Origin: Brachyspira hampsonii
GTDB taxonomy: Bacteria; Spirochaetota; Brachyspiria; Brachyspirales; Brachyspiraceae
DNA length: 64,000 nt
NCBI RefSeq assembly: GCF_002214805.1
Contig: NZ_CP019914.1
Location: 1,178,001-1,242,000, forward strand
Direction of reading: 5' to 3'
The translations under genes were made by a program, and so were the position numbers. Below the pieces are notes generated by a model that did not search any database, was not told where the DNA came from, and worked only from the letters and a program-made list of their open reading frames with translations. The stretch's first letter is position 1; the number at the start of each line of letters is the position of its first letter. Positions 1-64,000 of the stretch are shown here, piece after piece.

Positions 1-112
1 CATCGCAATTTAATTTCTCTTTTAAAGTATTTATCTTATCATTAAAAATATTATCAAATATTATAGAAAACTCATTAGAAAAAGTTCTGTCAGCTAATAT
101 TAAAAAACTCAT
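1..112 (-). CDS. Unknown protein, N-terminal part only
   Basis: An open frame starts with ATG at 112 and runs leftward off the window after 37 codons. The sequence AGAGG lies about 6 bases upstream of the ATG and makes a good ribosome binding site. The visible residues begin MSFLILADRTFSNEF and show no motif I recognise. The gene follows the zinc-ribbon gene by 22 bases on the same strand, so it is probably the next gene of the prfA transcript. Confidence 0.55.
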   Translation of the reverse strand, partial: MSFLILADRTFSNEFSIIFDNIFNDKINTLKEKLNCD

Positions 113-134
113 TTTTTACCTCTTATTAAATTAA

Positions 135-842
135 TTAAATATAATCCATAATATTATCAGGACTTCTTGATATCAAACCGCATACCTTGCATATATACAA
201 GCTTTTTTCTGAATTATCATCATAATCAGCAATATCAATATCCTTCAAATTATTAATATCATTATTTATTATTTCAGCAAAATTAGAACATCCGCAATAG
301 GAACATCTGTAAATTAAATCCTCTGGTATATCATCTATATATATTCTTTCATAGCGATTATATTTTGATGAAAATTTTATTCTGTTATTTATATATCTAT
401 GAGGAAAAATTTCTATATATTCATCTAAAGTAATTTTTTTCAAAGAATTAGATTTTATATCATCTATTTCATTTTTTCCTATCATTAAAGCATTAAACTG
501 ATTCATAGAAATATTATGTAAATTAATCAAATCATTAAATATTTCATCAGTAAGTTTATAATTGTCTAAAGTTAGATATTCAGGATAATCACTAACAATA
601 AGTTTTAATTCTTCTTTGTTTTCTTTAAAATATCCAAATTCACCGAATAAATATTTATCATCTTTATGATAAGCAAATAATCCAATCAAAGAATCATAAG
701 TTTCATAAGAATCATTTCCGCTATAAGAATAATCAGCATATAAAACATTATCAAAACTTTTTATATATCTAATAACAGGATCATCATCATATAATTTATG
801 AATAATCTTTTCTTCGCCTAATATATTTTCTATATCTTTCAT
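135..842 (-). CDS. Conserved hypothetical protein with C-terminal zinc ribbon
   Basis: This 235-residue acidic protein has no signal peptide or membrane segment, so it is probably cytoplasmic. Its only clear feature is a C-terminal pair of CxxC knuckles, CSYCGC near residue 180 and CKVCG near residue 218, separated by a mostly acidic linker; this looks like a zinc ribbon. It begins 6 bases after the prfA stop codon and has no good ribosome binding site of its own, so it is probably translated by coupling with prfA. I do not recognise the family, and the neighbourhood suggests no specific role beyond co-expression with a release factor. Confidence 0.7.
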   Translation of the reverse strand: MKDIENILGEEKIIHKLYDDDPVIRYIKSFDNVLYADYSYSGNDSYETYDSLIGLFAYHKDDKYLFGEFGYFKENKEELKLIVSDYPEYLTLDNYKLTDEIFNDLINLHNISMNQFNALMIGKNEIDDIKSNSLKKITLDEYIEIFPHRYINNRIKFSSKYNRYERIYIDDIPEDLIYRCSYCGCSNFAEIINNDINNLKDIDIADYDDNSEKSLYICKVCGLISRSPDNIMDYI

Positions 843-848
843 AAAGCA

Positions 849-1925
849 TTAATCAGAATATGAAGCAAGCATATCCTCTTGTTCCTTTTTAAATAAAGCA
901 TCTGTTATCTCTGTAATTTCTCCATCCATAAATCTATCTAATTTATACAAAGTAAGATTTATTCTATGATCCGTAACTCTATTCTGAGGGAAATTATAAG
1001 TTCTTATTCTTTCACTCCTATCTCCTGAACCAATCTGCTCTCTTCTTTCCTTAGCTTCTTTAGCCTTTCTCTCAGCTTCTTCTTTCTCATATATTCTAGC
1101 ACGAAGAACTTTTAATGCTTTTGCCTTGTTCTTGTGCTGACTCTTTTCATCTTGACACTGCACAACCAATCCTGTAGGTAAATGAGTAATTCTAACAGCA
1201 CTGTCAGTAGTATTAACAGACTGTCCTCCAGGTCCGCTTGAACGAAATATATCAACTCTTATATCCTCATCTTTTATAACAACATCGCTTTCCATAGCTT
1301 CAGGCATAACCGCAACAGTAGAAGCAGAAGTATGTATTCTTCCTCCGGACTCTGTAGCAGGTATTCTCTGTACACGATGAGTTCCGCTTTCAAATTTTAA
1401 TGTTCTGTAAGCATCTTTTCCGGATACTGAAAATATCACCTCTTTATATCCTCCAAGCTCTGTAGGGCTAGTATCTATTATTTCCATTTTTAAATTAGTT
1501 CTCTCTATAAAACGAGTATACATTCTAAATAAATCGCCCACAAATAAAGCAGATTCATCTCCTCCCGTACCAACTCTAATCTCAACTATAATATTCTTAC
1601 CGTCATTCTTATCTTTAGGAAGCAGAAGAAGTCTAAGCCCATTTATTATATCTTCTTTTTTTTGATTAAGCTCTTCTATCTCTAGTAATGCCATGTCTTT
1701 AAGTTCTTTATCAGTATCAGTATTATTAATCATTTCATTGGATTCTTCAATTTCTTTTAATACTGTTTTTAATTTTTTATATTCTTCTACAATATCTTCA
1801 ATTTCTGATTTTTTTTTCATCAAATCCTGTATAAGTCTGTTATCTTTTATATTAGCATCATTAAGTTTCTGCACTATATCTTCATAAGTTTTTTCTACCA
1901 ATGACAGTTTATCAATTATTGACAT
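849..1925 (-). CDS. prfA: Peptide chain release factor 1
   Basis: RF1 recognises UAA and UAG stop codons and triggers peptide release on the ribosome. The 358-residue length matches the family (360 in E. coli). The GGQ hydrolysis motif is present in [19 protein letters not shown] near residue 230, and the stop-codon-reading PxT tripeptide is PAT in [19 protein letters not shown]; this tripeptide marks RF1 rather than RF2. The frame is open 14 codons further upstream, but the family's N-terminus fits the ATG at 1925 ([16 protein letters not shown]), with GGAG 13 bases before it, a rather long spacing. It is the first gene of a short run with the two genes to its left; no prmC methylase follows directly. 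Confidence 0.97.
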
Positions 1926-2012
1926 AAAATAAATTTCACTCCAAAAAATAAATATAATTATATACAAATAATGATATTTATCAACTATTATATAATTTTT
2001 GATAATTATTAA

Positions 2013-3632
2013 TTATTTACTTACACTATTAAAATTAGCTTCAAAATCTATATTAATATGTGTATAATTAGAATTAATAGCAGAACCTACTATAATACTG
2101 TTAGGATAACTCCAAGTTCTTAGAGGTATATTAAAATATCTTAATATGTCCTGAGATTTTGAAAGCTGTATTGTAAATATATAATCAGGATTAATATTTT
2201 TTGATATTTGAGATTTTATATAAGTATCCAAAGATTCTCCGTCATAAATGCTGTCTATAATCGTTTCTATAGCCTTTTCATTCTCACTAACAAAATATAC
2301 TTTATCTATAAAAGTATAATAAAACATATTTCCATTATTTAAATCATAAGAATATATATAATGATTATTATAGTTTCTTTCTTTTTTGATAAGATTATTA
2401 TACTTTTCTAATAATGCTATTTCCAATTTAGGCAGCAAATCAGCATCATTTTCTATATTAAAAATTATCACAGGATAAATTAATTCAGATCTTTTTGCTT
2501 CTATATATGCAGCAGCCATTTCACCATACAAATCATTTATAATGCTTCCAAATGAATAAACATCATTCATCTTTGTAAATAGATTGTATAATTCTGAATA
2601 AAGTTTATTATTATGATCCATTTTCAAATCATTATATATTATAGGATAAAGTCCTGCTAAATATGACTTTAATGCAAAATACATAACAGTTTTTTCTTTA
2701 GGCAAATAATTCTGTATATCTATGTTGCCTTCTAAACCATAAAGAGAATATCTTTCAGATCCTCCATATTCATAATCAACAAAAATATCAATTAATCCGT
2801 TATCATCATTTATTTTAGCATTTCCATATATGATATATGCCTTATTAAAATATTTTAACGGCGTAAATAATAAAGATCCTTCGCAATTATTATAATCAAA
2901 AAGCTGTTTATTAACATAGAAAGAAATATCAGATTCATATTTATTTTCAACATTATTGAGCAATCGTATTTCATTAATACTTTCAGCATCTGAATTTAGA
3001 AAATCAATTAATTTTTTTATATGATTATAATTTTTAGTAACTATCAAAAGTCCCTTATAAAAATTAAAAAATAAATAAGGGCTTCCATTATCTAAAGCAT
3101 ATATTCTGCTTCCATTATAATTAATTTTTTTTACTTCATAAGTAATATTATCTATAGTCAATCTTTCAGAATTAAAGAAAAAACGGAATATAAAAGAATT
3201 TAATCTTCCTATATCAAATAAATAAAAAATTTCTGAATTATCCAAATTTCCATTATATCCCCAAAAAAGTAAAGCGGCATTTCTTCTTAATATAGGTTTG
3301 GAAGCCATTTTAACAAAAAAATTATCATTTGTTTTTAGTCTATCTGCAAATGCATCTGCCTTTCTAAGCAAAATAGAAAAGTCATACATAGATTCATCAT
3401 GAGATATTCTATATGCATATATGGAATCTGAAAATTTAAGCAAACTTTTATCAAGACTTTTAACACTTACATAGGCAATATTATCTTTAGGTATTTTGAC
3501 TTCGGACATATCTTTTTTATGAAGTCCATAAGGAAAATATCCAAATATAATAAATAAAGAAATTATTACTATTAATATAATAGATAATATACAAAATAAC
3601 TTAATCTGTCTTTGTCTTTTGATACTTACCAT
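2013..3632 (-). CDS. Unknown membrane-anchored extracytoplasmic protein
   Basis: This 539-residue protein starts with a basic stretch and one strong hydrophobic segment at about residues 11-31 (LFCILSIILIVIISLFIIFG), followed by a long polar region with no further membrane segment. That is the layout of a single-pass protein with its body outside the cytoplasmic membrane. The body is rich in Tyr, Asn and Ile, with repeated phrases about 'Y..NG..Y', but I recognise no catalytic motif. It lies upstream of prfA on the same strand with an 87-base gap and no obvious terminator, so the two could share a transcript. AAGGA lies 11 bases upstream of the ATG. No function is proposed. Confidence 0.7.
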   Translation of the reverse strand: MVSIKRQRQIKLFCILSIILIVIISLFIIFGYFPYGLHKKDMSEVKIPKDNIAYVSVKSLDKSLLKFSDSIYAYRISHDESMYDFSILLRKADAFADRLKTNDNFFVKMASKPILRRNAALLFWGYNGNLDNSEIFYLFDIGRLNSFIFRFFFNSERLTIDNITYEVKKINYNGSRIYALDNGSPYLFFNFYKGLLIVTKNYNHIKKLIDFLNSDAESINEIRLLNNVENKYESDISFYVNKQLFDYNNCEGSLLFTPLKYFNKAYIIYGNAKINDDNGLIDIFVDYEYGGSERYSLYGLEGNIDIQNYLPKEKTVMYFALKSYLAGLYPIIYNDLKMDHNNKLYSELYNLFTKMNDVYSFGSIINDLYGEMAAAYIEAKRSELIYPVIIFNIENDADLLPKLEIALLEKYNNLIKKERNYNNHYIYSYDLNNGNMFYYTFIDKVYFVSENEKAIETIIDSIYDGESLDTYIKSQISKNINPDYIFTIQLSKSQDILRYFNIPLRTWSYPNSIIVGSAINSNYTHINIDFEANFNSVSK

Positions 3633-3702
3633 AAAAAATTATTTCCTTAACTATATATATTATCTATATTATTTTTATTTTCGTCAAAATTTAATAATGT
3701 TT

Positions 3703-3740
3703 TAATAAAAAACCGATTCAAGTTTATCACCTGAACCGGT
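3703..3740 (-). terminator. Intrinsic terminator of the flavodiiron operon
   Basis: On the minus strand ACCGGTTCA pairs with TGAATCGGT (one G-U pair) around an 11-base loop, followed at once by TTTTTTATT. It lies 34 bases after the fprA stop codon. Confidence 0.85.
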
Positions 3741-3773
3741 CTTTATTATATAGTCTAATAAATAATTATGGTA

Positions 3774-4988
3774 TTATTTATTAATAGATTCAACTATAGC
3801 GTCTACTAAAGCGTCCATTTCGCCTACATTAGCAGCTTTCATAGAAGAAGAAACAGAAACTTGAGCATCTAAAATCTCACATTGTTTCAAGTTAGCTTCA
3901 ATGAACTCTTGCATCAAAGTACCAGATTTAGGAGCCCAAGAACCATTTTCTATGATAGCAAACTTACGTTTTTGAACATTAAGAGCTCTCATATCATCTA
4001 AATAGTTATGCATTGGAGGATAAATATTTAGGTTGTAAGTAACAGAAGCTAATACAATATGGCTCAATTTGAAAGTATCAGAGATCAAGTAAGAAACATC
4101 AGTGCTTGATACATCATGCATAGCTATATTAGTAACACCTTTTTCAGCTAATTTAGCAGCTAAAACACCAACCATATTTTCAGTATTACCATACATAGAA
4201 GCATATACGATTAATACACCTTTTTCTTCAGGTTCATAAGTACTCCATTTGTTGTATTTATCAAGGATATAACCTAAATTGTTTCTCCAAACAGGTCCAT
4301 GTAAAGGACAGAACATTTTAATTTTATCAATAATTCCGCCAGCTTTTTTGAGCAAGTTTTGTACATGAGGACCATATTTACCAACGATGTTAGTATAATA
4401 TCTTCTAGCCTCATCTAACCAATCTCTATCGAAGTTAACTTCATCATTGAAAAGTCTTCCGTCTAAAGCGATGAAAGAACCGAAAGCATCAGCAGAGAAT
4501 AATACTCCATTAGTAGTATCAAAAGTAACCATAGCTTCTGGCCAGTGTACCATTTGAGCAGCAACGAAAGCAACTTCATGCTTACCAAATTTTCTGCTAT
4601 CGCCTTCTTTAACTTGTTCTTTTTTATCATCAGGAATAGTAAATCCGAATTGATCCATAAACATGAAAGCTTTTTCAGTAGCGATAACTTTAGTTTCAGG
4701 GTGTCTTATTAAAACTTCATCTATAGAAGCAGCATGATCTGGTTCCATGTGGTTAATAACCATATAGTCAAGTTTTTTACCATTTAAAACATATTCTAAG
4801 TTATCTAAGAATTGTCTGCAAACAGCCCAGTCAACTGTATCAAAAAGAACTGTTTTTTCATCTAAAAGAACATAAGAGTTATAAGAAACACCTTTAGTTA
4901 AAGGGTGTACATTTTCAAATAGAGCCAAGCGATGTTCATTCGCTCCAACCCAATATAAATCTTCAGTAACTTTTCTAACGCAATGCAT
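3774..4988 (-). CDS. fprA: Flavodiiron protein (FprA-type A flavoprotein)
   Basis: Flavodiiron proteins reduce O2 (or NO) to water in anaerobes, taking electrons from rubredoxin or a similar donor. The N-terminal half is a metallo-beta-lactamase fold carrying the diiron ligands: HMEPDHAAS (H-x-E-x-D) near residue 80, the HWPEAMVTFD His near 146, a conserved Asp in SADAFGS and the His of LHGPVW. The C-terminal half is a flavodoxin domain with the FMN loop YASMYGNTENM. The start is the ATG at 4988, because GAGGAGG lies just upstream; a longer in-frame TTG at 5003 would put that ribosome binding site inside the gene. It sits 35 bases after a dehydrogenase that carries its own rubredoxin domain, a likely electron donor, and is followed by a terminator. 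Confidence 0.95.
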   Translation of the reverse strand: MHCVRKVTEDLYWVGANEHRLALFENVHPLTKGVSYNSYVLLDEKTVLFDTVDWAVCRQFLDNLEYVLNGKKLDYMVINHMEPDHAASIDEVLIRHPETKVIATEKAFMFMDQFGFTIPDDKKEQVKEGDSRKFGKHEVAFVAAQMVHWPEAMVTFDTTNGVLFSADAFGSFIALDGRLFNDEVNFDRDWLDEARRYYTNIVGKYGPHVQNLLKKAGGIIDKIKMFCPLHGPVWRNNLGYILDKYNKWSTYEPEEKGVLIVYASMYGNTENMVGVLAAKLAEKGVTNIAMHDVSSTDVSYLISDTFKLSHIVLASVTYNLNIYPPMHNYLDDMRALNVQKRKFAIIENGSWAPKSGTLMQEFIEANLKQCEILDAQVSVSSSMKAANVGEMDALVDAIVESINK

Positions 4989-5023
4989 TATTTTCCTCCT
5001 CAAAAAAATTATTAATTTAAATT

Positions 5024-6943
5024 TTAAGCCTTAATGAAATTAGCTTTTTCTTCACTACATTCAGGACATACCCATTCATCTGGAAGAGCTGTAAAGTCTG
5101 TACCTGGAGCTATTTCAGATTCAGGATCGCCAATGAATGGATTATACTCATAACCACAACCGCTACATACATAGATTTTAGGTATTTCGATTGTTTTCTT
5201 AGGAGTAATTTTTTTCATTTTCTTATATGGTACTTCTGCAGGTTTTTTAGCACCTGTATCAAGAGCTTTAGTCAATAATGGAAGAATCTCTTTAACATCT
5301 CCAACGATACCATAGTCAGCATTTTTGAATATTTTAGCAGAAGCTTTCATATTGATAGCAACTATTATAGAAGCGTTTTTGATACCTTTCAAGTGTTGGT
5401 TAGCACCAGAAATACCGCAAGCTATATATAAGTTACCGTTGAATTTTTGACCTGACATACCAACATATCTGATGATAGGTAAGTATTTCAATTCTTCAGC
5501 AACAGGACGAGAACAACCTATAGCAGCACCAGCAGCTTTAGCCAAGTCCTCAACAAGTTTCATATTTTCTTTAGCACCAATACCTTTACCAGCAGAAACA
5601 ACTCTTTCAGCATTAATAATAGGTGTATTAATATCAATACCTACAGAGAAATCAATTCCATCTTTTTTAAGTGCAGCTACTAAAGCATCAACTTTGTCTT
5701 GAGCTGAACCTTCTTTGAAGATGATATTTCTTCTTTCACCAGTAATAGGACCTTTTTTAGCCATAGGACCAGCAACAGCAACAGGAGATTTAGGCATTTT
5801 ACCAAGAATAGCAGCAGAAATAACAACTTTTTGTATTTCACTTGTACCTTCATAAATAGTACAAATTTTAGCATCACGGTAAGCTCTTTCTACTATATAA
5901 GCACCTTTAATATAACCGTTACCACCATGGATTTGAAGTGCTTGGTTTACAACTTCCAAACCTATTTCAGAAGCGTATAATTTAGCCATAGCAGATTCAG
6001 TACCATAAGGTTCATGTCTGTCTTTTTTAGCAGCAGCACTGTAGATAAGAAGTCTAGCAGCACGTAATTTAGTAGCCATATCAGCAAGTTTGAAGCCGAT
6101 AGCTTGTTGTTGAGCTATAGGGCGTCCGAACTGTATTCTTTCTTTAGAATAAGCAACAGCAGCTTCATAAGCACCTTGAGCAATACCTAATGCTTGAGCA
6201 GCAATACCAATACGACCGCCGTCAAGAGTTTGCATAGCGATTTTGAAACCTTGTCCTTCTTTACCAAGCAAGTTTTCTTTAGGAACTTTAACATTATCGA
6301 AAAGTAATTGAGCTGTAGCAGAAGCACGGATTCCTAATTTGTCATATTTTTCACCAAATTCGAAACCTTCCCAGCCTCTTTCAACTATGAAAGCACTGAT
6401 ACCTTTAGTTCCGATACCAGGAGTAGTAACTGCAAATACTACATAAGTTTCAGCTTCTATAGAGTTAGTAATGAATATTTTTTCACCATTTAATATATAG
6501 TGATCACCTTTTAATTCTGCAGTAGTTTCTGTACCGCCTGCATCAGATCCAGCTTCAGGTTCAGTTAAACCGAAAGCACCTAATTTTTTACCTTCTGCAA
6601 GAGGAACTAAATATTTTTTCTTTTGTTCTTCAGTACCGAAAGCATAAATAGGATAAGAACCTAAAGAACAGTGTGCGGATAAAATTACACCCATACTTCC
6701 ATCTACTCTTGAAAGTTCTTCTACAGCTATAGCATAAGCGATATTGTCAAATCCTGCTCCGCCGTATTTTGTTTCAAAAGGCAAACCCATTATGTCTAAT
6801 TTAGCTTTACCTAATTGTTTTACAGCTTCTGTTGGGAATTTACCTGTTTGATCGTGCTCATGAGCTATTGGAGTTACAACTTCTTCAGCCCATGCTCTAA
6901 TTTTGGCACGAAGTTCTTCATGCTTTTCTGTTGTTTTAAACAT
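5024..6943 (-). CDS. Acyl-CoA dehydrogenase / ETF-alpha / rubredoxin fusion
   Basis: This single 639-residue protein joins three redox modules. Residues 1 to about 380 are a short-chain acyl-CoA dehydrogenase, most like butyryl-CoA dehydrogenase: GAFGLTEPEAGSDAGG, ITNSIEA, RIQFGRPIAQQQAIGFKLAD, and the catalytic-base region TIYEGTSEIQ. Residues about 400-580 match the FAD-binding C-terminal part of electron transfer flavoprotein alpha (SGQKFNGNLYIACGISGANQ, VAINMKASAKIFKNADYGI, VGD). Residues about 590-639 are rubredoxin with two iron-binding pairs, CSGCGYEYNP and WVCPECSEE, and the usual GDPE and PGTDF...LPDEW phrases. AAGGAG precedes the ATG. The gene lies between a CoA-transferase and a flavodiiron protein on the same strand. 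ETF-beta and the ETF-alpha N-terminal domain are not encoded here. Confidence 0.93.
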   Translation of the reverse strand: MFKTTEKHEELRAKIRAWAEEVVTPIAHEHDQTGKFPTEAVKQLGKAKLDIMGLPFETKYGGAGFDNIAYAIAVEELSRVDGSMGVILSAHCSLGSYPIYAFGTEEQKKKYLVPLAEGKKLGAFGLTEPEAGSDAGGTETTAELKGDHYILNGEKIFITNSIEAETYVVFAVTTPGIGTKGISAFIVERGWEGFEFGEKYDKLGIRASATAQLLFDNVKVPKENLLGKEGQGFKIAMQTLDGGRIGIAAQALGIAQGAYEAAVAYSKERIQFGRPIAQQQAIGFKLADMATKLRAARLLIYSAAAKKDRHEPYGTESAMAKLYASEIGLEVVNQALQIHGGNGYIKGAYIVERAYRDAKICTIYEGTSEIQKVVISAAILGKMPKSPVAVAGPMAKKGPITGERRNIIFKEGSAQDKVDALVAALKKDGIDFSVGIDINTPIINAERVVSAGKGIGAKENMKLVEDLAKAAGAAIGCSRPVAEELKYLPIIRYVGMSGQKFNGNLYIACGISGANQHLKGIKNASIIVAINMKASAKIFKNADYGIVGDVKEILPLLTKALDTGAKKPAEVPYKKMKKITPKKTIEIPKIYVCSGCGYEYNPFIGDPESEIAPGTDFTALPDEWVCPECSEEKANFIKA

Positions 6944-7007
6944 TTGCTTCTCCTTATAACAATATTATTTAATTAATAGTATATAAAATGATAATCAATT
7001 TTCAAAT

Positions 7008-8354
7008 TTATTTATTGCTTTTTCTCCAAATTTTAGCTTTTTCTGCTTCTTTAATTAATCCGTCTCTCAAGTCTGGATGTGCTATTGATATTAAAGCCTC
7101 AGCTCTTTGCCAAGTAGTCAAACCTTTCAAATTTACTTTACCATATTCTGTTACTACATAATGAGTATTAGCTCTTGTATCTGTAATTACTGTACCGCTA
7201 GAGAAACTAGGAACTATTCTTGATTTTAATTGTCCGTCTTTACCTGTTACAGTTGAAGATAAACATATAAAGCTTTTACCGCCTTTAGATAAGTAAGCTC
7301 CTAATACAAAGTCTAATTGTCCGCCGGCTCCGCTTATATGTTTGAATCCTGTTGATTCAGCACTTACTTGTCCGAATAAGTCTATTTCTACTGCATTGTT
7401 TATTGACATGAAGTTATCTATAGAAGATATTACTCTTACATCATTAGTATAATCTACAGGAGCTGATAAACATTCTGGGTTATTATGTATGTAATCATAA
7501 AGTTTTTTAGTACCGGCACCGAATGCATAAGTTTGTCTGCCTTTGTCTATATTCTTTTTAGAGCCTGTGATTTTACCTGCTAAAGATATATCAACAAAAG
7601 CATCTACATACATTTCTGTATGAACACCTAAATCTTTCAAGTCTGATTCTGCTATCAATGAACCCACAGCATTAGGCATACCGCCTATACCTAATTGCAA
7701 GCAAGCACCATTTGGTATTTCTTCTACTATAAGTTTAGCTACTGTTTTATCTACTTCTGTAGCTCCGCCTGCTGGCATTTCTTTTATAGGAGGATTGCTT
7801 CCTTCTACTATCATATCTACTTGATTAATATGTACTGCCTCGCCTCCTATATGGCTAGCTCCTAAACATCTTGGCATATTTTTATTAACTTCTACTATAA
7901 CACATTTACATCTTTCTATCATAGCCTGCATATGTGATGAACAAGGTCCGAAATTAAAGTAACCGTTCTCATCCATTTCTGATACTTGGAACATTGCTAC
8001 ATCTATTCCTCTTGGCAAATCTCTATAATATCTAGGCATTTCTGAATAACGAATAGGATCATAAAAACAAAATCCTCTGTCTACTGCTTTTCTTTCTAAA
8101 CCTGCCATATGCCATGAATTCCATGTAATATGTTTTTCTGGATTTTCTATTTTGAAAATCTCAGGCTCCCACATCAATATACCGCCTCTGAAATTAAGAT
8201 CTGTTAATTCAGGCAGTCTTTTTGCTAGAGCTTTGTCTAATTCTACTGCTGTAGCAACTACCCAGCCATAATCAATCCAATCTCCAGATTTAACAACTTT
8301 TACTGCTTCATCAGCTGTTGTTAATTTTTGTTTGTATAATGCTTTAAAATCCAT
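7008..8354 (-). CDS. Butyryl-CoA:acetate CoA-transferase family protein
   Basis: This 448-residue protein belongs to the acetyl-CoA hydrolase/transferase family, which moves CoA between carboxylic acids through a glutamyl-CoA intermediate. The glycine-rich [14 protein letters not shown] and the segment [14 protein letters not shown] (the Glu of HTEM being the expected catalytic residue) are in place. By length and neighbour, the likely reaction is butyryl-CoA + acetate to butyrate + acetyl-CoA, the last step of butyrate formation; 4-hydroxybutyrate CoA-transferase or acetate:succinate-type activity cannot be excluded. GGGGAG lies 7 bases upstream of the ATG. It is the first gene of the operon, 64 bases before the dehydrogenase fusion, and has a good promoter upstream. 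Confidence 0.88.
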
Positions 8355-8411
8355 AAAAAACTCCCCACTTAATATATTTTGAATAAAATTAATCTTTTTT
8401 TAACAAACTCT

Positions 8412-8440
8412 AGTATAGTAAAATAAAATTCAATTGTCAA
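8412..8440 (-). promoter_or_regulatory. Sigma-70 type promoter of the CoA-transferase operon
   Basis: Reading the minus strand, TTGACA (8435-8440) is followed after 17 bases by TATACT (8412-8417). The predicted start is about 50 bases upstream of the CoA-transferase ATG. Confidence 0.65.
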
Positions 8441-8623
8441 TTAAATTTTCATTTCTAAACATTTTTTTTAATTAATTTTTATTTAAATCAGTAGTATTTG
8501 TTAATAAATATCTATTATTGTGAATAAAATCATATTATATATAAAAACAATACTTATAAATATACTTTTAATAAAAATAAAGCAGCATGATGCAAAGATA
8601 CATACTTATTTTTATTTTTCAAT

Positions 8624-8930
8624 ATACTTTTTCTTAAAGATCTGACAATTACATAATAATTTCTAAAAATATAATACATCATAGCAGCTTTAATATATAC
8701 CCGGGATTAGTATAAAATATAAATAGCATAAAAAACTCTATTTGAAAACTTAAATTAATAAAATTTTTATTTCTAAAAATATATTTTTCATTTAAGAATT
8801 TCATAATTACATATTAATTTCAGCAAATATGATAAATCATAGCAAGTTTAATATATACCCGGTATCGGTATAAAACGCAAACACTATAAAAATCATACCT
8901 GAAAATTTATATAATAAACTTATTTCAAAA
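8624..8930. repeat. Diverged tandem duplication, about 158-bp period
   Basis: Two similar units lie head to tail in the 893-base gap 8355-9247, offset by 158 bases. Each holds a run of the form 'atcatagca-gtttaatatataccc' and a short inverted repeat: TATAC-N9-GTATA at 8696-8714 in the first and TATACC-N7-GGTATA at 8854-8872 in the second. Surrounding text also matches loosely. Neither unit codes for protein. Between the promoter at 8440 and 8623 I see only AT-rich sequence; 9051-9124 is also featureless. Confidence 0.6.
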
Positions 8931-8936
8931 CTAATT

Positions 8937-9050
8937 TTATTTATTAATTGCGTAACTAGCCCTGCCAAATCCATCTCCAATTCTTTTGTGCTGTAGGTAA
9001 GAAATATACCCAGCAATAGAACAAAGTAAATCTTCGTAGAAAGACTGCAT
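8937..9050 (-). CDS. Possible 37-residue small protein or gene remnant
   Basis: Within an otherwise non-coding AT-rich gap there is a minus-strand frame from ATG 9050 to TAA 8937. Its 37 codons read like real protein (it begins MQSFYEDLLCSIAGYISYLQ and continues with HKRIGDGFGRAS), and the local GC content is higher than on either side. No good ribosome binding site is visible before the ATG. It may be a genuine small protein, or the last piece of a decayed gene. I do not recognise it. Confidence 0.35.
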   Translation of the reverse strand: MQSFYEDLLCSIAGYISYLQHKRIGDGFGRASYAINK

Positions 9051-9124
9051 TTTTATAGCTTGAATATGTAATTTACACGAATATAAAGCATCTATTCGTA
9101 AATATTAAATTATATAAATTGAGC

Positions 9125-9184
9125 ATAAAATAAAAAACTCGTAAAATTATTTGCCAAATAGTTTTGAAACAAGTCTAATATATT
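9125..9184 (+). repeat. Shared upstream box, copy 1 (before first oppA-like gene)
   Basis: This stretch resembles 10903-10961 in front of the second oppA-like gene. The shared core is an A-rich run, 'aaactc', a partly conserved middle, and TTTTGAARCAAGTCTA. It may be left from duplication of gene plus control region, or a shared control site. Confidence 0.5.
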
Positions 9185-9187
9185 ATA

Positions 9188-9216
9188 TTGACTTTATATA
9201 AAATAAAATATAATAT
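9188..9216 (+). promoter_or_regulatory. Possible promoter of first oppA-like gene
   Basis: TTGACT at 9188-9193 is followed by TAATAT at 9211-9216 (17-base spacing) or TATAAT at 9209-9214 (15). The surrounding TATA-rich run makes the -10 choice uncertain. Confidence 0.4.
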
Positions 9217-9247
9217 TATAATATAATATTTTTATTAGGAGTTATCT

Positions 9248-10864
9248 GTGTACATAAAAAAAATATTATTTATTTTTATATCGCTGATAATACTTTCCTG
9301 TAATAATCAAAATTATATTGCAAATTCAAATAAAGAAATAATTATTAATATGGGAAGTTCTCCTGTAAATATTGATCCAACATTAAACTCTATAGGAGTA
9401 GTTAGTACTTATATACTGCATTCTTTTGAAGGACTCACGAAAATTGACAAAAATAATGATATAAGGCCGGGAATGGCTGAAAAATGGGATATTTCTGAAG
9501 ATGGAACTACATATACTTTTTATTTAAGAACAAATGCAAAATGGTCTGATGGGAAACCGGTAACGGCTAAAGATTTTGAATATAGCTGGAGAAGAGCTTT
9601 GGATAAAACTTTAAATGTACCGTATGCATATATGCTTGAAATAATAAAAAATGCTAAAAATATAAATCTTGGTATTATGGATATTACAAATTTAGGAATA
9701 GAAGTTGTAAATGATAATACATTAAAAGTAGTATTAGAAACTCCGTCTTTATATTTTATTGATTTTTTAGCATCTTCTACTGTATTTCTGCCATTAAGGG
9801 AGGATATAATAGAGAAGTATGGAAATGAATGGACTATAAAACCAAAAAACTATATATGCAATGGGCAGTATATGTTAAAAGACATAATAGAAAATGAAAA
9901 AATAATATTTGAAAAAAATCCTTTTTATTATGATCAAAATGAAATAGTTGCTGAAAGACTTACTTTTGTATCTAGTTCTGATGTATTTGATATGATAGAA
10001 AAAATTGATAAAAATGAAGTACATTTTTCATCTTTAGAACCTTCATCTAGCGAAATAGAATATCTTAATGAAAAAGGCTTAATTAGAGCAAATAATGCGA
10101 TAGTAACAATTTATTTAGAATTAAATATAACAAATGAGGCTTTAAATGATAAAAGAGTAAGACAGGCTTTATCATTGGCTATAGACAGAAAATATTTGGT
10201 TGATAATATAATTAAAGGTTCGCAAACTCCTGCTGCTGCTTTTGTACCGCCTGCTATAAAAGGATTAAGTAATTATTTCAGAGAAGAATCATCAAATTTT
10301 ATAGATATTGATAACTATGATAAAAATATAATAAAAGCTAAAGAATTAATGGCAAATGCTGGATATCCTAATGGGAAAAATTACCCTACTTTAGAGTTTA
10401 AAGTATCTCCGGGATTATTTTATAAAATAGTTGAATCTATACAAAAAATGTGGAAAGATAATCTAAATATTGATGTAGAACTTTTAGAAGAGGAATTTCC
10501 TGTTACTTTATTATCACTTACAAAAAAAAGTTATCAAATTGCAAGAATGGGCTGGACTGGAGATTATTATGATCCTATGACTATGCTTGATATTATGCTT
10601 AGTTACGGAGGTGTTAATCATTCAGGTTTTTCTAATGCCAAATACGATGAGCTTATAACAGAAGTTAAGACAATATATACAAATAAAAGTCTCAGAATAG
10701 AGAATATGAAGCAGGCTGAGGCTATATTATTAGATGAAATGCATATTATACCTCTTTATTACAAAGCTGATGCATTCATAGTAGCAACTAATTTAAAAGG
10801 GCTTATTTTAAATCCATTGGGAAGACACAGGTTTAACTACTGCTACATAGATACTAATAAATAA
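9248..10864 (+). CDS. Peptide ABC transporter substrate-binding lipoprotein (OppA-like)
   Basis: This 538-residue protein is a family 5 extracellular solute-binding protein, which captures peptides outside the membrane and delivers them to an Opp-type ABC transporter. A lipoprotein signal ends at Cys18 (IILSC). Family features include GMAEKWDISEDGTTYTFYLR near residue 75, WSDGKPVTAKDFEYSWRRA, and DKRVRQALSLAIDRKYLVD near residue 300. The start codon is GTG at 9248, chosen because AGGAG lies 6 bases upstream and the signal peptide begins there. The next gene is a clear paralogue. No permease or ATPase genes are nearby, so the transporter partner must be encoded elsewhere. Confidence 0.93.
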   Translation: MYIKKILFIFISLIILSCNNQNYIANSNKEIIINMGSSPVNIDPTLNSIGVVSTYILHSFEGLTKIDKNNDIRPGMAEKWDISEDGTTYTFYLRTNAKWSDGKPVTAKDFEYSWRRALDKTLNVPYAYMLEIIKNAKNINLGIMDITNLGIEVVNDNTLKVVLETPSLYFIDFLASSTVFLPLREDIIEKYGNEWTIKPKNYICNGQYMLKDIIENEKIIFEKNPFYYDQNEIVAERLTFVSSSDVFDMIEKIDKNEVHFSSLEPSSSEIEYLNEKGLIRANNAIVTIYLELNITNEALNDKRVRQALSLAIDRKYLVDNIIKGSQTPAAAFVPPAIKGLSNYFREESSNFIDIDNYDKNIIKAKELMANAGYPNGKNYPTLEFKVSPGLFYKIVESIQKMWKDNLNIDVELLEEEFPVTLLSLTKKSYQIARMGWTGDYYDPMTMLDIMLSYGGVNHSGFSNAKYDELITEVKTIYTNKSLRIENMKQAEAILLDEMHIIPLYYKADAFIVATNLKGLILNPLGRHRFNYCYIDTNK

Positions 10865-10902
10865 TATATTTTTTGCAATAATTGATATTATCTAATTACA
10901 AT

Positions 10903-10961
10903 AAAATAAAAACTCTCAAAATTGATTATCAAGTACTTTTGAAGCAAGTCTATTATTTTAG
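10903..10961 (+). repeat. Shared upstream box, copy 2 (before second oppA-like gene)
   Basis: This is the counterpart of 9125-9184, matching best over 'ataaaataaaaa' and TTTTGAAGCAAGTCTA. It lies about 100 bases before the start codon of the second gene. Confidence 0.5.
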
Positions 10962-11062
10962 TTAATAATATCTTTATGAAAATTTGTACTTTTTATTATT
11001 TTATAATAAAATATAACATACTATATAATAAAATATTACATACTAATAAAAGGATGAATACA

Positions 11063-12649
11063 ATGAAAAAAATTTTAATCTCAGTAGTTATTTTATCACT
11101 TTTTATGTTTTCATGCTCATCTAAAGAAACTAAAGATGATTCAATAGTTGTATCTTTAGGAGGAGAAGTTGCAACTATAGATCCTCATCTTAATACTGCA
11201 AGTGCAGGTACTGTTTATATAAGACATTTTTTTGAAGGGCTCATGAAAAAAGATAAAGAAGGAAAATTAGTTGGCGGAATGGCTGAAAACTATGAAATGA
11301 GTGAGGACGGACTTACCTATACATTTCATTTAAGAACTAATGCAAAATGGTCTGACGGAGTACCTGTTACCGCTGATGATTTTGTATATAGCTATAGAAG
11401 ATTTGTTGACCCTAATACGGCTGCTCCTTATGCTTCGCTTATGGCTCCTATAAAAAATGCTTTAAAAATATCAAGCAGCGACATTAATGTTGAAGAATTA
11501 GGAATAAAAAAGATTGATGATTATACTATAGAAATAACATTAGAAAATCCTACTGCATACTTTTTAGAACTTGCTGATATGTTTGTTCCTGTTAGAAAAG
11601 ACATTATAGAAAAATATGGAGATGATTGGGTTTCTTCACCTGAAAGCTATATAGGAAACGGACCTTATAAAATGACTGAAAGAATAAGAGATGATAGAAT
11701 AGTAATGGAAATTAATACTAACTATTATGATAAAGATTCTATGGTTGCTAAAAAAATTACAGTCTCAATGATATCAGATAAAAATACTGCATTGGCTGCT
11801 TTAAGAAACGGACAAATACATTTCTCTACTTTAGTGCCTGCTCAGGAAGTTGAGAATCTGCAAAAAGAAGGATTAATTGTGATGAATCAGGCTTATGGTA
11901 CTGTATTCTTTGAAATGAATCTTACAAATGAAGCATTAAAAGATTCTAGAGTTAGAAGGGCATTAGCTCTTGCTATTGACAGAAACTATATAGTAGATTC
12001 TATAAATAAATCCGGTCAGAAACCTGCTGGTGCTTTTGTTCCTCCTTTAATCAGTGATTATGAAGGTGAATTCAGAACTAAAGGCGGGGATTATATAAGC
12101 GTACAGACTAATGATTATCAGAAAAATATAGAAGAAGCTAAAAAATTAATGGCTGAAGCAGGATATCCTAATGGAGAGAATTATCCTGTTTTAGAAGTTT
12201 TGGTAGCAAATGATGGAAATGTTGTTATGGTTGAAGCTATACAACAAATGTGGAAAAATATTGGTGTTGATGCTGTTATAGTACCTAGAGAATGGGCTGT
12301 TATACTTCAGAGTTTCAGAGATTTAAGTTATCAAATGGTGCTTAGCGGTTGGACAGGTGATTATAATGACCCTATGACTATGCTTGAATTATATTTAAGT
12401 TATGCTCCAAGCAATCCGGGATACAATAATCCTGAATACGACAGACTTATAGAAAGCTCTAAACTTATAGTGAATCCTCAGGAAAGAATGAAAGTTCTCC
12501 ATGATGCTGAAAAAATACTTATGTATGATATGCCTATAATACCTATACATTACAGAGCAAATGCTTTAATGGTTTCAAAACAGCTTAAAGATTACAAATT
12601 AGATCCTTTAGCTAAATACAGATTCCATTACTCTTATTTAGAAAAGTAA
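11063..12649 (+). CDS. Peptide ABC transporter substrate-binding lipoprotein (OppA-like)
   Basis: This is a 528-residue paralogue of the preceding gene, with the same family 5 binding-protein signatures: GLTYTFHLRTNAKWSDGVPV, DSRVRRALALAIDRNYIVD and the C-terminal MPIIPIHYRANALMV. The lipoprotein signal ends at Cys18 (LFMFSC), followed by SSKET. The frame is open further upstream, but ATG 11063 gives a proper lipoprotein signal and has AAGGA 8 bases before it. It was probably formed by tandem duplication and then diverged, so the two may bind different peptides. A terminator follows. Confidence 0.94.
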   Translation: MKKILISVVILSLFMFSCSSKETKDDSIVVSLGGEVATIDPHLNTASAGTVYIRHFFEGLMKKDKEGKLVGGMAENYEMSEDGLTYTFHLRTNAKWSDGVPVTADDFVYSYRRFVDPNTAAPYASLMAPIKNALKISSSDINVEELGIKKIDDYTIEITLENPTAYFLELADMFVPVRKDIIEKYGDDWVSSPESYIGNGPYKMTERIRDDRIVMEINTNYYDKDSMVAKKITVSMISDKNTALAALRNGQIHFSTLVPAQEVENLQKEGLIVMNQAYGTVFFEMNLTNEALKDSRVRRALALAIDRNYIVDSINKSGQKPAGAFVPPLISDYEGEFRTKGGDYISVQTNDYQKNIEEAKKLMAEAGYPNGENYPVLEVLVANDGNVVMVEAIQQMWKNIGVDAVIVPREWAVILQSFRDLSYQMVLSGWTGDYNDPMTMLELYLSYAPSNPGYNNPEYDRLIESSKLIVNPQERMKVLHDAEKILMYDMPIIPIHYRANALMVSKQLKDYKLDPLAKYRFHYSYLEK

Positions 12650-12664
12650 TTTAAAAATAAAACA

Positions 12665-12700
12665 AAAAAGGAAGTCGGTTTTACTGATTTCCTTTTTTTA
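12665..12700 (+). terminator. Intrinsic terminator after second oppA-like gene
   Basis: AAGGAAGTC pairs with GATTTCCTT (one G-U pair) and is followed by a T run ending at 12699. It lies 20 bases after the stop codon. Confidence 0.85.
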
Positions 12701-12718
12701 TTAAAATCAATTACATAC

Positions 12719-13028
12719 CCCGCCCTTTAAATTTATTGTTAACACTGTATTCATAGTTTTAATAAGATATACGGCTAAAAAAGAAAAAGCATGCCCCACC
12801 CTAGTTGTTATTAGGTTTATTGTATTTTTTACCGCACGGTTAGCAAAATTTAAAATATAATAAAAATTGTATTTATAAATTAATTCAAAAACTTTAGATT
12901 CACTAACCGTGCGTTTGAGAAATAAAAAATTTACACTCCGCTTGGGTGGGATACTATAATATCTGAATTAAACAATAAAAAATAATGAAATTCTAATAAA
13001 AAATAAAGCAGCAAATATATAGGGCGGG
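12719..13028. repeat. Mirror-image GC-box intergenic element, copy A
   Basis: The element fills the gap between two convergent genes. In order it holds CCCGCCC (12719-12725), CCCACCC (12795-12801), the left arm CGCACGGTTAG (12833-12843), the perfectly complementary right arm CTAACCGTGCG (12903-12913), GGGTGGG (12944-12950) and GGGCGGG (13022-13028). Box spacing is 76-78 bases, and 38 bases separate the start of the inner CCC box from the arm. Everything between is AT-rich and has no open frame of note. Two more copies lie at 32943-33251 and 40304-40621. Confidence 0.85.
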
Positions 13029-13042
13029 CAATTAGAATAAAT

Positions 13043-13606
13043 TTACTTTTTTAAATTTCTGTAGTGATAAATTAGCATATCATAAGGATAAAGTTTAAAA
13101 GAATCATTATAAACATTCTCAAGTAAATTTTTTATTAAATTAAGCTTATCTTTAAAAGTTTTATTTTTATCTCTTATTTTAGTAAACTCTGTAAAAAATG
13201 ATTTTCTAACTATCTTCATAAAAATACTTATTCTTATCATCTCATCAAAAAATTTCCCGTTTGGCACTCTTAATTTTTTGATTATAATAAAGAAAATGGA
13301 TAAAAAATAAAGAACAGATGCTATTCTAATAAAATAAATAATAGTGAAATCCACACCAACCTTATCAAGATAAATACTAAAAATAGTATAATACTCTCCT
13401 CTCGAGTTTAAAGCCTGAATAATAAATATTGCAAGAAAATAAGGAATTAAATAAAGCAGCTTTTTTATAGTTTTATAAAAAGACTTTGTAAATATTATAT
13501 GAACTATAAAAAGAGCTGCTAAAGTATATATTAAAAAATTAACTTTTATAAAAAATATAGTTATTAATATAAATAAAGCTAAAATGATATATAGTATGTA
13601 AAGCAT
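13043..13606 (-). CDS. Membrane protein, possibly EcfT/CbiQ-like
   Basis: This 187-residue protein has about four hydrophobic segments (near residues 2-20, 24-42, 48-66 and 90-112) and a basic cytoplasmic tail of about 65 residues. The order 'KKLLYLIPYFLAIFIIQAL', a short polar loop, then 'FIRIASVLYFLSIFFII' recalls the transmembrane coupling subunit (EcfT/CbiQ) of vitamin transporters, but the match is weak and no ATPase genes are adjacent. Its ATG overlaps the stop codon of efp by one base, so it is probably translated by coupling with EF-P. Confidence 0.6.
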   Translation of the reverse strand: MLYILYIILALFILITIFFIKVNFLIYTLAALFIVHIIFTKSFYKTIKKLLYLIPYFLAIFIIQALNSRGEYYTIFSIYLDKVGVDFTIIYFIRIASVLYFLSIFFIIIKKLRVPNGKFFDEMIRISIFMKIVRKSFFTEFTKIRDKNKTFKDKLNLIKNLLENVYNDSFKLYPYDMLIYHYRNLKK

Positions 13607-14169
13607 TATTTATTTACACGCTCAACATAACTGTCATCTCTAGTATCAACTTTAATTTTATCGCCTATGTTAATGAACAAAGGCACATTAACTTCTATAC
13701 CAGTCTCAAGTTTAGCAGGCTTCAAAGTAGAACCTGTAGTATCACCTTTAAAACCAGGCTCTGTATAAGTAACTTCCAATACAACATGTATAGGAAAACG
13801 AACTGCTGTAACTTCATCATTAATGTATTGTAAATCAACTTCGCTGTTATCTAATAAATAATATTTACTATCTCCTAATATATCAGCATCAACAGGAACT
13901 TGTTCATAATTATCTAATATCATAAATATATAATTATTACCATCCTCATAAACATACTGAGCTTTTTTATATGATATATCAGCCTCTTCAACACTTTCAG
14001 TAGATGAAAAAGTTTTTTCTATCATATTTCCTTTAAGCATATTTTTTAATTTTGTCTTCACATTCGCTTTTCTCTGCTGTGCCCTATGAAAATGTGCATC
14101 TACTACTAAATAAGTTTCTCCGTCTAAAATTATAGCATCGCCTTTTCTTAAATCATTTACTGGTAACAT
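13606..14169 (-). CDS. efp: Elongation factor P
   Basis: EF-P binds between the P and E sites of the ribosome and relieves stalling at proline runs. The 187-residue length and three-domain layout match the family: the KOW-like first domain (DLRKGDAIILDGETYLVVD), the middle OB domain (YVYEDGNNYIFMILDNYEQ) and the C-terminal OB domain with TEPGFKGDTTGST. The loop tip that normally carries a modified Lys or Arg (E. coli Lys34) aligns with Gln32 here, in FHRAQQRKANVKTKLKN. The gene is followed with a one-base stop/start overlap by a membrane protein. I am sure of the family but not of how, or whether, the tip is modified. Confidence 0.93.
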   Translation of the reverse strand: MLPVNDLRKGDAIILDGETYLVVDAHFHRAQQRKANVKTKLKNMLKGNMIEKTFSSTESVEEADISYKKAQYVYEDGNNYIFMILDNYEQVPVDADILGDSKYYLLDNSEVDLQYINDEVTAVRFPIHVVLEVTYTEPGFKGDTTGSTLKPAKLETGIEVNVPLFINIGDKIKVDTRDDSYVERVNK

Positions 14170-14232
14170 TAAAACTCCCTAAAAAATTATTTTGTTATTT
14201 TTTTAATTTGTAATATAATTAAATACATAAAA

Positions 14233-15468
14233 TTATTCGCTTATAATACCCAATTTATCATCAACATATTTTTTATCAAGTTCAAAGACTTGTTTTTCTT
14301 TACTATCATTAGGCATATCATACATAGCATCAAGCATAACTCTCTCAAATAAAGCTCTTAATCCTCTAGCTCCTGTATGCTCTTCCATAGTTTTTTTCAC
14401 TATAGATTTTAATGCCTCATCATCTATTTTTAATTCTATATTGTCATAAGAAAATAATTTCTGATACTGCTTAGTTAAGGCATTCTTAGGCTCTTTTAAT
14501 ATTTTCATAAGTTCTTCCTCTTTAAGCTCTTCTAAAGTAGCTATAACAGGAAGTCTTCCTATAAGCTCAGGTATAAGTCCGTATTTAACTAAATCTTCTG
14601 TAGAAATATTTTTCATTATCTCATCATAATTAAGATTATCTATAGAATTAACTTCAGCTGCAAAACCCAAACCTTTTTTAGAAGTTCTCTCTGCAATGGA
14701 TTTTTCTATATCAATGAAAGCCCCTCCGCATATAAAAAGTATATTAGAAGTATCTATATGCAGATTATCCTGATGCGGATGTTTTCTTCCGCCATGAGGA
14801 GGAACAGTAGCAATAGTACCCTCAACTATTTTTAATAAAGCCTGCTGTACGCCTTCTCCTGATACATCTCTTGTAATAGAACGGGATTCACTTTTACGAG
14901 AAATTTTATCTATCTCATCAATGTATATTATACCTTTTTCAGCCAATTTTATATCGCCGTCAGCATTCTGTATAAGCCTAAGCAATATATTCTCAACATC
15001 ATCACCCACATATCCAGCCTCTGTTACAGTAGTAGCATCAGCAATGGCAAAAGGTACATTCAGAGCCTTAGCTAAAGTACGGGCAAGTAATGTTTTACCG
15101 CTTCCTGTAGGACCTATCAAAAGTACATTGGACTTCTCTATTTCAACATCATTTTTATCTTCAGTATTTTGTGTTATTCTCTTATAATGATTATAAACCG
15201 CTACAGATAATACCTTTTTAGCATAATCTTGTCCTACAACATATTCATCTAGTAAAGATTTTATCTGCTTCGGAGGAAGTATTTTTATATCATAATCTTT
15301 TTCTTTAGATTTTTTCTTTTGAACATTCATGTTAAAATAATCATTTGCTATAGCAGAACAATCAGAACATAAATATCCTTCATTGCCTTCAATATATCGG
15401 CTTAATTCTTTTAATTCTCTTCCGCATAGAGAACAAACTTCTTTTTTATCATTATTCTTTTTAGACAT
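14233..15468 (-). CDS. clpX: ATP-dependent Clp protease ATP-binding subunit ClpX
   Basis: ClpX is the AAA+ unfoldase that feeds substrates to ClpP. The 411-residue protein has the N-terminal zinc-binding domain (CSLCGREL and YLCSDCS), Walker [14 protein letters not shown], Walker [11 protein letters not shown], the pore loop in the [17 protein letters not shown] region, and the [11 protein letters not shown]-terminal segment. ATG 15468 was chosen over an in-frame start five codons upstream because the protein begins [12 protein letters not shown] there and GGAG lies just before it. It is encoded just after clpP in the direction of transcription, but a terminator-like hairpin separates them, so clpX may also have its own promoter. 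Confidence 0.97.
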
Positions 15469-15565
15469 ATCTCTCCAATACAACTATATTATTTTTTATA
15501 AAAATAATTTAAATTTAATTAACATATTCTATATTATAATAGAACTATTGCAATAAAAAATTACA

Positions 15566-15616
15566 ATAAAAAAATTAAAAGCTAATAAACTTAATAAAAA
15601 GATTATTAGCTTTTAT
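15566..15616 (-). terminator. Intrinsic terminator after clpP
   Basis: TTAAAAGCTAATAA (15575-15588) is complementary to TTATTAGCTTTTA near 15603-15615. On the minus strand the stem is followed by TTTTTTTATT. Confidence 0.75.
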
Positions 15617-15635
15617 ATTTTAATACTAAAAAAAA

Positions 15636-16232
15636 TTATTCTCTGCTAGAAAAAACCTTATCTATAATCCCATACTCTTTAGCTTCATCGGCACTCATAA
15701 AATAATCTCTATCCATATCAGCTTCAAGTTTTTTAATATCCTGACCTGTATGATTAGCCATAATATTATTAAGTATGCTTTTCAAACGAATAGTTTCTTT
15801 AAGCTGTATTTCCATATCTGTAACCATACCTCTAGAACCGCCTGAAGGCTGGTGAATCATTATTCTTGAATTAGCAGTAGCAAATCTTTTTCCTTTAGCT
15901 CCTCCTGCAAGAAGCAAAGCACCTGCTGAAGCAGCCTGTCCAACACATAAAGTAGCAACATCAGGCTTAACATACTGCATAGTATCATACATACCCAAAG
16001 CAGCAGTAACAACTCCTCCCGGACTATTTATGTATAAAGAAATATCTTTTTCAGGATCAGCAGATTCCAAAAATAAAAGCTGTGCTATAACTACATTAGC
16101 AACATCATCATTAATCTCACCGCCCAAAAATATAATTCTGTCTTTTAAAAGTCTCGAATATATATCGTAGGAACGCTCTCCTCTGCTTGTTTGTTCTATT
16201 ACATAAGGTATAGTCATATAATTCTTCTCCAT
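15636..16232 (-). CDS. clpP: ATP-dependent Clp protease proteolytic subunit
   Basis: ClpP is the serine peptidase that forms a double seven-membered ring and degrades proteins unfolded by ClpX. The catalytic triad is visible: Ser in [14 protein letters not shown], His in [10 protein letters not shown] and Asp in [20 protein letters not shown]. The length of 198 residues is typical. AGAGG lies upstream of the ATG. It follows tig by 29 bases and precedes clpX, the common bacterial order tig-clpP-clpX. Confidence 0.98.
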
Positions 16233-16261
16233 TCTATATTACCTCTTATCATAATTAATTA

Positions 16262-17572
16262 TTAATATCCGCCCCAAATATCGCTTTCCTCAGGCTTAAA
16301 TTCACCTGCATCTTTTTCTGAAACATTTACATGCTCTTTAACATAGTCCATTATAGCTTCAGAAGTTGCTCTTGTATGTGCATCTCTCATTATATAATTA
16401 ACTATATTCTGCTGTTCTTCTTTAGGAAGTTTAGCAAGTCCCATATAGCTTTGATACTGATACATTCTATTAGCATATTCTTTAGCTTTTTCTTCATTTA
16501 CTGTTATAGAATCTTTATAAGTTTCTGAAAGTTTAGCCATAATCATATCAAAAGTTATTTGCTTTCTTACATTCTCTTCATATTCTTTTCTGATATCTTC
16601 ATCTGTTTTAGCAACAGAAATAAGGAAATCTGTTTTGCTCATTCCTCTGCTGGACATAGATCTTTCAAATTCATTTAAAGAGATTTCTAATTGCTCTTCA
16701 AAATAACCTTTAGGAAGTGTGATATTAACTAAATCTATTAATTTATTAAATAATGTATCATTAATAAGTTCGCTATTAGCTCTGTCTTCGGCTCTTTTTA
16801 TTAAATGTTCTTTCAAAGATTCTTTTACTTTTTGTCTGTCTTCTTCTTTAGAATCATCTTTCATATCTGGTTTTTCTACTTTTACTATATTCATTATTAA
16901 AGTAGCTTCTCTGCCGTCAACATAAGTTTTAAGAAGTTTTTTATCATCTTTTTTTACACCAACAGCATTTCTAGCAAATATACTTTCATTTTCATCATCG
17001 CTTGCAACTACTGTAAGTTCTTTATCATATTTTTTATTCTCATCATCATCAAATTCTATTTTAACAAAAACTCTGTCGCCAAGTTCAGATTTCAATTCGC
17101 TTTCTTCAAAATGAGAAAATCTTTGAAGCGAAAGTTTATAAGCTTCTTCTACAACATTGTCATCAACTGTATATTTATTTTTTTCTACATTTATAGATGA
17201 CAAATCCGGCAAATCAAATTCAGGTATAGGATAATATTCATAATCAAGATGAAGTCCGTCATCTTTCTTTTCTAAATTAAGAAGTTTAGGAGTACCTAAA
17301 GCCTTAACATTTTTTTCGTCATGATAAGTATTCCAAGCATCTTCTATCAAAACTTCATTAGTAGCACCTTCTAAAGCCTCTCTATACCTTGAAAGTATAA
17401 TATTATTAGGGGCATGACCTACTCTAAAACCTTTAACATTAACTCTAGGCTTATAATATTCTATTTGATTTTCTAATTCTTTATCATAAGCATCTTTAGA
17501 AATAGTGATTTTTAATGTAACTAAATCTTTTTCATCGGTTGAAGTTTCAAAATTTAAATCTTTAATATCCAT
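16262..17572 (-). CDS. tig: Trigger factor
   Basis: Trigger factor is a ribosome-bound chaperone with peptidyl-prolyl isomerase activity. The ribosome-docking signature is present as GFRVGHAPNN near residue 48 (Gly-Phe-Arg-x-Gly-x-x-Pro). A shortened FKBP-like domain follows at about residues 160-235 (LGDRVFVKIEFDDDENKKYD), then the long helical C-terminal arms. At 436 residues it is of normal size. The FKBP domain is diverged and may be weak as an isomerase. AAAGG precedes the ATG with long spacing. It is first in the tig-clpP-clpX run. Confidence 0.93.
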   Translation of the reverse strand: MDIKDLNFETSTDEKDLVTLKITISKDAYDKELENQIEYYKPRVNVKGFRVGHAPNNIILSRYREALEGATNEVLIEDAWNTYHDEKNVKALGTPKLLNLEKKDDGLHLDYEYYPIPEFDLPDLSSINVEKNKYTVDDNVVEEAYKLSLQRFSHFEESELKSELGDRVFVKIEFDDDENKKYDKELTVVASDDENESIFARNAVGVKKDDKKLLKTYVDGREATLIMNIVKVEKPDMKDDSKEEDRQKVKESLKEHLIKRAEDRANSELINDTLFNKLIDLVNITLPKGYFEEQLEISLNEFERSMSSRGMSKTDFLISVAKTDEDIRKEYEENVRKQITFDMIMAKLSETYKDSITVNEEKAKEYANRMYQYQSYMGLAKLPKEEQQNIVNYIMRDAHTRATSEAIMDYVKEHVNVSEKDAGEFKPEESDIWGGY

Positions 17573-17600
17573 TTTAGCAATACCTTTTTAAATAAAAATA

Positions 17601-17642
17601 AAAAAAATAACCCCAATAGAAAAAAATACATCTACTGGGGTT
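17601..17642 (-). terminator. Intrinsic terminator of tRNA-Gly
   Basis: On the minus strand AACCCCAGTAGA pairs with TCTATTGGGGTT (one G-U pair), followed by ATTTTTTTTATT. It begins 8 bases after the tRNA 3' end and lies just upstream of tig. Confidence 0.85.
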
Positions 17643-17650
17643 TATTAATG

Positions 17651-17723
17651 AGCGGGAAACGGGACTCGAACCCGCGACAGTCTGCATGGCAAGCAGAAAC
17701 TCTACCAACTGAGTTATTCCCGC
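17651..17723 (-). tRNA. tRNA-Gly (anticodon GCC)
   Basis: The minus strand folds as a full cloverleaf of 73 bases. The acceptor stem is GCGGGAA with TTCCCGC and discriminator base T. The D arm contains CTCAGTTGGTAGAG, the anticodon arm is TCTGC-TTGCCAT-GCAGA with anticodon GCC, and the T arm is CGGGTTCGAGTCCCG. CCA is not encoded. It has its own promoter and terminator. Confidence 0.98.
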
Positions 17724-17738
17724 ATAGACATTGAAAGA

Positions 17739-17767
17739 AATATAACATTAAATATAAAAAATGTCAA
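17739..17767 (-). promoter_or_regulatory. Promoter of tRNA-Gly
   Basis: On the minus strand TTGACA (17762-17767) and TATATT (17739-17744) are 17 bases apart. The -10 ends 15 bases before the tRNA 5' end. Confidence 0.65.
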
Positions 17768-17807
17768 TAGTCCGTTAATAAAAATATATTTAATAAAACT
17801 TATATAA

Positions 17808-18599
17808 CTAAAATTTCATATATGTCTTTAAAAATCTTCCTACTCCGTCTTCATCATTACTTAAACATATATAATCGGCTTTTCTTTTTAATTCATCTTC
17901 GGCATTTCCCATAGCAACACCAATTCCGGCATATTCTATCATTTCAATATCATTATAATTGTCTCCGAAAGCTATTATTTCATCTCTATTTATTCCTTTT
18001 TTTGAACATATCCATTCCAAAGCACTGCCTTTATTAATTCCTGAAGCTAATATTTCTAAAAAATTAGTATGGGAAAAACATGTATGAACATTAAAATTCT
18101 TTCGTATATCATTTTGAAGTCTTTCAAGTTCTTCTCTGTCACCTATAAATACCATTTTATTAAATTCAAAATTATCAATATTTTCTAAACCGATAGATAT
18201 ATCATTAATTTTTGACTTTCTAATATATTTCTCCAAATAAAAATCAGATTCTGATGCTATATGTCTATTTCCCTTATAAACATGAAGATGAACATTATAC
18301 TTATCATAAATATCTATGATAGATTTTGATGTATCAGAATCTATAACCTTATCATATATAAAATTTTCTTTATTATCTATTATTATAGCACCATTAAATA
18401 TTATAGAATAATTATCATTAGAAAGAATATCTTTATACGGCTTCATACCGCTGAAAGATCTTCCTGTGGCAAGTATTATTTCTATACCGTTTTTCATTAG
18501 AAATTGAAAAATATTTTTATTATAATCGCTTATAGAACTCCTGCTATTGAAAAATGTGCCGTCTAAATCGGTTGCTATTAATTTTATATTATTAATCAT
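17808..18599 (-). CDS. HAD-superfamily phosphatase (Cof/HAD-IIB type)
   Basis: This 263-residue protein is a Cof-type haloacid dehalogenase family hydrolase; members dephosphorylate sugar phosphates, flavin or other small metabolites in the cytoplasm. Motif I is ATDLDGTFFNS at residues 9-19, with the nucleophile and acid/base Asp pair. A Thr in ILATGRS is motif II, and motif IV is FGDNYNDIEMIEYAG followed by GVAMGNA. The cap domain lies between about residues 85 and 185. It follows rnhB by 39 bases on the same strand, so the two are probably co-transcribed. The substrate cannot be told from sequence. Confidence 0.92.
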   Translation of the reverse strand: MINNIKLIATDLDGTFFNSRSSISDYNKNIFQFLMKNGIEIILATGRSFSGMKPYKDILSNDNYSIIFNGAIIIDNKENFIYDKVIDSDTSKSIIDIYDKYNVHLHVYKGNRHIASESDFYLEKYIRKSKINDISIGLENIDNFEFNKMVFIGDREELERLQNDIRKNFNVHTCFSHTNFLEILASGINKGSALEWICSKKGINRDEIIAFGDNYNDIEMIEYAGIGVAMGNAEDELKRKADYICLSNDEDGVGRFLKTYMKF

Positions 18600-18638
18600 A
18601 TAAATATATTATCATAAAATTTATCAAAAACAAGTATT

Positions 18639-19313
18639 TTATAATAATAAATCATCTTCAGTTTTTTTATAATTTGATTTCATAGGCTCAAAAGAATATC
18701 TATGCATATCGCTTGGTCCGTACATTTCTATAGCTTTCATATGTTCTTTAGTGCCGTATCCTTTATTTTTTGAAACTTTATACTTCTGATAAAAATCAGG
18801 AAGATCATTCATCATTCTGTCTCTGTATACTTTCGCTAATATGCTTGCACAGCCTATACTATAGGACTTAGAATCACCTTTAATTATAGAACATTGCTTT
18901 ATATCAGTATCCAGCTTCATAGCATCTATTAATAATATATCAGGCTTAATACTCAATTTTTCAACTGCCTTAATCATAGCAAGTTTTACAGCATTATAAA
19001 TATTTATCTCATCTATAGTTTTTGAATCAACTGAGTAAATACTGAAAGATAAAGCCTTATCTATAATTTTGTCATAAAGCTCTTCTCTTTTTTTAGCAGA
19101 TATTTTTTTTGAATCATCAACTTCTTTCACTATGTTTTCTATTTTTAATTCAGTATCATTGTAAAATTCTAAAGGCATTATAACTGCAGCAACCGTAACA
19201 GGTCCGAATAAACAGCCCCTGCCTACTTCATCAATGCCGCATATATATTTATGCCCCAATGATAAATATTCTCTTTCATATACAAATTTATCTGCTTTAT
19301 CATCAAAAAACAT
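18639..19313 (-). CDS. rnhB: Ribonuclease HII
   Basis: RNase HII cuts RNA in RNA-DNA hybrids and removes single ribonucleotides from DNA. The first two acidic residues are in CGIDEVGRGCLFGPV, the third is the Asp in DILLIDAMKLD, and the SYSIGCASILAKVYRDRMM segment is typical of type II enzymes. The 224-residue length is normal. The ribosome binding site is weak. It lies 20 bases after the giant coiled-coil gene on the same strand and precedes a HAD phosphatase. Confidence 0.96.
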   Translation of the reverse strand: MFFDDKADKFVYEREYLSLGHKYICGIDEVGRGCLFGPVTVAAVIMPLEFYNDTELKIENIVKEVDDSKKISAKKREELYDKIIDKALSFSIYSVDSKTIDEINIYNAVKLAMIKAVEKLSIKPDILLIDAMKLDTDIKQCSIIKGDSKSYSIGCASILAKVYRDRMMNDLPDFYQKYKVSKNKGYGTKEHMKAIEMYGPSDMHRYSFEPMKSNYKKTEDDLLL

Positions 19314-19333
19314 ATATAAATCTTTATATAAAA

Positions 19334-22300
19334 TTACAGCAGCTGATATGCCAAAAATATAACAACTATAACTGCAAAAATAGAAATGGATAATATAGTA
19401 ACATCGCTTATTTTTTTATCTAATGTTTTATTATCTTTACATCTTTCCTCTTTATTTTTCACATATCTTATATATTCAGAATTATTATTAACATTATAAA
19501 CATCAGATTTTCTGCTTACTGAATCAAATAACTCTTCATACTTTATATTATTTTTATTCAAGATATCATTTACAGTTTTTATGAACTCATCATTCTTTGC
19601 TTCCTGATTATTCAATCTTTTATTGATAATATCAGCAAACTCTTCAAAATTAGAATTGTTAGGATTATATTGAATATCTTTGTTAGCAAGTTTATTAATC
19701 TCTTCTTCCAATTCTTTATAATGTTTTCTCAAATCTGATAGTTCTTTAAAATTCTTGAGATTCTGCTCTAGCATAATACTGTTATAATTAGCATTATTTT
19801 TTTCTATTTTTTCGTCTATTTTTTCATCTACGCTGTTTGATAATTCTTCTTTAAGATTATTTAAATTCTCTTTCTCTTCTTCTAAGAACTTAGTTTGTTC
19901 TTCTCTAACTTCTTCTACTCTAGTGTTTAGGCTGTCTATCTCTTTTTTATTATCTTCTGTCTTAACTCCTAATTGATTTATTAATTCATCGTATTTGGAA
20001 TTATTTACTAAGAGAGAATCTTCTAAATCTTTCTGTACTTTTTTCAAGCCTGAAAGCTCTTTAAAATTCTTGAGATTCTGCTCTAGCATTATGCTATTAT
20101 AATTAGCATTATTTTTTTCTATCTTCTCATCTATTTTTTCATCTACGCTGTTTGATAATTCTTCTTTAAGATTATTTAAATTCTCTTTCTCTTCTTCTAA
20201 GAACTTAGTTTGTTCTTCTCTAACTTCTTCTACTCTAGTGTTTAAGCTGTCTATCTCTTTTTTATTATCTTCTGTTTTAACTACTAATTGATTTATTAAT
20301 TCATCATATTTGGAATTATTTACTAAGATAGAATCTTCTAAATCTTTCTGTACTTTTTTCAAACCGGAAAGTTCTTTAAAATTCTTAAGATTCTGTTCTA
20401 ACATAATACTGTTATAATTAGCATTATTCTTTTCTATTTTTTCATCTACACTATTAGATAATTCCTCTTTGAGATTATTTAAATTCTCTTTCTCTTCTTC
20501 TAAGAACTTAGTTTGTTCTTCTCTTACCTCTTCTACTCTGCTATTTAAACCGTCTATTTCTTTTTTATTATCTTCTGTTTTAACTCCTAATTGATTTATT
20601 AATTCATCATATTTGGAATTATTTACTAAGATAGAATCTTCTAAATCTTTCTGTACTTTTTTCAAACCGGAAAGTTCTTTAAAATTCTTAAGATTCTGTT
20701 CTAGCATTATGCAGTTATAATTAGCATTATTTTTTTCTATCTTCTCATCTATTTTTTCATCTACGCTGTTTGATAATTCTTCTTTGAGATTATTTAAATT
20801 CTCTTTCTCTTCTTCTAGGAATTTAGTTTGTTCTTCTCTAACTTCTTCTACCCTAGTGTTTAAGCTGTCTATTTCTTTTTTATTATCTTCTGTCTTAACT
20901 CCTAATTGATTTATTAATTCATCATATTTGGAATTATTTACTAAGATAGAATCTTCTAAATCTTTCTGTACTTTTTTCAAACCGGAAAGTTCTTTAAAAT
21001 TCTTAAGATTCTGTTCTAGCATAATACTGTTATAATTAGCATTATTCTTTTCTATTTTTTCATCTACACTATTAGATAATTCCTCTTTGAGATTATTTAA
21101 ATTCTCTTTCTCTTCTTCTAAGAACTTAGTTTGTTCTTCTCTTACCTCTTCTACTCTGCTATTTAAACCGTCTATTTCTTTTTTATTATCTTCTGTCTTA
21201 ACTCCTAATTGATTTATTAATTCATCATATTTGGAATTATTTACTAAGATAGAATCTTCTAAATCTTTCTGTACTTTTTTCAAACCGGAAAGTTCTTTAA
21301 AATTCTTAAGATTCTGTTCTAGCATTATGCTGTTGTAATTAGCATTATTTTTTTCTATTTTTTCGTCTATTTTTTCATCTACACTATTAGATAATTCCTC
21401 TTTGAGATTATTTAAATTCTCTTTCTCTTCTTCTAAGAACTTAGTTTGTTCTTCTCTTACCTCTTCTACTCTGCTATTTAAACCGTCTATTTCTTTTTTA
21501 TTATCTTCTGTCTTAACTCCTAATTGATTTATTAATTCATCATATTTGGAATTATTTACTAAGATAGAATCTTCTAAATCTTTCTGTACTTTTTTCAAAC
21601 CGGAAAGTTCTTTAAAATTCTTAAGATTCTGTTCTAGCATTATGCTGTTGTAATTAGCATTATTTTTTTCTATTTTTTCGTCTATTTTTTCATCTACGCT
21701 GTTTGATAATTCTTCTTTAAGATTATTTAAATTCTCTTTCTCTTCTTCTAGGAATTTAGTTTGTTCTTCTCTAACTTCTTCTACCCTAGTGTTTAAGCTG
21801 TCTATTTCTTTTTTATTATCTTCTGTCTTAACTGCTAATTGATTTATTAATTCATCATATTTGGAATTATTTACTAAGATAGAATCTTCTAAATCTTTCT
21901 GTACTTTTTTCAAGCCGGATAGTTCTTTAAAATTCTTAAGATTCTGTTCCAGCATTATGCTATTATAATTAGCATTATTTTTTTCTATTTTTTCATCTAC
22001 GCTGTTTGATAATTCTTCTTTGAGATTATTTAAATTCTCTTTCTCTTCTTCTAAAAATTTATTTTGTTCTTCTCTAACTTCTTCTACCCTAGTGTTTAAG
22101 CTGTCTATTTCTTTTTTATTATCTTCTGTCTTAACTGCTAATTGATTTATTAATTCATCATATTTGGAATTATTTACTAAGATAGAATCTTCTAAATCTT
22201 TCTGTACTTTTTTCAAGCCGGATAGTTCTTTAAAATTCTTAAGATTCTGTTCCAGCATTATGCTATTATAATTAGCATTATTTTTTTCTATTTTTTCATC

Positions 22301-24007
22301 TACGCTGTTTGATAATTCTTCTTTGAGATTATTTAAATTCTCTTTCTCTTCTTCTAAGAACTTAGTTTGTTCTTCTCTTACCTCTTCTACTCTGCTATTT
22401 AAACCGTCTATTTCTTTTTTATTATCTTCTGTCTTAACTCCTAATTGACTTATTAATTCATCGTATTTGGAATTATTTTCATTAACTGAAGCATAAACTG
22501 TATTAGAAATATTTTCTTTTATGCTGTTTTCTAAATCTTTATAATTTTTTCTTAAATCTGATATCTCTTTAAAATTTTTGAGATTCTGCTCTAGCATTAT
22601 ACTATTATAATTAGCATTATTTTTTTCTATTTTTTCATCTATAGTTTCATTAATACTATTAGATAATTCCTCTTTAAGATTATTTAAATTTTCTTTGATA
22701 TTATTTAAATCTTCTTTTTCCTCTTCTAAGAATTTATTTTGTTCTTCTTTAGATTCTTCTAATTTTGTATTTAAGCTCTCCATCTCTTTTCTATGTTTGA
22801 ATGAATTGTCTGACAATTTATTATTAATATCATTTATTAAATCATCATATTTTAAACTATTTATACTTACTGTATTATCTATTTTTTCTACAAAATCTTT
22901 TAAATCTGAATGCTCTTTCTTTAAGCTGTCAATCTCATTATAATTTTTTAAATTCTGATCCAACATTAATGTACTAAATTGATTTTCTGCTGTAGAAAGT
23001 TTTTCATCATATAGAGATTTATACCTATCTACTTTTTCATTAATGTCTTTAATATCAATTAATAAACCTTCATAATTTTTATTTAAATTTCCTTTTTCTT
23101 TATCTAAAAATTTCGTTTGCTCTTCTTTTGATTCATTTATTTTATTATTTAAATTTTCTATTTCTCTTTTATACTCTTCTGAATGAGTATCTAATTTATT
23201 ATTGATATTATTAATATTATTTATTACTTCATCGTATTTTGTATTATTCTCATTGATAGAGTTTTCTAAATCTTTCTGACTCTTTCTTAAATTAGAAATA
23301 TCTTTAAAATTTTTGAGATTCTGCTCAAGCATTATACTATTGTAATTAGCATTATTTTTTTCTATTCTTTCATCTATAGTTTCATTAATACTATTAGATA
23401 ATTCCTCTTTGAGATTATTTAAATTTTCTTTTTCTTCTTCTAGAAATTTATTTTGTTCTTCTCGGCTTTCTTCTAATTTTATATTTAAACTTTCTATCTC
23501 TTTTTTATACTCTTCTGAATGAGTATCTAATTTATTATTGATATTATTAATATTATTTATTACTTCATCATATTTTGTATTATTCTCATTGATAGAGTTT
23601 TCTAAATCTTTCTGATTCTTTCTTAAATTAGAAATATCTTTAAAATTTTTGAGATTCTGCTCAAGCATTATATTATTATAATTGGAATTATTCTTATCTA
23701 TTTTTTCATCTATCTTATCATCAACATTATTATACAATTCTTTTTTTAATTCATTTATAAGTTCATCATATTTTAAGCTGTCTTTATTCATAGTTTCCGC
23801 TGCAAATTTTAATAAATCTTCATCTTGTACAATCTCTTTAATAATATGTTTTTTTTCATCTTCTGTTATTTTATCATTAGAAAAAATATTTTCTAAATCT
23901 TTTTCCAGCTTGTCTATTCTTTCATAAATATTCACAATTTTATTATCAAGAGAATTTCCGCCATCTTCTATTAAATCTTTTTTTATCATATCATCATTTG
24001 CAGCCAT
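19334..24007 (-). CDS. Giant repetitive coiled-coil protein with C-terminal membrane anchor
   Basis: This 1557-residue protein is almost entirely charged, heptad-like sequence rich in Glu, Lys, Asn and Leu, and is predicted to be one long coiled coil. It is built from units of 101 or 105 residues: the phrase M-L-(E/D)-Q-N-L-K-N occurs 13 times, and the nine later occurrences are nearly identical. Each unit runs NNANYNSIMLEQNLKNFKEL, then KVQKDLEDSI, then NSKYDELINQL, then REEQTKFLEEEKENLNNLKE. There is no signal peptide. The last about 20 residues (SISIFAVIVVIFLAYQLL) form a single hydrophobic segment, so it is probably tail-anchored with its body in the cytoplasm. GAGG precedes the ATG. The family is unknown to me; a structural or tethering role is an inference. 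Confidence 0.9.
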   Translation of the reverse strand: MAANDDMIKKDLIEDGGNSLDNKIVNIYERIDKLEKDLENIFSNDKITEDEKKHIIKEIVQDEDLLKFAAETMNKDSLKYDELINELKKELYNNVDDKIDEKIDKNNSNYNNIMLEQNLKNFKDISNLRKNQKDLENSINENNTKYDEVINNINNINNKLDTHSEEYKKEIESLNIKLEESREEQNKFLEEEKENLNNLKEELSNSINETIDERIEKNNANYNSIMLEQNLKNFKDISNLRKSQKDLENSINENNTKYDEVINNINNINNKLDTHSEEYKREIENLNNKINESKEEQTKFLDKEKGNLNKNYEGLLIDIKDINEKVDRYKSLYDEKLSTAENQFSTLMLDQNLKNYNEIDSLKKEHSDLKDFVEKIDNTVSINSLKYDDLINDINNKLSDNSFKHRKEMESLNTKLEESKEEQNKFLEEEKEDLNNIKENLNNLKEELSNSINETIDEKIEKNNANYNSIMLEQNLKNFKEISDLRKNYKDLENSIKENISNTVYASVNENNSKYDELISQLGVKTEDNKKEIDGLNSRVEEVREEQTKFLEEEKENLNNLKEELSNSVDEKIEKNNANYNSIMLEQNLKNFKELSGLKKVQKDLEDSILVNNSKYDELINQLAVKTEDNKKEIDSLNTRVEEVREEQNKFLEEEKENLNNLKEELSNSVDEKIEKNNANYNSIMLEQNLKNFKELSGLKKVQKDLEDSILVNNSKYDELINQLAVKTEDNKKEIDSLNTRVEEVREEQTKFLEEEKENLNNLKEELSNSVDEKIDEKIEKNNANYNSIMLEQNLKNFKELSGLKKVQKDLEDSILVNNSKYDELINQLGVKTEDNKKEIDGLNSRVEEVREEQTKFLEEEKENLNNLKEELSNSVDEKIDEKIEKNNANYNSIMLEQNLKNFKELSGLKKVQKDLEDSILVNNSKYDELINQLGVKTEDNKKEIDGLNSRVEEVREEQTKFLEEEKENLNNLKEELSNSVDEKIEKNNANYNSIMLEQNLKNFKELSGLKKVQKDLEDSILVNNSKYDELINQLGVKTEDNKKEIDSLNTRVEEVREEQTKFLEEEKENLNNLKEELSNSVDEKIDEKIEKNNANYNCIMLEQNLKNFKELSGLKKVQKDLEDSILVNNSKYDELINQLGVKTEDNKKEIDGLNSRVEEVREEQTKFLEEEKENLNNLKEELSNSVDEKIEKNNANYNSIMLEQNLKNFKELSGLKKVQKDLEDSILVNNSKYDELINQLVVKTEDNKKEIDSLNTRVEEVREEQTKFLEEEKENLNNLKEELSNSVDEKIDEKIEKNNANYNSIMLEQNLKNFKELSGLKKVQKDLEDSLLVNNSKYDELINQLGVKTEDNKKEIDSLNTRVEEVREEQTKFLEEEKENLNNLKEELSNSVDEKIDEKIEKNNANYNSIMLEQNLKNFKELSDLRKHYKELEEEINKLANKDIQYNPNNSNFEEFADIINKRLNNQEAKNDEFIKTVNDILNKNNIKYEELFDSVSRKSDVYNVNNNSEYIRYVKNKEERCKDNKTLDKKISDVTILSISIFAVIVVIFLAYQLL
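19730..22620 (-). repeat. Tandem DNA repeats of about 303/315 bp inside the coiled-coil gene
   Basis: At DNA level the units recur every 303 or 315 bases; the 12-base difference is an extra DEKI codon block in some units. Many 100-base stretches are identical between units, which favours copy-number change by recombination without breaking the frame. Confidence 0.9.
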
Positions 24008-24116
24008 TAAGATATTCCTCGTTTTATTATATTGTTATATTAATTAGATAAAATTAAAACATAACAGTAAAATATCGTCATTATTATACTTATAATTTAA
24101 AATCAAAAAATTATTG

Positions 24117-24145
24117 TTGATATAATTTTATTTATGCTTTATACA
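24117..24145 (+). promoter_or_regulatory. Promoter of holB
   Basis: TTGATA (24117-24122) and TATACA (24140-24145) are 17 bases apart. The expected start near 24152 leaves a normal leader for the TTG start at 24181 and almost none for the upstream ATG at 24163. Confidence 0.55.
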
Positions 24146-24180
24146 TGTATTCGTAAAAATATATGATTAGAGGTTTAATA

Positions 24181-25575
24181 TTGGCTAAAGTATTAGGACA
24201 AACAACTCCTTTAAAAATAATGGCTGGAATATATAAAAGCGGCCGTATTCATCATGCATATCTTTTTTACGGAGATGAAGGAATTGGAAAATTTGAAAGT
24301 GCTTTAAACTATGCTAAAGCTATTTGCTGTGAGAGAGGAAACGGAACTTACTGCGATGAATGCAAATCGTGTAAAATGATAGATCAATATAAACATCCGG
24401 ATGTCATAGTAGCAGCTACAGATGAGAGATTTAGAAATGCTGAGCTTTATTTTAATCAGTATTTAGAATATAAACTTCCTCATTTATTTAATAATTTTTA
24501 TACTTCATGCCGTTCTATACTGTATAAGGCAGAATCTATGCTTTTTGATAGTTATGACAATTATCCTGTAAACGAACCTAAAGAATATATGCTTGGAAGT
24601 AAAAAAGAAACTTCAAGATATGCTCTTATAGAACCTTATTATTTGGCTGCAAATTATACTTTAAATGAGTTAAATGCTGATAATGCCGAGTTTATAGATT
24701 CAATATTTAGAAATAAATCAAAAGAAGCTTTAAATATAGCCAAAAACAAAGGCGGAAAGAAAAAAATTTCAATAGAAGGAGATTTTTTCAGTGCCTTAAA
24801 AAAAATATATTATAATATAATACATACTGTAATTCCTCTTGATACCGTAAGAAATATTATCGAATTAACATACAGAAAGCCGAGAATATCAAATAAAAGA
24901 ATTATTATCATAGAAGGCATAGAATTAATGGATAAGAGGGCACCTAACATATTTTTAAGAACTTTAGAAGAACCTTCCGACAATAATATATTTATTCTAA
25001 TAACTTCAGATACTAATAAATTGGTTCAAGATGGTATGAAGCCTCTTCGTTCGCGAATGATGGAATTAAAATTTTCACCGTTGTCAGAAAATACTTTAAG
25101 ATCCATATTAATGAAGAGATTAAGGCTAAATGAGGAAAAAACAGCCCTTGCACTAGAAAATTCTTATGGAAGTGTTGCTAAAGCAGTAAAATATGTACTT
25201 GACAAAAAATCAAATACAAGCGATAATATATACAAAGTATTATTATCTTTTATGGACGCTGCATTAAATAATGTTCAGCCTCAAATAGCCTCCTTAACTT
25301 CCCTTTTGAGCGAAGGAGAATATGAGATTACGGATGCTATTATAGAAATGATAAATATTCTTAAAAAGTCTTTAGAAGATAAATACCTTGGAATAGAAAA
25401 TAGAGATTATATATTTCCTAGTTCTATTTCAGATGAAAGTATTGTATGGACTATTGATGAATTGGATTCAGCAGTCAATATTCTAATGAATACAAATACT
25501 CAACCTAAAATGCTGCTTTATAAAACTTTAGGCAACATTTATATGTGGTTACACAATTATAATAAAAACTTATAG
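24181..25575 (+). CDS. holB: DNA polymerase III subunit delta' (clamp loader), long form
   Basis: Delta' is part of the clamp loader that places the sliding clamp on primed DNA. The N-terminal part has HHAYLFYGDEGIGKFESAL (a P-loop with Phe where Thr or Ser is usual) and a zinc module of four Cys (CCERG, CDECKSC) before KHPDV. The later AAA+ part has RIIIIEGIELM, the LRTLEEPSDNNIFILITS box and LRSRMMELKFSPLS. At 464 residues it is well over the usual 300-350; the extra lies at about residues 80-210 between the zinc module and the TVRNIIELTY region. The start is TTG 24181, with AGAGG 7 bases upstream; an in-frame ATG at 24163 lacks a ribosome binding site. Confidence 0.88.
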   Translation: MAKVLGQTTPLKIMAGIYKSGRIHHAYLFYGDEGIGKFESALNYAKAICCERGNGTYCDECKSCKMIDQYKHPDVIVAATDERFRNAELYFNQYLEYKLPHLFNNFYTSCRSILYKAESMLFDSYDNYPVNEPKEYMLGSKKETSRYALIEPYYLAANYTLNELNADNAEFIDSIFRNKSKEALNIAKNKGGKKKISIEGDFFSALKKIYYNIIHTVIPLDTVRNIIELTYRKPRISNKRIIIIEGIELMDKRAPNIFLRTLEEPSDNNIFILITSDTNKLVQDGMKPLRSRMMELKFSPLSENTLRSILMKRLRLNEEKTALALENSYGSVAKAVKYVLDKKSNTSDNIYKVLLSFMDAALNNVQPQIASLTSLLSEGEYEITDAIIEMINILKKSLEDKYLGIENRDYIFPSSISDESIVWTIDELDSAVNILMNTNTQPKMLLYKTLGNIYMWLHNYNKNL

Positions 25576-25584
25576 GAGTTATAC

Positions 25585-26631
25585 ATGAAAAAACTATTTC
25601 TTGTATTAAGCGTAATGATTCTAGCGTTAAGTTCAGCATACGCTCAGGATGAAACAGCAGCAGAAACTACAGATACTGCTGCAACAGAACAAACTGCTGC
25701 TACAGATGAAAATCAAGGAGCTTCAGAAAATACTAACACTGTAAATGAAGTATCAGCTTTTGCACCTTCTTTTGTTGATTTAAGGAATACTGATGATGCT
25801 GCTCTTGATAAAGAATACAATCTTCTTCAAACTAATCTTACTAAAATAAGAGAAGATTATTTATTCAGAATACTTTATAAAGCCAACAAAATATTAGAAC
25901 GTTATACTAATGTTAATTTCATTGATACTAATGAAATGTTCTACAATGCTGTTTACTATTACGATTTAGTTGCTAATCCTATAGCTAATGATAATAATGT
26001 GGATATAGCTCTTTATGAATTAGATAAATCTTTCAGACTTTATGATGAAGTAAAACCTATTTATGAAATACTTGGAAAAACTAATGAATTAGCTCAGGCT
26101 GATTATGAATTAAATCTATATGCTGGAATATTTAATCTTTTCAAAGGTACTGCCGGATATTATGCAAAAAGCAGATATCATTTAATGAATGCTTTGAATA
26201 ATGAAAAAGCAGGGCAGAATAATACTACTAATTTGATCATGTTAAATACTTATTTAGCAGGCGTTAACTATAACTTAGCTACTATCAATCAGAACAGCGA
26301 TGTAAGTAAAGTTTATTTCCTAAATGAAATGTTCAATAATCTTTGGGATCTAACTACTTTGAAAACAGCTGATGAAAATATTAAAACTGCTAAATATAAA
26401 TTATTAATAACTAAATACCATAAAGTTTTATATACTACTTCTGAAAGATTTAGAACTACATATTCTAAATATTACGATGAATTAGGATTTACTTACGGTA
26501 AAACAGAAGATGAAATATTAAGCAGAGAAAAAATGCCTGTTTATAAAGATTCTGAAACCGAATCTTCAGATACTGTAGCTGCAGAAACAACTACTACCGA
26601 AACAGAAACTGCGGCTGATACTGCTAATTAA
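25585..26631 (+). CDS. Exported protein of unknown function
   Basis: This 348-residue protein begins with a standard signal peptide (MKKLFLVLSVMILALSSAYA, cleavage before QDE), so it is exported across the inner membrane. Both ends of the mature protein are low-complexity Thr/Ala/Glu-rich stretches. The middle, about residues 60-300, is helical and Tyr/Asn-rich with TPR-like spacing (for example YYDLVANPIANDNN, LYAGIFNLFKGTAGYY), but no defined repeat can be assigned. AGGAG precedes the ATG, and it starts 9 bases after holB, so the two share a transcript. A terminator follows. I do not recognise the family. Confidence 0.8.
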   Translation: MKKLFLVLSVMILALSSAYAQDETAAETTDTAATEQTAATDENQGASENTNTVNEVSAFAPSFVDLRNTDDAALDKEYNLLQTNLTKIREDYLFRILYKANKILERYTNVNFIDTNEMFYNAVYYYDLVANPIANDNNVDIALYELDKSFRLYDEVKPIYEILGKTNELAQADYELNLYAGIFNLFKGTAGYYAKSRYHLMNALNNEKAGQNNTTNLIMLNTYLAGVNYNLATINQNSDVSKVYFLNEMFNNLWDLTTLKTADENIKTAKYKLLITKYHKVLYTTSERFRTTYSKYYDELGFTYGKTEDEILSREKMPVYKDSETESSDTVAAETTTTETETAADTAN

Positions 26632-26654
26632 TAAAAAAATTGATAAATAATTTG

Positions 26655-26690
26655 AAGGCATGCCATGTTTTTGGTATGCCTTTATTTATT
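26655..26690 (+). terminator. Intrinsic terminator
   Basis: AAGGCATGCCA pairs with TGGTATGCCTT (one G-U pair) around a short T-rich loop, followed by TATTTATT. It lies 23 bases after the exported-protein gene. Confidence 0.8.
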
Positions 26691-26739
26691 ATTAATAGTA
26701 ATTTTTACTAATAAAGTTTTTCTGTTATTTAATAAATGC

Positions 26740-26767
26740 TTGACATTAATTTAAAATAGTTTATTAT
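26740..26767 (+). promoter_or_regulatory. Promoter of the superoxide dismutase gene
   Basis: TTGACA (26740-26745) and TATTAT (26762-26767) are 16 bases apart, leaving a leader of about 30 bases with AAGGAG before the ATG. Confidence 0.6.
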
Positions 26768-26803
26768 TTATTTAAATAAAATAAAAATGAAGGAGTAAAA
26801 TAT

Positions 26804-27400
26804 ATGTTTGATCTAATGAAATTACCTTACGGAAAGGAAGATTTAGCACCATATATGTCTTCCAACACATTGGATTTCCATCATGGAAAACACTTAAATA
26901 CTTATGTAACTACTCTTAATGATTTAGTATCTAAGGATTCATCATTACAAGGAAAAAGCATTGAAGAATTGATTACTTTATCACATAACAATGCTGATAA
27001 ACAAGCAGTATTTAATAATGCCGGTCAAGTTTATAACCATGAAGAATTCTTCAAAATGCTTAAAAAAGATACTGCTATACCTGCAGAAGTAAAATCAAAA
27101 ATTGAAGCAGATTTCGGTTCTTTTGATGCTTTCAAAGAAGCTTTCACTACAGGCGGTAAAACTCAATTTGGTTCTGGTTGGGTTTGGCTTGTTATGAATA
27201 ATGGTAAATTAGAAGTTAGAAAATATGCTAATGCTATGAACCCTGTTGCTGATAAAGTACATGGTGTTTTAACTTGCGATGTTTGGGAACATGCATATTA
27301 TCTTGATTATCAAAACAGAAGACCTGATTTCTTAACTACTTTTGTTGATCATTTAGTAAATTGGGATTATGTTGCAGAAAGGATTAAACTTGCTAAATAA
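26804..27400 (+). CDS. sodB: Superoxide dismutase (Fe/Mn family)
   Basis: The enzyme converts superoxide to oxygen and hydrogen peroxide in the cytoplasm. The four metal ligands are in their usual places: His in LDFHHGKHLNTYV near residue 26, His in NNAGQVYNHEEFF near 79, and Asp and His in CDVWEHAYYLDYQNRR near 160. The 198-residue length is typical. QFGSGWVWLV carries the residues that usually distinguish Fe from Mn forms; the Gln is not in the Mn-type position, so Fe is more likely, though this call is not secure. It stands next to rubrerythrin, whose role in removing peroxide complements it. Confidence 0.96.
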   Translation: MFDLMKLPYGKEDLAPYMSSNTLDFHHGKHLNTYVTTLNDLVSKDSSLQGKSIEELITLSHNNADKQAVFNNAGQVYNHEEFFKMLKKDTAIPAEVKSKIEADFGSFDAFKEAFTTGGKTQFGSGWVWLVMNNGKLEVRKYANAMNPVADKVHGVLTCDVWEHAYYLDYQNRRPDFLTTFVDHLVNWDYVAERIKLAK

Positions 27401-27445
27401 TATAGTTTCAAACTAATTATTTATATACTTTTTAGGAGAATTAAA

Positions 27446-27982
27446 ATGAAGGATTTAAAAGGTACAAAAACAGAAAAAAACTTAAATGAAGCTTTTGCCG
27501 GCGAATCTATGGCTAGAAACAAATATACTTATTTTGCTAGCGTAGCAAGAAATGAAGGCTATGAACAAATAGCTGCTATATTCCTTGAAACAGCTGAAAA
27601 TGAAAGAGAACATGCTAAAGTACATTTCAAATATCTTAATGGTATAGGTGATACACTTCAAAACTTACAATCTGCTTGGGAAGGCGAAAATGAAGAATAT
27701 GAAAATATGTACCCAAGAATGGCTAAAGAAGCTACTGAAGAAGGTTTCGATGAAATAGCTCGTTCTATGAAATTAATCGGTGATGTTGAAAAAGAACATA
27801 GAGAAAGATATGCTAAATTAAGAGAAGCTGTAAAAAGCGGAAGCGTTTTCAAAAAAGCTACTAAAGTTCAATGGAAATGCAGAAACTGCGGTTTCATAGT
27901 TGAAAGCGAAGAAGCTCCTGAACTTTGTCCTGTTTGTAAACATGCTAAAAAATTCTTTGAAGTTCGTGTTGAAAACTTTTAA
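27446..27982 (+). CDS. rbr: Rubrerythrin
   Basis: Rubrerythrin reduces hydrogen peroxide in anaerobes with electrons from rubredoxin or NADH-linked carriers. The 178-residue protein has the four-helix diiron domain with the expected Glu and Glu-x-x-His ligands (AGESMARNKYTYFA, ENEREHAKVHF, EEGFDEIARSM, VEKEHRERY). A C-terminal rubredoxin-like iron site follows (KCRNCGF and CPVCKHAKKFFEV). AGGAG precedes the ATG. It begins 45 bases after sodB with no terminator between, so the two form an oxidative-defence unit. Confidence 0.97.
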   Translation: MKDLKGTKTEKNLNEAFAGESMARNKYTYFASVARNEGYEQIAAIFLETAENEREHAKVHFKYLNGIGDTLQNLQSAWEGENEEYENMYPRMAKEATEEGFDEIARSMKLIGDVEKEHRERYAKLREAVKSGSVFKKATKVQWKCRNCGFIVESEEAPELCPVCKHAKKFFEVRVENF

Positions 27983-28010
27983 TTTTTAGAATTTATATTG
28001 TATTAAAAAT

Positions 28011-28049
28011 AAAAAGAGGGGGAAATAATTTTCTCCCTCTTTTCTTTTT
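28011..28049. terminator. Bidirectional intrinsic terminator
   Basis: AAAAGAGGG and CCCTCTTTT pair, with T runs on both strands. It ends rubrerythrin on the plus strand and the HD-domain gene on the minus strand. Confidence 0.85.
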
Positions 28050-28066
28050 AAAAGGTTAATCTATTA

Positions 28067-29161
28067 TCAAGCTATTAATTTCATATTATCAGATACAAAA
28101 GAAGAAAATATATCAAAAATTATAGGATCTATTTTTACCTCTACCTCTAAATAATTTTCTCTAATAAATAACAATGTATTATCAATGCTCGAAGAACTAT
28201 TAACCCTATCAAACAAATCTATTATCTCAAGAACCTTAGATGGAAAATATGATACGCTGCTGAATTTCAATGTATCATTATAATCAAAACTTACAGCGTA
28301 ATCTAAATTATAAGCTCCATTTGAATTTATTAGCGTATTATAATAATTTAAAAATACTCCGCTGCCATATCCATAATACTCGTTATGAAGAGCAACTGTT
28401 AAAGATATATCATCATTATATCTAATAAAATGTTTTAAATAAGAGTAGCATTTATCTGCATTGTGTTCTGTATTATAATTATTAAAAACATTTACTATAT
28501 CATGCCAAAATGCCGCTATAGAAATATTAATTATCTCATTAAATAACATATCTCTTAAACCATATTTATATACATGCTCTAATTTAGATACATTTTTATT
28601 TATATTAAATTTTTTGAAAATACTTCTATAATAATATGCATATTTTTTATTGAATTTTTTTCTTATATCAATAACTATATTATTATGTATACTATCATTG
28701 TAGTACTTTATAAATCTTACTACTGTAATGAATACTCTATTAGTATGGGATATAATATCATCATTATTTACCAAATATTCTTTAAAATATAAATTAAGAT
28801 CTTCACTATTCATTTTATTCAATAATTTTACTATAATTCTCAAACTTAGATCTATAACATCTTTAGAATACTTTAAACTATTTCTAAATGACATATCTTT
28901 ATTCTTTATAGAATTCATAACTATAATCAAGTCAATTCTAGCTATAATAGAAAGTTTTATCAAAATATAATAAATACTTTCAAAATCTTTTTCGGAAATG
29001 CTTCCCCTATTAGAATTAATTTCTTCTACCTCTTTAATCAAAGAAGATAAAAGTTCATTCTTTTTTAATTTAGTAAAATTATTTAAAGTTAAATCTGTCT
29101 GATTAAAATAGTTCTTATATAAATCAAATAAATTATTATTTTCTTTTATTTCTGCAGTCAT
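28067..29161 (-). CDS. HD-domain protein, degenerate HD-GYP-like
   Basis: This 364-residue soluble protein shows in order an early His (ISHTNRVFITVVRF, near residue 140), an HD pair (SIAAFWHDIVNVF, near 220), another His (TEHNADKCYSYL), then ALHNEYYGYGSG near 260, and a late Asp in LEIIDLFDRVNSS. This order and spacing follow the HD-GYP phosphodiesterases, which break down cyclic di-GMP, but the usual HHExxDGxGYP becomes HNEYYGYGSG. Metal binding looks possible; c-di-GMP cleavage is an inference. The N-terminal 130 residues are helical with no known domain. CAGGAGG lies before the ATG, and a good promoter is upstream. Confidence 0.65.
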   Translation of the reverse strand: MTAEIKENNNLFDLYKNYFNQTDLTLNNFTKLKKNELLSSLIKEVEEINSNRGSISEKDFESIYYILIKLSIIARIDLIIVMNSIKNKDMSFRNSLKYSKDVIDLSLRIIVKLLNKMNSEDLNLYFKEYLVNNDDIISHTNRVFITVVRFIKYYNDSIHNNIVIDIRKKFNKKYAYYYRSIFKKFNINKNVSKLEHVYKYGLRDMLFNEIINISIAAFWHDIVNVFNNYNTEHNADKCYSYLKHFIRYNDDISLTVALHNEYYGYGSGVFLNYYNTLINSNGAYNLDYAVSFDYNDTLKFSSVSYFPSKVLEIIDLFDRVNSSSSIDNTLLFIRENYLEVEVKIDPIIFDIFSSFVSDNMKLIA

Positions 29162-29203
29162 AATTTACCTCCTGTATACTAAGTAAACTTTATTTACAAT
29201 TAT

Positions 29204-29232
29204 AGTATAATATATTATAGCAGTTTTGTAAA
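29204..29232 (-). promoter_or_regulatory. Promoter of the HD-domain gene
   Basis: On the minus strand TTTACA (29227-29232) and TATACT (29204-29209) are 17 bases apart, about 45 bases before the ATG. Confidence 0.5.
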
Positions 29233-29353
29233 TATATTTTACTTAAAAAATATAAAAATACTTATAATTTTACACTATTATTACAATACTAAAAAACATT
29301 TAATACATCCTAATATTTTTAATAAAAATCTCAGATAAAAAAATAAAAAATAA

Positions 29354-29382
29354 TTGCAATTAAAGCATTTTTACTATAGAAT
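29354..29382 (+). promoter_or_regulatory. Possible promoter of guaB
   Basis: TTGCAA (29354-29359) and TAGAAT (29377-29382) are 17 bases apart, about 60 bases before the guaB ATG. Confidence 0.45.
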
Positions 29383-29427
29383 CGATTATCAAAATATCTT
29401 TTTATTCAATTCATATCTAAAATTTAA

Positions 29428-30567
<1,140 letters not shown>

Positions 30568-30589
30568 TAATAAAATAATATCTGATAAT

Positions 30590-30622
30590 TTTATTTATAC
30601 AGTAAAGTTATCAGATTTTTTT
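30590..30622 (+). terminator. Intrinsic terminator of guaB
   Basis: ATCTGATAA (30590-30598) pairs with TTATCAGAT (30608-30616), followed by TTTTT. Confidence 0.8.
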
Positions 30623-30753
30623 AGCTATTTTATAATAATAATAACTATAAGCAATTATAAATTTAATTTTATAAAAACTTGAATTTTTTAAACTCTTCTT
30701 ATATAATTATTAAATTATAATCATTTTTTAATAAAGAATTAAGGATATATATA

Positions 30754-32199
30754 ATGTCATCTAATAAAAAATTTGTACCTAAAAAGAAAAGCCCGGTAAT
30801 AAAAACTTTACAATGGCTAGGAGTATCTGCTGTTTCTATACTTTTAATAGTTTATTTTTTGGTAGTTGATACAAGGGGAAGCCAAAAAACTCCTACTATA
30901 GGTTCAGTTAATGGAAAACCTATATATTACACAAGTACTAGTCCTTATGGCATAGCTTTTAAGCAGATAGAAAGTTATTATCAGCAATTAGGAATACAAA
31001 TAAATAATGAAATGTATAAGTATATAGAAGATTTGGCATTTAGAAGAGCTGTTTCTACTATATTGTTAAATGATATAGCAAGAAAAAACATCAATGTAAG
31101 CGATAATTTTATAGTTGAAGCTATGAAAAGTGAATTTATAGATACTAATGGTGTTTATAATCAAATGGCTTATGAATCATTCATTAAAAACTCTACTCAG
31201 GCTGATAAATTAAGAATAGAAAAGGATTTGAGAGAGGAGATATTATCACAAACAATTTCTTCTGAGCTTTTTACAAGTGTTAAAATAAATCCTCTTGATA
31301 TTCAAAAAGAATATAAAAGAAATTTTACTAAAAGAGATATAGAGATGGCTTATATAGATGCTGCTGCAATAGTACAGGCTAATGAAATAGCTTCTAATGA
31401 TTTGGAGAAATATTTTAATGATAATAAAACCAATTTTGCACAGGCTGATATATCTTGGATAGTATTAGAAAGCGGCGGAGTGGCAGATAATTTATATAAG
31501 ACTTTAAAAGATGATATAACTTTATTTGAAAAAACTGCTTTAGAAAAAAGTATCGCTAGTAATAATTATAAATTAGGTTATGTTACTAGAATGCAGCTTC
31601 CTACCGAAGATTTTGCTAATAAGATATTTGCTGATAATAAAGGACAAAAATTACTTGAGCCTATATATGCAAATGGATATTATTACATAGTTCTTGTTAA
31701 TGATATAAGGCTTCCAGAAAAATACAATGATGTTAATCCTGAAGTATTGAAAAGAGAATATTTAAATGCCAATATTAATACTCTTTTAGAAGCTGAAAAA
31801 ACAAAACAAGCTGAGGTATTAAAAGCTGCAGTTACCGGCATTAATAATCTAGCAGCTTTAAATGGAAACGGATATATCAAATATTATAAACCAGCAGCAC
31901 CTTTCTCTTATAATCAAGGAAGATTAAATACAGCTGAAGGAACTATTATACCTGACTCTTCAACTGAATCTTTCTATATGCATGTATTCTCTATGCAAAC
32001 TAATCAAATAAGTGATGTTATAAAATTAGATAATGGTGTGGCTGTTATAAGATTAGTTTCTGAAGAAAAGCCAAAGACTGCTGATTTAAATGCTATTAAT
32101 ATAAATACTATTAAAAGACAGAGAATTAATAATATTCAATTAGAATGGGAAAATGAACATATACAAGAAGCTAGAGTGAAAAAACATAATATAAGATAA
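30754..32199 (+). CDS. Membrane-anchored SurA/PpiD-like foldase
   Basis: This 481-residue protein has a basic N-terminus, one membrane segment at about residues 24-42 (WLGVSAVSILLIVYFLVVD), and a periplasmic body. The segment after it (IGSVNGKPIYYTS) is the usual opening of the SurA N-terminal chaperone fold. The body is helical with a likely parvulin-type isomerase domain in the middle (ADISWIVLESGG, EKSIASNNYKLGYVTR), though its catalytic residues are poorly conserved. Such proteins help outer-membrane and exported proteins fold. AAGGA precedes the ATG, and a terminator follows. Chaperone activity without isomerase activity is quite possible. Confidence 0.78.
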   Translation: MSSNKKFVPKKKSPVIKTLQWLGVSAVSILLIVYFLVVDTRGSQKTPTIGSVNGKPIYYTSTSPYGIAFKQIESYYQQLGIQINNEMYKYIEDLAFRRAVSTILLNDIARKNINVSDNFIVEAMKSEFIDTNGVYNQMAYESFIKNSTQADKLRIEKDLREEILSQTISSELFTSVKINPLDIQKEYKRNFTKRDIEMAYIDAAAIVQANEIASNDLEKYFNDNKTNFAQADISWIVLESGGVADNLYKTLKDDITLFEKTALEKSIASNNYKLGYVTRMQLPTEDFANKIFADNKGQKLLEPIYANGYYYIVLVNDIRLPEKYNDVNPEVLKREYLNANINTLLEAEKTKQAEVLKAAVTGINNLAALNGNGYIKYYKPAAPFSYNQGRLNTAEGTIIPDSSTESFYMHVFSMQTNQISDVIKLDNGVAVIRLVSEEKPKTADLNAININTIKRQRINNIQLEWENEHIQEARVKKHNIR

Positions 32200-32218
32200 A
32201 ATATAAGACTAGCATAAA

Positions 32219-32256
32219 TAAAGGCAATTATACAAAATATAATTGCCTTTATTTAT
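32219..32256. terminator. Bidirectional intrinsic terminator
   Basis: AAAGGCAATTATA and TATAATTGCCTTT pair around a short loop with T-rich flanks on both strands, between two convergent genes. Confidence 0.85.
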
Positions 32257-32277
32257 ATATTTTTATAATTAATAATG

Positions 32278-32646
32278 CTATTTCTTAAAAATAAAGAATA
32301 CTGCTAATATCAAACATAAAAAACCTATAAAATGATTTATTCTTAAAGTTTCTGTTTTAAAAAATACTACAGTAAAAATAGTAAATATAGTTAATGTAAT
32401 AACTTCCTGCATAACTTTAAGCTGCATTAATGAGAAAGGTCCTCCATTACCTTGAAACCCTATTCTATTTGCCGGAACCTGAAAACAGTATTCAAATAAA
32501 GCAATACCCCAGCTTATTAATATAATTATAGGAAGTGATAGTTTTTCAAAGCCTTTTATCTCGCTGAATTTTAAATGTCCGTACCAAGCAAATGTCATAA
32601 ATGTATTTGACATAATAAGAAGTAATATAGTTGTTATGGCTTTCAT
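32278..32646 (-). CDS. DUF486 family small membrane protein
   Basis: This 122-residue protein has four hydrophobic segments, near residues 3-20, 37-54, 76-96 and 100-120. The strongly conserved block FEYCFQVPANRIGFQGNGGP followed by FSLMQLKVMQEVITL identifies the DUF486 family, which is related to small drug/metabolite-type membrane proteins. No substrate is established that I know of. GGAGG lies upstream of the ATG with long spacing. Its leader contains a hairpin and a promoter with operator-like repeats about 210 bases upstream, so it may be a regulated gene. Confidence 0.9.
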   Translation of the reverse strand: MKAITTILLLIMSNTFMTFAWYGHLKFSEIKGFEKLSLPIIILISWGIALFEYCFQVPANRIGFQGNGGPFSLMQLKVMQEVITLTIFTIFTVVFFKTETLRINHFIGFLCLILAVFFIFKK

Positions 32647-32734
32647 AATAATATTTTAATCCTCCATTTATAATTTTTTTATTGATAAAATATTATAAAT
32701 TATAAAAAATAATTTGCTATATTTATTTTTACAA

Positions 32735-32773
32735 TTTATAAAAAAATATTACCCCCTACTTATCATAGGGGGC
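32735..32773 (-). terminator. Terminator-like hairpin in the leader of the DUF486 gene
   Basis: On the minus strand CCCCCTA and TAGGGGG form a 7-base-pair GC-rich stem, followed by TAATATTTTTTTATA. It lies about 90 bases upstream of the DUF486 start, inside what would be its transcript. It would end a small RNA or act as an attenuator. Confidence 0.6.
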
Positions 32774-32807
32774 ATACAGTTTAATTAAATGAAGGTTATA
32801 AAATATA

Positions 32808-32829
32808 TTGTATCAATTTAGGGATACAA
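32808..32829 (-). other. Small hairpin in the same leader
   Basis: TTGTATC and GATACAA are perfectly complementary around an 8-base loop. It sits between the promoter at 32871-32898 and the terminator-like hairpin, so the same transcript would carry both. Confidence 0.45.
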
Positions 32830-32853
32830 AGTTGTTGACTTTATAAATACTCT

Positions 32854-32898
32854 CTAACATTTGTTAGTATATTCTAACATATTTTTAAACTTTGTCAA
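32854..32898 (-). promoter_or_regulatory. Promoter overlapped by operator-like repeats
   Basis: On the minus strand TTGACA (32893-32898) and TAGAAT (32871-32876) are 16 bases apart. The -10 is covered by the perfect inverted repeat TGTTAG-N6-CTAACA (32862-32879). The left arm is shared with a second palindrome, CTAACA-TT-TGTTAG (32854-32867). Three half-sites over a core promoter is the usual look of a repressor site. No regulator gene is adjacent. Confidence 0.6.
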
Positions 32899-32942
32899 TA
32901 CATAAAAACAAAAAATTTATTTTTTTATTAATATTACATACG

Positions 32943-33251
32943 CCCGCCCTTTTTCATTAATAAATTCTCATGCAATTTTTAACTACTCATTTCTTATAAA
33001 CTAAATTAGAATATATAGCACCCTCCCAAGCTTAAATTAGATTTTCAACATCTTTAACGCACGGTTAATGCATTTATTTATATAGTTAAAATATTATTAT
33101 TAATAAAATTATATAAAAAATTTTACTAACCGTGCGTTAATGAAAGCAGTAATATTAACAAAAATTTAGGGTGGGATTTATAATGACAGAAAAGACTACA
33201 AAAAAATGATATCTATAAACTCTAAAATAAACAATAAATATAAAGGGTGGG
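32943..33251. repeat. Mirror-image GC-box intergenic element, copy B
   Basis: The order is as in copy A: CCCGCCC (32943-32949), CCCTCCC (33021-33027), left arm TTAACGCACGGTTA (33054-33067), right arm TAACCGTGCGTTAA (33127-33140), GGGTGGG (33169-33175) and GGGTGGG (33245-33251). The 14-base arms are perfect complements. Boxes are 78 and 76 bases apart. This element and the promoter region above account for most of the 726-base gap 32647-33372. Confidence 0.85.
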
Positions 33252-33317
33252 ATTAAAAATAAATCAAAAAAGATAAAGAAAAATAAATATAGAGATATAA
33301 CTATTATATATTCTTAA

Positions 33318-33360
33318 AAAATACATAAAAAGAAATGGCTTTTACAGTCATTTCTTTTTA
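33318..33360 (-). terminator. Intrinsic terminator of the chemoreceptor gene
   Basis: AAAAAGAAATG and CATTTCTTTTT pair, and on the minus strand the stem runs into ATGTATTTTTT. It lies just after the stop codon. Confidence 0.75.
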
Positions 33361-33372
33361 TGATTTTATATG

Positions 33373-35178
33373 TTAAAACTTAAAATTATTAATCTGATCA
33401 ACCATATCTTCTATTTTTGCTCTAACTTCTTTTGCCGAACTAGCATTTGCCTCTGCTAAATCACTATTTTCTCCTGTAATAGAATTAAGCTGTCTCACAG
33501 AAACATTTATCTGATTAATACTGTCGGCTTCTATTACAGCCCGTTCTGATATAGAAGTCAATTTATTAAGCATATCCTGTGCTAAAGATTCAATATCAGC
33601 AAGTATTTTAGAAGAATTTTCTACAGCTTTGTTTCCTACATCTACTTTAGCCAAAGCATCATTAATAGTATCTGTGATATTTTTAGCCGTTTCATCTACA
33701 TTCTGAGCAAGAGATCGTATCTCGCTTGCTACCACCGCAAAACCTTTACCCTGATCCCCTGCTCTTGCCGCTTCTACCGCTGCATTTAATGCTAATATAT
33801 TTGTCTGAAAAGCAATAGATTGTATAAGTTTTGTCATCTCTGATATCTTTTTACTAGATTCAGATATTTCATTCATACTATTTATAATTTCTGAAGATGA
33901 TTCTACCCCTACTTTTGTAGCATCTGCCACTTTTACACTCATATCCTTAGCGTCATTAGACTGAATATTTGTTTCATCAAGAGATGATGATAGAGATTCT
34001 ATCAAACTGGATAATTCCTCAAGAGAAGAAGCCTGAGTGTTAGTTCTGTCGGATAAATTTGTACTTCCGTCAGCAACAGTATCTATTTCATTATTAATAA
34101 AATTCAGAGAATCCTGCAAAGAATGTATAGAGTTACCAAGAGATTTCTGCATATCCTGTATAGAATTAACTAAAACCCCAGTTTGGTCTGATTTGTTTAA
34201 TAACTTATCTTCAAATACAGCATTGAAATGCTTATCTGTCATATTTTTAATAACATCTATAGCTCTATCTAAAGTCTGAGATAATGGAGTAACATTCAGC
34301 ATGACAAGTATAAACTCAATCAATAAAAATCCTATAGCAACTACAACCATTATAATAGAAAGTGTAGTTATTTTATTATTAAGATAAGATGAACTTCCAT
34401 TTCCTACTAAAAGCCAAGGAGTATTTGGTATATCATATACAGCTGTCCATTTGGATTTACTAATATTAAAAGCATAATCTGTTCCATTAAGTCTAGGAGC
34501 ATTAAGTTCTGTATATATAGTTCTTTGTTTATTAAAAAGTAAAGAGTTATCTGAATATGTAACAAACTGTCCATCTTCTAATGATATATAATATTTGCTG
34601 TCACTATTACTAAGTAAAAGCTCTGATATTTTCTTGAAAGATATATCTATGCCAATTACTCCTATAAAAGTTCCGTTTAATGTTACACCTTTTGATACAG
34701 TTATAACTGTTTCTTTACTTTCAGCATCTATATACGGGGAGCTAATAAATATTTTAGAAGGATTTTTTTTGGCTTCTATATACCATTCTCTAGTAGTTTG
34801 GTCAAATCCTTCTATATTATCTCCGTATACTATTACCAATAATCCTCCGTCTTTATATGATACTGTTCCGCTGAAATGTATATTTTTAATCTCTTCTTTT
34901 ATACTTTCTAATTCTTTAAAAGAATCAAGCATTTGAGTATAATCTGTTTCATATTTACAATATGCTGCTAAAACTTCTATTTGTGAATAATAATAATTAA
35001 GCCAAGTAGTAACTGATGTTTCATTCTTATACATATTAGATTCTATCTCTAAGGCAAATTCTATTTCGTACATAGGTATAAAATATAACATCAATGCTAC
35101 AACCATAACTATTATAAACGCAGCAAACGGAAGTAAAAATTTAAGCATTAATACATACTTCTTTTTCTTATCATTCAT
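33373..35178 (-). CDS. Methyl-accepting chemotaxis protein
   Basis: This chemoreceptor senses ligands outside the membrane and controls the CheA kinase. The 601-residue protein has a first membrane segment near residues 13-33, a dCACHE-type periplasmic sensor domain to about 265 (including [18 protein letters not shown] and [19 protein letters not shown]), a second membrane segment near 270-292, and a HAMP-like linker. The cytoplasmic signalling domain has the invariant hairpin tip [20 protein letters not shown] followed by [21 protein letters not shown] precedes the ATG. No CheB/CheR-binding pentapeptide is at the C-terminus, which ends in INNFKF. Promoter and partners are not evident nearby, and the ligand is unknown. 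Confidence 0.96.
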
Positions 35179-35329
35179 AAATAATTCTCCAAATATTTTA
35201 ATTATAAGGTATAAATTACTATATAATATATATTTTTATCTTCAATTATAATAAATTAACATTTCTCGGAAACACTATCAAATATTATTAATTAATATAA
35301 TATAATAAAATAAAAAAAATGCAATAAAA

Positions 35330-35375
35330 AAATTAAATAAAAAAATAGGAGAGCTAAATTAATAACTCCCCTATT
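35330..35375 (-). terminator. Intrinsic terminator of the PTS gene
   Basis: On the minus strand AATAGGGGAG pairs with CTCTCCTATT (one G-U pair), followed by TTTTTTATT. It begins 25 bases after the stop codon. Confidence 0.75.
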
Positions 35376-35399
35376 ATTATATTATTGATTATTTATTTT

Positions 35400-37574
35400 T
35401 TATTTTTTAACATCAAGCAAATCATCGCCTGCATTTACAGAAGAAGCACTTGTAATACCAACTTCTGAATAATCATCAGAATTTGTTACTATAACAGGAG
35501 TAAGTGTAGGATATCCTGCTCCTCTTATCTTTTCTATATTAAATTCCAATAATAAATCACCTTTCTTAATCTTTTGACCTTCTTCTATATGTGAAATAAA
35601 GTGAGCACCGCCCAATTTCACGGTATCCATACCAACATGTATAAGAAGTTCAACTCCTTTATCAGAAGTTAATCCTATAGCATGTTTTGTTGGGAAAGCT
35701 GTTTCTATTATACCGTCAAAAGGAGCATATACTTTGCCTTCTTTAGGTTCAATAGCTATGCCTTTACCCATAGCACCGCTTGAAAATGCCTCATCTTTAA
35801 CACTTTCTAATTTTACTATATTACCTTGTATAGGAGCATATACTTTATCTACCAAAGCTGCTGCCTTATTTTCAGATTTTTTATCTGCTACAGGTTCTTC
35901 TTTCTTTTCTTCCTGTTTTACTGGTTCTGCTGCGGTATTTGCAGTATTAACAGATACTTCTTCATCGCTTATAGGATCATGCAAATAATCTTCAAGTCTT
36001 GATTTTATTACAGTAACTTTAGGTCCGTATATTACCTGTATTCCATTACCTTTTTTGATGATACCAGCAGCACCGCTTTGTTTTAATAGAGAATCATCTA
36101 CTTTAGAAGCATCAAATACTGTTATACGAAGTCTTGTAGCACAGCAGTCTACATCGCTTATATTTTTCTTTCCGCCAAGTCCTGCTGTTATTAATGGAGC
36201 TTCTTCATATTTAGAGGCTGGAGATACTTCGCCTTCTTTTCCAGCATTTTTAGCAGCTTCAACATCAGATCTTCTATATAGTTTAGGCTCTTCTGTATCT
36301 GGTTCTCTTCCTGGAGTTTTCCAGTCAAATTTTTTAATTAAAGCAGAGAATAAGAAATAGTAAACAAAGAAATAAACAACACCTACTATTACTATCCATA
36401 CCCAATTAGTTTTAGCATTGCCTTGTATTATACCGAATAATAATAAGTCTATAAAACCGCCAGAGAATGTCATACCTACTGTAACATGAAGTATATGCAT
36501 AAGCATGAAAGATATACCAGCAAGTACACAGTGAATAGCATAGAACATAGGAGCTACAAATATAAATGTAAACTCTATAGGTTCAGTAATACCAGTAAGC
36601 ATAGCAGTTAGAGCAGCAGAGAAAAGCAAAGCACCTACTACCTGTCTTTTTTCTGGTCTTGAAGTTTTATACATAGCCAAAGCAGCACCAGGTAAACCGA
36701 ATATCATAAATGGGAATTTACCAGTCATAAAACGAGTAGCTTCAACACTGAAAGCAGTTGTTGTAGGAGAGCCTAACTGAGCAAAGAATATATTTTGAGC
36801 ACCTTCTACCAAATTGCCGTCTATCATCATAGTACCGCCCAAAGAAGTCTGCCATAATGGAGTATAGAATACATGGTGAAGTCCGAAAGGTATTAATGCT
36901 CTTTCTATTATACCGTAGAATAAAGTACCTATATAACCAGAACCAGCTATTAAGTCTCCTAATTTATTCATAACAACCTGTACTGGAGGCCATACATAAT
37001 ACATTAATATACCTACTACTAAAAATACTATAGAAGATATTATAGGAACAAATCTTGTACCGCCGAAAAATGATAATACTTGAGGAAGCTCTATATTATA
37101 ATATTTATTATGCAAAGCAGCTACTCCAAGACCTACTATAATACCGCCGAATACACCCATTTGAAGTGATAATATACCTACAACATTTGTAGTAGATCCA
37201 GCCAAAAGTTTTTCAGCTCCGCCCATAACTTGTATCATTTTACCTATAGAAGCATGCATTACAAAAAATGCTATAGCTCCAGATAAAGCAGCTACCTCTT
37301 TTTCTTTTTTTGCCATACCTATAGCTACGCTCATAGCAAATATAATAGGCAGGTTTCCAAATATTATATTACCAGCCTCGCTTAATACTGATAATATATC
37401 ATAGGCAATAGTACCCGGACCCAAGATACCCATTAAATTATAGGTTTCAAGCATTGTGGTATTAGTTAATGAACTACCTATACCTAAAAACAAACCTGCA
37501 ACAGGAAGCACAGCTATAGGAAGCATGAACGATCTTCCTACCCTTTGCAGTACACCGAAAATTTTATCCTTCAT
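35400..37574 (-). CDS. PTS sugar transporter EIICBA (glucose/N-acetylglucosamine type)
   Basis: This 724-residue protein carries out sugar uptake with phosphorylation in one chain, in the order C-B-A. EIIC (about residues 1-400) opens with RSFMLPIAVLPVAGLFLGIG and has about ten membrane segments and the GITEPIEFTFIFVAP sugar-site motif. EIIB (about 460-535) has the phosphocysteine in DVDCCATRLRITV. EIIA (about 580-720) has the phosphohistidine in VELLIHVGMDTV and the second His in TKHAIGLTSDKG. Glucose or N-acetylglucosamine is the likely substrate by family; the two cannot be separated by eye. A Lys/Glu/Ala-rich linker joins B to A. GGAG precedes the ATG. No antiterminator gene is adjacent. 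Confidence 0.94.
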   Translation of the reverse strand: MKDKIFGVLQRVGRSFMLPIAVLPVAGLFLGIGSSLTNTTMLETYNLMGILGPGTIAYDILSVLSEAGNIIFGNLPIIFAMSVAIGMAKKEKEVAALSGAIAFFVMHASIGKMIQVMGGAEKLLAGSTTNVVGILSLQMGVFGGIIVGLGVAALHNKYYNIELPQVLSFFGGTRFVPIISSIVFLVVGILMYYVWPPVQVVMNKLGDLIAGSGYIGTLFYGIIERALIPFGLHHVFYTPLWQTSLGGTMMIDGNLVEGAQNIFFAQLGSPTTTAFSVEATRFMTGKFPFMIFGLPGAALAMYKTSRPEKRQVVGALLFSAALTAMLTGITEPIEFTFIFVAPMFYAIHCVLAGISFMLMHILHVTVGMTFSGGFIDLLLFGIIQGNAKTNWVWIVIVGVVYFFVYYFLFSALIKKFDWKTPGREPDTEEPKLYRRSDVEAAKNAGKEGEVSPASKYEEAPLITAGLGGKKNISDVDCCATRLRITVFDASKVDDSLLKQSGAAGIIKKGNGIQVIYGPKVTVIKSRLEDYLHDPISDEEVSVNTANTAAEPVKQEEKKEEPVADKKSENKAAALVDKVYAPIQGNIVKLESVKDEAFSSGAMGKGIAIEPKEGKVYAPFDGIIETAFPTKHAIGLTSDKGVELLIHVGMDTVKLGGAHFISHIEEGQKIKKGDLLLEFNIEKIRGAGYPTLTPVIVTNSDDYSEVGITSASSVNAGDDLLDVKK

Positions 37575-37644
37575 ATAAAGAACTCCAGATTATTAAAATA
37601 TATTTTTGATAAGAATATGAGAGACATGATAAAATAAAGTATTA

Positions 37645-37673
37645 TGTATACTAATATCACATATAAACATCAA
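37645..37673 (-). promoter_or_regulatory. Promoter of the PTS gene
   Basis: On the minus strand TTGATG (37668-37673) and TATACA (37645-37650) are 17 bases apart, about 70 bases before the ATG. Confidence 0.5.
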
Positions 37674-37807
37674 TTCTTATTATAAGTATAATATATTTTT
37701 TTATAATTGTATATATTTTTATCAATAATTTTTGCAATTAATAATATATCTGTATTTATTTGATTAAAAAATAGGTTTAATTATAGATTTAATATATTAA
37801 ATAATAC

Positions 37808-38716
37808 TTAAAATAAGCTAGGCTCTTCTTCCATAACTTTATTTTTATATCTGTTATAAACACTGTCTTCTGTATTGAGTTCCTCTTTAGTTTTGTATGT
37901 GATATTATATTTTTCTTCTAACGCTTCTATTTTTGAGTATAGTTTTTCTTTATATTCATCTTTAAGAAGTCCGTCAGTTCCGTAAATGTACAAATATTTT
38001 TTATAATGCTCTGGAAATGTTTGTCTCACAAAGTTTAAATATATTTTTCTGCATTCACCTCTTAATTTAAGTACATCTGCCGCACAATAGTCTATATTAT
38101 ATTCTTTAACTTTTTTAAAAATATTTTCTACTTCATTTTCAGTAATAAAAGGCATGACAGGCATAGTATGAACTGCTGTTATAGCTTTTGTTTTTTTAAA
38201 CTCTTTTAATATATTTAATCTTCTCTCTGGGCTTATAACATTAGGCTCTATTAGAGAAGATAATTTCTCATCTAATGCTGTTATAGTTGTCGCTATTCTT
38301 ACAGGTACTATACTTGAAAGCTCATCTATCAAATCAAAATCTCTCAATATCAAATCGCTTTTTGTGGATATGCACATTGGTGTCTTATATTTTATTAAGA
38401 GTTTTAAAACATCTCTCATAAGTTTATAATCTTTTTCTGCTTCTTGATAATTGTCTGTAACGCTTCCTAGATTAATTATATCTCTCTTCCAATTTCTTGA
38501 TGATAATTCTTTTTCTAAAACTTCTGCAATATTCTTTTTTACAAATATTTCACCGAAAAAATCTTTTGAATTAATATATTTATGAGAATATACAGCAAAA
38601 CAATAATAGCATTTATGAAGACAGCCTCTGTAAATATTCAAATCATAACAGAATCCATATTCATTATCTACTTTATTTAAAGCTGATTTGCAGTTAATCT
38701 CTCTGTATTTAATCAT
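37808..38716 (-). CDS. Radical SAM protein, SPL (spore photoproduct lyase-like) family
   Basis: The 4Fe-4S cluster motif C-x3-C-x2-C is present as YRGCLHKCYYCFAVYSH near residue 32, close to the N-terminus as in the Rv2578c/PA0069-type SPL-related proteins. Further family marks are NLGSVTDNYQEAEKDYKLMR and SLIEPNVISPERRL. At 302 residues it matches that group rather than true SplB (about 340), and since the organism is not a spore former, repair of spore photoproduct is unlikely. Its reaction is unknown. The ribosome binding site (AGAGA) is modest. It stands alone between the PTS gene and the divergent rtcB. Confidence 0.88.
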   Translation of the reverse strand: MIKYREINCKSALNKVDNEYGFCYDLNIYRGCLHKCYYCFAVYSHKYINSKDFFGEIFVKKNIAEVLEKELSSRNWKRDIINLGSVTDNYQEAEKDYKLMRDVLKLLIKYKTPMCISTKSDLILRDFDLIDELSSIVPVRIATTITALDEKLSSLIEPNVISPERRLNILKEFKKTKAITAVHTMPVMPFITENEVENIFKKVKEYNIDYCAADVLKLRGECRKIYLNFVRQTFPEHYKKYLYIYGTDGLLKDEYKEKLYSKIEALEEKYNITYKTKEELNTEDSVYNRYKNKVMEEEPSLF

Positions 38717-38863
38717 ATAATTTATCTCTTTTTATAATATATTAAAACATTATATTTATATATAATACTGTATATTAGTATTTTTATCAAGTACGATTAT
38801 TAAAATATTAATAAAATTTTACAAGGTTAAAAATTTTTTAATATATAACATAAATGAAAATTT

Positions 38864-38891
38864 TTGACATTATAATAATTTATAATATTAT
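38864..38891 (+). promoter_or_regulatory. Promoter of rtcB
   Basis: TTGACA (38864-38869) and TATTAT (38886-38891) are 16 bases apart, about 30 bases before the ATG, with AAAGGAG between. Confidence 0.55.
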
Positions 38892-38921
38892 TAACAGTTG
38901 AAGAGAAAGGAGTATACTTTC

Positions 38922-40184
38922 ATGATAGAGTTAAAAGGAAAATACAATAAAGACTGCAAAATATTTACTGACAATATCGATGAAGAATCTTATTCTTTGA
39001 TTTATAATATTTTAAATGAAAAAGCAAGCGAAAATGTGAAAGTTAGGATAATGCCGGACACTCATATTGGAAAGGGTATAGTAATAGGTTTTACAATGCC
39101 TTTAACTGATAGAGTAAATCCTTTTCATATAGGCGTTGATATAGGCTGCGGAATGCTTACTTCAAAATTAAATGATAATATAAAAAATATTGGGCTTGAA
39201 AAAATTGATAAAACTATAAAACAAAATATTCCTATGGGTTTTAAAACTCATAAAAAAAGTAATTATTCATTTTTTAATTTTAAAGAATTAAATGAAATTA
39301 TGAGAAACTTTATTATAGGTTATAATAAAAGATATAATACAAACTTTGCCATATTTGAGATAGATAATGATTACATAGAAAAATTATGCCAAAGAATAGA
39401 AATGGATTTAGAAAAATTTCACAACTCTATAGGAACATTAGGAGGAGGAAATCATTTTATAGAAATAGGAACCTCCATTAATAATGATTACTTTCTCACT
39501 ATACATTCAGGCTCAAGAAATTTCGGCACAATGGTATGCGAATATCATGTAAGAAACAATAAAAAAAGAATAGAAGAAGCAAAAGATTTTTTAAATAGTG
39601 CAAATGATGCTAATGATAAAACAACAAAAGAATATTATGAGTATAATGAAATAGTAAGAAGCGGAGATTATATATACGGCAAAGCTATGTTTGACTACTG
39701 CATTGATATGGTAATATCTCAGTATTATGCAAAAATAAACCGAGAGGCTATGCTTAACATTATAAAAGATTCTCTTAATATAAAATTAGAAGATACTTTT
39801 TCATCTATACATAATTTTATAGATTTTGAAGATTTTATAATAAGAAAAGGTGCCATAAGAAGTTATAAGGGAGAAAAAATTATAATTCCTTTTAACATGC
39901 GGGACGGTATACTAATATGCGAAGGAAAAAGCAATGAAGATTGGAATTTTTCAGCACCTCATGGAGCTGGAAGAGTGCTTTCAAGAATACAGGCAAGAAA
40001 ACAAATAGATATGAAAGATTTTATTGAATCTATGAAAGGTATTTATTCAAGCAGCATATCAAAAAATACTTTAGATGAAGCTCCTCAGGCATATAAAGAT
40101 TCAAAGGAAATAGAAAAATTAATAATGCCTACAGCAGATATAATAGACAGATTAAAACCTGTACTCAATATAAAAGCCTCTTAA
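38922..40184 (+). CDS. rtcB: RtcB-family RNA ligase
   Basis: RtcB joins RNA ends carrying 2',3'-cyclic phosphate or 3'-phosphate to 5'-OH, using GTP and Mn2+, in tRNA splicing or RNA repair. Metal and GTP site motifs are visible: HIGVDIGCGMLTS near residue 72, GTLGGGNHFIEIGT near 178, IHSGSRNFG near 202, and the region of the guanylylated His, APHGAGRVLSRIQARK, near 345. ATG 38922 was chosen over an upstream in-frame start because AAAGGAG lies 9 bases before it. The protein is 420 residues. No rtcA or archease gene is beside it. Confidence 0.93.
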   Translation: MIELKGKYNKDCKIFTDNIDEESYSLIYNILNEKASENVKVRIMPDTHIGKGIVIGFTMPLTDRVNPFHIGVDIGCGMLTSKLNDNIKNIGLEKIDKTIKQNIPMGFKTHKKSNYSFFNFKELNEIMRNFIIGYNKRYNTNFAIFEIDNDYIEKLCQRIEMDLEKFHNSIGTLGGGNHFIEIGTSINNDYFLTIHSGSRNFGTMVCEYHVRNNKKRIEEAKDFLNSANDANDKTTKEYYEYNEIVRSGDYIYGKAMFDYCIDMVISQYYAKINREAMLNIIKDSLNIKLEDTFSSIHNFIDFEDFIIRKGAIRSYKGEKIIIPFNMRDGILICEGKSNEDWNFSAPHGAGRVLSRIQARKQIDMKDFIESMKGIYSSSISKNTLDEAPQAYKDSKEIEKLIMPTADIIDRLKPVLNIKAS

Positions 40185-40303
40185 AAAATATAATATCACA
40201 TACAAAACAAAAGAATAACCAGCGTTTATAATATAAGCCACTTCTATGTTTTTATTTTTTATTAATATTTAGTTAAATAAAATTCAAAACCTAATAAAAA
40301 CTT

Positions 40304-40621
40304 GGGCGGGGGCTAAAATTTCCAAGTATACTGTTAAAGATAATGAAAGTTAAATTTTTTGATAAAGTGAAAAAGAATAAAGGGCGGGGTATGTAAATAA
40401 AGTTTTAAAACTTATTTTCACTCCCCACCCTTTAGGCTTATAATTTTAATCTGCTATTTTTGTCTCATTTTTATTTTTAACTCTGCACTGTTATTTCTAC
40501 TGCCCACCCTAGATTTATTTAAATTTAATGCTTTCACAACGCACGAAGAATTTTATTTATAAAATTATAGAAAATAAAAAATATAATGAATTTATAGATA
40601 AAAGCTAATTCACCGTGCGTT
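40304..40621. repeat. Mirror-image GC-box element, copy C (rearranged)
   Basis: GGGCGGG (40304) and GGGCGGGG (40382) come first, 78 bases apart, then CCCACCC (40424) and CCCACCC (40503), 79 apart, then left arm AACGCACG (40538-40545) and right arm CGTGCGTT (40614-40621). The left arm is damaged compared with copies A and B. This looks like the right half of one element placed directly before the left half of another. No G boxes follow the arms. The rest of the gap 40185-40707 shows nothing else. Confidence 0.8.
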
Positions 40622-40707
40622 ATATTCATTATTAAAAAATATTATACAAATAAACTTTCCAGATGCTCACCATTTTTATAAAATAACTCATTTATTACTA
40701 ATAAAAA

Positions 40708-41472
40708 TCATTCCTCTGCACCTAATTCTTTTAACTTTTCTATAGCCTCATCTTCAGAAGCATAATATAAAACTCCGTCTCCGTCTTCATCTGTACTGTT
40801 TATATCCATACCCAAATCCCTAACCAAATATTCAAACACTTCTACATTGTCATTCAAAGCAGCCATATGAAGACCGTTTGCATCATAAATATTTTTAGAG
40901 TTTACCACATCAGGATCAGCCTGTACAAGCATTTTTATAACATCAACATTTCCAGTACCGCAAGCCCATAAAAAAGCATTCCAGCCGTCATCATCTTTTA
41001 CATAAGGGTCTGCCCCATTATCAAGTAAATATTTCATTATACCCAAATCTCTGTAAAATACGGCAAATATCAAAGGCGTAGCACCATTAGCAGAATAGCT
41101 GTCATTCATAAAATCGCTGTATATGCTATCATCTCCATAATAAGACTCATCAATATCTCCGCCATCTTCTATTAATTCCTGTACTCTTTTTAAACTATGA
41201 TTTTCTATAGCCTCAAATATATCATAGTCCTCGCTGTATTCTCCTTCTTTTCTATTGCCGTAAGAAAAAGCAGAATTCATACTAACATATTTACCCTGAA
41301 CCTTTACAACATTAGTATAAGTTTTATGATAAATATTATCAGGATTACTTACATACACAGAATTATTGCTTATGCTTACACTAGCCTCTTCTTTTTTCTT
41401 GCATGATATAATAAAAATAATTGATAATAAAGAAATTAACAATATAGTTTTTAACACTTTTATTCTTTTCAT
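40708..41472 (-). CDS. Ankyrin-repeat lipoprotein, copy 1
   Basis: This 254-residue protein has a lipoprotein signal ending at the Cys of FIISCKKKEE, so it is probably attached to a membrane on the outside of the cytoplasm. About four ankyrin repeats follow from residue 95, for example ATPLIFAVFYRDLGIMKYLL, DNGADPYVKDDDGWNAFLWA and GLHMAALNDNVEVFEYLV. Ankyrin repeats bind other proteins. The start is ATG 41472, placing the signal peptide at the N-terminus; GGTG is the only hint of a ribosome binding site. It is a close tandem paralogue of the gene at 41939-42706. The partner is unknown. Confidence 0.9.
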   Translation of the reverse strand: MKRIKVLKTILLISLLSIIFIISCKKKEEASVSISNNSVYVSNPDNIYHKTYTNVVKVQGKYVSMNSAFSYGNRKEGEYSEDYDIFEAIENHSLKRVQELIEDGGDIDESYYGDDSIYSDFMNDSYSANGATPLIFAVFYRDLGIMKYLLDNGADPYVKDDDGWNAFLWACGTGNVDVIKMLVQADPDVVNSKNIYDANGLHMAALNDNVEVFEYLVRDLGMDINSTDEDGDGVLYYASEDEAIEKLKELGAEE

Positions 41473-41547
41473 AAACACCGCCGTATAGTAATTAATAATT
41501 TGTGAAGTATTATACAATAAAAGCAAATTATTTTCTATTATTATTAA

Positions 41548-41940
41548 TAAAAAATTGCTTCATTAAAAATTAAAAAATCTCGCTTTAAGGCTCTAGCAAT
41601 GATATTGCTAGACGCTCGATTTTTTAATACATTCATCTTGAAACGCTCAATATTTTTTATTGATTATTAATAAAAAATTGCTTCATTAAAAATTAAAAAA
41701 TCTCGCTTTAAGGCTCTAGCAAAGACTCTGTCCGCCTTCGGCGAATTTGCTAGACGCTCGATTTTTTAATCTACTCACCTTAAAACGCTCACAATTTTTT
41801 ATCGATTATTAACAAAAAATTGCTTCATTAAAAAATTAAAAAATCTCGCTTTAAGGCTCTAGCAAAGACTCTGTCCGCCTTCGGCGAATTTGCTAGACGC
41901 TCGATTTTTTAATACTCATCTTGAAACGCTCACAATTTTT
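41548..41940. repeat. Three tandem palindromic units between ankyrin paralogues
   Basis: Three units start near 41548, 41671 and 41813. Each is itself palindromic: AAAAATTG at the left end pairs with CAATTTTT at the right, TTAAAAAATC pairs with GATTTTTTAA, and CTAGCAA pairs with TTGCTAG. In units 2 and 3 a 19-base longer centre holds a further hairpin, CGCC-TTC-GGCG; unit 1 has a shorter centre. CTCGCTTTAAGGCTCTAGCAA-type text is nearly identical in all three. Unit 3 ends on the stop codon of ankyrin copy 2. The units fill the 466-base gap between the two genes. Confidence 0.9.
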
Positions 41941-42706
41941 ACTCTTCTGCCCCTAATTCCTTTAACTTCTCTATTGCTTCATCTTCATCAGCATAATATA
42001 AAACTCCATCACCGTCCTCATCTGTACTGTTTATATCAAAACATAAATCCCTAACCAAATATTCAAACACTTCTACATTGTCATTCAAAGCAGCCATATG
42101 AAGCCCATTTGCATCATACATATTTTTAGAGTTTACAACATCAGAATCATACTGCACAAGCATTTTTATAACATCAACATTTCCAGTACCGCAAGCCCAT
42201 AAAAAGGCATTCCAATTGTAAGGGTAATCATCTTTAGTATAAGGATCAGCACCTTTATCAAGCAAATATTTCATTATACCCAAATCTCTATAAAATATAG
42301 CAAACATTAAAGGAGTAGCTCCGTCAAGATAATAATAATCATTGAAAAAATCGCTATATTTTATCTCACCGCTATAAGTTTGATTTATATCTTCACCTTC
42401 TCCTATTAATTCCATTACTCTTTTTAAGCTATGATTTTCTATAGCCTCAAATATATCATAGTCCTCGCTGTATTCTCCTTCTTTTCTATTGCCGTAAGAA
42501 AAAGCAGAATTCATACTAACATATTTACCCTGTATCTTTACAACATTAGTATAAGTTTTATGGTAAATATTATCAGGATTACTTACATACACAGAATTAT
42601 TACTTATACTTACACTAGACTCCTCTTTTTTCTTGCATGATATAATAAAAATCATTGATAATAAATAAATTAATAATATAGTTTTTAACACTTTTATTCT
42701 TTTCAT
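41939..42706 (-). CDS. Ankyrin-repeat lipoprotein, copy 2
   Basis: This 255-residue paralogue of the neighbouring gene has the same lipoprotein signal (MIFIISCKKKEE). Its first about 100 residues are nearly identical to copy 1 and its four ankyrin repeats are more diverged, notably around residues 105-125, where the acidic insert differs. The 5' DNA, including the bases before the start codon, also matches copy 1, which shows a recent tandem duplication. ATG 42706 is chosen so that the protein begins MKRIKVLKTILL. Its stop codon overlaps the third palindromic unit. Confidence 0.9.
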   Translation of the reverse strand: MKRIKVLKTILLIYLLSMIFIISCKKKEESSVSISNNSVYVSNPDNIYHKTYTNVVKIQGKYVSMNSAFSYGNRKEGEYSEDYDIFEAIENHSLKRVMELIGEGEDINQTYSGEIKYSDFFNDYYYLDGATPLMFAIFYRDLGIMKYLLDKGADPYTKDDYPYNWNAFLWACGTGNVDVIKMLVQYDSDVVNSKNMYDANGLHMAALNDNVEVFEYLVRDLCFDINSTDEDGDGVLYYADEDEAIEKLKELGAEE

Positions 42707-42764
42707 AAACACCGCAATATAGTAATTAATATAATTTGAGATATTATAGCATAATGATTAAAGA

Positions 42765-42808
42765 ATTAAAAATAAAAAAATACCACTCATAAAATATATG
42801 AATGGCAT
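42765..42808 (-). terminator. Intrinsic terminator after atpG
   Basis: On the minus strand ATGCCATTCAT pairs with ATGAGTGGTAT (two G-U pairs), followed by TTTTTTTATTTTTA. It ends the ATP synthase transcript after atpG. Confidence 0.8.
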
Positions 42809-42832
42809 TAATTTTCTATTATCAAAAATAAA

Positions 42833-43711
42833 TTATATAGCCTCAGAACCGCCTATAATATCAAGAAGCTCATTAGTAATATGTTCCTGTCTGGCTCTGT
42901 TAGCTTTATTTTTAAGGTCTGTTAATAATCTTTCAGCATTGTCAGTAGCATTTCTCATAGCCACAGATCTTTCAGCATTTTCAGACAAAAAAGAACTAGT
43001 AAGCATAAAATAGAAATATGTTTTAATAGCCATAGGGACAACTTCTTTAAGTACATCTTCTACATTAGGCTCTATTACATATTCTAATTTTTTCTTAATT
43101 TTATGTCCCTCAATATCTTCCTCATCAGGTATCATGGGAATCAAACTTTTAATTTTAGGTATATGTACAACTCTAGTATAATACCTAGTATATATAACCT
43201 CTACCCTAGAAGCATTATCAACTGCATATTCATGCATGAAACGCTGAACTACTGTAGCACAATCATCAAAAGTAGATTCTTCATCTATACGAGGATATTT
43301 TCTAGCTATTGGTATACCCTGCTTTTCAAAATAAACTTCCCCTTTTTTTCCAAGTACATGAAGCTGAACCTCTCTGCCATGTCTATGATGATGTCTGATT
43401 CTTTCCATAGCCTCATCAAAAATCTTTGTATTATAAGAACCGCATAATCCTCTTGAAGAAGTTACAACAAAAAGTATTATATTTTTTATTTTCTTCTTTG
43501 GTGCAAGCAAAGGATGAACATGATCCATATCAGAATGCGAAAGATCTTCTACTATTCTGTTTAATTTTTGAGTAAAAGGACGCATACCTTGTTCTACTGT
43601 AAGAATTTTAGCAGTTCTGGATCTTGCTATCATATCCATTGTTTTAGTTATTTTATGCGTACTTGATACGGCTTTAATTCTTGCTTTTAATACATTAAGT
43701 TTCTCTGCCAT
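42833..43711 (-). CDS. atpG: ATP synthase F1 subunit gamma
   Basis: Gamma is the central stalk that rotates inside the F1 hexamer and couples proton flow to ATP synthesis. The N-terminal helix (LKARIKAVSSTHKITKTMDM) and C-terminal helix (RNATDNAERLLTDLKNKANR, then ARQEHITNELLDIIGGSEAI) are the conserved coiled-coil pair; SSRGLCGSYN is the middle-domain signature. The length of 292 residues is normal. GGAG precedes the ATG. It is the last gene of the cluster, separated from atpA by two glycosyltransferase genes and followed by a terminator rather than by atpD and atpC. Confidence 0.97.
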   Translation of the reverse strand: MAEKLNVLKARIKAVSSTHKITKTMDMIARSRTAKILTVEQGMRPFTQKLNRIVEDLSHSDMDHVHPLLAPKKKIKNIILFVVTSSRGLCGSYNTKIFDEAMERIRHHHRHGREVQLHVLGKKGEVYFEKQGIPIARKYPRIDEESTFDDCATVVQRFMHEYAVDNASRVEVIYTRYYTRVVHIPKIKSLIPMIPDEEDIEGHKIKKKLEYVIEPNVEDVLKEVVPMAIKTYFYFMLTSSFLSENAERSVAMRNATDNAERLLTDLKNKANRARQEHITNELLDIIGGSEAI

Positions 43712-43739
43712 AATAAAAACTCCAAATTATTAGAATTTT

Positions 43740-44579
43740 TCAACTTTCTAAATCTTTATATAATTTATCTATTATATCATTATCAATATTTTCATCAAAC
43801 TTGCGTGCAAATAAATTATTTCTAATATTATTTTTTATATTGTCATAATCTTCAAACCTAAAAGTAACAGGGTTACTGCCATACTTTTCAGACCAATCTA
43901 TATATCTTAAACCGTCATTTACACAGTTTTCTTTAAACAGGCTATTTAATAATATAGATTGGAAAAAATATTCATCTCCTCCCCAAGTATGATAAAATCT
44001 CTTTAAAAAATCAGGACTTTTTTGAATATATTCAAGTATATATTTTACAGCATTATTAGTTAAATTCCACCATGATGATCCGAAGTATACATTTTCTATT
44101 GTTTTTCTATTAGGCAATAAAGCAAAAATAAATTTTCTTACACTGCTATGAAAAACTCTGTTAATTCTAGAATTAGAACAATAATGATTTAATCTTATAT
44201 CTTCCCATTTTTTAAGATGACTATTATGCTTAGTACTTTCATAACTAATAAATTCACTATTTTTATTAGTATTAAAAAAATCAATAATTTCTTTATTAGT
44301 TTTTAATGGTACATCCTGACCGCTTATAAAAACATATCTATCATAATTATTTTCATAGGCCTCATTTATCAAAAATAATGTAGAAATAATTTGACTTACT
44401 TCAGCATGATAAACTTTATATTTTTTATATATTTTTACATTATCAAAAGTTTTTAAATTCAATTTGCTTTTTTTATCTATATGTACATAAATATCAAAAT
44501 CTTTTTTAAGATGATTAATTAATCTCAGTAATTGATTTTGATTTTTATGTGCCGTTATTAAAAAACAAATTTTACTCAT
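43740..44579 (-). CDS. Glycosyltransferase, GT14 (core-2/I-branching) type, copy 2
   Basis: This 279-residue protein belongs to the branching-type N-acetylglucosaminyltransferase family (Pfam Branch). It has CFLITAHKNQNQLLRLINHL at the N-terminus, the YVHIDKKS segment, FISGQDVPLKTNKEIIDFF near residue 95, and GSSWWNLTNNAVKYIL and TWGGDEYFFQSIL further on, which are the expected sugar-nucleotide and acceptor-site regions. There is no signal peptide; it would act at the inner face of the membrane on a glycan. It overlaps the stop of the copy before it by 8 bases (ATGAGTAA) and lies 28 bases before atpG. Confidence 0.88.
   Translation of the reverse strand: MSKICFLITAHKNQNQLLRLINHLKKDFDIYVHIDKKSKLNLKTFDNVKIYKKYKVYHAEVSQIISTLFLINEAYENNYDRYVFISGQDVPLKTNKEIIDFFNTNKNSEFISYESTKHNSHLKKWEDIRLNHYCSNSRINRVFHSSVRKFIFALLPNRKTIENVYFGSSWWNLTNNAVKYILEYIQKSPDFLKRFYHTWGGDEYFFQSILLNSLFKENCVNDGLRYIDWSEKYGSNPVTFRFEDYDNIKNNIRNNLFARKFDENIDNDIIDKLYKDLES
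43759..43817 (-). repeat. 59-bp direct repeat at 3' end of glycosyltransferase copy 2
   Basis: This is identical over 59 bases to 44591-44649, at the matching position near the end of copy 1, 832 bases away. It encodes the shared tail LFARKFDENIDNDIIDKLY. Confidence 0.9.
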
Positions 44580-45405
44580 ATAAATTTCCATATAATTTAT
44601 CTATTATATCATTATCAATATTTTCATCAAACTTGCGTGCAAATAAATTGTCTTTAATATTATTCTTTAATCCTTCATAATTTTCCATCTTCAAATTTAT
44701 AGGAGTACCTACACCCCATATAATATACCTTAAACAATCATTCACACAATTATCTTTAAAACTGCTTGTAAGAAGTATAGATTGAAAAAAAAACTCATCG
44801 CTTCCCCAAGTATAGTTAAATCTTTTTAAGTATTCAGGATTTTTTTCTACATATTCAAGTATATATTTAATAGCATTATAACTTAAATTCCACCATTGAG
44901 ATCCATAATATATATTTTCAGGTGTTTTTCTTTTTATAAATGGAATATTAGATATGGCTTCTCTAAATTTTCTGCCTAACAATTTTCTATATAGTTTGCC
45001 AAAGTTATAAGCATTAAGCCTAAATGACATTTCTTTATACATATTGTCATTATTTTTAATATTAACAAATGAAGTAAATTCCTTATCCTTATTTTTATCA
45101 AAAAAATCAATAATTTCTTTATTAGTTTTTAAAGGAATATCCTGCCCGCTTATAAAAATATACCTGTCATAATCATTTTTATAAGCCTCTCTAATTAAAA
45201 ATAATGTTGCCATAACTAAACTTAATCCGCCATGATAAGTTTTAATTTTTTTATAAACTTTAACATTATCAAAACTTTTTATATTTAAATTGGCTCTTTT
45301 ATCTATATGCACATAAATATCAAAATCTTTTTTGAGATGATTGATTAATCTCATCAACTGATTGTGATTTTTATGTGCTAATATCAAAAAACAAATTTTG
45401 CTCAT
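44572..45405 (-). CDS. Glycosyltransferase, GT14 (core-2/I-branching) type, copy 1
   Basis: This 277-residue protein is a paralogue of the gene after it and carries the same family motifs: CFLILAHKNHNQLMRLINHL, SGQDIPLKTNKEIIDFFDK, GSQWWNLSYNAIKYILEYV and FNYTWGSDEFFFQSILL. It differs from copy 2 mainly in the middle (residues about 115-165) and so may use a different acceptor. Its ATG lies only 5 bases after the atpA stop codon, so it must be transcribed with the ATP synthase genes. The acceptor glycan is unknown; lipooligosaccharide or another cell-surface glycan is a guess. Confidence 0.88.
   Translation of the reverse strand: MSKICFLILAHKNHNQLMRLINHLKKDFDIYVHIDKRANLNIKSFDNVKVYKKIKTYHGGLSLVMATLFLIREAYKNDYDRYIFISGQDIPLKTNKEIIDFFDKNKDKEFTSFVNIKNNDNMYKEMSFRLNAYNFGKLYRKLLGRKFREAISNIPFIKRKTPENIYYGSQWWNLSYNAIKYILEYVEKNPEYLKRFNYTWGSDEFFFQSILLTSSFKDNCVNDCLRYIIWGVGTPINLKMENYEGLKNNIKDNLFARKFDENIDNDIIDKLYGNLYE
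44591..44649 (-). repeat. 59-bp direct repeat at 3' end of glycosyltransferase copy 1
   Basis: This is a perfect match to 43759-43817 in the same orientation. The rest of the two genes is less alike at DNA level, suggesting gene conversion or a recent duplication edge here. Confidence 0.9.
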
Positions 45406-45410
45406 ATATT

Positions 45411-46910
45411 TTAGAATTTAGACTTAAACTCTTCTATAACCTTATAAAGTTCATCCATATCTTCTATATCTTTTTTATCTCTGATATTATCAAGTATATT
45501 CTGCTTATCAGCCTTAATATATTGAAGCAGTCTCCATTCAAATTCATGAACTCTGTCAACTTCAATATTATCTAAAAATCCTTTAGTAGCTGCAAATATA
45601 ACAATAACCTGTTCTTCAAAAGGCATAGGACTGCACTGTTTCTGTTTTAATAATTCAACCATTTTAGCACCTCTGTCCAACTGTGCCAAAGTAGCCTTAT
45701 CAAGCCCAATACCAAGTTGAGAGAATGCCTCTAAAGATCTGTAAGAAGCAAGATCCAGCCTTAAAGTTCCGGCAACCTTTTTCATAGCCTTAGTCTGAGC
45801 ATTACCGCCTACACGAGAAACCGATATACCTACATCTATAGCAGGACGAACACCGCTCATAAATAAGCTAGTAAGCAAATATATTTGTCCGTCAGTAATA
45901 GAAATAACATTCGTAGGAATATAAGCAGATACCTCATTATCCTGAGTTTCTATTATAGGAAGTGCTGTCAAAGAACCGCCTCCTAATTCATCACTGAGTT
46001 TTGCAGCTCTCTCAAGAAGTCTTGAATGCAAATAGAATACATCGCCCGGAAAAGCTTCCCTTCCCGGAGGTCTTCTTAAAAGTAATGATATCTGCCTATA
46101 GGCATTAGCCTGTTTAGTTAAGTCATCGTATATAATTAATGTGTCTTTTTTCTGTTCATACATGAAGTACTCTGCCATAGCACATCCGGCATAAGGAGCT
46201 ATATAAAGAAGCGGAGCAGAATCAGCAGCAGTAGCAGCAACTACTATAGTATATTCTAATGCTCCATGCTGTCTTAATGTATCAACAACACCTGCAACAG
46301 TAGAAGCCTTTTGACCTATTGCTACATAAACACATATAACGTCTGTTCCTTTTTGATTGATTATAGCATCAAGAGCAATGGAAGTTTTACCTGTACCTCT
46401 GTCGCCAATAATAAGCTGTCTTTGTCCTCTTCCTACAGGAGTCATAGAGTCAATAGCCTTAATTCCTGTTTGAAGCGGCTGTTTTACCGCCTGTCTGTCA
46501 GCAATACCAGGAGCAGGAAACTCTATCACTCTTCTTTTATCAGTAGTAATTTCGCCATGTCCGTCTATAGGCACACCCAAAGGATTAACAACTCTTCCTA
46601 AAAGAGCCTCTCCTACAGGTACTTCTAATATTCTTTTAAGCCTGCTGACTTTACTTCCCTCTTTAATGCCGTAATAATCGCCCAAAACTATAGCACCTAT
46701 GGTTTCTTCTTCCAAGTTAAAAGCAAGTCCAACCGCACCGCTTTCAAAAAGTATCATCTCATTAGCCATAACATGCGGAAGCCCAATAATTCTAGCTATA
46801 CCGTCTCCAACCTCTACAACAACCCCAACTTCATTAGGAGTAAAATCAGCCTTATAATTCTTAATCTCCTCTTTAAGAACTGCTGCAATTTCACTAGCTT
46901 TTATATTCAT
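45411..46910 (-). CDS. atpA: ATP synthase F1 subunit alpha
   Basis: Alpha forms the F1 hexamer with beta and binds non-catalytic nucleotide. The P-loop is [17 protein letters not shown] near residue 170; other marks are RQLIIGDRG, the [19 protein letters not shown] block, and the [20 protein letters not shown] to TDGQIYL segments; the arginine finger region is [14 protein letters not shown]. The length is 499 residues, slightly shorter than E. coli (513). GAGG precedes the ATG. It follows two delta-type genes by 27 bases and leads straight into the glycosyltransferase pair. Confidence 0.98.
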
Positions 46911-46937
46911 AAAAAATCCTCAAAATATAAAAATATA

Positions 46938-47579
46938 TCAATTAATTTCAGAAATAGAAGATTTTAATTCTGTAAGCAGCCTTCTCACACTATAATCATA
47001 TACAATATCTTCTATCTCTATTACAACACCGCCTATTATATTTTCATCTATATCAAAAGTAAAATGTATATCTTTATCCAAAATTATGCTTTTAATATGA
47101 TCTTTAAGTTTATGTATATCTTCTGTATCAGCAATATTTGATGCAGTTTTAATTTTAACTATGATTATATTATAGTATTCATTACATAAGTTTTCATATT
47201 CCACTATTATAGCAAATAAAATATTAATCATATCCCTTTCTATTAATATAGCGATAAGATTAAATGTTTCTTCTGAAATTTTATCTGCATATATTTTTTT
47301 CAGTATACTCATCCTTATATGTCCGTCTATAAAACTAGATTTAAAAAAATCATATATATCATTATCTACAAGTAAAGATGAATAAACAATATTTAAATCG
47401 CTTTTAATAGCTTCTATTTTACCTATATCCGAAGCAATATCAAACATAGCCTTAGCGTAATTCCTAGCACTAGATTCATTTTTTACAATACGGCTAAATC
47501 TATTTGCCTTTTCCTTTGTAATCTCTTTAAGCACTTCTTTTTTGAGATCACTTAAAATGCTTTCAGCAATAGAATCCAT
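46938..47579 (-). CDS. atpH: ATP synthase F1 subunit delta, copy with N-terminal extension
   Basis: Delta (OSCP) links the peripheral stalk b to the top of the F1 head. The core matches the family: SARNYAKAMFDIASDIGKIE near residue 38, the middle KKIYADKISEETFNLIAILI region, and the diagnostic C-terminal [20 protein letters not shown] near residue 180. The protein is 213 residues; the roughly 36-residue charged extension before the core is unusual for delta (about 175-180). AGGAG precedes the ATG. A second delta-type gene lies just upstream in the operon, so this organism appears to have two delta genes in a row. Confidence 0.85.
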   Translation of the reverse strand: MDSIAESILSDLKKEVLKEITKEKANRFSRIVKNESSARNYAKAMFDIASDIGKIEAIKSDLNIVYSSLLVDNDIYDFFKSSFIDGHIRMSILKKIYADKISEETFNLIAILIERDMINILFAIIVEYENLCNEYYNIIIVKIKTASNIADTEDIHKLKDHIKSIILDKDIHFTFDIDENIIGGVVIEIEDIVYDYSVRRLLTELKSSISEIN

Positions 47580-47603
47580 ATTATATAACTCCTATAATAT
47601 TAA

Positions 47604-48152
47604 TTAATTACCATAAGTAAATTTATTATGCAATAAATCTATTTGATTTTTTACACTATAATCATAAACTACAGAGCCAATATATACTATTATTCCGCCT
47701 ATAATATTTTCATCAATCACTGTTTCATAAGATATTTCATTATTAGAAAAACATTTAACTGTTTGAATAATATCTTTTACCGTATTATCATCAATAGTGC
47801 TTGCTGTAATAATACGAACTCTCACTATATTATTATAATCATCTGCTATCTCTTTATATAAAGCAACAATATCCGGCAGTACATCTATACTATTATGTTC
47901 TGCTAATATAGATACAAAAGCATAAGTTTCTTTAGAAAGTATTGGTTTTAATCTCTTATCTATTAATTCTTTTTTATTCTTTTCAGAAATTGATCTGTCA
48001 AAAAAATATTTTTTTATATCAATATCCTGAAATAATTTTGAACATTCAGAAAGTTCATTATATATCTCTTTTATCATTCCAAGCTCTCTGGCTATATCAA
48101 ATATAGCATTAGCTGTAGGTTTTAATATTTGTAATTTATCACTTTCTTTCAT
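47604..48152 (-). CDS. ATP synthase F1 subunit delta, second copy
   Basis: This 182-residue protein is also delta/OSCP-like, with [20 protein letters not shown] near residue 15, a central [20 protein letters not shown], and [20 protein letters not shown] near residue 150. It differs clearly from the neighbouring copy (roughly a quarter to a third identical by eye), so the duplication is old. ATG 48152 was chosen over an upstream in-frame GTG because AGGAAG lies at proper distance from the ATG but only 2 bases from the GTG. It sits in the usual place of atpH, directly after atpF. Confidence 0.85.
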
Positions 48153-48189
48153 AAGATTATTCACTTCCTAAAATCTTAAAATCATAATA

Positions 48190-48693
48190 TTATTTTTCAT
48201 CATTTTCTTTATTTACATTACTAATAAATTCATTAATCAAAGCCTGATTATCTTCTTTATTAATATTTCTTTTAAGAATAGTTTCTGCCATAACAACAGC
48301 AATATCAAGTGCCTGTTTTTTCACACTATTCATAGCTTCTTCTTTAGATCTGTCTATTTCAGACATAATTTTATTTTTATTAACTTCAGCCTCCTCTCTG
48401 GCATTATTAATAATTTTATCTCTGATCCTGTTTGCTTCAACTCTGGCATTTTCTATAATAGCACTTGCCTCAGTTTTAGCATTATCAATTTGTTCTCTAT
48501 ATGCTGCCAAAGATTTTTTAGCATTTTCTCTAGTTTTTTCAGCTTCTTCCAAATCCTCTTGTATTTTATCAGCACGGGCATTTAATCCCTTTAATATTAT
48601 TTTCCAAGTAGAAGCACCTAATATAGCAAGAACTAGTAAAAATGTAATCCAAGTCCAAATAATAATGCCAGGATCTATTTTTAAAAGTGCCAT
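48190..48693 (-). CDS. atpF: ATP synthase F0 subunit b
   Basis: Subunit b forms the peripheral stalk that holds F1 still against the rotor. This 167-residue protein has one N-terminal membrane segment at about residues 8-28 (GIIIWTWITFLLVLAILGAS), followed by a long charged helix (ARADKIQEDLEEAEKTREN and so on) typical of the b dimer. GGGGG precedes the ATG. It lies between atpE and the delta genes in the normal order. Confidence 0.95.
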   Translation of the reverse strand: MALLKIDPGIIIWTWITFLLVLAILGASTWKIILKGLNARADKIQEDLEEAEKTRENAKKSLAAYREQIDNAKTEASAIIENARVEANRIRDKIINNAREEAEVNKNKIMSEIDRSKEEAMNSVKKQALDIAVVMAETILKRNINKEDNQALINEFISNVNKENDEK

Positions 48694-48719
48694 AATACCC
48701 CCAAAATATTTTTATTTAA

Positions 48720-48944
<225 letters not shown>

Positions 48945-48984
48945 TTAATTCTCCTTTTTATTTAAAATTTTATTAATCTATAAA

Positions 48985-49896
48985 TTAATGCTCATCACTA
49001 ATAGCAATTCCTATATAAACTGCTGATAATAATGAGAATATATAAGCTTGTAAAACAGATACAAACATTTCAAGTACATATATAAAACCTAAAAACAATA
49101 CCGCAAAAGGCGAAACTAACAAAGTTCCGGACATAATAATCAAATACGGTATAACTATCATCATTATGTGTCCGCCTGTAATGTTGGCAAATAAACGAAT
49201 CGCAAGAGCAAAAGCCCTATTAAATAATGTAATAAACTCTAATACCCATATTATAGGTATAAGCGGTATAGGAAGTCCTTTAGGTACCAAACCAGTCCAA
49301 TATTTTATTATACCTTTCTTCCTAATACCAGCAAAAATATAAACTATAAATACTATCACCGCTATAGCCGCTGTAAATCCTATATTAGCACCAAGTCCTC
49401 CAGCAATATAAGCATGCTCCCCGTCTTGTGTAGGAACTTGTATAGATGCAGGAATAAGCCCTAATATATTTGAAAATAATACAAATAAAAATATTGTAAG
49501 GCAGAAAGGTACATATTTTTTACCTTCTTCGCCTAAAGTAGCACCTATAACATCTTTATTCATGTAATCTATAAGCCCTTCTAATATACTTTGTAAATAT
49601 GTAGGTCTTCTAAATGGTCTTTTTAACTTATGAGATAGATATTTCATACTGCATACAGATAAAATACCCGCTAAAGTTACTAATATTATATGTTTTGTTA
49701 TCTTAAAATCAAAATCAATGTATTTTCCAAATTTTATTGGGATTGTATAAAATGGATGTTCTGTGTTATCGGTTATCTCTTCCATTATATAATCATTGAT
49801 ATTTTCAGCACTATATAGAATATTAGAAGAAAATGCACAGCTTAATATTAAAGTTAATATAAAAACTTTCCTAAGCAAAAATACTTTTTTAATCAT
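48985..49896 (-). CDS. atpB: ATP synthase F0 subunit a
   Basis: Subunit a provides the two half-channels through which protons enter and leave the c ring. The protein is 303 residues with about six membrane segments. The essential Arg is in the RAFALAIRLFANITGGHIMM block near residue 230. The N-terminus reads MIKKVFLLRKVFILTLILSC and then a signal-like segment, which is longer than in many bacteria. The frame is open further upstream to an ATG at 49929; ATG 49896 is preferred since the protein begins with a normal signal here, but ribosome binding sites are weak for both. It is the first gene of the ATP synthase cluster. Confidence 0.92.
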   Translation of the reverse strand: MIKKVFLLRKVFILTLILSCAFSSNILYSAENINDYIMEEITDNTEHPFYTIPIKFGKYIDFDFKITKHIILVTLAGILSVCSMKYLSHKLKRPFRRPTYLQSILEGLIDYMNKDVIGATLGEEGKKYVPFCLTIFLFVLFSNILGLIPASIQVPTQDGEHAYIAGGLGANIGFTAAIAVIVFIVYIFAGIRKKGIIKYWTGLVPKGLPIPLIPIIWVLEFITLFNRAFALAIRLFANITGGHIMMIVIPYLIIMSGTLLVSPFAVLFLGFIYVLEMFVSVLQAYIFSLLSAVYIGIAISDEH

Positions 49897-50060
49897 AATA
49901 AAAATTACTACCTTGTATACGAATTTCATAAAAATGATAAAAATATTTATTATAAATTGTAATTGCTAATAATTTTATAACTATTAAATAAAAAATCAAC
50001 TATTATTATTCATTTTTTATAATTTACTTAAATTTAATTCATATTCATGATTTAATTAAA

Positions 50061-50396
50061 TTAAAAATTCGCCAAGGCTTCGGTTTCTGTTGTAAATACA
50101 GGGAAAAAACTATTAATTTTAGTAATTTCAAATACCTTTTTAACAGGATCTGTAATCTTTATAAAACATATTTTACCATTTACCTTCTTAAATCTTCCAA
50201 GTGCAGAAATAAATACTCCTATTCCGCTGCTGTCTATATAATAAACATCTTCCATATCTATTATTATCTTTTTAGCCCCAAGCTCTATTTGGGAAAAAAT
50301 AGCATCTTTTAAATCAGATGAACTGTAAACATCAATGTCTCCATCTAATTTTAATATTACTGTGTTGTTTTCTAATTCTTTGATATTTACTTCCAT
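50061..50396 (-). CDS. STAS-domain anti-sigma factor antagonist
   Basis: This 111-residue protein is a single STAS domain like SpoIIAA or RsbV. Such proteins switch partner anti-sigma kinases according to phosphorylation of one Ser, which is visible here in DVYYIDSSGIGVFISALG near residue 57. The N-terminal LKLDGDIDVYSSSDLKDAI segment is also typical. GGAG precedes the ATG. No partner kinase or sigma factor lies nearby. It precedes atpB by about 160 bases on the same strand with no clear terminator, so some read-through into the ATP synthase genes is possible. Confidence 0.93.
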   Translation of the reverse strand: MEVNIKELENNTVILKLDGDIDVYSSSDLKDAIFSQIELGAKKIIIDMEDVYYIDSSGIGVFISALGRFKKVNGKICFIKITDPVKKVFEITKINSFFPVFTTETEALANF

Positions 50397-50420
50397 AATA
50401 GCAAAACTCCATTTATGATT

Positions 50421-50474
50421 CTATTGTAAATATTTATATTTCAATATTAAACTAAATATAAATATTTACAATAG
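50421..50474. repeat. Perfect 21-bp inverted repeat upstream of the STAS gene
   Basis: The arms at 50421-50441 and 50454-50474 (CTATTGTAAATATTTATATT plus T, and its exact complement) are separated by 12 bases. The near arm lies about 10 bases from the GGAG of the STAS gene, so in that transcript it would form a hairpin next to the ribosome binding site. Confidence 0.85.
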
Positions 50475-50540
50475 TTAATTACAAATATTTTATGTATTAA
50501 ATGTAAAATATAGCTCATGATTTTTATTTAATTTATAAAA

Positions 50541-50573
50541 TTGTATATAAAAACTGTAAATTTTTATATACAA
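50541..50573. repeat. Perfect 13-bp inverted repeat upstream of tetR promoter
   Basis: TTGTATATAAAAA (50541-50553) and TTTTTATATACAA (50561-50573) flank a 7-base loop, 6 bases before the -35 of the tetR promoter. Confidence 0.8.
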
Positions 50574-50579
50574 AATATA

Positions 50580-50608
50580 TTGACAATAAAAAATAATTGT
50601 AATAAGAT
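50580..50608 (+). promoter_or_regulatory. Promoter of tetR-tolC operon
   Basis: TTGACA (50580-50585) and TAAGAT (50603-50608) are 17 bases apart. Confidence 0.55.
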
Positions 50609-50621
50609 GTATTTCACAAAT

Positions 50622-50645
50622 AAAAATGACACTAGTATCGTTTTT
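50622..50645 (+). promoter_or_regulatory. Possible TetR operator
   Basis: An imperfect palindrome centred on ACTAGT (AAAATGACACTAGTATCGTT) lies just after the predicted transcription start and before the tetR gene, a usual place for self-repression. Confidence 0.4.
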
Positions 50646-50689
50646 ATTTTCATATTAATTTTTCAAATATGAGGTGAACATCAAAAAAC

Positions 50690-51412
50690 ATGCCAAAAGT
50701 AAATCAAGAATATTTTGAGAATAAGAAGAAGATAATACTAGAGGCAGCTATGAGAGTTTTTCTAAGAAAACCTGCTTATAGTGTTACAATGAAGGATATT
50801 GTTAAGGAATCGCAGTTAAGTCAAGGGGGTGTTTACAAATATTATTCAAATATAGATGATATAGTTATTTCATTGCTTAATAGTAAGAAAACAAATATAA
50901 ATCCTAAAAACATCATAGAAAAATACAATTGTGATCCTGAAAAAGTTATATTTGGATTATTTGAATATTTTAAAAAATTTTTTTTTATTACGGCAAGCGA
51001 ATTTGGAAAAATAATGTTTGAACTTCAGCCGATTTTTTTTAATGATAAAAAAAGATTTGAAAAACTTAAAAAAAATATAAATCAGGATGTTAATCTATAT
51101 TTTTGGCTTACTGAATTATTTTTATTTATAGACAAAAAAATAGAAGAAAAATATTTCATGCCGGAAGTTGATCAAAATGACATATATATGCAGATAATAG
51201 CAACTATAGCGGGTATAGGAACAGAATTGATATTAACTAAATATTATGATTTTGACAGAAAATTATATTATTACAAAGAGGATATAAAACAAAATAGGAG
51301 TTTAGAAATTAACTTAAATAATTTGATTGATAATTTGTGTAAAAGTGTATTATATTTACTTGGAAGTAAATATAGTTTTGAAAACCTTAAAAATTGGCAA
51401 ATCGACATATAG
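50690..51412 (+). CDS. TetR-family transcriptional regulator
   Basis: TetR-type regulators are repressors released by small molecules. The N-terminal helix-turn-helix is clear: KKIILEAAMRVFLRKPAYS, VTMKDIVKESQLSQGGVYKY and YYSNIDDIV at about residues 13-57. The C-terminal two-thirds is a helical ligand domain with no assignable ligand. The protein is 240 residues; GAGGTGAA precedes the ATG. It lies directly upstream of a TolC-like and an RND pump gene, so it probably controls efflux in response to a toxic compound. Confidence 0.95.
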   Translation: MPKVNQEYFENKKKIILEAAMRVFLRKPAYSVTMKDIVKESQLSQGGVYKYYSNIDDIVISLLNSKKTNINPKNIIEKYNCDPEKVIFGLFEYFKKFFFITASEFGKIMFELQPIFFNDKKRFEKLKKNINQDVNLYFWLTELFLFIDKKIEEKYFMPEVDQNDIYMQIIATIAGIGTELILTKYYDFDRKLYYYKEDIKQNRSLEINLNNLIDNLCKSVLYLLGSKYSFENLKNWQIDI

Positions 51413-51434
51413 ATTATTGTAATAAGGAGTGCTA

Positions 51435-52907
51435 ATGAAAATTAAAATAGAGTTTATAATATTTTTATTAATGTTTTTTACGGTTAATATTTTATATTGT
51501 CAAACTAATACATTAACTTATGCGGCATATATGGAAACTATAAGAGATCAGATTCCGGAATTAAAAATAAATGCAGTTACAGAAACTAATGCTGAGATGA
51601 ATTTATTAAGTGCCAAAAGTTCGGGAGATGTTAATTTATCTGCTCAGCTTGGAGCAGTAGGTAAATACGGAAGTTTATCAAGCGGAAGCAGTACTTCTGT
51701 ATCAACATCATCAGGTTCTACAGTAGAAGCTGCAGGCATACAGGCTGGAATTGGTATTGGATCTTTAATACCATACAGCGGAACAACTTGGTCTGTTAAT
51801 TTAACTCATAATTCATTTATAGGCGGTAAATTGTATACGCCAAACAGCTCGCAGGCGGTTGATTTTAATAATTATCTGCCTTCTCTTACGATACAAGTTA
51901 CTCAGCCGCTTTTAAGAAATTTTTTCGGTACTTTAGATAGGTATCCAATAAAAGATGCTGAATATGCTCTTGCTATAGCTAAACTTCAGAGAAAATTGGA
52001 TGATGCAAGCGTTATAGTTTCATATCAGAAAATTTATTATCAATGGATAATGTATGAAAAACTTCTTGCATACTATAGAAGCATGTACATCACTGCAAGA
52101 AGATTTGAAAATCAGATGAGAGACAGATATAATAACGGACTTATAGATAATGATGATTATCAAAATGCAAGAACTCAAACTATGCTATACAGTGATTATT
52201 ATGCTCAGAATCAGGTTTATTTAGAAAGTCTTTTAGCAACAGTGGGTTTCTTTATGCCTGTAACTAATATAAAGCCAGATCATACCACTTGGGATGCTTA
52301 TTTAGATTTGGGAAGCAATATGCAAATGGAGGCAGTTCCTTTTGCAGACAGTGTAAACGGACAAATTGCATATCAGTCAAAGATAAGAGCTGAATATACT
52401 CTAGAAGCTATGAAAAACGGAACTTTGCCTAATTTAGATATTGTAGGAAGCGTTAGTTTGAATGGTATTAGTCCCAATAGTGAAGGATACTTTCAGTCTT
52501 TTGGAAGTATGACAAATGTGGACTTTTTTGCAGGAGTACAATTCTCATACCCTATAGGAAACAGAGCAAACAAAGCTCAATATCAAATGGCTGAAAACTC
52601 ATTATATGGAATTATAGCCCAATATGATCAATTAGAAAAAGATTTTAATACTCAATTACAAACATATATTTCAAGATTTAATGCTTATAAAAATTTAATA
52701 GCAAGCAAGCAAATGCAGATAAGAGCTATTAATTCAAGAATAGCAACTCAGCTTCAAAAATTAGATCAAGGGCGTTTGGAAATTGATGATTTACTCACAT
52801 CAAGATTGGATTTAGTTGCAACACAAACAGAGCTTTTAAATCTTCAGTATGAGTTCATAACAACAATATTTGATTACAGAGCTTTACTTGCAATTGATTA
52901 TGAGTAA
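51435..52907 (+). CDS. TolC-family outer membrane efflux protein
   Basis: This protein forms the outer-membrane duct of a tripartite efflux pump. It has a signal peptide (MKIKIEFIIFLLMFFTVNIL, ending near residue 22) and about 490 residues of mostly helical sequence with two similar halves, typical of TolC: PSLTIQVTQPLLRNFFGTLD near residue 160 and AGVQFSYPIGNRANKAQYQM near 360, followed by LDQGRLEIDDLLTSRLDLVA. ATG 51435 lies 5 bases after AAGGAG; the upstream in-frame GTG is within that site. It follows tetR by 22 bases. The Ser-rich stretch near residues 75-95 is unusual. Confidence 0.92.
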   Translation: MKIKIEFIIFLLMFFTVNILYCQTNTLTYAAYMETIRDQIPELKINAVTETNAEMNLLSAKSSGDVNLSAQLGAVGKYGSLSSGSSTSVSTSSGSTVEAAGIQAGIGIGSLIPYSGTTWSVNLTHNSFIGGKLYTPNSSQAVDFNNYLPSLTIQVTQPLLRNFFGTLDRYPIKDAEYALAIAKLQRKLDDASVIVSYQKIYYQWIMYEKLLAYYRSMYITARRFENQMRDRYNNGLIDNDDYQNARTQTMLYSDYYAQNQVYLESLLATVGFFMPVTNIKPDHTTWDAYLDLGSNMQMEAVPFADSVNGQIAYQSKIRAEYTLEAMKNGTLPNLDIVGSVSLNGISPNSEGYFQSFGSMTNVDFFAGVQFSYPIGNRANKAQYQMAENSLYGIIAQYDQLEKDFNTQLQTYISRFNAYKNLIASKQMQIRAINSRIATQLQKLDQGRLEIDDLLTSRLDLVATQTELLNLQYEFITTIFDYRALLAIDYE

Positions 52908-52956
52908 GATATTTTTATCAGCAATTTTTATAAGGATTTAGAGGGATAATATAAAA

Positions 52957-52998
52957 GTCATTTGGATATTAATTAATAAAAATTGATATCCGAATGAC
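52957..52998 (+). terminator. Strong hairpin between tolC-like and RND genes
   Basis: Positions 52957-52974 pair with 52981-52998 over 18 base pairs (two G-U pairs when read on the plus strand) around a 6-base loop, followed by AAAATCTTTTAATTTTTTT. The T run is not immediately adjacent, so it may be an attenuator, a weak terminator or an RNA stabiliser. Confidence 0.5.
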
Positions 52999-53056
52999 AA
53001 AATCTTTTAATTTTTTTAATTAAAATAAAAAACAGAAATAGGAGATGCAGAGATAT

Positions 53057-56000
53057 ATGGAAAAAATTATAGTATTTTTTGCCAAAAAAACTATGCTTGT
53101 AAATATAATAGTAATGGCCATATTATTTGTAGGAGGATATTACTATTTTAATTTAAGAAAAGAATCTATTCCGTCTACTGATTTGGATATGATGCTTATA
53201 GCTGTAACATATCCGGGAGCTACTCCTTTAGATGTAGAGCAGAATGCTGTTATACCTATAGAAGAAGAATTACAGGGTATATCCGGTATAGATGAATATG
53301 AAACAACAATTATTGAAAATGTTGCCATAATACTAGTAACATTAGATGAAACTCTTCCAGACAGACAGCCTGTTAAAGATGAAATATTTAGACAAATGCA
53401 GAATGTTCCAGACTTATCAACAGATGTTGAAGAGGTTACAACTTATGACTTAAACCCTAATAAAATGTCTATATATACATTGGCTGTTCACTTTAAAGAA
53501 GGTATGGAAGGCGATGAAAGAGAATTATTTGATGTAAGCCAAATGCTTGAAAATGAACTAGTAAGACTTGAAGGTGTAGGCGAAGTTAGAGTAGAAGGAA
53601 GAACTGATCCTGAAATTAAAGTTTATATAGACCCTATAAAAATGACAAAAAATTATATAGCATTAAGCGATGTTGTAAATGCTCTCAGCATAAGAAATGT
53701 AAGAGCTACAGGCGGAGATATGGAATCCGGCGGAAAAGAACAAACTGTTGTAACTTACGGTGAGTTTCAAGACCCTATGGAAGCAAGCAATGTTATAATA
53801 CGATCTACTTTCAATGGTCAGAGAGTAAGAGTAAGCGATATAGGACATGTGGAATCTGGTTTTGAAGATAAAACTACTCTTATGAGAGTTAATAGAGCTT
53901 CCGGATATTCTCTTTCTATTGTAAAAAATGAGAATGCTGACATTCTTAAAACCATTGAAACAGTAAACCAATATCTAAAAGATAATGCTGACCTAATACC
54001 CGATAATATTCAGGTATCTGTTATGGGCGACAATTCAAGAACTATAAAATCTCTTCTAAGTATCGTAACTTCAAACCTCATTCAAGGTTTTATAATCATA
54101 TTTATAACCTTGATTATATTCCTAGATTTCAAAAGTGCTATGTTTACAAGTTTGGGTATGATTATTACTATGTTCTCATGCTTTATTTATATGCAGGTAA
54201 CAGGAATAACATTCAATACTATGTCATTAGCTGCTATTATTACCGTACTTGGTATGATAGTAGACAACTCAATAGTAGTATCCGAAAATATATTCAACTT
54301 CAAACAGGCAGGTTATAAGGGACTTGAAGCAACAAGACTTGCTGTAAGCGATGTTGTTATGCCTATGGTGGCTTCTACTCTTACAACAGTTGCGGCATTT
54401 TTCCCTATGCTTACAATAAGCGGTATGATGGGTAAAATATTAAACCTCTTCCCTAGAATAGTTATATTTACTCTTGTTGTTAGTATGCTTCAGGCTACTT
54501 TGCTTTTGCCTAACCAATTACAAGATAAAGAAGATAAATACAAATCTTATAAACCTAAAAAGAAAAGCAAATTCAAAAATCCTCTTGATTTTGACAAAGA
54601 TGCTTTATTCGATAAAATGAAAATACCTTTTGGTGCAATATTAGAAAAATTAATTCATGTAAGATATATTGTAATAGGTGCTTTCGTAGCATTATTAATA
54701 GCTTCCATATTCTTGGCACAAAGCAGCTTTAAAAACTTCGTACTTATATATGACACAAGTGCTGATACTATAGTAATCAATATAGAAATGCCTACTGGTA
54801 CTACTAAAGAAGCTACTACAAAAGAGATTGCAAAAATAGAAGATGTTGTTGCAAGTGTGGTAAAACCGGAAGAGCTTGTTGCTTTATACTCACTTGTAGG
54901 AAAGCAGGTTGACCAAGAGGTTGTATCTGAAGAAAAAGGAAGTTTGGCTGGTATTATGGTTTATTTAGTACCTGCTGCTGAAAGAAGCAGAACTGCCGAT
55001 GAGCTTGTTGCTTTAATAAATGCTGAACTAGATAAAACAGATATAAGACAAACTGTTCCTGTTTTTAGTATGAATACAAAAGGAAGTATTGACCCTGGGG
55101 ATCCTGTAGACATAAAAATAGTAGGAAACAATACTGAACTTGCTAAAAAAGCTAAAAATGAGATAAAAGAATTTTTAGCTACTGTACCGGGCGTTATCAA
55201 CATTGATGATGATGATAAAGTTGGTAAAGAAGAATTAAGAGTGATGTTTGATTATGATAAAATAGCAGAACTTGGAGTTAATGTTGCTGCTGTTGCTAAT
55301 GAAGTAAGAACTGCATATTATGGTACTGAAGCTACATATATACAGGAGCTTGAAAATAAATTAAATTTCAGAGTAGTATTTGATGATCCTTACACTTATG
55401 ATGTTCAATACCTTACTAATCTTCTAATACCTAACACAAGCGGAAGGCTTATTTATCTTCATAACCTAGCAAATGTAGAAATTGCTGACGGACTTGCAAC
55501 ATTAAAGCACTATAACGGGCAGAGAACAATAACTATAACAGCAGGTATTGAATACGGAAAAAATACTTCTCAGCAGGTTATGGCGGCAGTAAGCGAAAGA
55601 TTCAAAGATTTCAGCAGAGAATACAGAGGATTAAAATTAGAATTCGGCGGTGAAGCTAAAGAAACTATGAAAGCCATAAAACAATTAATATTCAGTTTTG
55701 CTATGGCATTTATATTTGTATACATTGTATTACTTTTACAGTTAAACAGATTCATACAGCCTATTATGATAATGATAATTATTCCATTTGGTTTAATTGG
55801 GGTATTATTAGGTTTTGCCATACACAGAATGCCTTTATCATTTATGGGGGTTGTAGGTATTATTGGTTTGGCGGGGGTTGTAGTAAACAATGGTATTATA
55901 CTTGTTGACCTTATTAACAAAATCATAGATGAAGGTGTAGAAGGCGGTAAAAAGGGTGTTGCTAAAGCTATTGTTGACGGAGCTAAACAGCGTCTTCGTC

Positions 56001-56245
56001 CTGTATTCTTAACTACAGTTACTACTGTTGTTGGGCTTTTACCTACTGTATATGGTATAGGAGGAAGAGCTGACATTATTATTCCTATAGTTATGGCATT
56101 AGCTTACGGACTTTTATTTGCTTCGCTTCTTACACTCATATTCTTACCTTGTATGTTTATGATTATGTTTGACTTGAAATTAATAAAAATTCCTCCTACT
56201 AAAAATCCTTCAGAGGAGATTACTACTACTATAACTACTGCCTAA
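53057..56245 (+). CDS. RND-family multidrug efflux transporter (AcrB-like)
   Basis: RND pumps use the proton gradient to export drugs, bile acids or other hydrophobic compounds. The 1062-residue protein has the twelve-segment layout in two halves with large periplasmic loops. It includes YPGATPLDVEQNAVIPIEEE near residue 55, the TM4 motif VLGMIVDNSIVVSENIF (one Asp of the usual pair is Asn) and a second-half GVVGIIGLAGVVVNNGIILV. The TM10 Lys of AcrB is Asn here, as in several non-proteobacterial RND groups. ATG 53057 was chosen over an in-frame ATG at 53045 that abuts its ribosome binding site. No membrane-fusion adaptor gene lies between or beside it and the tolC-like gene. Confidence 0.94.
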   Translation: MEKIIVFFAKKTMLVNIIVMAILFVGGYYYFNLRKESIPSTDLDMMLIAVTYPGATPLDVEQNAVIPIEEELQGISGIDEYETTIIENVAIILVTLDETLPDRQPVKDEIFRQMQNVPDLSTDVEEVTTYDLNPNKMSIYTLAVHFKEGMEGDERELFDVSQMLENELVRLEGVGEVRVEGRTDPEIKVYIDPIKMTKNYIALSDVVNALSIRNVRATGGDMESGGKEQTVVTYGEFQDPMEASNVIIRSTFNGQRVRVSDIGHVESGFEDKTTLMRVNRASGYSLSIVKNENADILKTIETVNQYLKDNADLIPDNIQVSVMGDNSRTIKSLLSIVTSNLIQGFIIIFITLIIFLDFKSAMFTSLGMIITMFSCFIYMQVTGITFNTMSLAAIITVLGMIVDNSIVVSENIFNFKQAGYKGLEATRLAVSDVVMPMVASTLTTVAAFFPMLTISGMMGKILNLFPRIVIFTLVVSMLQATLLLPNQLQDKEDKYKSYKPKKKSKFKNPLDFDKDALFDKMKIPFGAILEKLIHVRYIVIGAFVALLIASIFLAQSSFKNFVLIYDTSADTIVINIEMPTGTTKEATTKEIAKIEDVVASVVKPEELVALYSLVGKQVDQEVVSEEKGSLAGIMVYLVPAAERSRTADELVALINAELDKTDIRQTVPVFSMNTKGSIDPGDPVDIKIVGNNTELAKKAKNEIKEFLATVPGVINIDDDDKVGKEELRVMFDYDKIAELGVNVAAVANEVRTAYYGTEATYIQELENKLNFRVVFDDPYTYDVQYLTNLLIPNTSGRLIYLHNLANVEIADGLATLKHYNGQRTITITAGIEYGKNTSQQVMAAVSERFKDFSREYRGLKLEFGGEAKETMKAIKQLIFSFAMAFIFVYIVLLLQLNRFIQPIMIMIIIPFGLIGVLLGFAIHRMPLSFMGVVGIIGLAGVVVNNGIILVDLINKIIDEGVEGGKKGVAKAIVDGAKQRLRPVFLTTVTTVVGLLPTVYGIGGRADIIIPIVMALAYGLLFASLLTLIFLPCMFMIMFDLKLIKIPPTKNPSEEITTTITTA

Positions 56246-56276
56246 CATTAATAAATAATTTATACTTAAAATAATT

Positions 56277-56322
56277 AATAAAGCTAATAGAAAATAAAAA
56301 ACTTCTATTAGCTTTATTATTA
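56277..56322 (+). terminator. Intrinsic terminator of the efflux operon
   Basis: AATAAAGCTAATAGAA (56277-56292) is an exact complement of TTCTATTAGCTTTATT (56303-56318), followed by ATTAATTT. It lies about 30 bases after the RND stop codon. Confidence 0.8.
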
Positions 56323-56432
56323 ATTTCATAATTAATTATTATAATAGTTGACAATTTTGCTATTTATAAATATTATTATTAATAAAAAATAAAAAACTGA
56401 AGCTGATTAAATTAAGGAGCTGTTATAAAATT

Positions 56433-56894
56433 ATGGCTAAAACTATTAAATGCAAATCGTGTAAAACAGTTAATGATAAATACGCTAAACAATGCCGTTC
56501 ATGCGGAACTTTACTTTATCCTGAAATTTCACATAAAAATGCTGAACTTATTACTATTATACTAGATGGAATATTTGCTTTTATATATTTATTTGGAATA
56601 TATCTTTTTATAGTTAATTCCAATAATAATGAAACACCTAAATATATTACTATATTACCGGCACCAAATACATTGCCTTATTTTTTAATAATATTATTAT
56701 TTTTAGCATTTGCTGCTAGTAAAATACTTTATATAGTGAATGTATTTGTACTTAAAAAAGATATAATATTTACTATTAGACGATTCAGTATGTTTATTGA
56801 AGCTATTATAATGTTTCCGATTCAAACAATACTTGCATTATATTTTTATGAACCGGCAACAAATCAGGATAAAATTAATAAAAAAATGGATTAA
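56433..56894 (+). CDS. Small zinc-ribbon membrane protein
   Basis: This 153-residue protein has an N-terminal zinc ribbon (CKSCKTVNDKYAKQCRSCG, four Cys) in the cytoplasm and about three membrane segments (residues about 38-60, 78-104 and 116-138). Such zinc-ribbon membrane proteins are common and mostly uncharacterised. It is followed after 3 bases by the pantothenate synthetase homologue, and their translation may be coupled. No function is proposed. Confidence 0.75.
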   Translation: MAKTIKCKSCKTVNDKYAKQCRSCGTLLYPEISHKNAELITIILDGIFAFIYLFGIYLFIVNSNNNETPKYITILPAPNTLPYFLIILLFLAFAASKILYIVNVFVLKKDIIFTIRRFSMFIEAIIMFPIQTILALYFYEPATNQDKINKKMD

Positions 56895-56897
56895 TGT

Positions 56898-57734
56898 ATG
56901 TCTTTAACTATATTAAAAAATATAAAAAGTGCATATAAATTTATTAATGATAATAAAAATAATTCTATAGCTTTAATCCCTACTATGGGAGCTTTGCATG
57001 AAGGACATGCTGCCTTAATAAAAAAAGCAAAAAAAGAATGTTCTATTGTAATTGTAAGTATATTTATTAATCCGCTTCAATTTATAAAGGTAGAAGATAT
57101 AGAAAGATATCCTCAGGATTTGGATAAAGATAAAAAATTTTTGGAAGAATATCAGGTAAATGTTTTATTTCTGCCATCTGTTGAAGAGATGATTCCTGAT
57201 GATTATGCCGCTCACATAAATATAGAAAACAGTAAATTCAATATAATTTCAAGACCTATATATTATAGAGGCATAGTTACAATAATGGCTAAGCTGTTTA
57301 ATATAATATCTCCTACTCATGTGTATTTCACAGAATATGATTATTTGCAAGTGTTTATAATAAAAAAAATGATAAAGGATTTAAATTACAATATAGCATT
57401 AAAAACTATTCCTATAGTTAGAGATGAAAATATGCTTGCTTTAAGCAGTTTAAATACTCTATTAAGCGAGAGAGAAAAAGAAGAAGCTTCTATAATATAT
57501 AAACTTCTTAGGGAGGCAAGAGAAGAGTTTAAAAAAGGCGGAACTAAATCATCGTATTTATTAGATATAATAAAAAACAATATAAAAACTCATAAAATGC
57601 TTAAGTTAGAGTATGTTTATATAGTAGATAAGGAAACTTTAATGAGCATGGAAACAGCATCAAAAAATTCAATAATACTTATATCAGCCTATTGCGGTGC
57701 CACTAGATTATTAGATAATATGCCTTTGAAATAA
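56898..57734 (+). CDS. panC: Pantothenate synthetase homologue with altered active site
   Basis: Pantothenate synthetase joins pantoate and beta-alanine using ATP. The 278-residue protein has the family fold and the adenylate-binding His pair at residues 34 and 37 (PTMGALHEGHAALI), and the Gln region SIFINPLQF is kept. Two other catalytic positions are changed: the Lys of GEKD, which contacts the pantoate and ATP phosphates, is Tyr in YFTEYDYLQ, and the Arg of LALSSRN is Leu in LALSSLNTLL. No panB or panD gene is next to it. Loss of activity or a changed substrate is possible; the family is certain. Confidence 0.9.
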   Translation: MSLTILKNIKSAYKFINDNKNNSIALIPTMGALHEGHAALIKKAKKECSIVIVSIFINPLQFIKVEDIERYPQDLDKDKKFLEEYQVNVLFLPSVEEMIPDDYAAHINIENSKFNIISRPIYYRGIVTIMAKLFNIISPTHVYFTEYDYLQVFIIKKMIKDLNYNIALKTIPIVRDENMLALSSLNTLLSEREKEEASIIYKLLREAREEFKKGGTKSSYLLDIIKNNIKTHKMLKLEYVYIVDKETLMSMETASKNSIILISAYCGATRLLDNMPLK

Positions 57735-57819
57735 TAAACAATATAGCATTAAACAATACATATATATTGAAATAAACAGTATATTATAATATAATATATC
57801 TAAAAAGAGGCTGACAAAT

Positions 57820-58083
57820 ATGTTTAACAAAGCTAAAGATAACATTAGTAATATAATAAATATTGTAAATATAATAGGAAAAGATAGGTTAATAGAAATT
57901 ATCAAAATGATAAAAATAAAAGATATATCTAAGATAATTGATATAAATAACAATATAAAAGATAAAAAATATCTTGATTTATTAAAAAAAGTAGATAGAA
58001 ATGATTTGGAAAAAATTATAAAAATAGTAAATATAGTCGGCGTTGATGATATACTTAAAATAATTAAAAATATAAAAAAATAA
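57820..58083 (+). CDS. Small Lys/Ile-rich protein with internal repeat
   Basis: This 87-residue protein has AGAGG at good distance before its ATG and is composed mainly of Ile, Lys, Asn and Asp. A segment near residues 13-30 (INIVNIIGKDRLIEIIKM) is repeated near residues 67-84 (IKIVNIVGVDDILKIIKN), so it consists of two similar amphipathic helices around a linker. There is no signal peptide. It stands alone between panC and the rplM promoter. It is unknown to me, though the ribosome binding site and repeat make chance less likely. Confidence 0.6.
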   Translation: MFNKAKDNISNIINIVNIIGKDRLIEIIKMIKIKDISKIIDINNNIKDKKYLDLLKKVDRNDLEKIIKIVNIVGVDDILKIIKNIKK

Positions 58084-58118
58084 TCAAAATAAATAATAAT
58101 ATATTTTATAAATAAAAT

Positions 58119-58147
58119 TTGACTTTACAATATATTTATGTTATAAT
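58119..58147 (+). promoter_or_regulatory. Strong promoter of rplM-rpsI-dksA-priA operon
   Basis: TTGACT (58119-58124) and TATAAT (58142-58147) are exactly 17 bases apart. The leader to the rplM ATG is about 64 bases. Confidence 0.75.
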
Positions 58148-58217
58148 TACGCACCGTTACATTTTTAAGATTAAAACTACCAAATTTTTTAAAACGTTAA
58201 ATCAAGGTGTGTATTTT

Positions 58218-58673
58218 ATGGATAAAAAAACATTAAAAACAAAAAATAATACTTACGTTTTATCGCAAAAAGATATAAAGCAAAATTGGCTAATAATAGA
58301 TGCCAAAGGTAAGTCATTAGGAAGAGTAGCAAGCAGAGCAGCTTATATGCTTAAAGGAAAACATAAAGTAGACTATGCCTACAACTTAGACAATGGTGAT
58401 TATGTAATTATCATCAATGCCAAAGATATAGTTCTAACAGGCAATAAAAAGAAAGGAAAAATCCACTATAGACATACAGGTTATCCGGGCGGTATAAAAT
58501 CTATAAGCTACGGCGAATTATTAGAAAAAAATCCTGAAAGAATGGTAAAAATAGCTGTAAAAGGTATGCTTTCTCATAATCCATTGGGAAGACTTCATCT
58601 TAAAAAATTAAAAGTATATGCTGGAAGTGAGCATCCGCATGAAGCTAATAAACCTACTGTAGTAAATATATAA
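58218..58673 (+). CDS. rplM: 50S ribosomal protein L13
   Basis: L13 is an early-assembling protein of the large subunit. The conserved core is present: WLIIDAKGKSLGRVASRAAY near residue 25, YRHTGYPGGIKS near 83 and AVKGMLSHNPLGRLHLKKLK near 112, ending EHPHEANKP. The protein is 151 residues, slightly extended at the N-terminus relative to E. coli (142). ATG 58218 with AAGGTG before it is chosen; the open frame upstream covers the promoter and cannot be coding. rpsI follows after 13 bases. Confidence 0.97.
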   Translation: MDKKTLKTKNNTYVLSQKDIKQNWLIIDAKGKSLGRVASRAAYMLKGKHKVDYAYNLDNGDYVIIINAKDIVLTGNKKKGKIHYRHTGYPGGIKSISYGELLEKNPERMVKIAVKGMLSHNPLGRLHLKKLKVYAGSEHPHEANKPTVVNI

Positions 58674-58686
58674 TTAGGAGATAAAA

Positions 58687-59085
58687 ATGGCAGCTAAACA
58701 ATTAACTATTTTTACTGGAAAAAGAAAAACAGCTAATGCAAGAGTTCGTATAACTTTAGGCAGCGGCAAAATTTTAATAAACGGAAAAAATTATGCTGAA
58801 TACTTCTGCAATAGAGCAGCACTTCTTAAAGTAGTAGAAGATGCTTTGAAAGTAACAGGTAATTTTGGAAAATACGATGTATTTGCTAATGTTCATGGCG
58901 GCGGTGTTTCTGCTCAGGCTGATGCTGTGAGACATGGTATAGCTAAAGCTTTGGTAGGTGAAAGCCAAGATTTCAGAACTACTTTAAAAAGAAATGGATT
59001 TCTTACTAGAGATTCTCGTGTAGTTGAGCGTAAAAAATACGGAAGATCAGGTGCTAGAAAACGTTTCCAATTCTCAAAACGTTAA
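58687..59085 (+). CDS. rpsI: 30S ribosomal protein S9
   Basis: S9 sits in the head of the small subunit, its tail reaching the P-site tRNA. GKRKTANARVRITLGSGKI at the start, GGGVSAQADAVRHGIAKAL in the middle and the basic tail ending RKRFQFSKR are all standard. It is 132 residues, and AGGAG precedes the ATG. It is paired with rplM as in most bacteria. Confidence 0.98.
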   Translation: MAAKQLTIFTGKRKTANARVRITLGSGKILINGKNYAEYFCNRAALLKVVEDALKVTGNFGKYDVFANVHGGGVSAQADAVRHGIAKALVGESQDFRTTLKRNGFLTRDSRVVERKKYGRSGARKRFQFSKR

Positions 59086-59127
59086 ACTATCTTTTTATTG
59101 GGTTACTATTACTTAAAGGTTTGTATA

Positions 59128-59493
59128 ATGACTGCTAAGAAGTTAAAAAAATTTAAAGATTTACTATTAGAAGAAAAGAGAAAAACTTTAGATGAATTAT
59201 TGAGCGGAAATGAGACTTATGAAGCTCTTAAAGATGATTCTCATGGCGATATGGTAGATATAGCGTTTCAGGCTTATGAGAAACAAAATCTAATGAATTT
59301 CTCTCAAAAAGAAAAAGATAAGTTAGATATGCTTAACAATGCACTTAAGAGAATAGAAGACGGTACTTATGGTAAATGTATAGATTGTAAAGAAGAAATT
59401 AATGAGGAAAGATTAACTGCTTTGCCTTATACTTTAAGATGTGTAAACTGCATGTCTAAATATGAAGACAAAAAGCGTCGTGAAAAAATGTAA
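59128..59493 (+). CDS. dksA: DksA/TraR-family zinc-finger protein
   Basis: DksA-type proteins enter the secondary channel of RNA polymerase and adjust initiation together with ppGpp. The 121-residue protein has a coiled-coil region to about residue 75, and a four-Cys zinc finger with spacing 2-17-2 (KCIDCKEEINEERLTALPYT, then CVNC). The coil tip reads HGDMVDIAFQAYE, keeping two Asp three residues apart. ATG 59128 with AAAGG upstream is preferred to an in-frame TTG ten codons earlier. It lies 42 bases after rpsI and 2 bases before priA. Confidence 0.9.
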   Translation: MTAKKLKKFKDLLLEEKRKTLDELLSGNETYEALKDDSHGDMVDIAFQAYEKQNLMNFSQKEKDKLDMLNNALKRIEDGTYGKCIDCKEEINEERLTALPYTLRCVNCMSKYEDKKRREKM

Positions 59494-59495
59494 TA

Positions 59496-61481
59496 ATGTA
59501 TGTTAAAGTTGTTTTCAATCTGCCTATAGATAAAATACTTACATACAAAAAACCAGATGAGATTAATGATAGCTTGGTAGGATGTAGAGTTGTAGCTCCT
59601 ATTAAAGGAAAAAATAATAAGGGTATTGTTGTAGAAGAAGTTGAAACTATAGACGGTAACTATAAAATATATCCTATCAAAGCTAGAATTGATCTTGAAC
59701 CTATATGTTCAGATAAAGAATTCAAATTAGCTAAATGGATGAGTAATTATTATCATTCATCTTTCGGAGAAGCCCTATTTGCGGCACTTCCTGTAGGTAC
59801 ACCCGCAAAAAAAGAGAAGAAAGCTAAACCAATACCGGCAAAACAAAAACCATATTTAAAACTCAATGATGAACAAGAAATTGTATTAAAAAAAATAAAT
59901 GAAAGTATAGAATCCAATAGCCCAAAAACTTTTTTACTTCATGGTGTAACAGGAAGCGGAAAAACAGAAGTATATCTGCAGGCTATAAAAAAAGTTGTTG
60001 ATATGGGAAAGCAGGCTATAGTTATACTTCCTGAAATATCGCTCACTCCTCAAACTATAAAAAGATTTGCTGAAAGATTTGAAGGTAAAATAGCAGTACT
60101 TCACAGTAAATTATCGCCTAATTCTAAATATAGATATTGGCAGATGATAAAAAAAGATGAAATAAAAATTGTTATAGGGGCAAGAAGTGCAATATTCTCC
60201 CCTACTCCAAATTTAGGTATAATTGTTATAGATGAAGAACATGAAACAAGCTATAAAGCTGGAGATACGCCAAGATACCATGCAAGACAGGTAGCTTTTT
60301 ATAGAAAATCGCAGGAAAATGCTACATTACTTTTGGGAAGTGCTACTCCTTCTATAGAAAGTTTTTATTATGCTTCTATAGGAAAAATAGAACTTCTAAG
60401 CCTAAAGAAAAGAGCGGCTTCGGTTAATATGCCTGAAGTTAAAATATTAGATTTAAAAAAAGAAAAAAGAGCAGATGCTTTTCCTATGATTACACAAAAA
60501 TTGGCGGAAGAAATAAACAGAAAATTAGAGAAAAAAGAACAGATAATACTATTTCTTAATCGTAAAGGATATGCTCCTGTTGTTGCTTGTTCATATTGTC
60601 AAAGAGTTTTAGAATGCCCTAATTGTTCTGTATCTCTTACTTATCATAAAAAGAAAAATGTTGTTATGTGTCATTACTGCGGATATACTCAATATTTAGA
60701 TGAGCTTTGTGATGAATGTAAAATAGGACATTTTGAGCGTATAGGAAGCGGTACTGAAAAAGTAGAAGAACATTTAAATATACTTTTTCCAAATGCTGCG
60801 GTGGAGAGAATGGATCAGGATACTGTAGGAGGCACAAAAAACTATGAAAAAATATTCAAAAGATTTTCTGATGGTGAAATAGATATACTTGTAGGAACTC
60901 AGATGATAGCTAAAGGGCTTGATTTTCCTAATGTTACTTTAGTAGGGGTACTTTTAGCGGATATGTCTCTTCATATACCAGATTTTAGAAGTGCTGAGAG
61001 AACTTTTAATCTCATTACTCAAGTAGCAGGAAGAAGCGGCAGGGGAGAGAAAAACGGAATAGTATATATTCAAACTTATTCTCCTAATAACTATAGTATA
61101 GAATGTGCTAAAAATCATGATTATATATCTTTTTATAATAAAGAAATAGAAAATAGAAAAGCACCTTTAAATTATCCGCCGTTTTCAAGACTCATAAGAT
61201 TAGTAATAAGAGGAATAGATGAAAAAAAAGTGGAAAATGATGCAAATAAAATAGCAGATATGCTTAGAATGGAAACTTATAATCATTCCGATAAAATAAT
61301 AATTCTAGGAGCAACAGCATGTGCAATAAGTAAATTAAATAAATATTACAGATGGAATATTCTTATAAAAACACCTTCTCATTCTCTGCTAAAAAATTTC
61401 TTTAATAAACTAAATAATAGTTTTACAGCAAACAAAGGTAATTACATAGAAATAGATATAGACCCAATAAATATGCTTTAA
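59496..61481 (+). CDS. priA: Primosomal protein N' (PriA helicase)
   Basis: PriA recognises stalled forks and reloads the replication machinery. The 661-residue protein has an N-terminal DNA-binding domain (KVVFNLPIDKILTYKKPDE), Walker A HGVTGSGKTEVYLQAI near residue 150, the Walker B box VIDEEHETSYKAGDTPRYHA, and a cysteine-rich zinc region (CSYCQRVLECPNCSVSLTYH, then CHYCGYTQ and CDECK). The helicase motifs GSATPS and QVAGRSGRGEKNG follow. The start ATG follows the dksA stop by 2 bases, indicating coupling. It converges with the HTH-receiver gene, which ends 7 bases beyond. Confidence 0.97.
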   Translation: MYVKVVFNLPIDKILTYKKPDEINDSLVGCRVVAPIKGKNNKGIVVEEVETIDGNYKIYPIKARIDLEPICSDKEFKLAKWMSNYYHSSFGEALFAALPVGTPAKKEKKAKPIPAKQKPYLKLNDEQEIVLKKINESIESNSPKTFLLHGVTGSGKTEVYLQAIKKVVDMGKQAIVILPEISLTPQTIKRFAERFEGKIAVLHSKLSPNSKYRYWQMIKKDEIKIVIGARSAIFSPTPNLGIIVIDEEHETSYKAGDTPRYHARQVAFYRKSQENATLLLGSATPSIESFYYASIGKIELLSLKKRAASVNMPEVKILDLKKEKRADAFPMITQKLAEEINRKLEKKEQIILFLNRKGYAPVVACSYCQRVLECPNCSVSLTYHKKKNVVMCHYCGYTQYLDELCDECKIGHFERIGSGTEKVEEHLNILFPNAAVERMDQDTVGGTKNYEKIFKRFSDGEIDILVGTQMIAKGLDFPNVTLVGVLLADMSLHIPDFRSAERTFNLITQVAGRSGRGEKNGIVYIQTYSPNNYSIECAKNHDYISFYNKEIENRKAPLNYPPFSRLIRLVIRGIDEKKVENDANKIADMLRMETYNHSDKIIILGATACAISKLNKYYRWNILIKTPSHSLLKNFFNKLNNSFTANKGNYIEIDIDPINML

Positions 61482-61488
61482 TAATTAT

Positions 61489-62097
61489 TTACACATCAAC
61501 ATAAAATCTAATAGCATTTTTAATTCTTGCTTTTAACTCATTTTGACCTACAGGCTTTTTTACATAATCGCATGCACCTTTTTCAAGACCATTTACAACA
61601 TCATCTTCATTGTATCTCTTTGTAATAATAATAATTAATGATATTCTTAAAGAAATTTCTTTTTTGATTTCATCTATTATATAAAAATAATCTTTATCAT
61701 CTGATAAATTAATATCCATTAAGATTACATCAGGTGAAATCTTTTTTAACTCTTTTAAAGGCGATGCCAAATTAGATATGCATGTAACATCATAATCATC
61801 TTTAAGCCATTCAAGATAATTTTTTCTTGTAATTTCCATAGGCTCAATTATAGCAATCTTATATTTTGACTGTTTTCTTTTTAATTTAATTCTTTTCTCT
61901 TTATTGTTGAAAGCTAGAAAAGCCTTTAAATCGGCATAACGGATTTTATATCTCTTACCGGGGGTAACATCCGCTTTTAACCCATAGTGTCTAACCCAAT
62001 AGTTAACAGTAGTTCTTGACACTCCAACTATTTTAGCTGCATCTATAGGCGACAGCATATCATCGTCATCGTATATTAACTCTTCAGTATTAATCAT
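61489..62097 (-). CDS. Two-domain regulator: N-terminal HTH, C-terminal receiver
   Basis: The 202-residue protein begins with a MerR/excisionase-type helix-turn-helix (LSPIDAAKIVGVSRTTVNYW and VRHYGLK, then KRYKIRYADLKAFLA), followed at about residue 80 by a response-regulator receiver domain. The phospho-acceptor Asp is in PDVILMDINLSDDKD, the Thr/Ser position in IIIITKR and the Lys in YVKKPVG. The usual Asp pair at the start of the receiver is reduced to Glu-Pro (KIAIIEPMEITRKN), so metal binding and phosphorylation may be altered. Having the DNA-binding domain before the receiver is the reverse of most response regulators. ATG 62097 has GAGAGG before it. No kinase is adjacent. Confidence 0.85.
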   Translation of the reverse strand: MINTEELIYDDDDMLSPIDAAKIVGVSRTTVNYWVRHYGLKADVTPGKRYKIRYADLKAFLAFNNKEKRIKLKRKQSKYKIAIIEPMEITRKNYLEWLKDDYDVTCISNLASPLKELKKISPDVILMDINLSDDKDYFYIIDEIKKEISLRISLIIIITKRYNEDDVVNGLEKGACDYVKKPVGQNELKARIKNAIRFYVDV

Positions 62098-62153
62098 ATA
62101 ACCTCTCAAATTAAAAAATTAAAGAAAAATAAAAAATCTCCCATTGCACAATA

Positions 62154-62182
62154 AAGATAATACATAATGAAATTTTTGTCAA
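62154..62182 (-). promoter_or_regulatory. Possible promoter of the HTH-receiver gene
   Basis: On the minus strand TTGACA (62177-62182) and TATCTT (62154-62159) are 17 bases apart, about 55 bases before the ATG. Confidence 0.45.
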
Positions 62183-62316
62183 ATAAAAATATTTAAATTA
62201 TATTTAATATCAATATGTTTATATTTATTAATGCTATACAAGAACTACATTTTTTACAAAAAATATATTTTTTTTATTTTAATGTATAAAATGTAAATGC
62301 TTTTTTTACAATATTA

Positions 62317-62344
62317 TTGTTTTTTATTTAATTATATATATAAT
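62317..62344 (+). promoter_or_regulatory. Possible promoter of manC
   Basis: TTGTTT (62317-62322) and TATAAT (62339-62344) are 16 bases apart, 39 bases before the ATG. Confidence 0.4.
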
Positions 62345-62383
62345 AAGGTACTATAAGATAACTTTTATTCAAAGGAATAATAT

Positions 62384-63448
62384 ATGAAAAAAGCTGTACT
62401 TATAATGGCAGGAGGAATAGGAGAAAGATTATGGCCTCTAAGCAGAGAAAGCAAGCCTAAACAATTTTTAAATATTATAGAAAATAAATCTCTTATAGAA
62501 CAAACAATAGACAGAGCATTAAAAATTACTAATGAAGAAAATATATTTATAATCACGGGCAAAAGATATAAAGATGTATTCAGCAAATATATGCCTTCTT
62601 TCAAAAATATAATATATGAACCAATGGGAAGAGATACAGCAGCAGCTATTGCATTAGGAGCTATTTATATAAAAGAGAAAATAGGAAATGCAATGATTGC
62701 CGTTATTCCGGCAGATCCTATAATAAAAAATGAGGATTTATTTATACAATCTATTGAAAATGCAATTGAAGTAAGTGAAAATACTAATGAAGTTGTGGTA
62801 GTAGGAATAAACCCAAACAGAGCAGAAACAGGATATGGATATATAAAAATAAAAGATAATATTAAAGATGATGTATATGATGTTGACAGATTCGTAGAAA
62901 AACCTAATTATGAAAATGCATGCAAATTTTTAGAGGACGGTAATTATCTATGGAACAGCGGAATGTTTATATGGTCTATAGATAATATCCTTAATTCAAT
63001 AAAAGAATTAATGCCTGATACATACAATAAGACTCTAAAAACTTTAGAAGTTGAAAATGATAGTCAAAAGGAAGAAATATTCAAAACAATAAATAAAATA
63101 TCTTTTGACTTTGGAATAATGGAAAAATTAAAAAATATTAAATGCATAAAATCAAGATTCTTTTGGGACGATCTGGGAGCTTTTTCATCACTTGGAAGAA
63201 TACATAATAAAGATAATAATGATAATGTAATAATTGGAAATGTATATGCTAAAGAAGCAAAAGGAAATATCATAATTAATGATGATAATGACACTTTTAT
63301 AGCAATAAATGGGGTTGATAATTTAACTATAGTAAAATCTGACGGAGTTCTTTTAATTTATCCGAATAATAATGACTCAAAAATTAAAGATATATTAAAA
63401 GATATAAGGGAAAAAGATGAATTAAAAGATAAAAGAGATTTGCTTTAA
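62384..63448 (+). CDS. manC: Mannose-1-phosphate guanylyltransferase
   Basis: The enzyme makes GDP-mannose from mannose-1-phosphate and GTP, a donor for cell-surface glycans. The nucleotide loop is MAGGIGERLWPLSRESKPKQ near residue 8; EPMGRDTAAAIALGA, VIPADP and the RFVEKPNYENACKFLEDGNY region with NSGMFIW follow. The 354-residue length fits a guanylyltransferase-only form; the isomerase domain of bifunctional ManC (about 470 residues) is absent. A run of Asp/Lys-rich sequence ends the protein. AAAGGA precedes the ATG. It converges on the next gene with a 3-base gap. Confidence 0.94.
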   Translation: MKKAVLIMAGGIGERLWPLSRESKPKQFLNIIENKSLIEQTIDRALKITNEENIFIITGKRYKDVFSKYMPSFKNIIYEPMGRDTAAAIALGAIYIKEKIGNAMIAVIPADPIIKNEDLFIQSIENAIEVSENTNEVVVVGINPNRAETGYGYIKIKDNIKDDVYDVDRFVEKPNYENACKFLEDGNYLWNSGMFIWSIDNILNSIKELMPDTYNKTLKTLEVENDSQKEEIFKTINKISFDFGIMEKLKNIKCIKSRFFWDDLGAFSSLGRIHNKDNNDNVIIGNVYAKEAKGNIIINDDNDTFIAINGVDNLTIVKSDGVLLIYPNNNDSKIKDILKDIREKDELKDKRDLL

Positions 63449-63451
63449 TAT

Positions 63452-64000
63452 TTATTTTCTTTTGGAATATTTATTATTAAGCAAAGTTTCTTTATACATT
63501 TTATCCTTTGCTTCTTTGATTTTTTCTAATTGAGATTCTTTTTTCTCTTTTTCTTTTTTCTCTTTTTGATTGTCTTCTATGACTCTGCCGTTTATTAGAA
63601 CATTTACAAATTCTATTTTTTCATTTTCGGTAATTTCATAAGGTATAGTTTTACCTTTTATTTCAACATTTTCAAATTTTAAAGATTTATAAAATACCAT
63701 ATTTCTAAAATCAGCATCTCCCTCTATAATAATATTTTCAAAACTAGATTCTCCCTGCAAACTTGCATTAAGCATACTGAAATTATTTTTAAAATGAATA
63801 TGATTAAATGACAATTTATCAATTATATCCGAATTAGCAATAGAAAAATTACAGTCAGCTGTTATATTATCAATATCAATAGAATGCAAATTTGATAATG
63901 ACATATTAAAATCAATATTTATCTTAGAGTTTTTTATGATGATTTCTTTATAAACATTAGACATTGTAATAAAAAGTCCGCTTTCAAAATTGCTGTCTGT
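63452..64000 (-). CDS. Pentapeptide-like repeat protein, 5' end beyond window
   Basis: The frame is open from the right edge of the window to the stop at 63452. The first ATG inside is at 63964, but it has no ribosome binding site and 12 further codons upstream (ending SNFESGLFIT) fit the protein's pattern, so the gene probably continues to the right. About the first 120 visible residues have short repeats of the beta-helix kind, with Phe or Ile at regular spacing (NISFN..., NNFSMLNASLQGESSFEN, GDADFRNMVFYKSLKFENVE). The last about 45 are Lys/Glu-rich coiled coil. The function is unknown. Confidence 0.6.
   Translation of the reverse strand, partial: TDSNFESGLFITMSNVYKEIIIKNSKINIDFNMSLSNLHSIDIDNITADCNFSIANSDIIDKLSFNHIHFKNNFSMLNASLQGESSFENIIIEGDADFRNMVFYKSLKFENVEIKGKTIPYEITENEKIEFVNVLINGRVIEDNQKEKKEKEKKESQLEKIKEAKDKMYKETLLNNKYSKRK

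What the first reader, a model, noticed from the sequence alone, without database searches (positions are those of the whole stretch)
12719..13028. A family of mirror-image intergenic elements with GC boxes every 78 bp around a CGCACGG/CCGTGCG inverted repeat
Two full copies (12719-13028 and 32943-33251) share the same layout: CCC-N-CCC, 76-78 bases later CCC-N-CCC, 37-38 bases later an arm containing CGCACGGTTA, about 78-80 bases later its exact complement, 31-33 bases later GGG-N-GGG, then 76-78 bases to another GGG-N-GGG. The bases between are not conserved, but the spacings are. Conserved spacing with drifting filler suggests the boxes are bound or folded in a fixed geometry. Both copies lie between gene 3' ends or in long non-coding gaps. 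I know of no described element with this layout. Regular G-triplets could also form quadruplexes, but a functional role is inference.
Basis: seen in the sequence. Interest (0 to 1): 0.8.

Follow-up and report, generated by a model that had tools for sequence, protein, structure and literature searches.

The report
Origin-centred GC-box repeats in Brachyspira
Gaps between genes in Brachyspira gut bacteria carry a large undescribed family of DNA elements whose short GC boxes and spacing are kept while the DNA between drifts, and which cluster around the chromosome's replication origin, so they probably help to organise the chromosome.

Summary
The window holds three copies (12719-13028, 32943-33251 and an unreported one at 40304-40619). 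The whole genome holds about 230-267 arms of about 172 bp in 128 blocks, nearly all between genes. The box pattern occurs in 22 of 25 other Brachyspira genomes. Neighbouring arms alternate in orientation, forming a lattice with a 345-bp period: CCCRCCC-78-CCCRCCC-37-CGCACG-73-CGTGCG-37-GGGYGGG-78-GGGYGGG-42. It is not a true mirror: the two arms are consistently different types, so the unit is directional. At two loci followed across species, G/C in the boxes changed at 1-4%, against 28-49% for filler G/C, so the boxes are under selection. The elements centre on the replication origin: in four genomes their circular mean lies 0.7-43 kb from a conserved parS-like pair. Arms do not covary, many stand alone and Rfam has no match, so a structural RNA is unlikely. 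No REP-type (Y1) transposase was found in the genus. Best reading: a protein-binding DNA array acting on the origin-proximal chromosome, working like REP/BIME or macrodomain sites but a member of neither. The binding protein is unknown; a selfish repeat kept near the origin by descent remains possible.

The parts
12699..12849 (+). element 1, left arm: C1 12719-12725, C2 12795-12801, C3 12833-12842
   Evidence: profile hit E 8e-21; boxes
12898..13045 (-). element 1, right arm: C3' 12904-12913, G2 12944-12950, G1 13022-13028
   Evidence: profile hit E 8.5e-21
32932..33072 (+). element 2, left arm: C1 32943-32949, C2 33021-33027, C3 33058-33067
   Evidence: profile hit E 1.2e-18; orthologues in 7 other species
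33120..33258 (-). element 2, right arm: C3' 33127-33136, G2 33169-33175, G1 33245-33251
   Evidence: profile hit E 8.3e-15
   Evidence: profile hit E 1.9e-22; orthologues in 10 other species
40403..40619 (+). element 3, tail-to-tail second arm: C1 40424-40430, C2 40503-40509, C3 CGCACG 40540-40545, C3' 40610-40619
   Evidence: profile hit 40403-40552, E 1e-24

Best explanation
A genus-specific, multi-copy extragenic DNA element that acts as an array of binding sites for an unidentified sequence-specific protein or complex. The GC boxes are the contact points and their spacing (about 38 and 77 bp, in alternation) sets the geometry of the complex. Shown: the boxes are under purifying selection at orthologous loci; filler G/C is near neutral while length is kept; placement is almost only between genes, most often between convergent genes; copies centre on the origin/parS in four genomes. 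Inferred: that a protein binds, and that the role is to shape the origin-proximal chromosome (supercoiling, compaction or segregation), as gyrase-bound REP/BIME or MatP-bound matS sites do elsewhere. Alternating diverged arms would keep dyad sites while avoiding long perfect palindromes, which are unstable.
For: Box G/C substitution 4.0% (14/350) and 1.4% (3/210) at two loci, against 27.8% and 49.4% for filler G/C and 10-38% at four-fold sites of neighbouring genes. In 464 kb of this genome (400 kb sampled evenly, plus the window) 39 of 45 full-length arms keep both boxes intact. 122 of 124 blocks are intergenic; 50/122 lie between convergent genes against 47/300 in the even sample, p 9e-8. 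Rayleigh p 3e-14, 6e-11, 3e-13 and 3e-5 in four genomes, with the mean 0.7, 12, 43 and 7 kb from parS. GC3 skew changes from minus to plus at about 1.5-1.75 Mb. Published work puts the Brachyspira origin away from dnaA (PMC3163572; PMC3532143). Arms alternate in 108 of 110 adjacencies.
Against: No binding protein is identified, and all evidence is from sequence. Three Brachyspira genomes (two at least 99% complete) lack the pattern. Copy number differs several-fold between close relatives (196 here, 63 in G009), so the number is not tightly required. Copies duplicate locally, and X-pattern rearrangement keeps distance to the origin, so origin-centring could be inherited. The selection estimate rests on two loci.
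Confidence: 0.45

Rival explanations
1. A selfish or passively copied extragenic repeat (REPIN/MITE-like). Origin-centring comes from a founder near the origin, local duplication and symmetric rearrangement; box conservation comes from the needs of copying or from gene conversion.
For: Tandem 345-bp duplications and near-identical dispersed copies, e.g. 100% over 207 bp between L039 and L127. A distinct young-looking A-arm subfamily in G009. The most similar copies are neighbours or lie at mirror distances from the origin in this genome.
Against: Boxes at fixed orthologous loci are conserved across species with 31-38% four-fold divergence while filler drifts. Few decayed copies in the evenly sampled DNA. 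No Y1/RAYT transposase in any Brachyspira genome searched; none of 2.9 million viral contigs carries the pattern. No clear target duplication in the one near-identical pair inspected.
Confidence: 0.3
2. Bidirectional transcription terminators or insulators between convergent genes.
For: Enriched between convergent genes; the outer box is within 45 nt of a stop codon in about 35 cases; C-arm filler is U-rich and G-poor if transcribed.
Against: 25 blocks lie between divergent genes, no fewer than background (p 0.15). Genes enter from either arm orientation. The gene left of element 1 has its own hairpin-plus-T-run before the element. Does not explain origin-centring.
Confidence: 0.1
3. A structured non-coding RNA whose GC boxes form stems.
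For: C1/G1, C2/G2 and C3/C3' are complementary; one locus folds 4.5-4.9 sd below mononucleotide shuffles.
Against: Arms of one element are no more complementary to each other than to arms of other elements (z 0.16 and -0.70). Orthologues show 2 compensatory against 20 broken pair cells. 51 of 128 blocks are single arms. No Rfam match in the window except a tRNA.
Confidence: 0.06
4. Sites of recombination that drive symmetric inversions around the origin.
For: The most alike copies on opposite sides of the origin lie at mirror positions (top 5: median 8.5 kb off, 299 kb expected, p 2e-4) and 4 of the 5 are inverted. Local gene-order changes abut two conserved elements.
Against: Not significant in G008 with partial data (p 0.07-0.35). 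Published X-pattern rearrangements explain it by separating neighbours (PMC3163572).
Confidence: 0.09

Closest known systems
REP / BIME (bacterial interspersed mosaic elements) of enterobacteria
   Same: Extragenic, G+C-rich against the genome, inverted units of two subtypes alternating, many copies, densest near the origin (REP density in E. coli highest near the origin and REPs bind gyrase, PMC4820846).
   Different: Unit 172/345 bp rather than about 35 bp (REP size from memory); several separate short boxes with fixed spacing instead of one hairpin; drifting filler; no Y1/RAYT transposase found.
matS/MatP macrodomain sites (from memory)
   Same: Many dispersed sites confined to one chromosomal territory.
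   Different: matS is a single 13-bp palindrome in the terminus region; here multi-box arrays, origin-centred.
parS/ParB centromere
   Same: Origin region; in 11 genomes a piece of the element lies between or beside the parS-like sites.
   Different: Different sequence; parS-like sites also exist where elements are absent.
MITEs / REPINs
   Same: Short, non-coding, repeated, with inverted structure and recent copies.
   Different: No transposase match, no clear target duplication, boxes selected at fixed loci.

Membership tests
REP/BIME | located outside genes | tested here: met
   122 of 124 blocks intergenic
REP/BIME | two subtypes in alternating orientation | tested here: met
   108 of 110 adjacencies inverted; heterotypic arms 33 to 2 at the tail-to-tail dyad
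REP/BIME | 20-40 nt single imperfect palindrome as unit | tested here: not met
   unit 172/345 bp with separate boxes
REP/BIME | RAYT-type Y1 transposase (PF01797) in the genome | tested here: not met
   0 of 26 Brachyspira genomes; found in one outgroup genome and 5 of 14 controls
REP/BIME | binding of gyrase/IHF | not testable with these tools
   needs ChIP or an in vitro assay
MITE | target-site duplication at element ends | tested here: inconclusive
   one near-identical pair compared; no consistent duplication
matS/MatP | 13-bp palindromic site in the terminus macrodomain | tested here: not met
   multi-box unit; centre at the origin/parS
matS/MatP | MatP homologue present | not tested
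   no search made
known structured RNA (Rfam 15) | match at gathering score | tested here: not met
   only a tRNA in the window
parS | TGTTTCACGTGAAACA-like 16-mer within the element | tested here: not met
   2 parS-like sites in the genome at up to 1 mismatch, against about 128 element blocks

The most novel reading that the evidence does not exclude
An origin-domain counterpart of the terminus macrodomain system: more than 100 dispersed multi-box DNA arrays, bound by an unknown Brachyspira protein, that define and fold the origin-proximal part of the chromosome symmetrically around parS.
Probability: 0.3. Interest if true: 0.88.

Novelty: new variant of a known kind. Interest (0 to 1): 0.74.

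Why it matters
It is a large repeat family in a genus that includes animal pathogens, and a search of the open-licence literature, including four Brachyspira genome papers searched by keyword, found no description of it. Fixed spacing with neutral-like filler gives a clean handle on an unknown DNA-binding complex. Its centring on the origin offers an independent marker of the Brachyspira origin, which lies away from dnaA, and a testable case of an origin-proximal chromosome domain.

Tried and rejected
dnaA as origin marker: it put the elements in the 'terminus' half; rejected after GC3 skew, the parS-like pair and two papers placed the origin elsewhere. RNA hairpin through the arms: no covariation. 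Helical phasing of A/T tracts: no 10.5-bp peak in the filler. Polarity relative to the replichores: both orientations on both sides. RAYT-driven REP: no Y1 transposase. Viral origin: no viral contig with the pattern. Ancestral element at parS: that copy is absent in 14 of 25 genomes and partial in most others, so it is probably one member of the family. Mirror-position exchange as a general rule: seen here, not significant in G008.

Full report
Observation. Both reported copies are in the sequence as described. CCCNCCC occurs 12 times in the window on the two strands against 1.27 expected, with no shuffle reaching 12, and every one belongs to one of three elements; the third, at 40304-40619, was missed. 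In the whole genome (one contig of 3,189,639 bp; the window is 1178001-1242000) CCCNCCC-N65-76-CCCNCCC is found 98 times on each strand. The exact CGCACGGTTA...TAACCGTGCG pair is found only in these two loci, because the central boxes normally differ.

Anatomy. I fetched 99 clusters with flanks. The distances between arms are very regular: C1-78-C2-37-C3-73-C3'-36-G2-78-G1-42 and back to C1, period about 345 bp. In units of about 38 bp the gaps alternate 2,1,2,1,2,1. Of 195 arms, 164 have a box-to-box distance of 77-79 and all lie within 74-81. The consensus is roughly TTACATAC-CCCRCCC-TTTA...GCA-CCCRCCC-AAGTTTTTTTAAATTT...CGCACG. A profile finds 267 arms or part-arms in these loci, 230 of them near full length. 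They form 128 blocks: 51 single arms, 56 pairs, the rest chains of up to six. Neighbouring arms are inverted in 108 of 110 cases.

Not a true mirror. At the tail-to-tail dyad one box is CCCGCCC and the other CCCACCC in 33 of 35 informative cases (42 of 49 dyads by a looser pattern). The C3 boxes are likewise mostly CGCACGGT on one side and CGCACGCA on the other. G-type and A-type arms also tend to differ in their flanking motifs. The chain therefore has a direction and a true 345-bp period.

Selection. Elements 2 and 3 have orthologues, with the same spacing, in 7 and 10 other Brachyspira genomes, between the same or locally rearranged genes. At these two loci G/C in the boxes differs from this genome at 1.4% and 4.0% of sites, while G/C in the filler differs at 49% and 28% and four-fold sites of neighbouring genes at 10-38%. 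In DNA that was not chosen for elements (400 kb sampled evenly, plus the 64-kb window) 39 of 45 full-length arms keep both CCCNCCC boxes. The profile was trained on intact arms, so badly decayed copies may be under-counted.

Placement. 122 of 124 blocks lie between genes. Convergent gaps hold 50 of 122 blocks against 47 of 300 gaps in the even sample (p 9e-8). Blocks also occur in divergent gaps, at about the background rate.

Chromosomal distribution. The clusters are concentrated around 1.2-2.0 Mb. dnaA is at 2.957 Mb, which at first suggested the terminus. But third-position GC skew changes from negative to positive at about 1.5-1.75 Mb. A pair of parS-like sites (one mismatch from the consensus, which I took from memory) lies at 1,676,260 and 1,676,458. 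Published analyses place the Brachyspira origin by GC skew away from dnaA (PMC3163572; PMC3532143). The circular mean of the 99 clusters is 1,677,052, 0.7 kb from the parS-like pair. In three other genomes the offsets are 12, 43 and 7 kb (Rayleigh p 3e-14, 6e-11, 3e-13, 3e-5). parS-like sites lie upstream of the rsmI-like gene in all 25 genomes where the region could be read, including two without elements. One ParB gene was found in each of six genomes searched. In 11 genomes a piece of the element lies in this region, in this genome between the two sites; it is mostly partial and absent elsewhere, so I treat it as one member, not the ancestor.

Host range. Within the class, 22 of 25 other Brachyspira genomes have the pattern 28 to 209 times; G001, G003 and G019 have none, and genomes outside the genus have 0-3. 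No viral contig matched.

Dynamics. Tandem duplications of the 345-bp unit and near-identical distant copies exist. G009, a close relative by the PTS gene (99%), has far fewer copies and a distinct A-arm subfamily. In this genome the most similar copies on opposite sides of the origin lie at mirror distances (top 5: median 8.5 kb off against 299 kb expected, p 2e-4). In G008, with partial data, this is not significant. Symmetric rearrangement about the origin, already reported for the genus (PMC3163572), can produce it by separating neighbours.

What it is not. Arms within an element do not pair better than arms between elements, orthologues show few compensatory changes, and Rfam has no match. 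The family fails two REP/BIME criteria: unit size and a Y1/RAYT transposase. Literature searches found no description of such an element in Brachyspira, within an open-licence library only and by keyword.

Interpretation. Selected boxes, kept spacing, near-neutral filler G/C and avoidance of genes point to protein-DNA contacts in a fixed geometry. Origin-centring points to a role in the origin-proximal chromosome. In E. coli, REP density is also highest near the origin and parallels gyrase binding (PMC4820846); this is the nearest functional analogy, and gyrase or another topology or segregation factor is a reasonable candidate. That step is inference. The main alternative is a passively copied repeat whose position near the origin was inherited.

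Limits. The positions in the three other genomes come from a stricter box pattern, and the G009 list was cut short. The selection estimate uses two loci. No expression or binding data were available.

Noticed in passing
L211/L213 (G000:C1:1676260-1676473): Two parS-like sites (TGTTTCACATGAAACA and its reverse complement) 198 bp apart upstream of an rsmI-like gene. The sites recur at this position in 25 Brachyspira genomes, 1.28 Mb from dnaA in this one: a good marker of the origin region.
   Followed up: yes
L039 / L127 and L068 / L096: Near-identical or very similar element copies at mirror distances from the origin (-873/+865 kb and -175/+176 kb), in inverted orientation.
   Followed up: partly
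window 32278-35178 and 37808-41526: Local changes of gene order (DMT6/PPIase and RtcB/radical-SAM) abut conserved elements in some species.
   Followed up: no
L062:1368-2804 and L080:1489-2923: 97% identical segmental duplication of about 1.4 kb that includes an element and a neighbouring short ORF.
   Followed up: no
L201 (G000:C1:1600001-1620000): Ten GGGNGGG/CCCNCCC matches inside ORFs, unlike anywhere else sampled.
   Followed up: no
window 40708-42712: Two adjacent ankyrin-repeat genes next to element 3.
   Followed up: no
window 19334-24007: A single 1557-aa ORF on the minus strand in a strongly skewed stretch; not annotated here.
   Followed up: no
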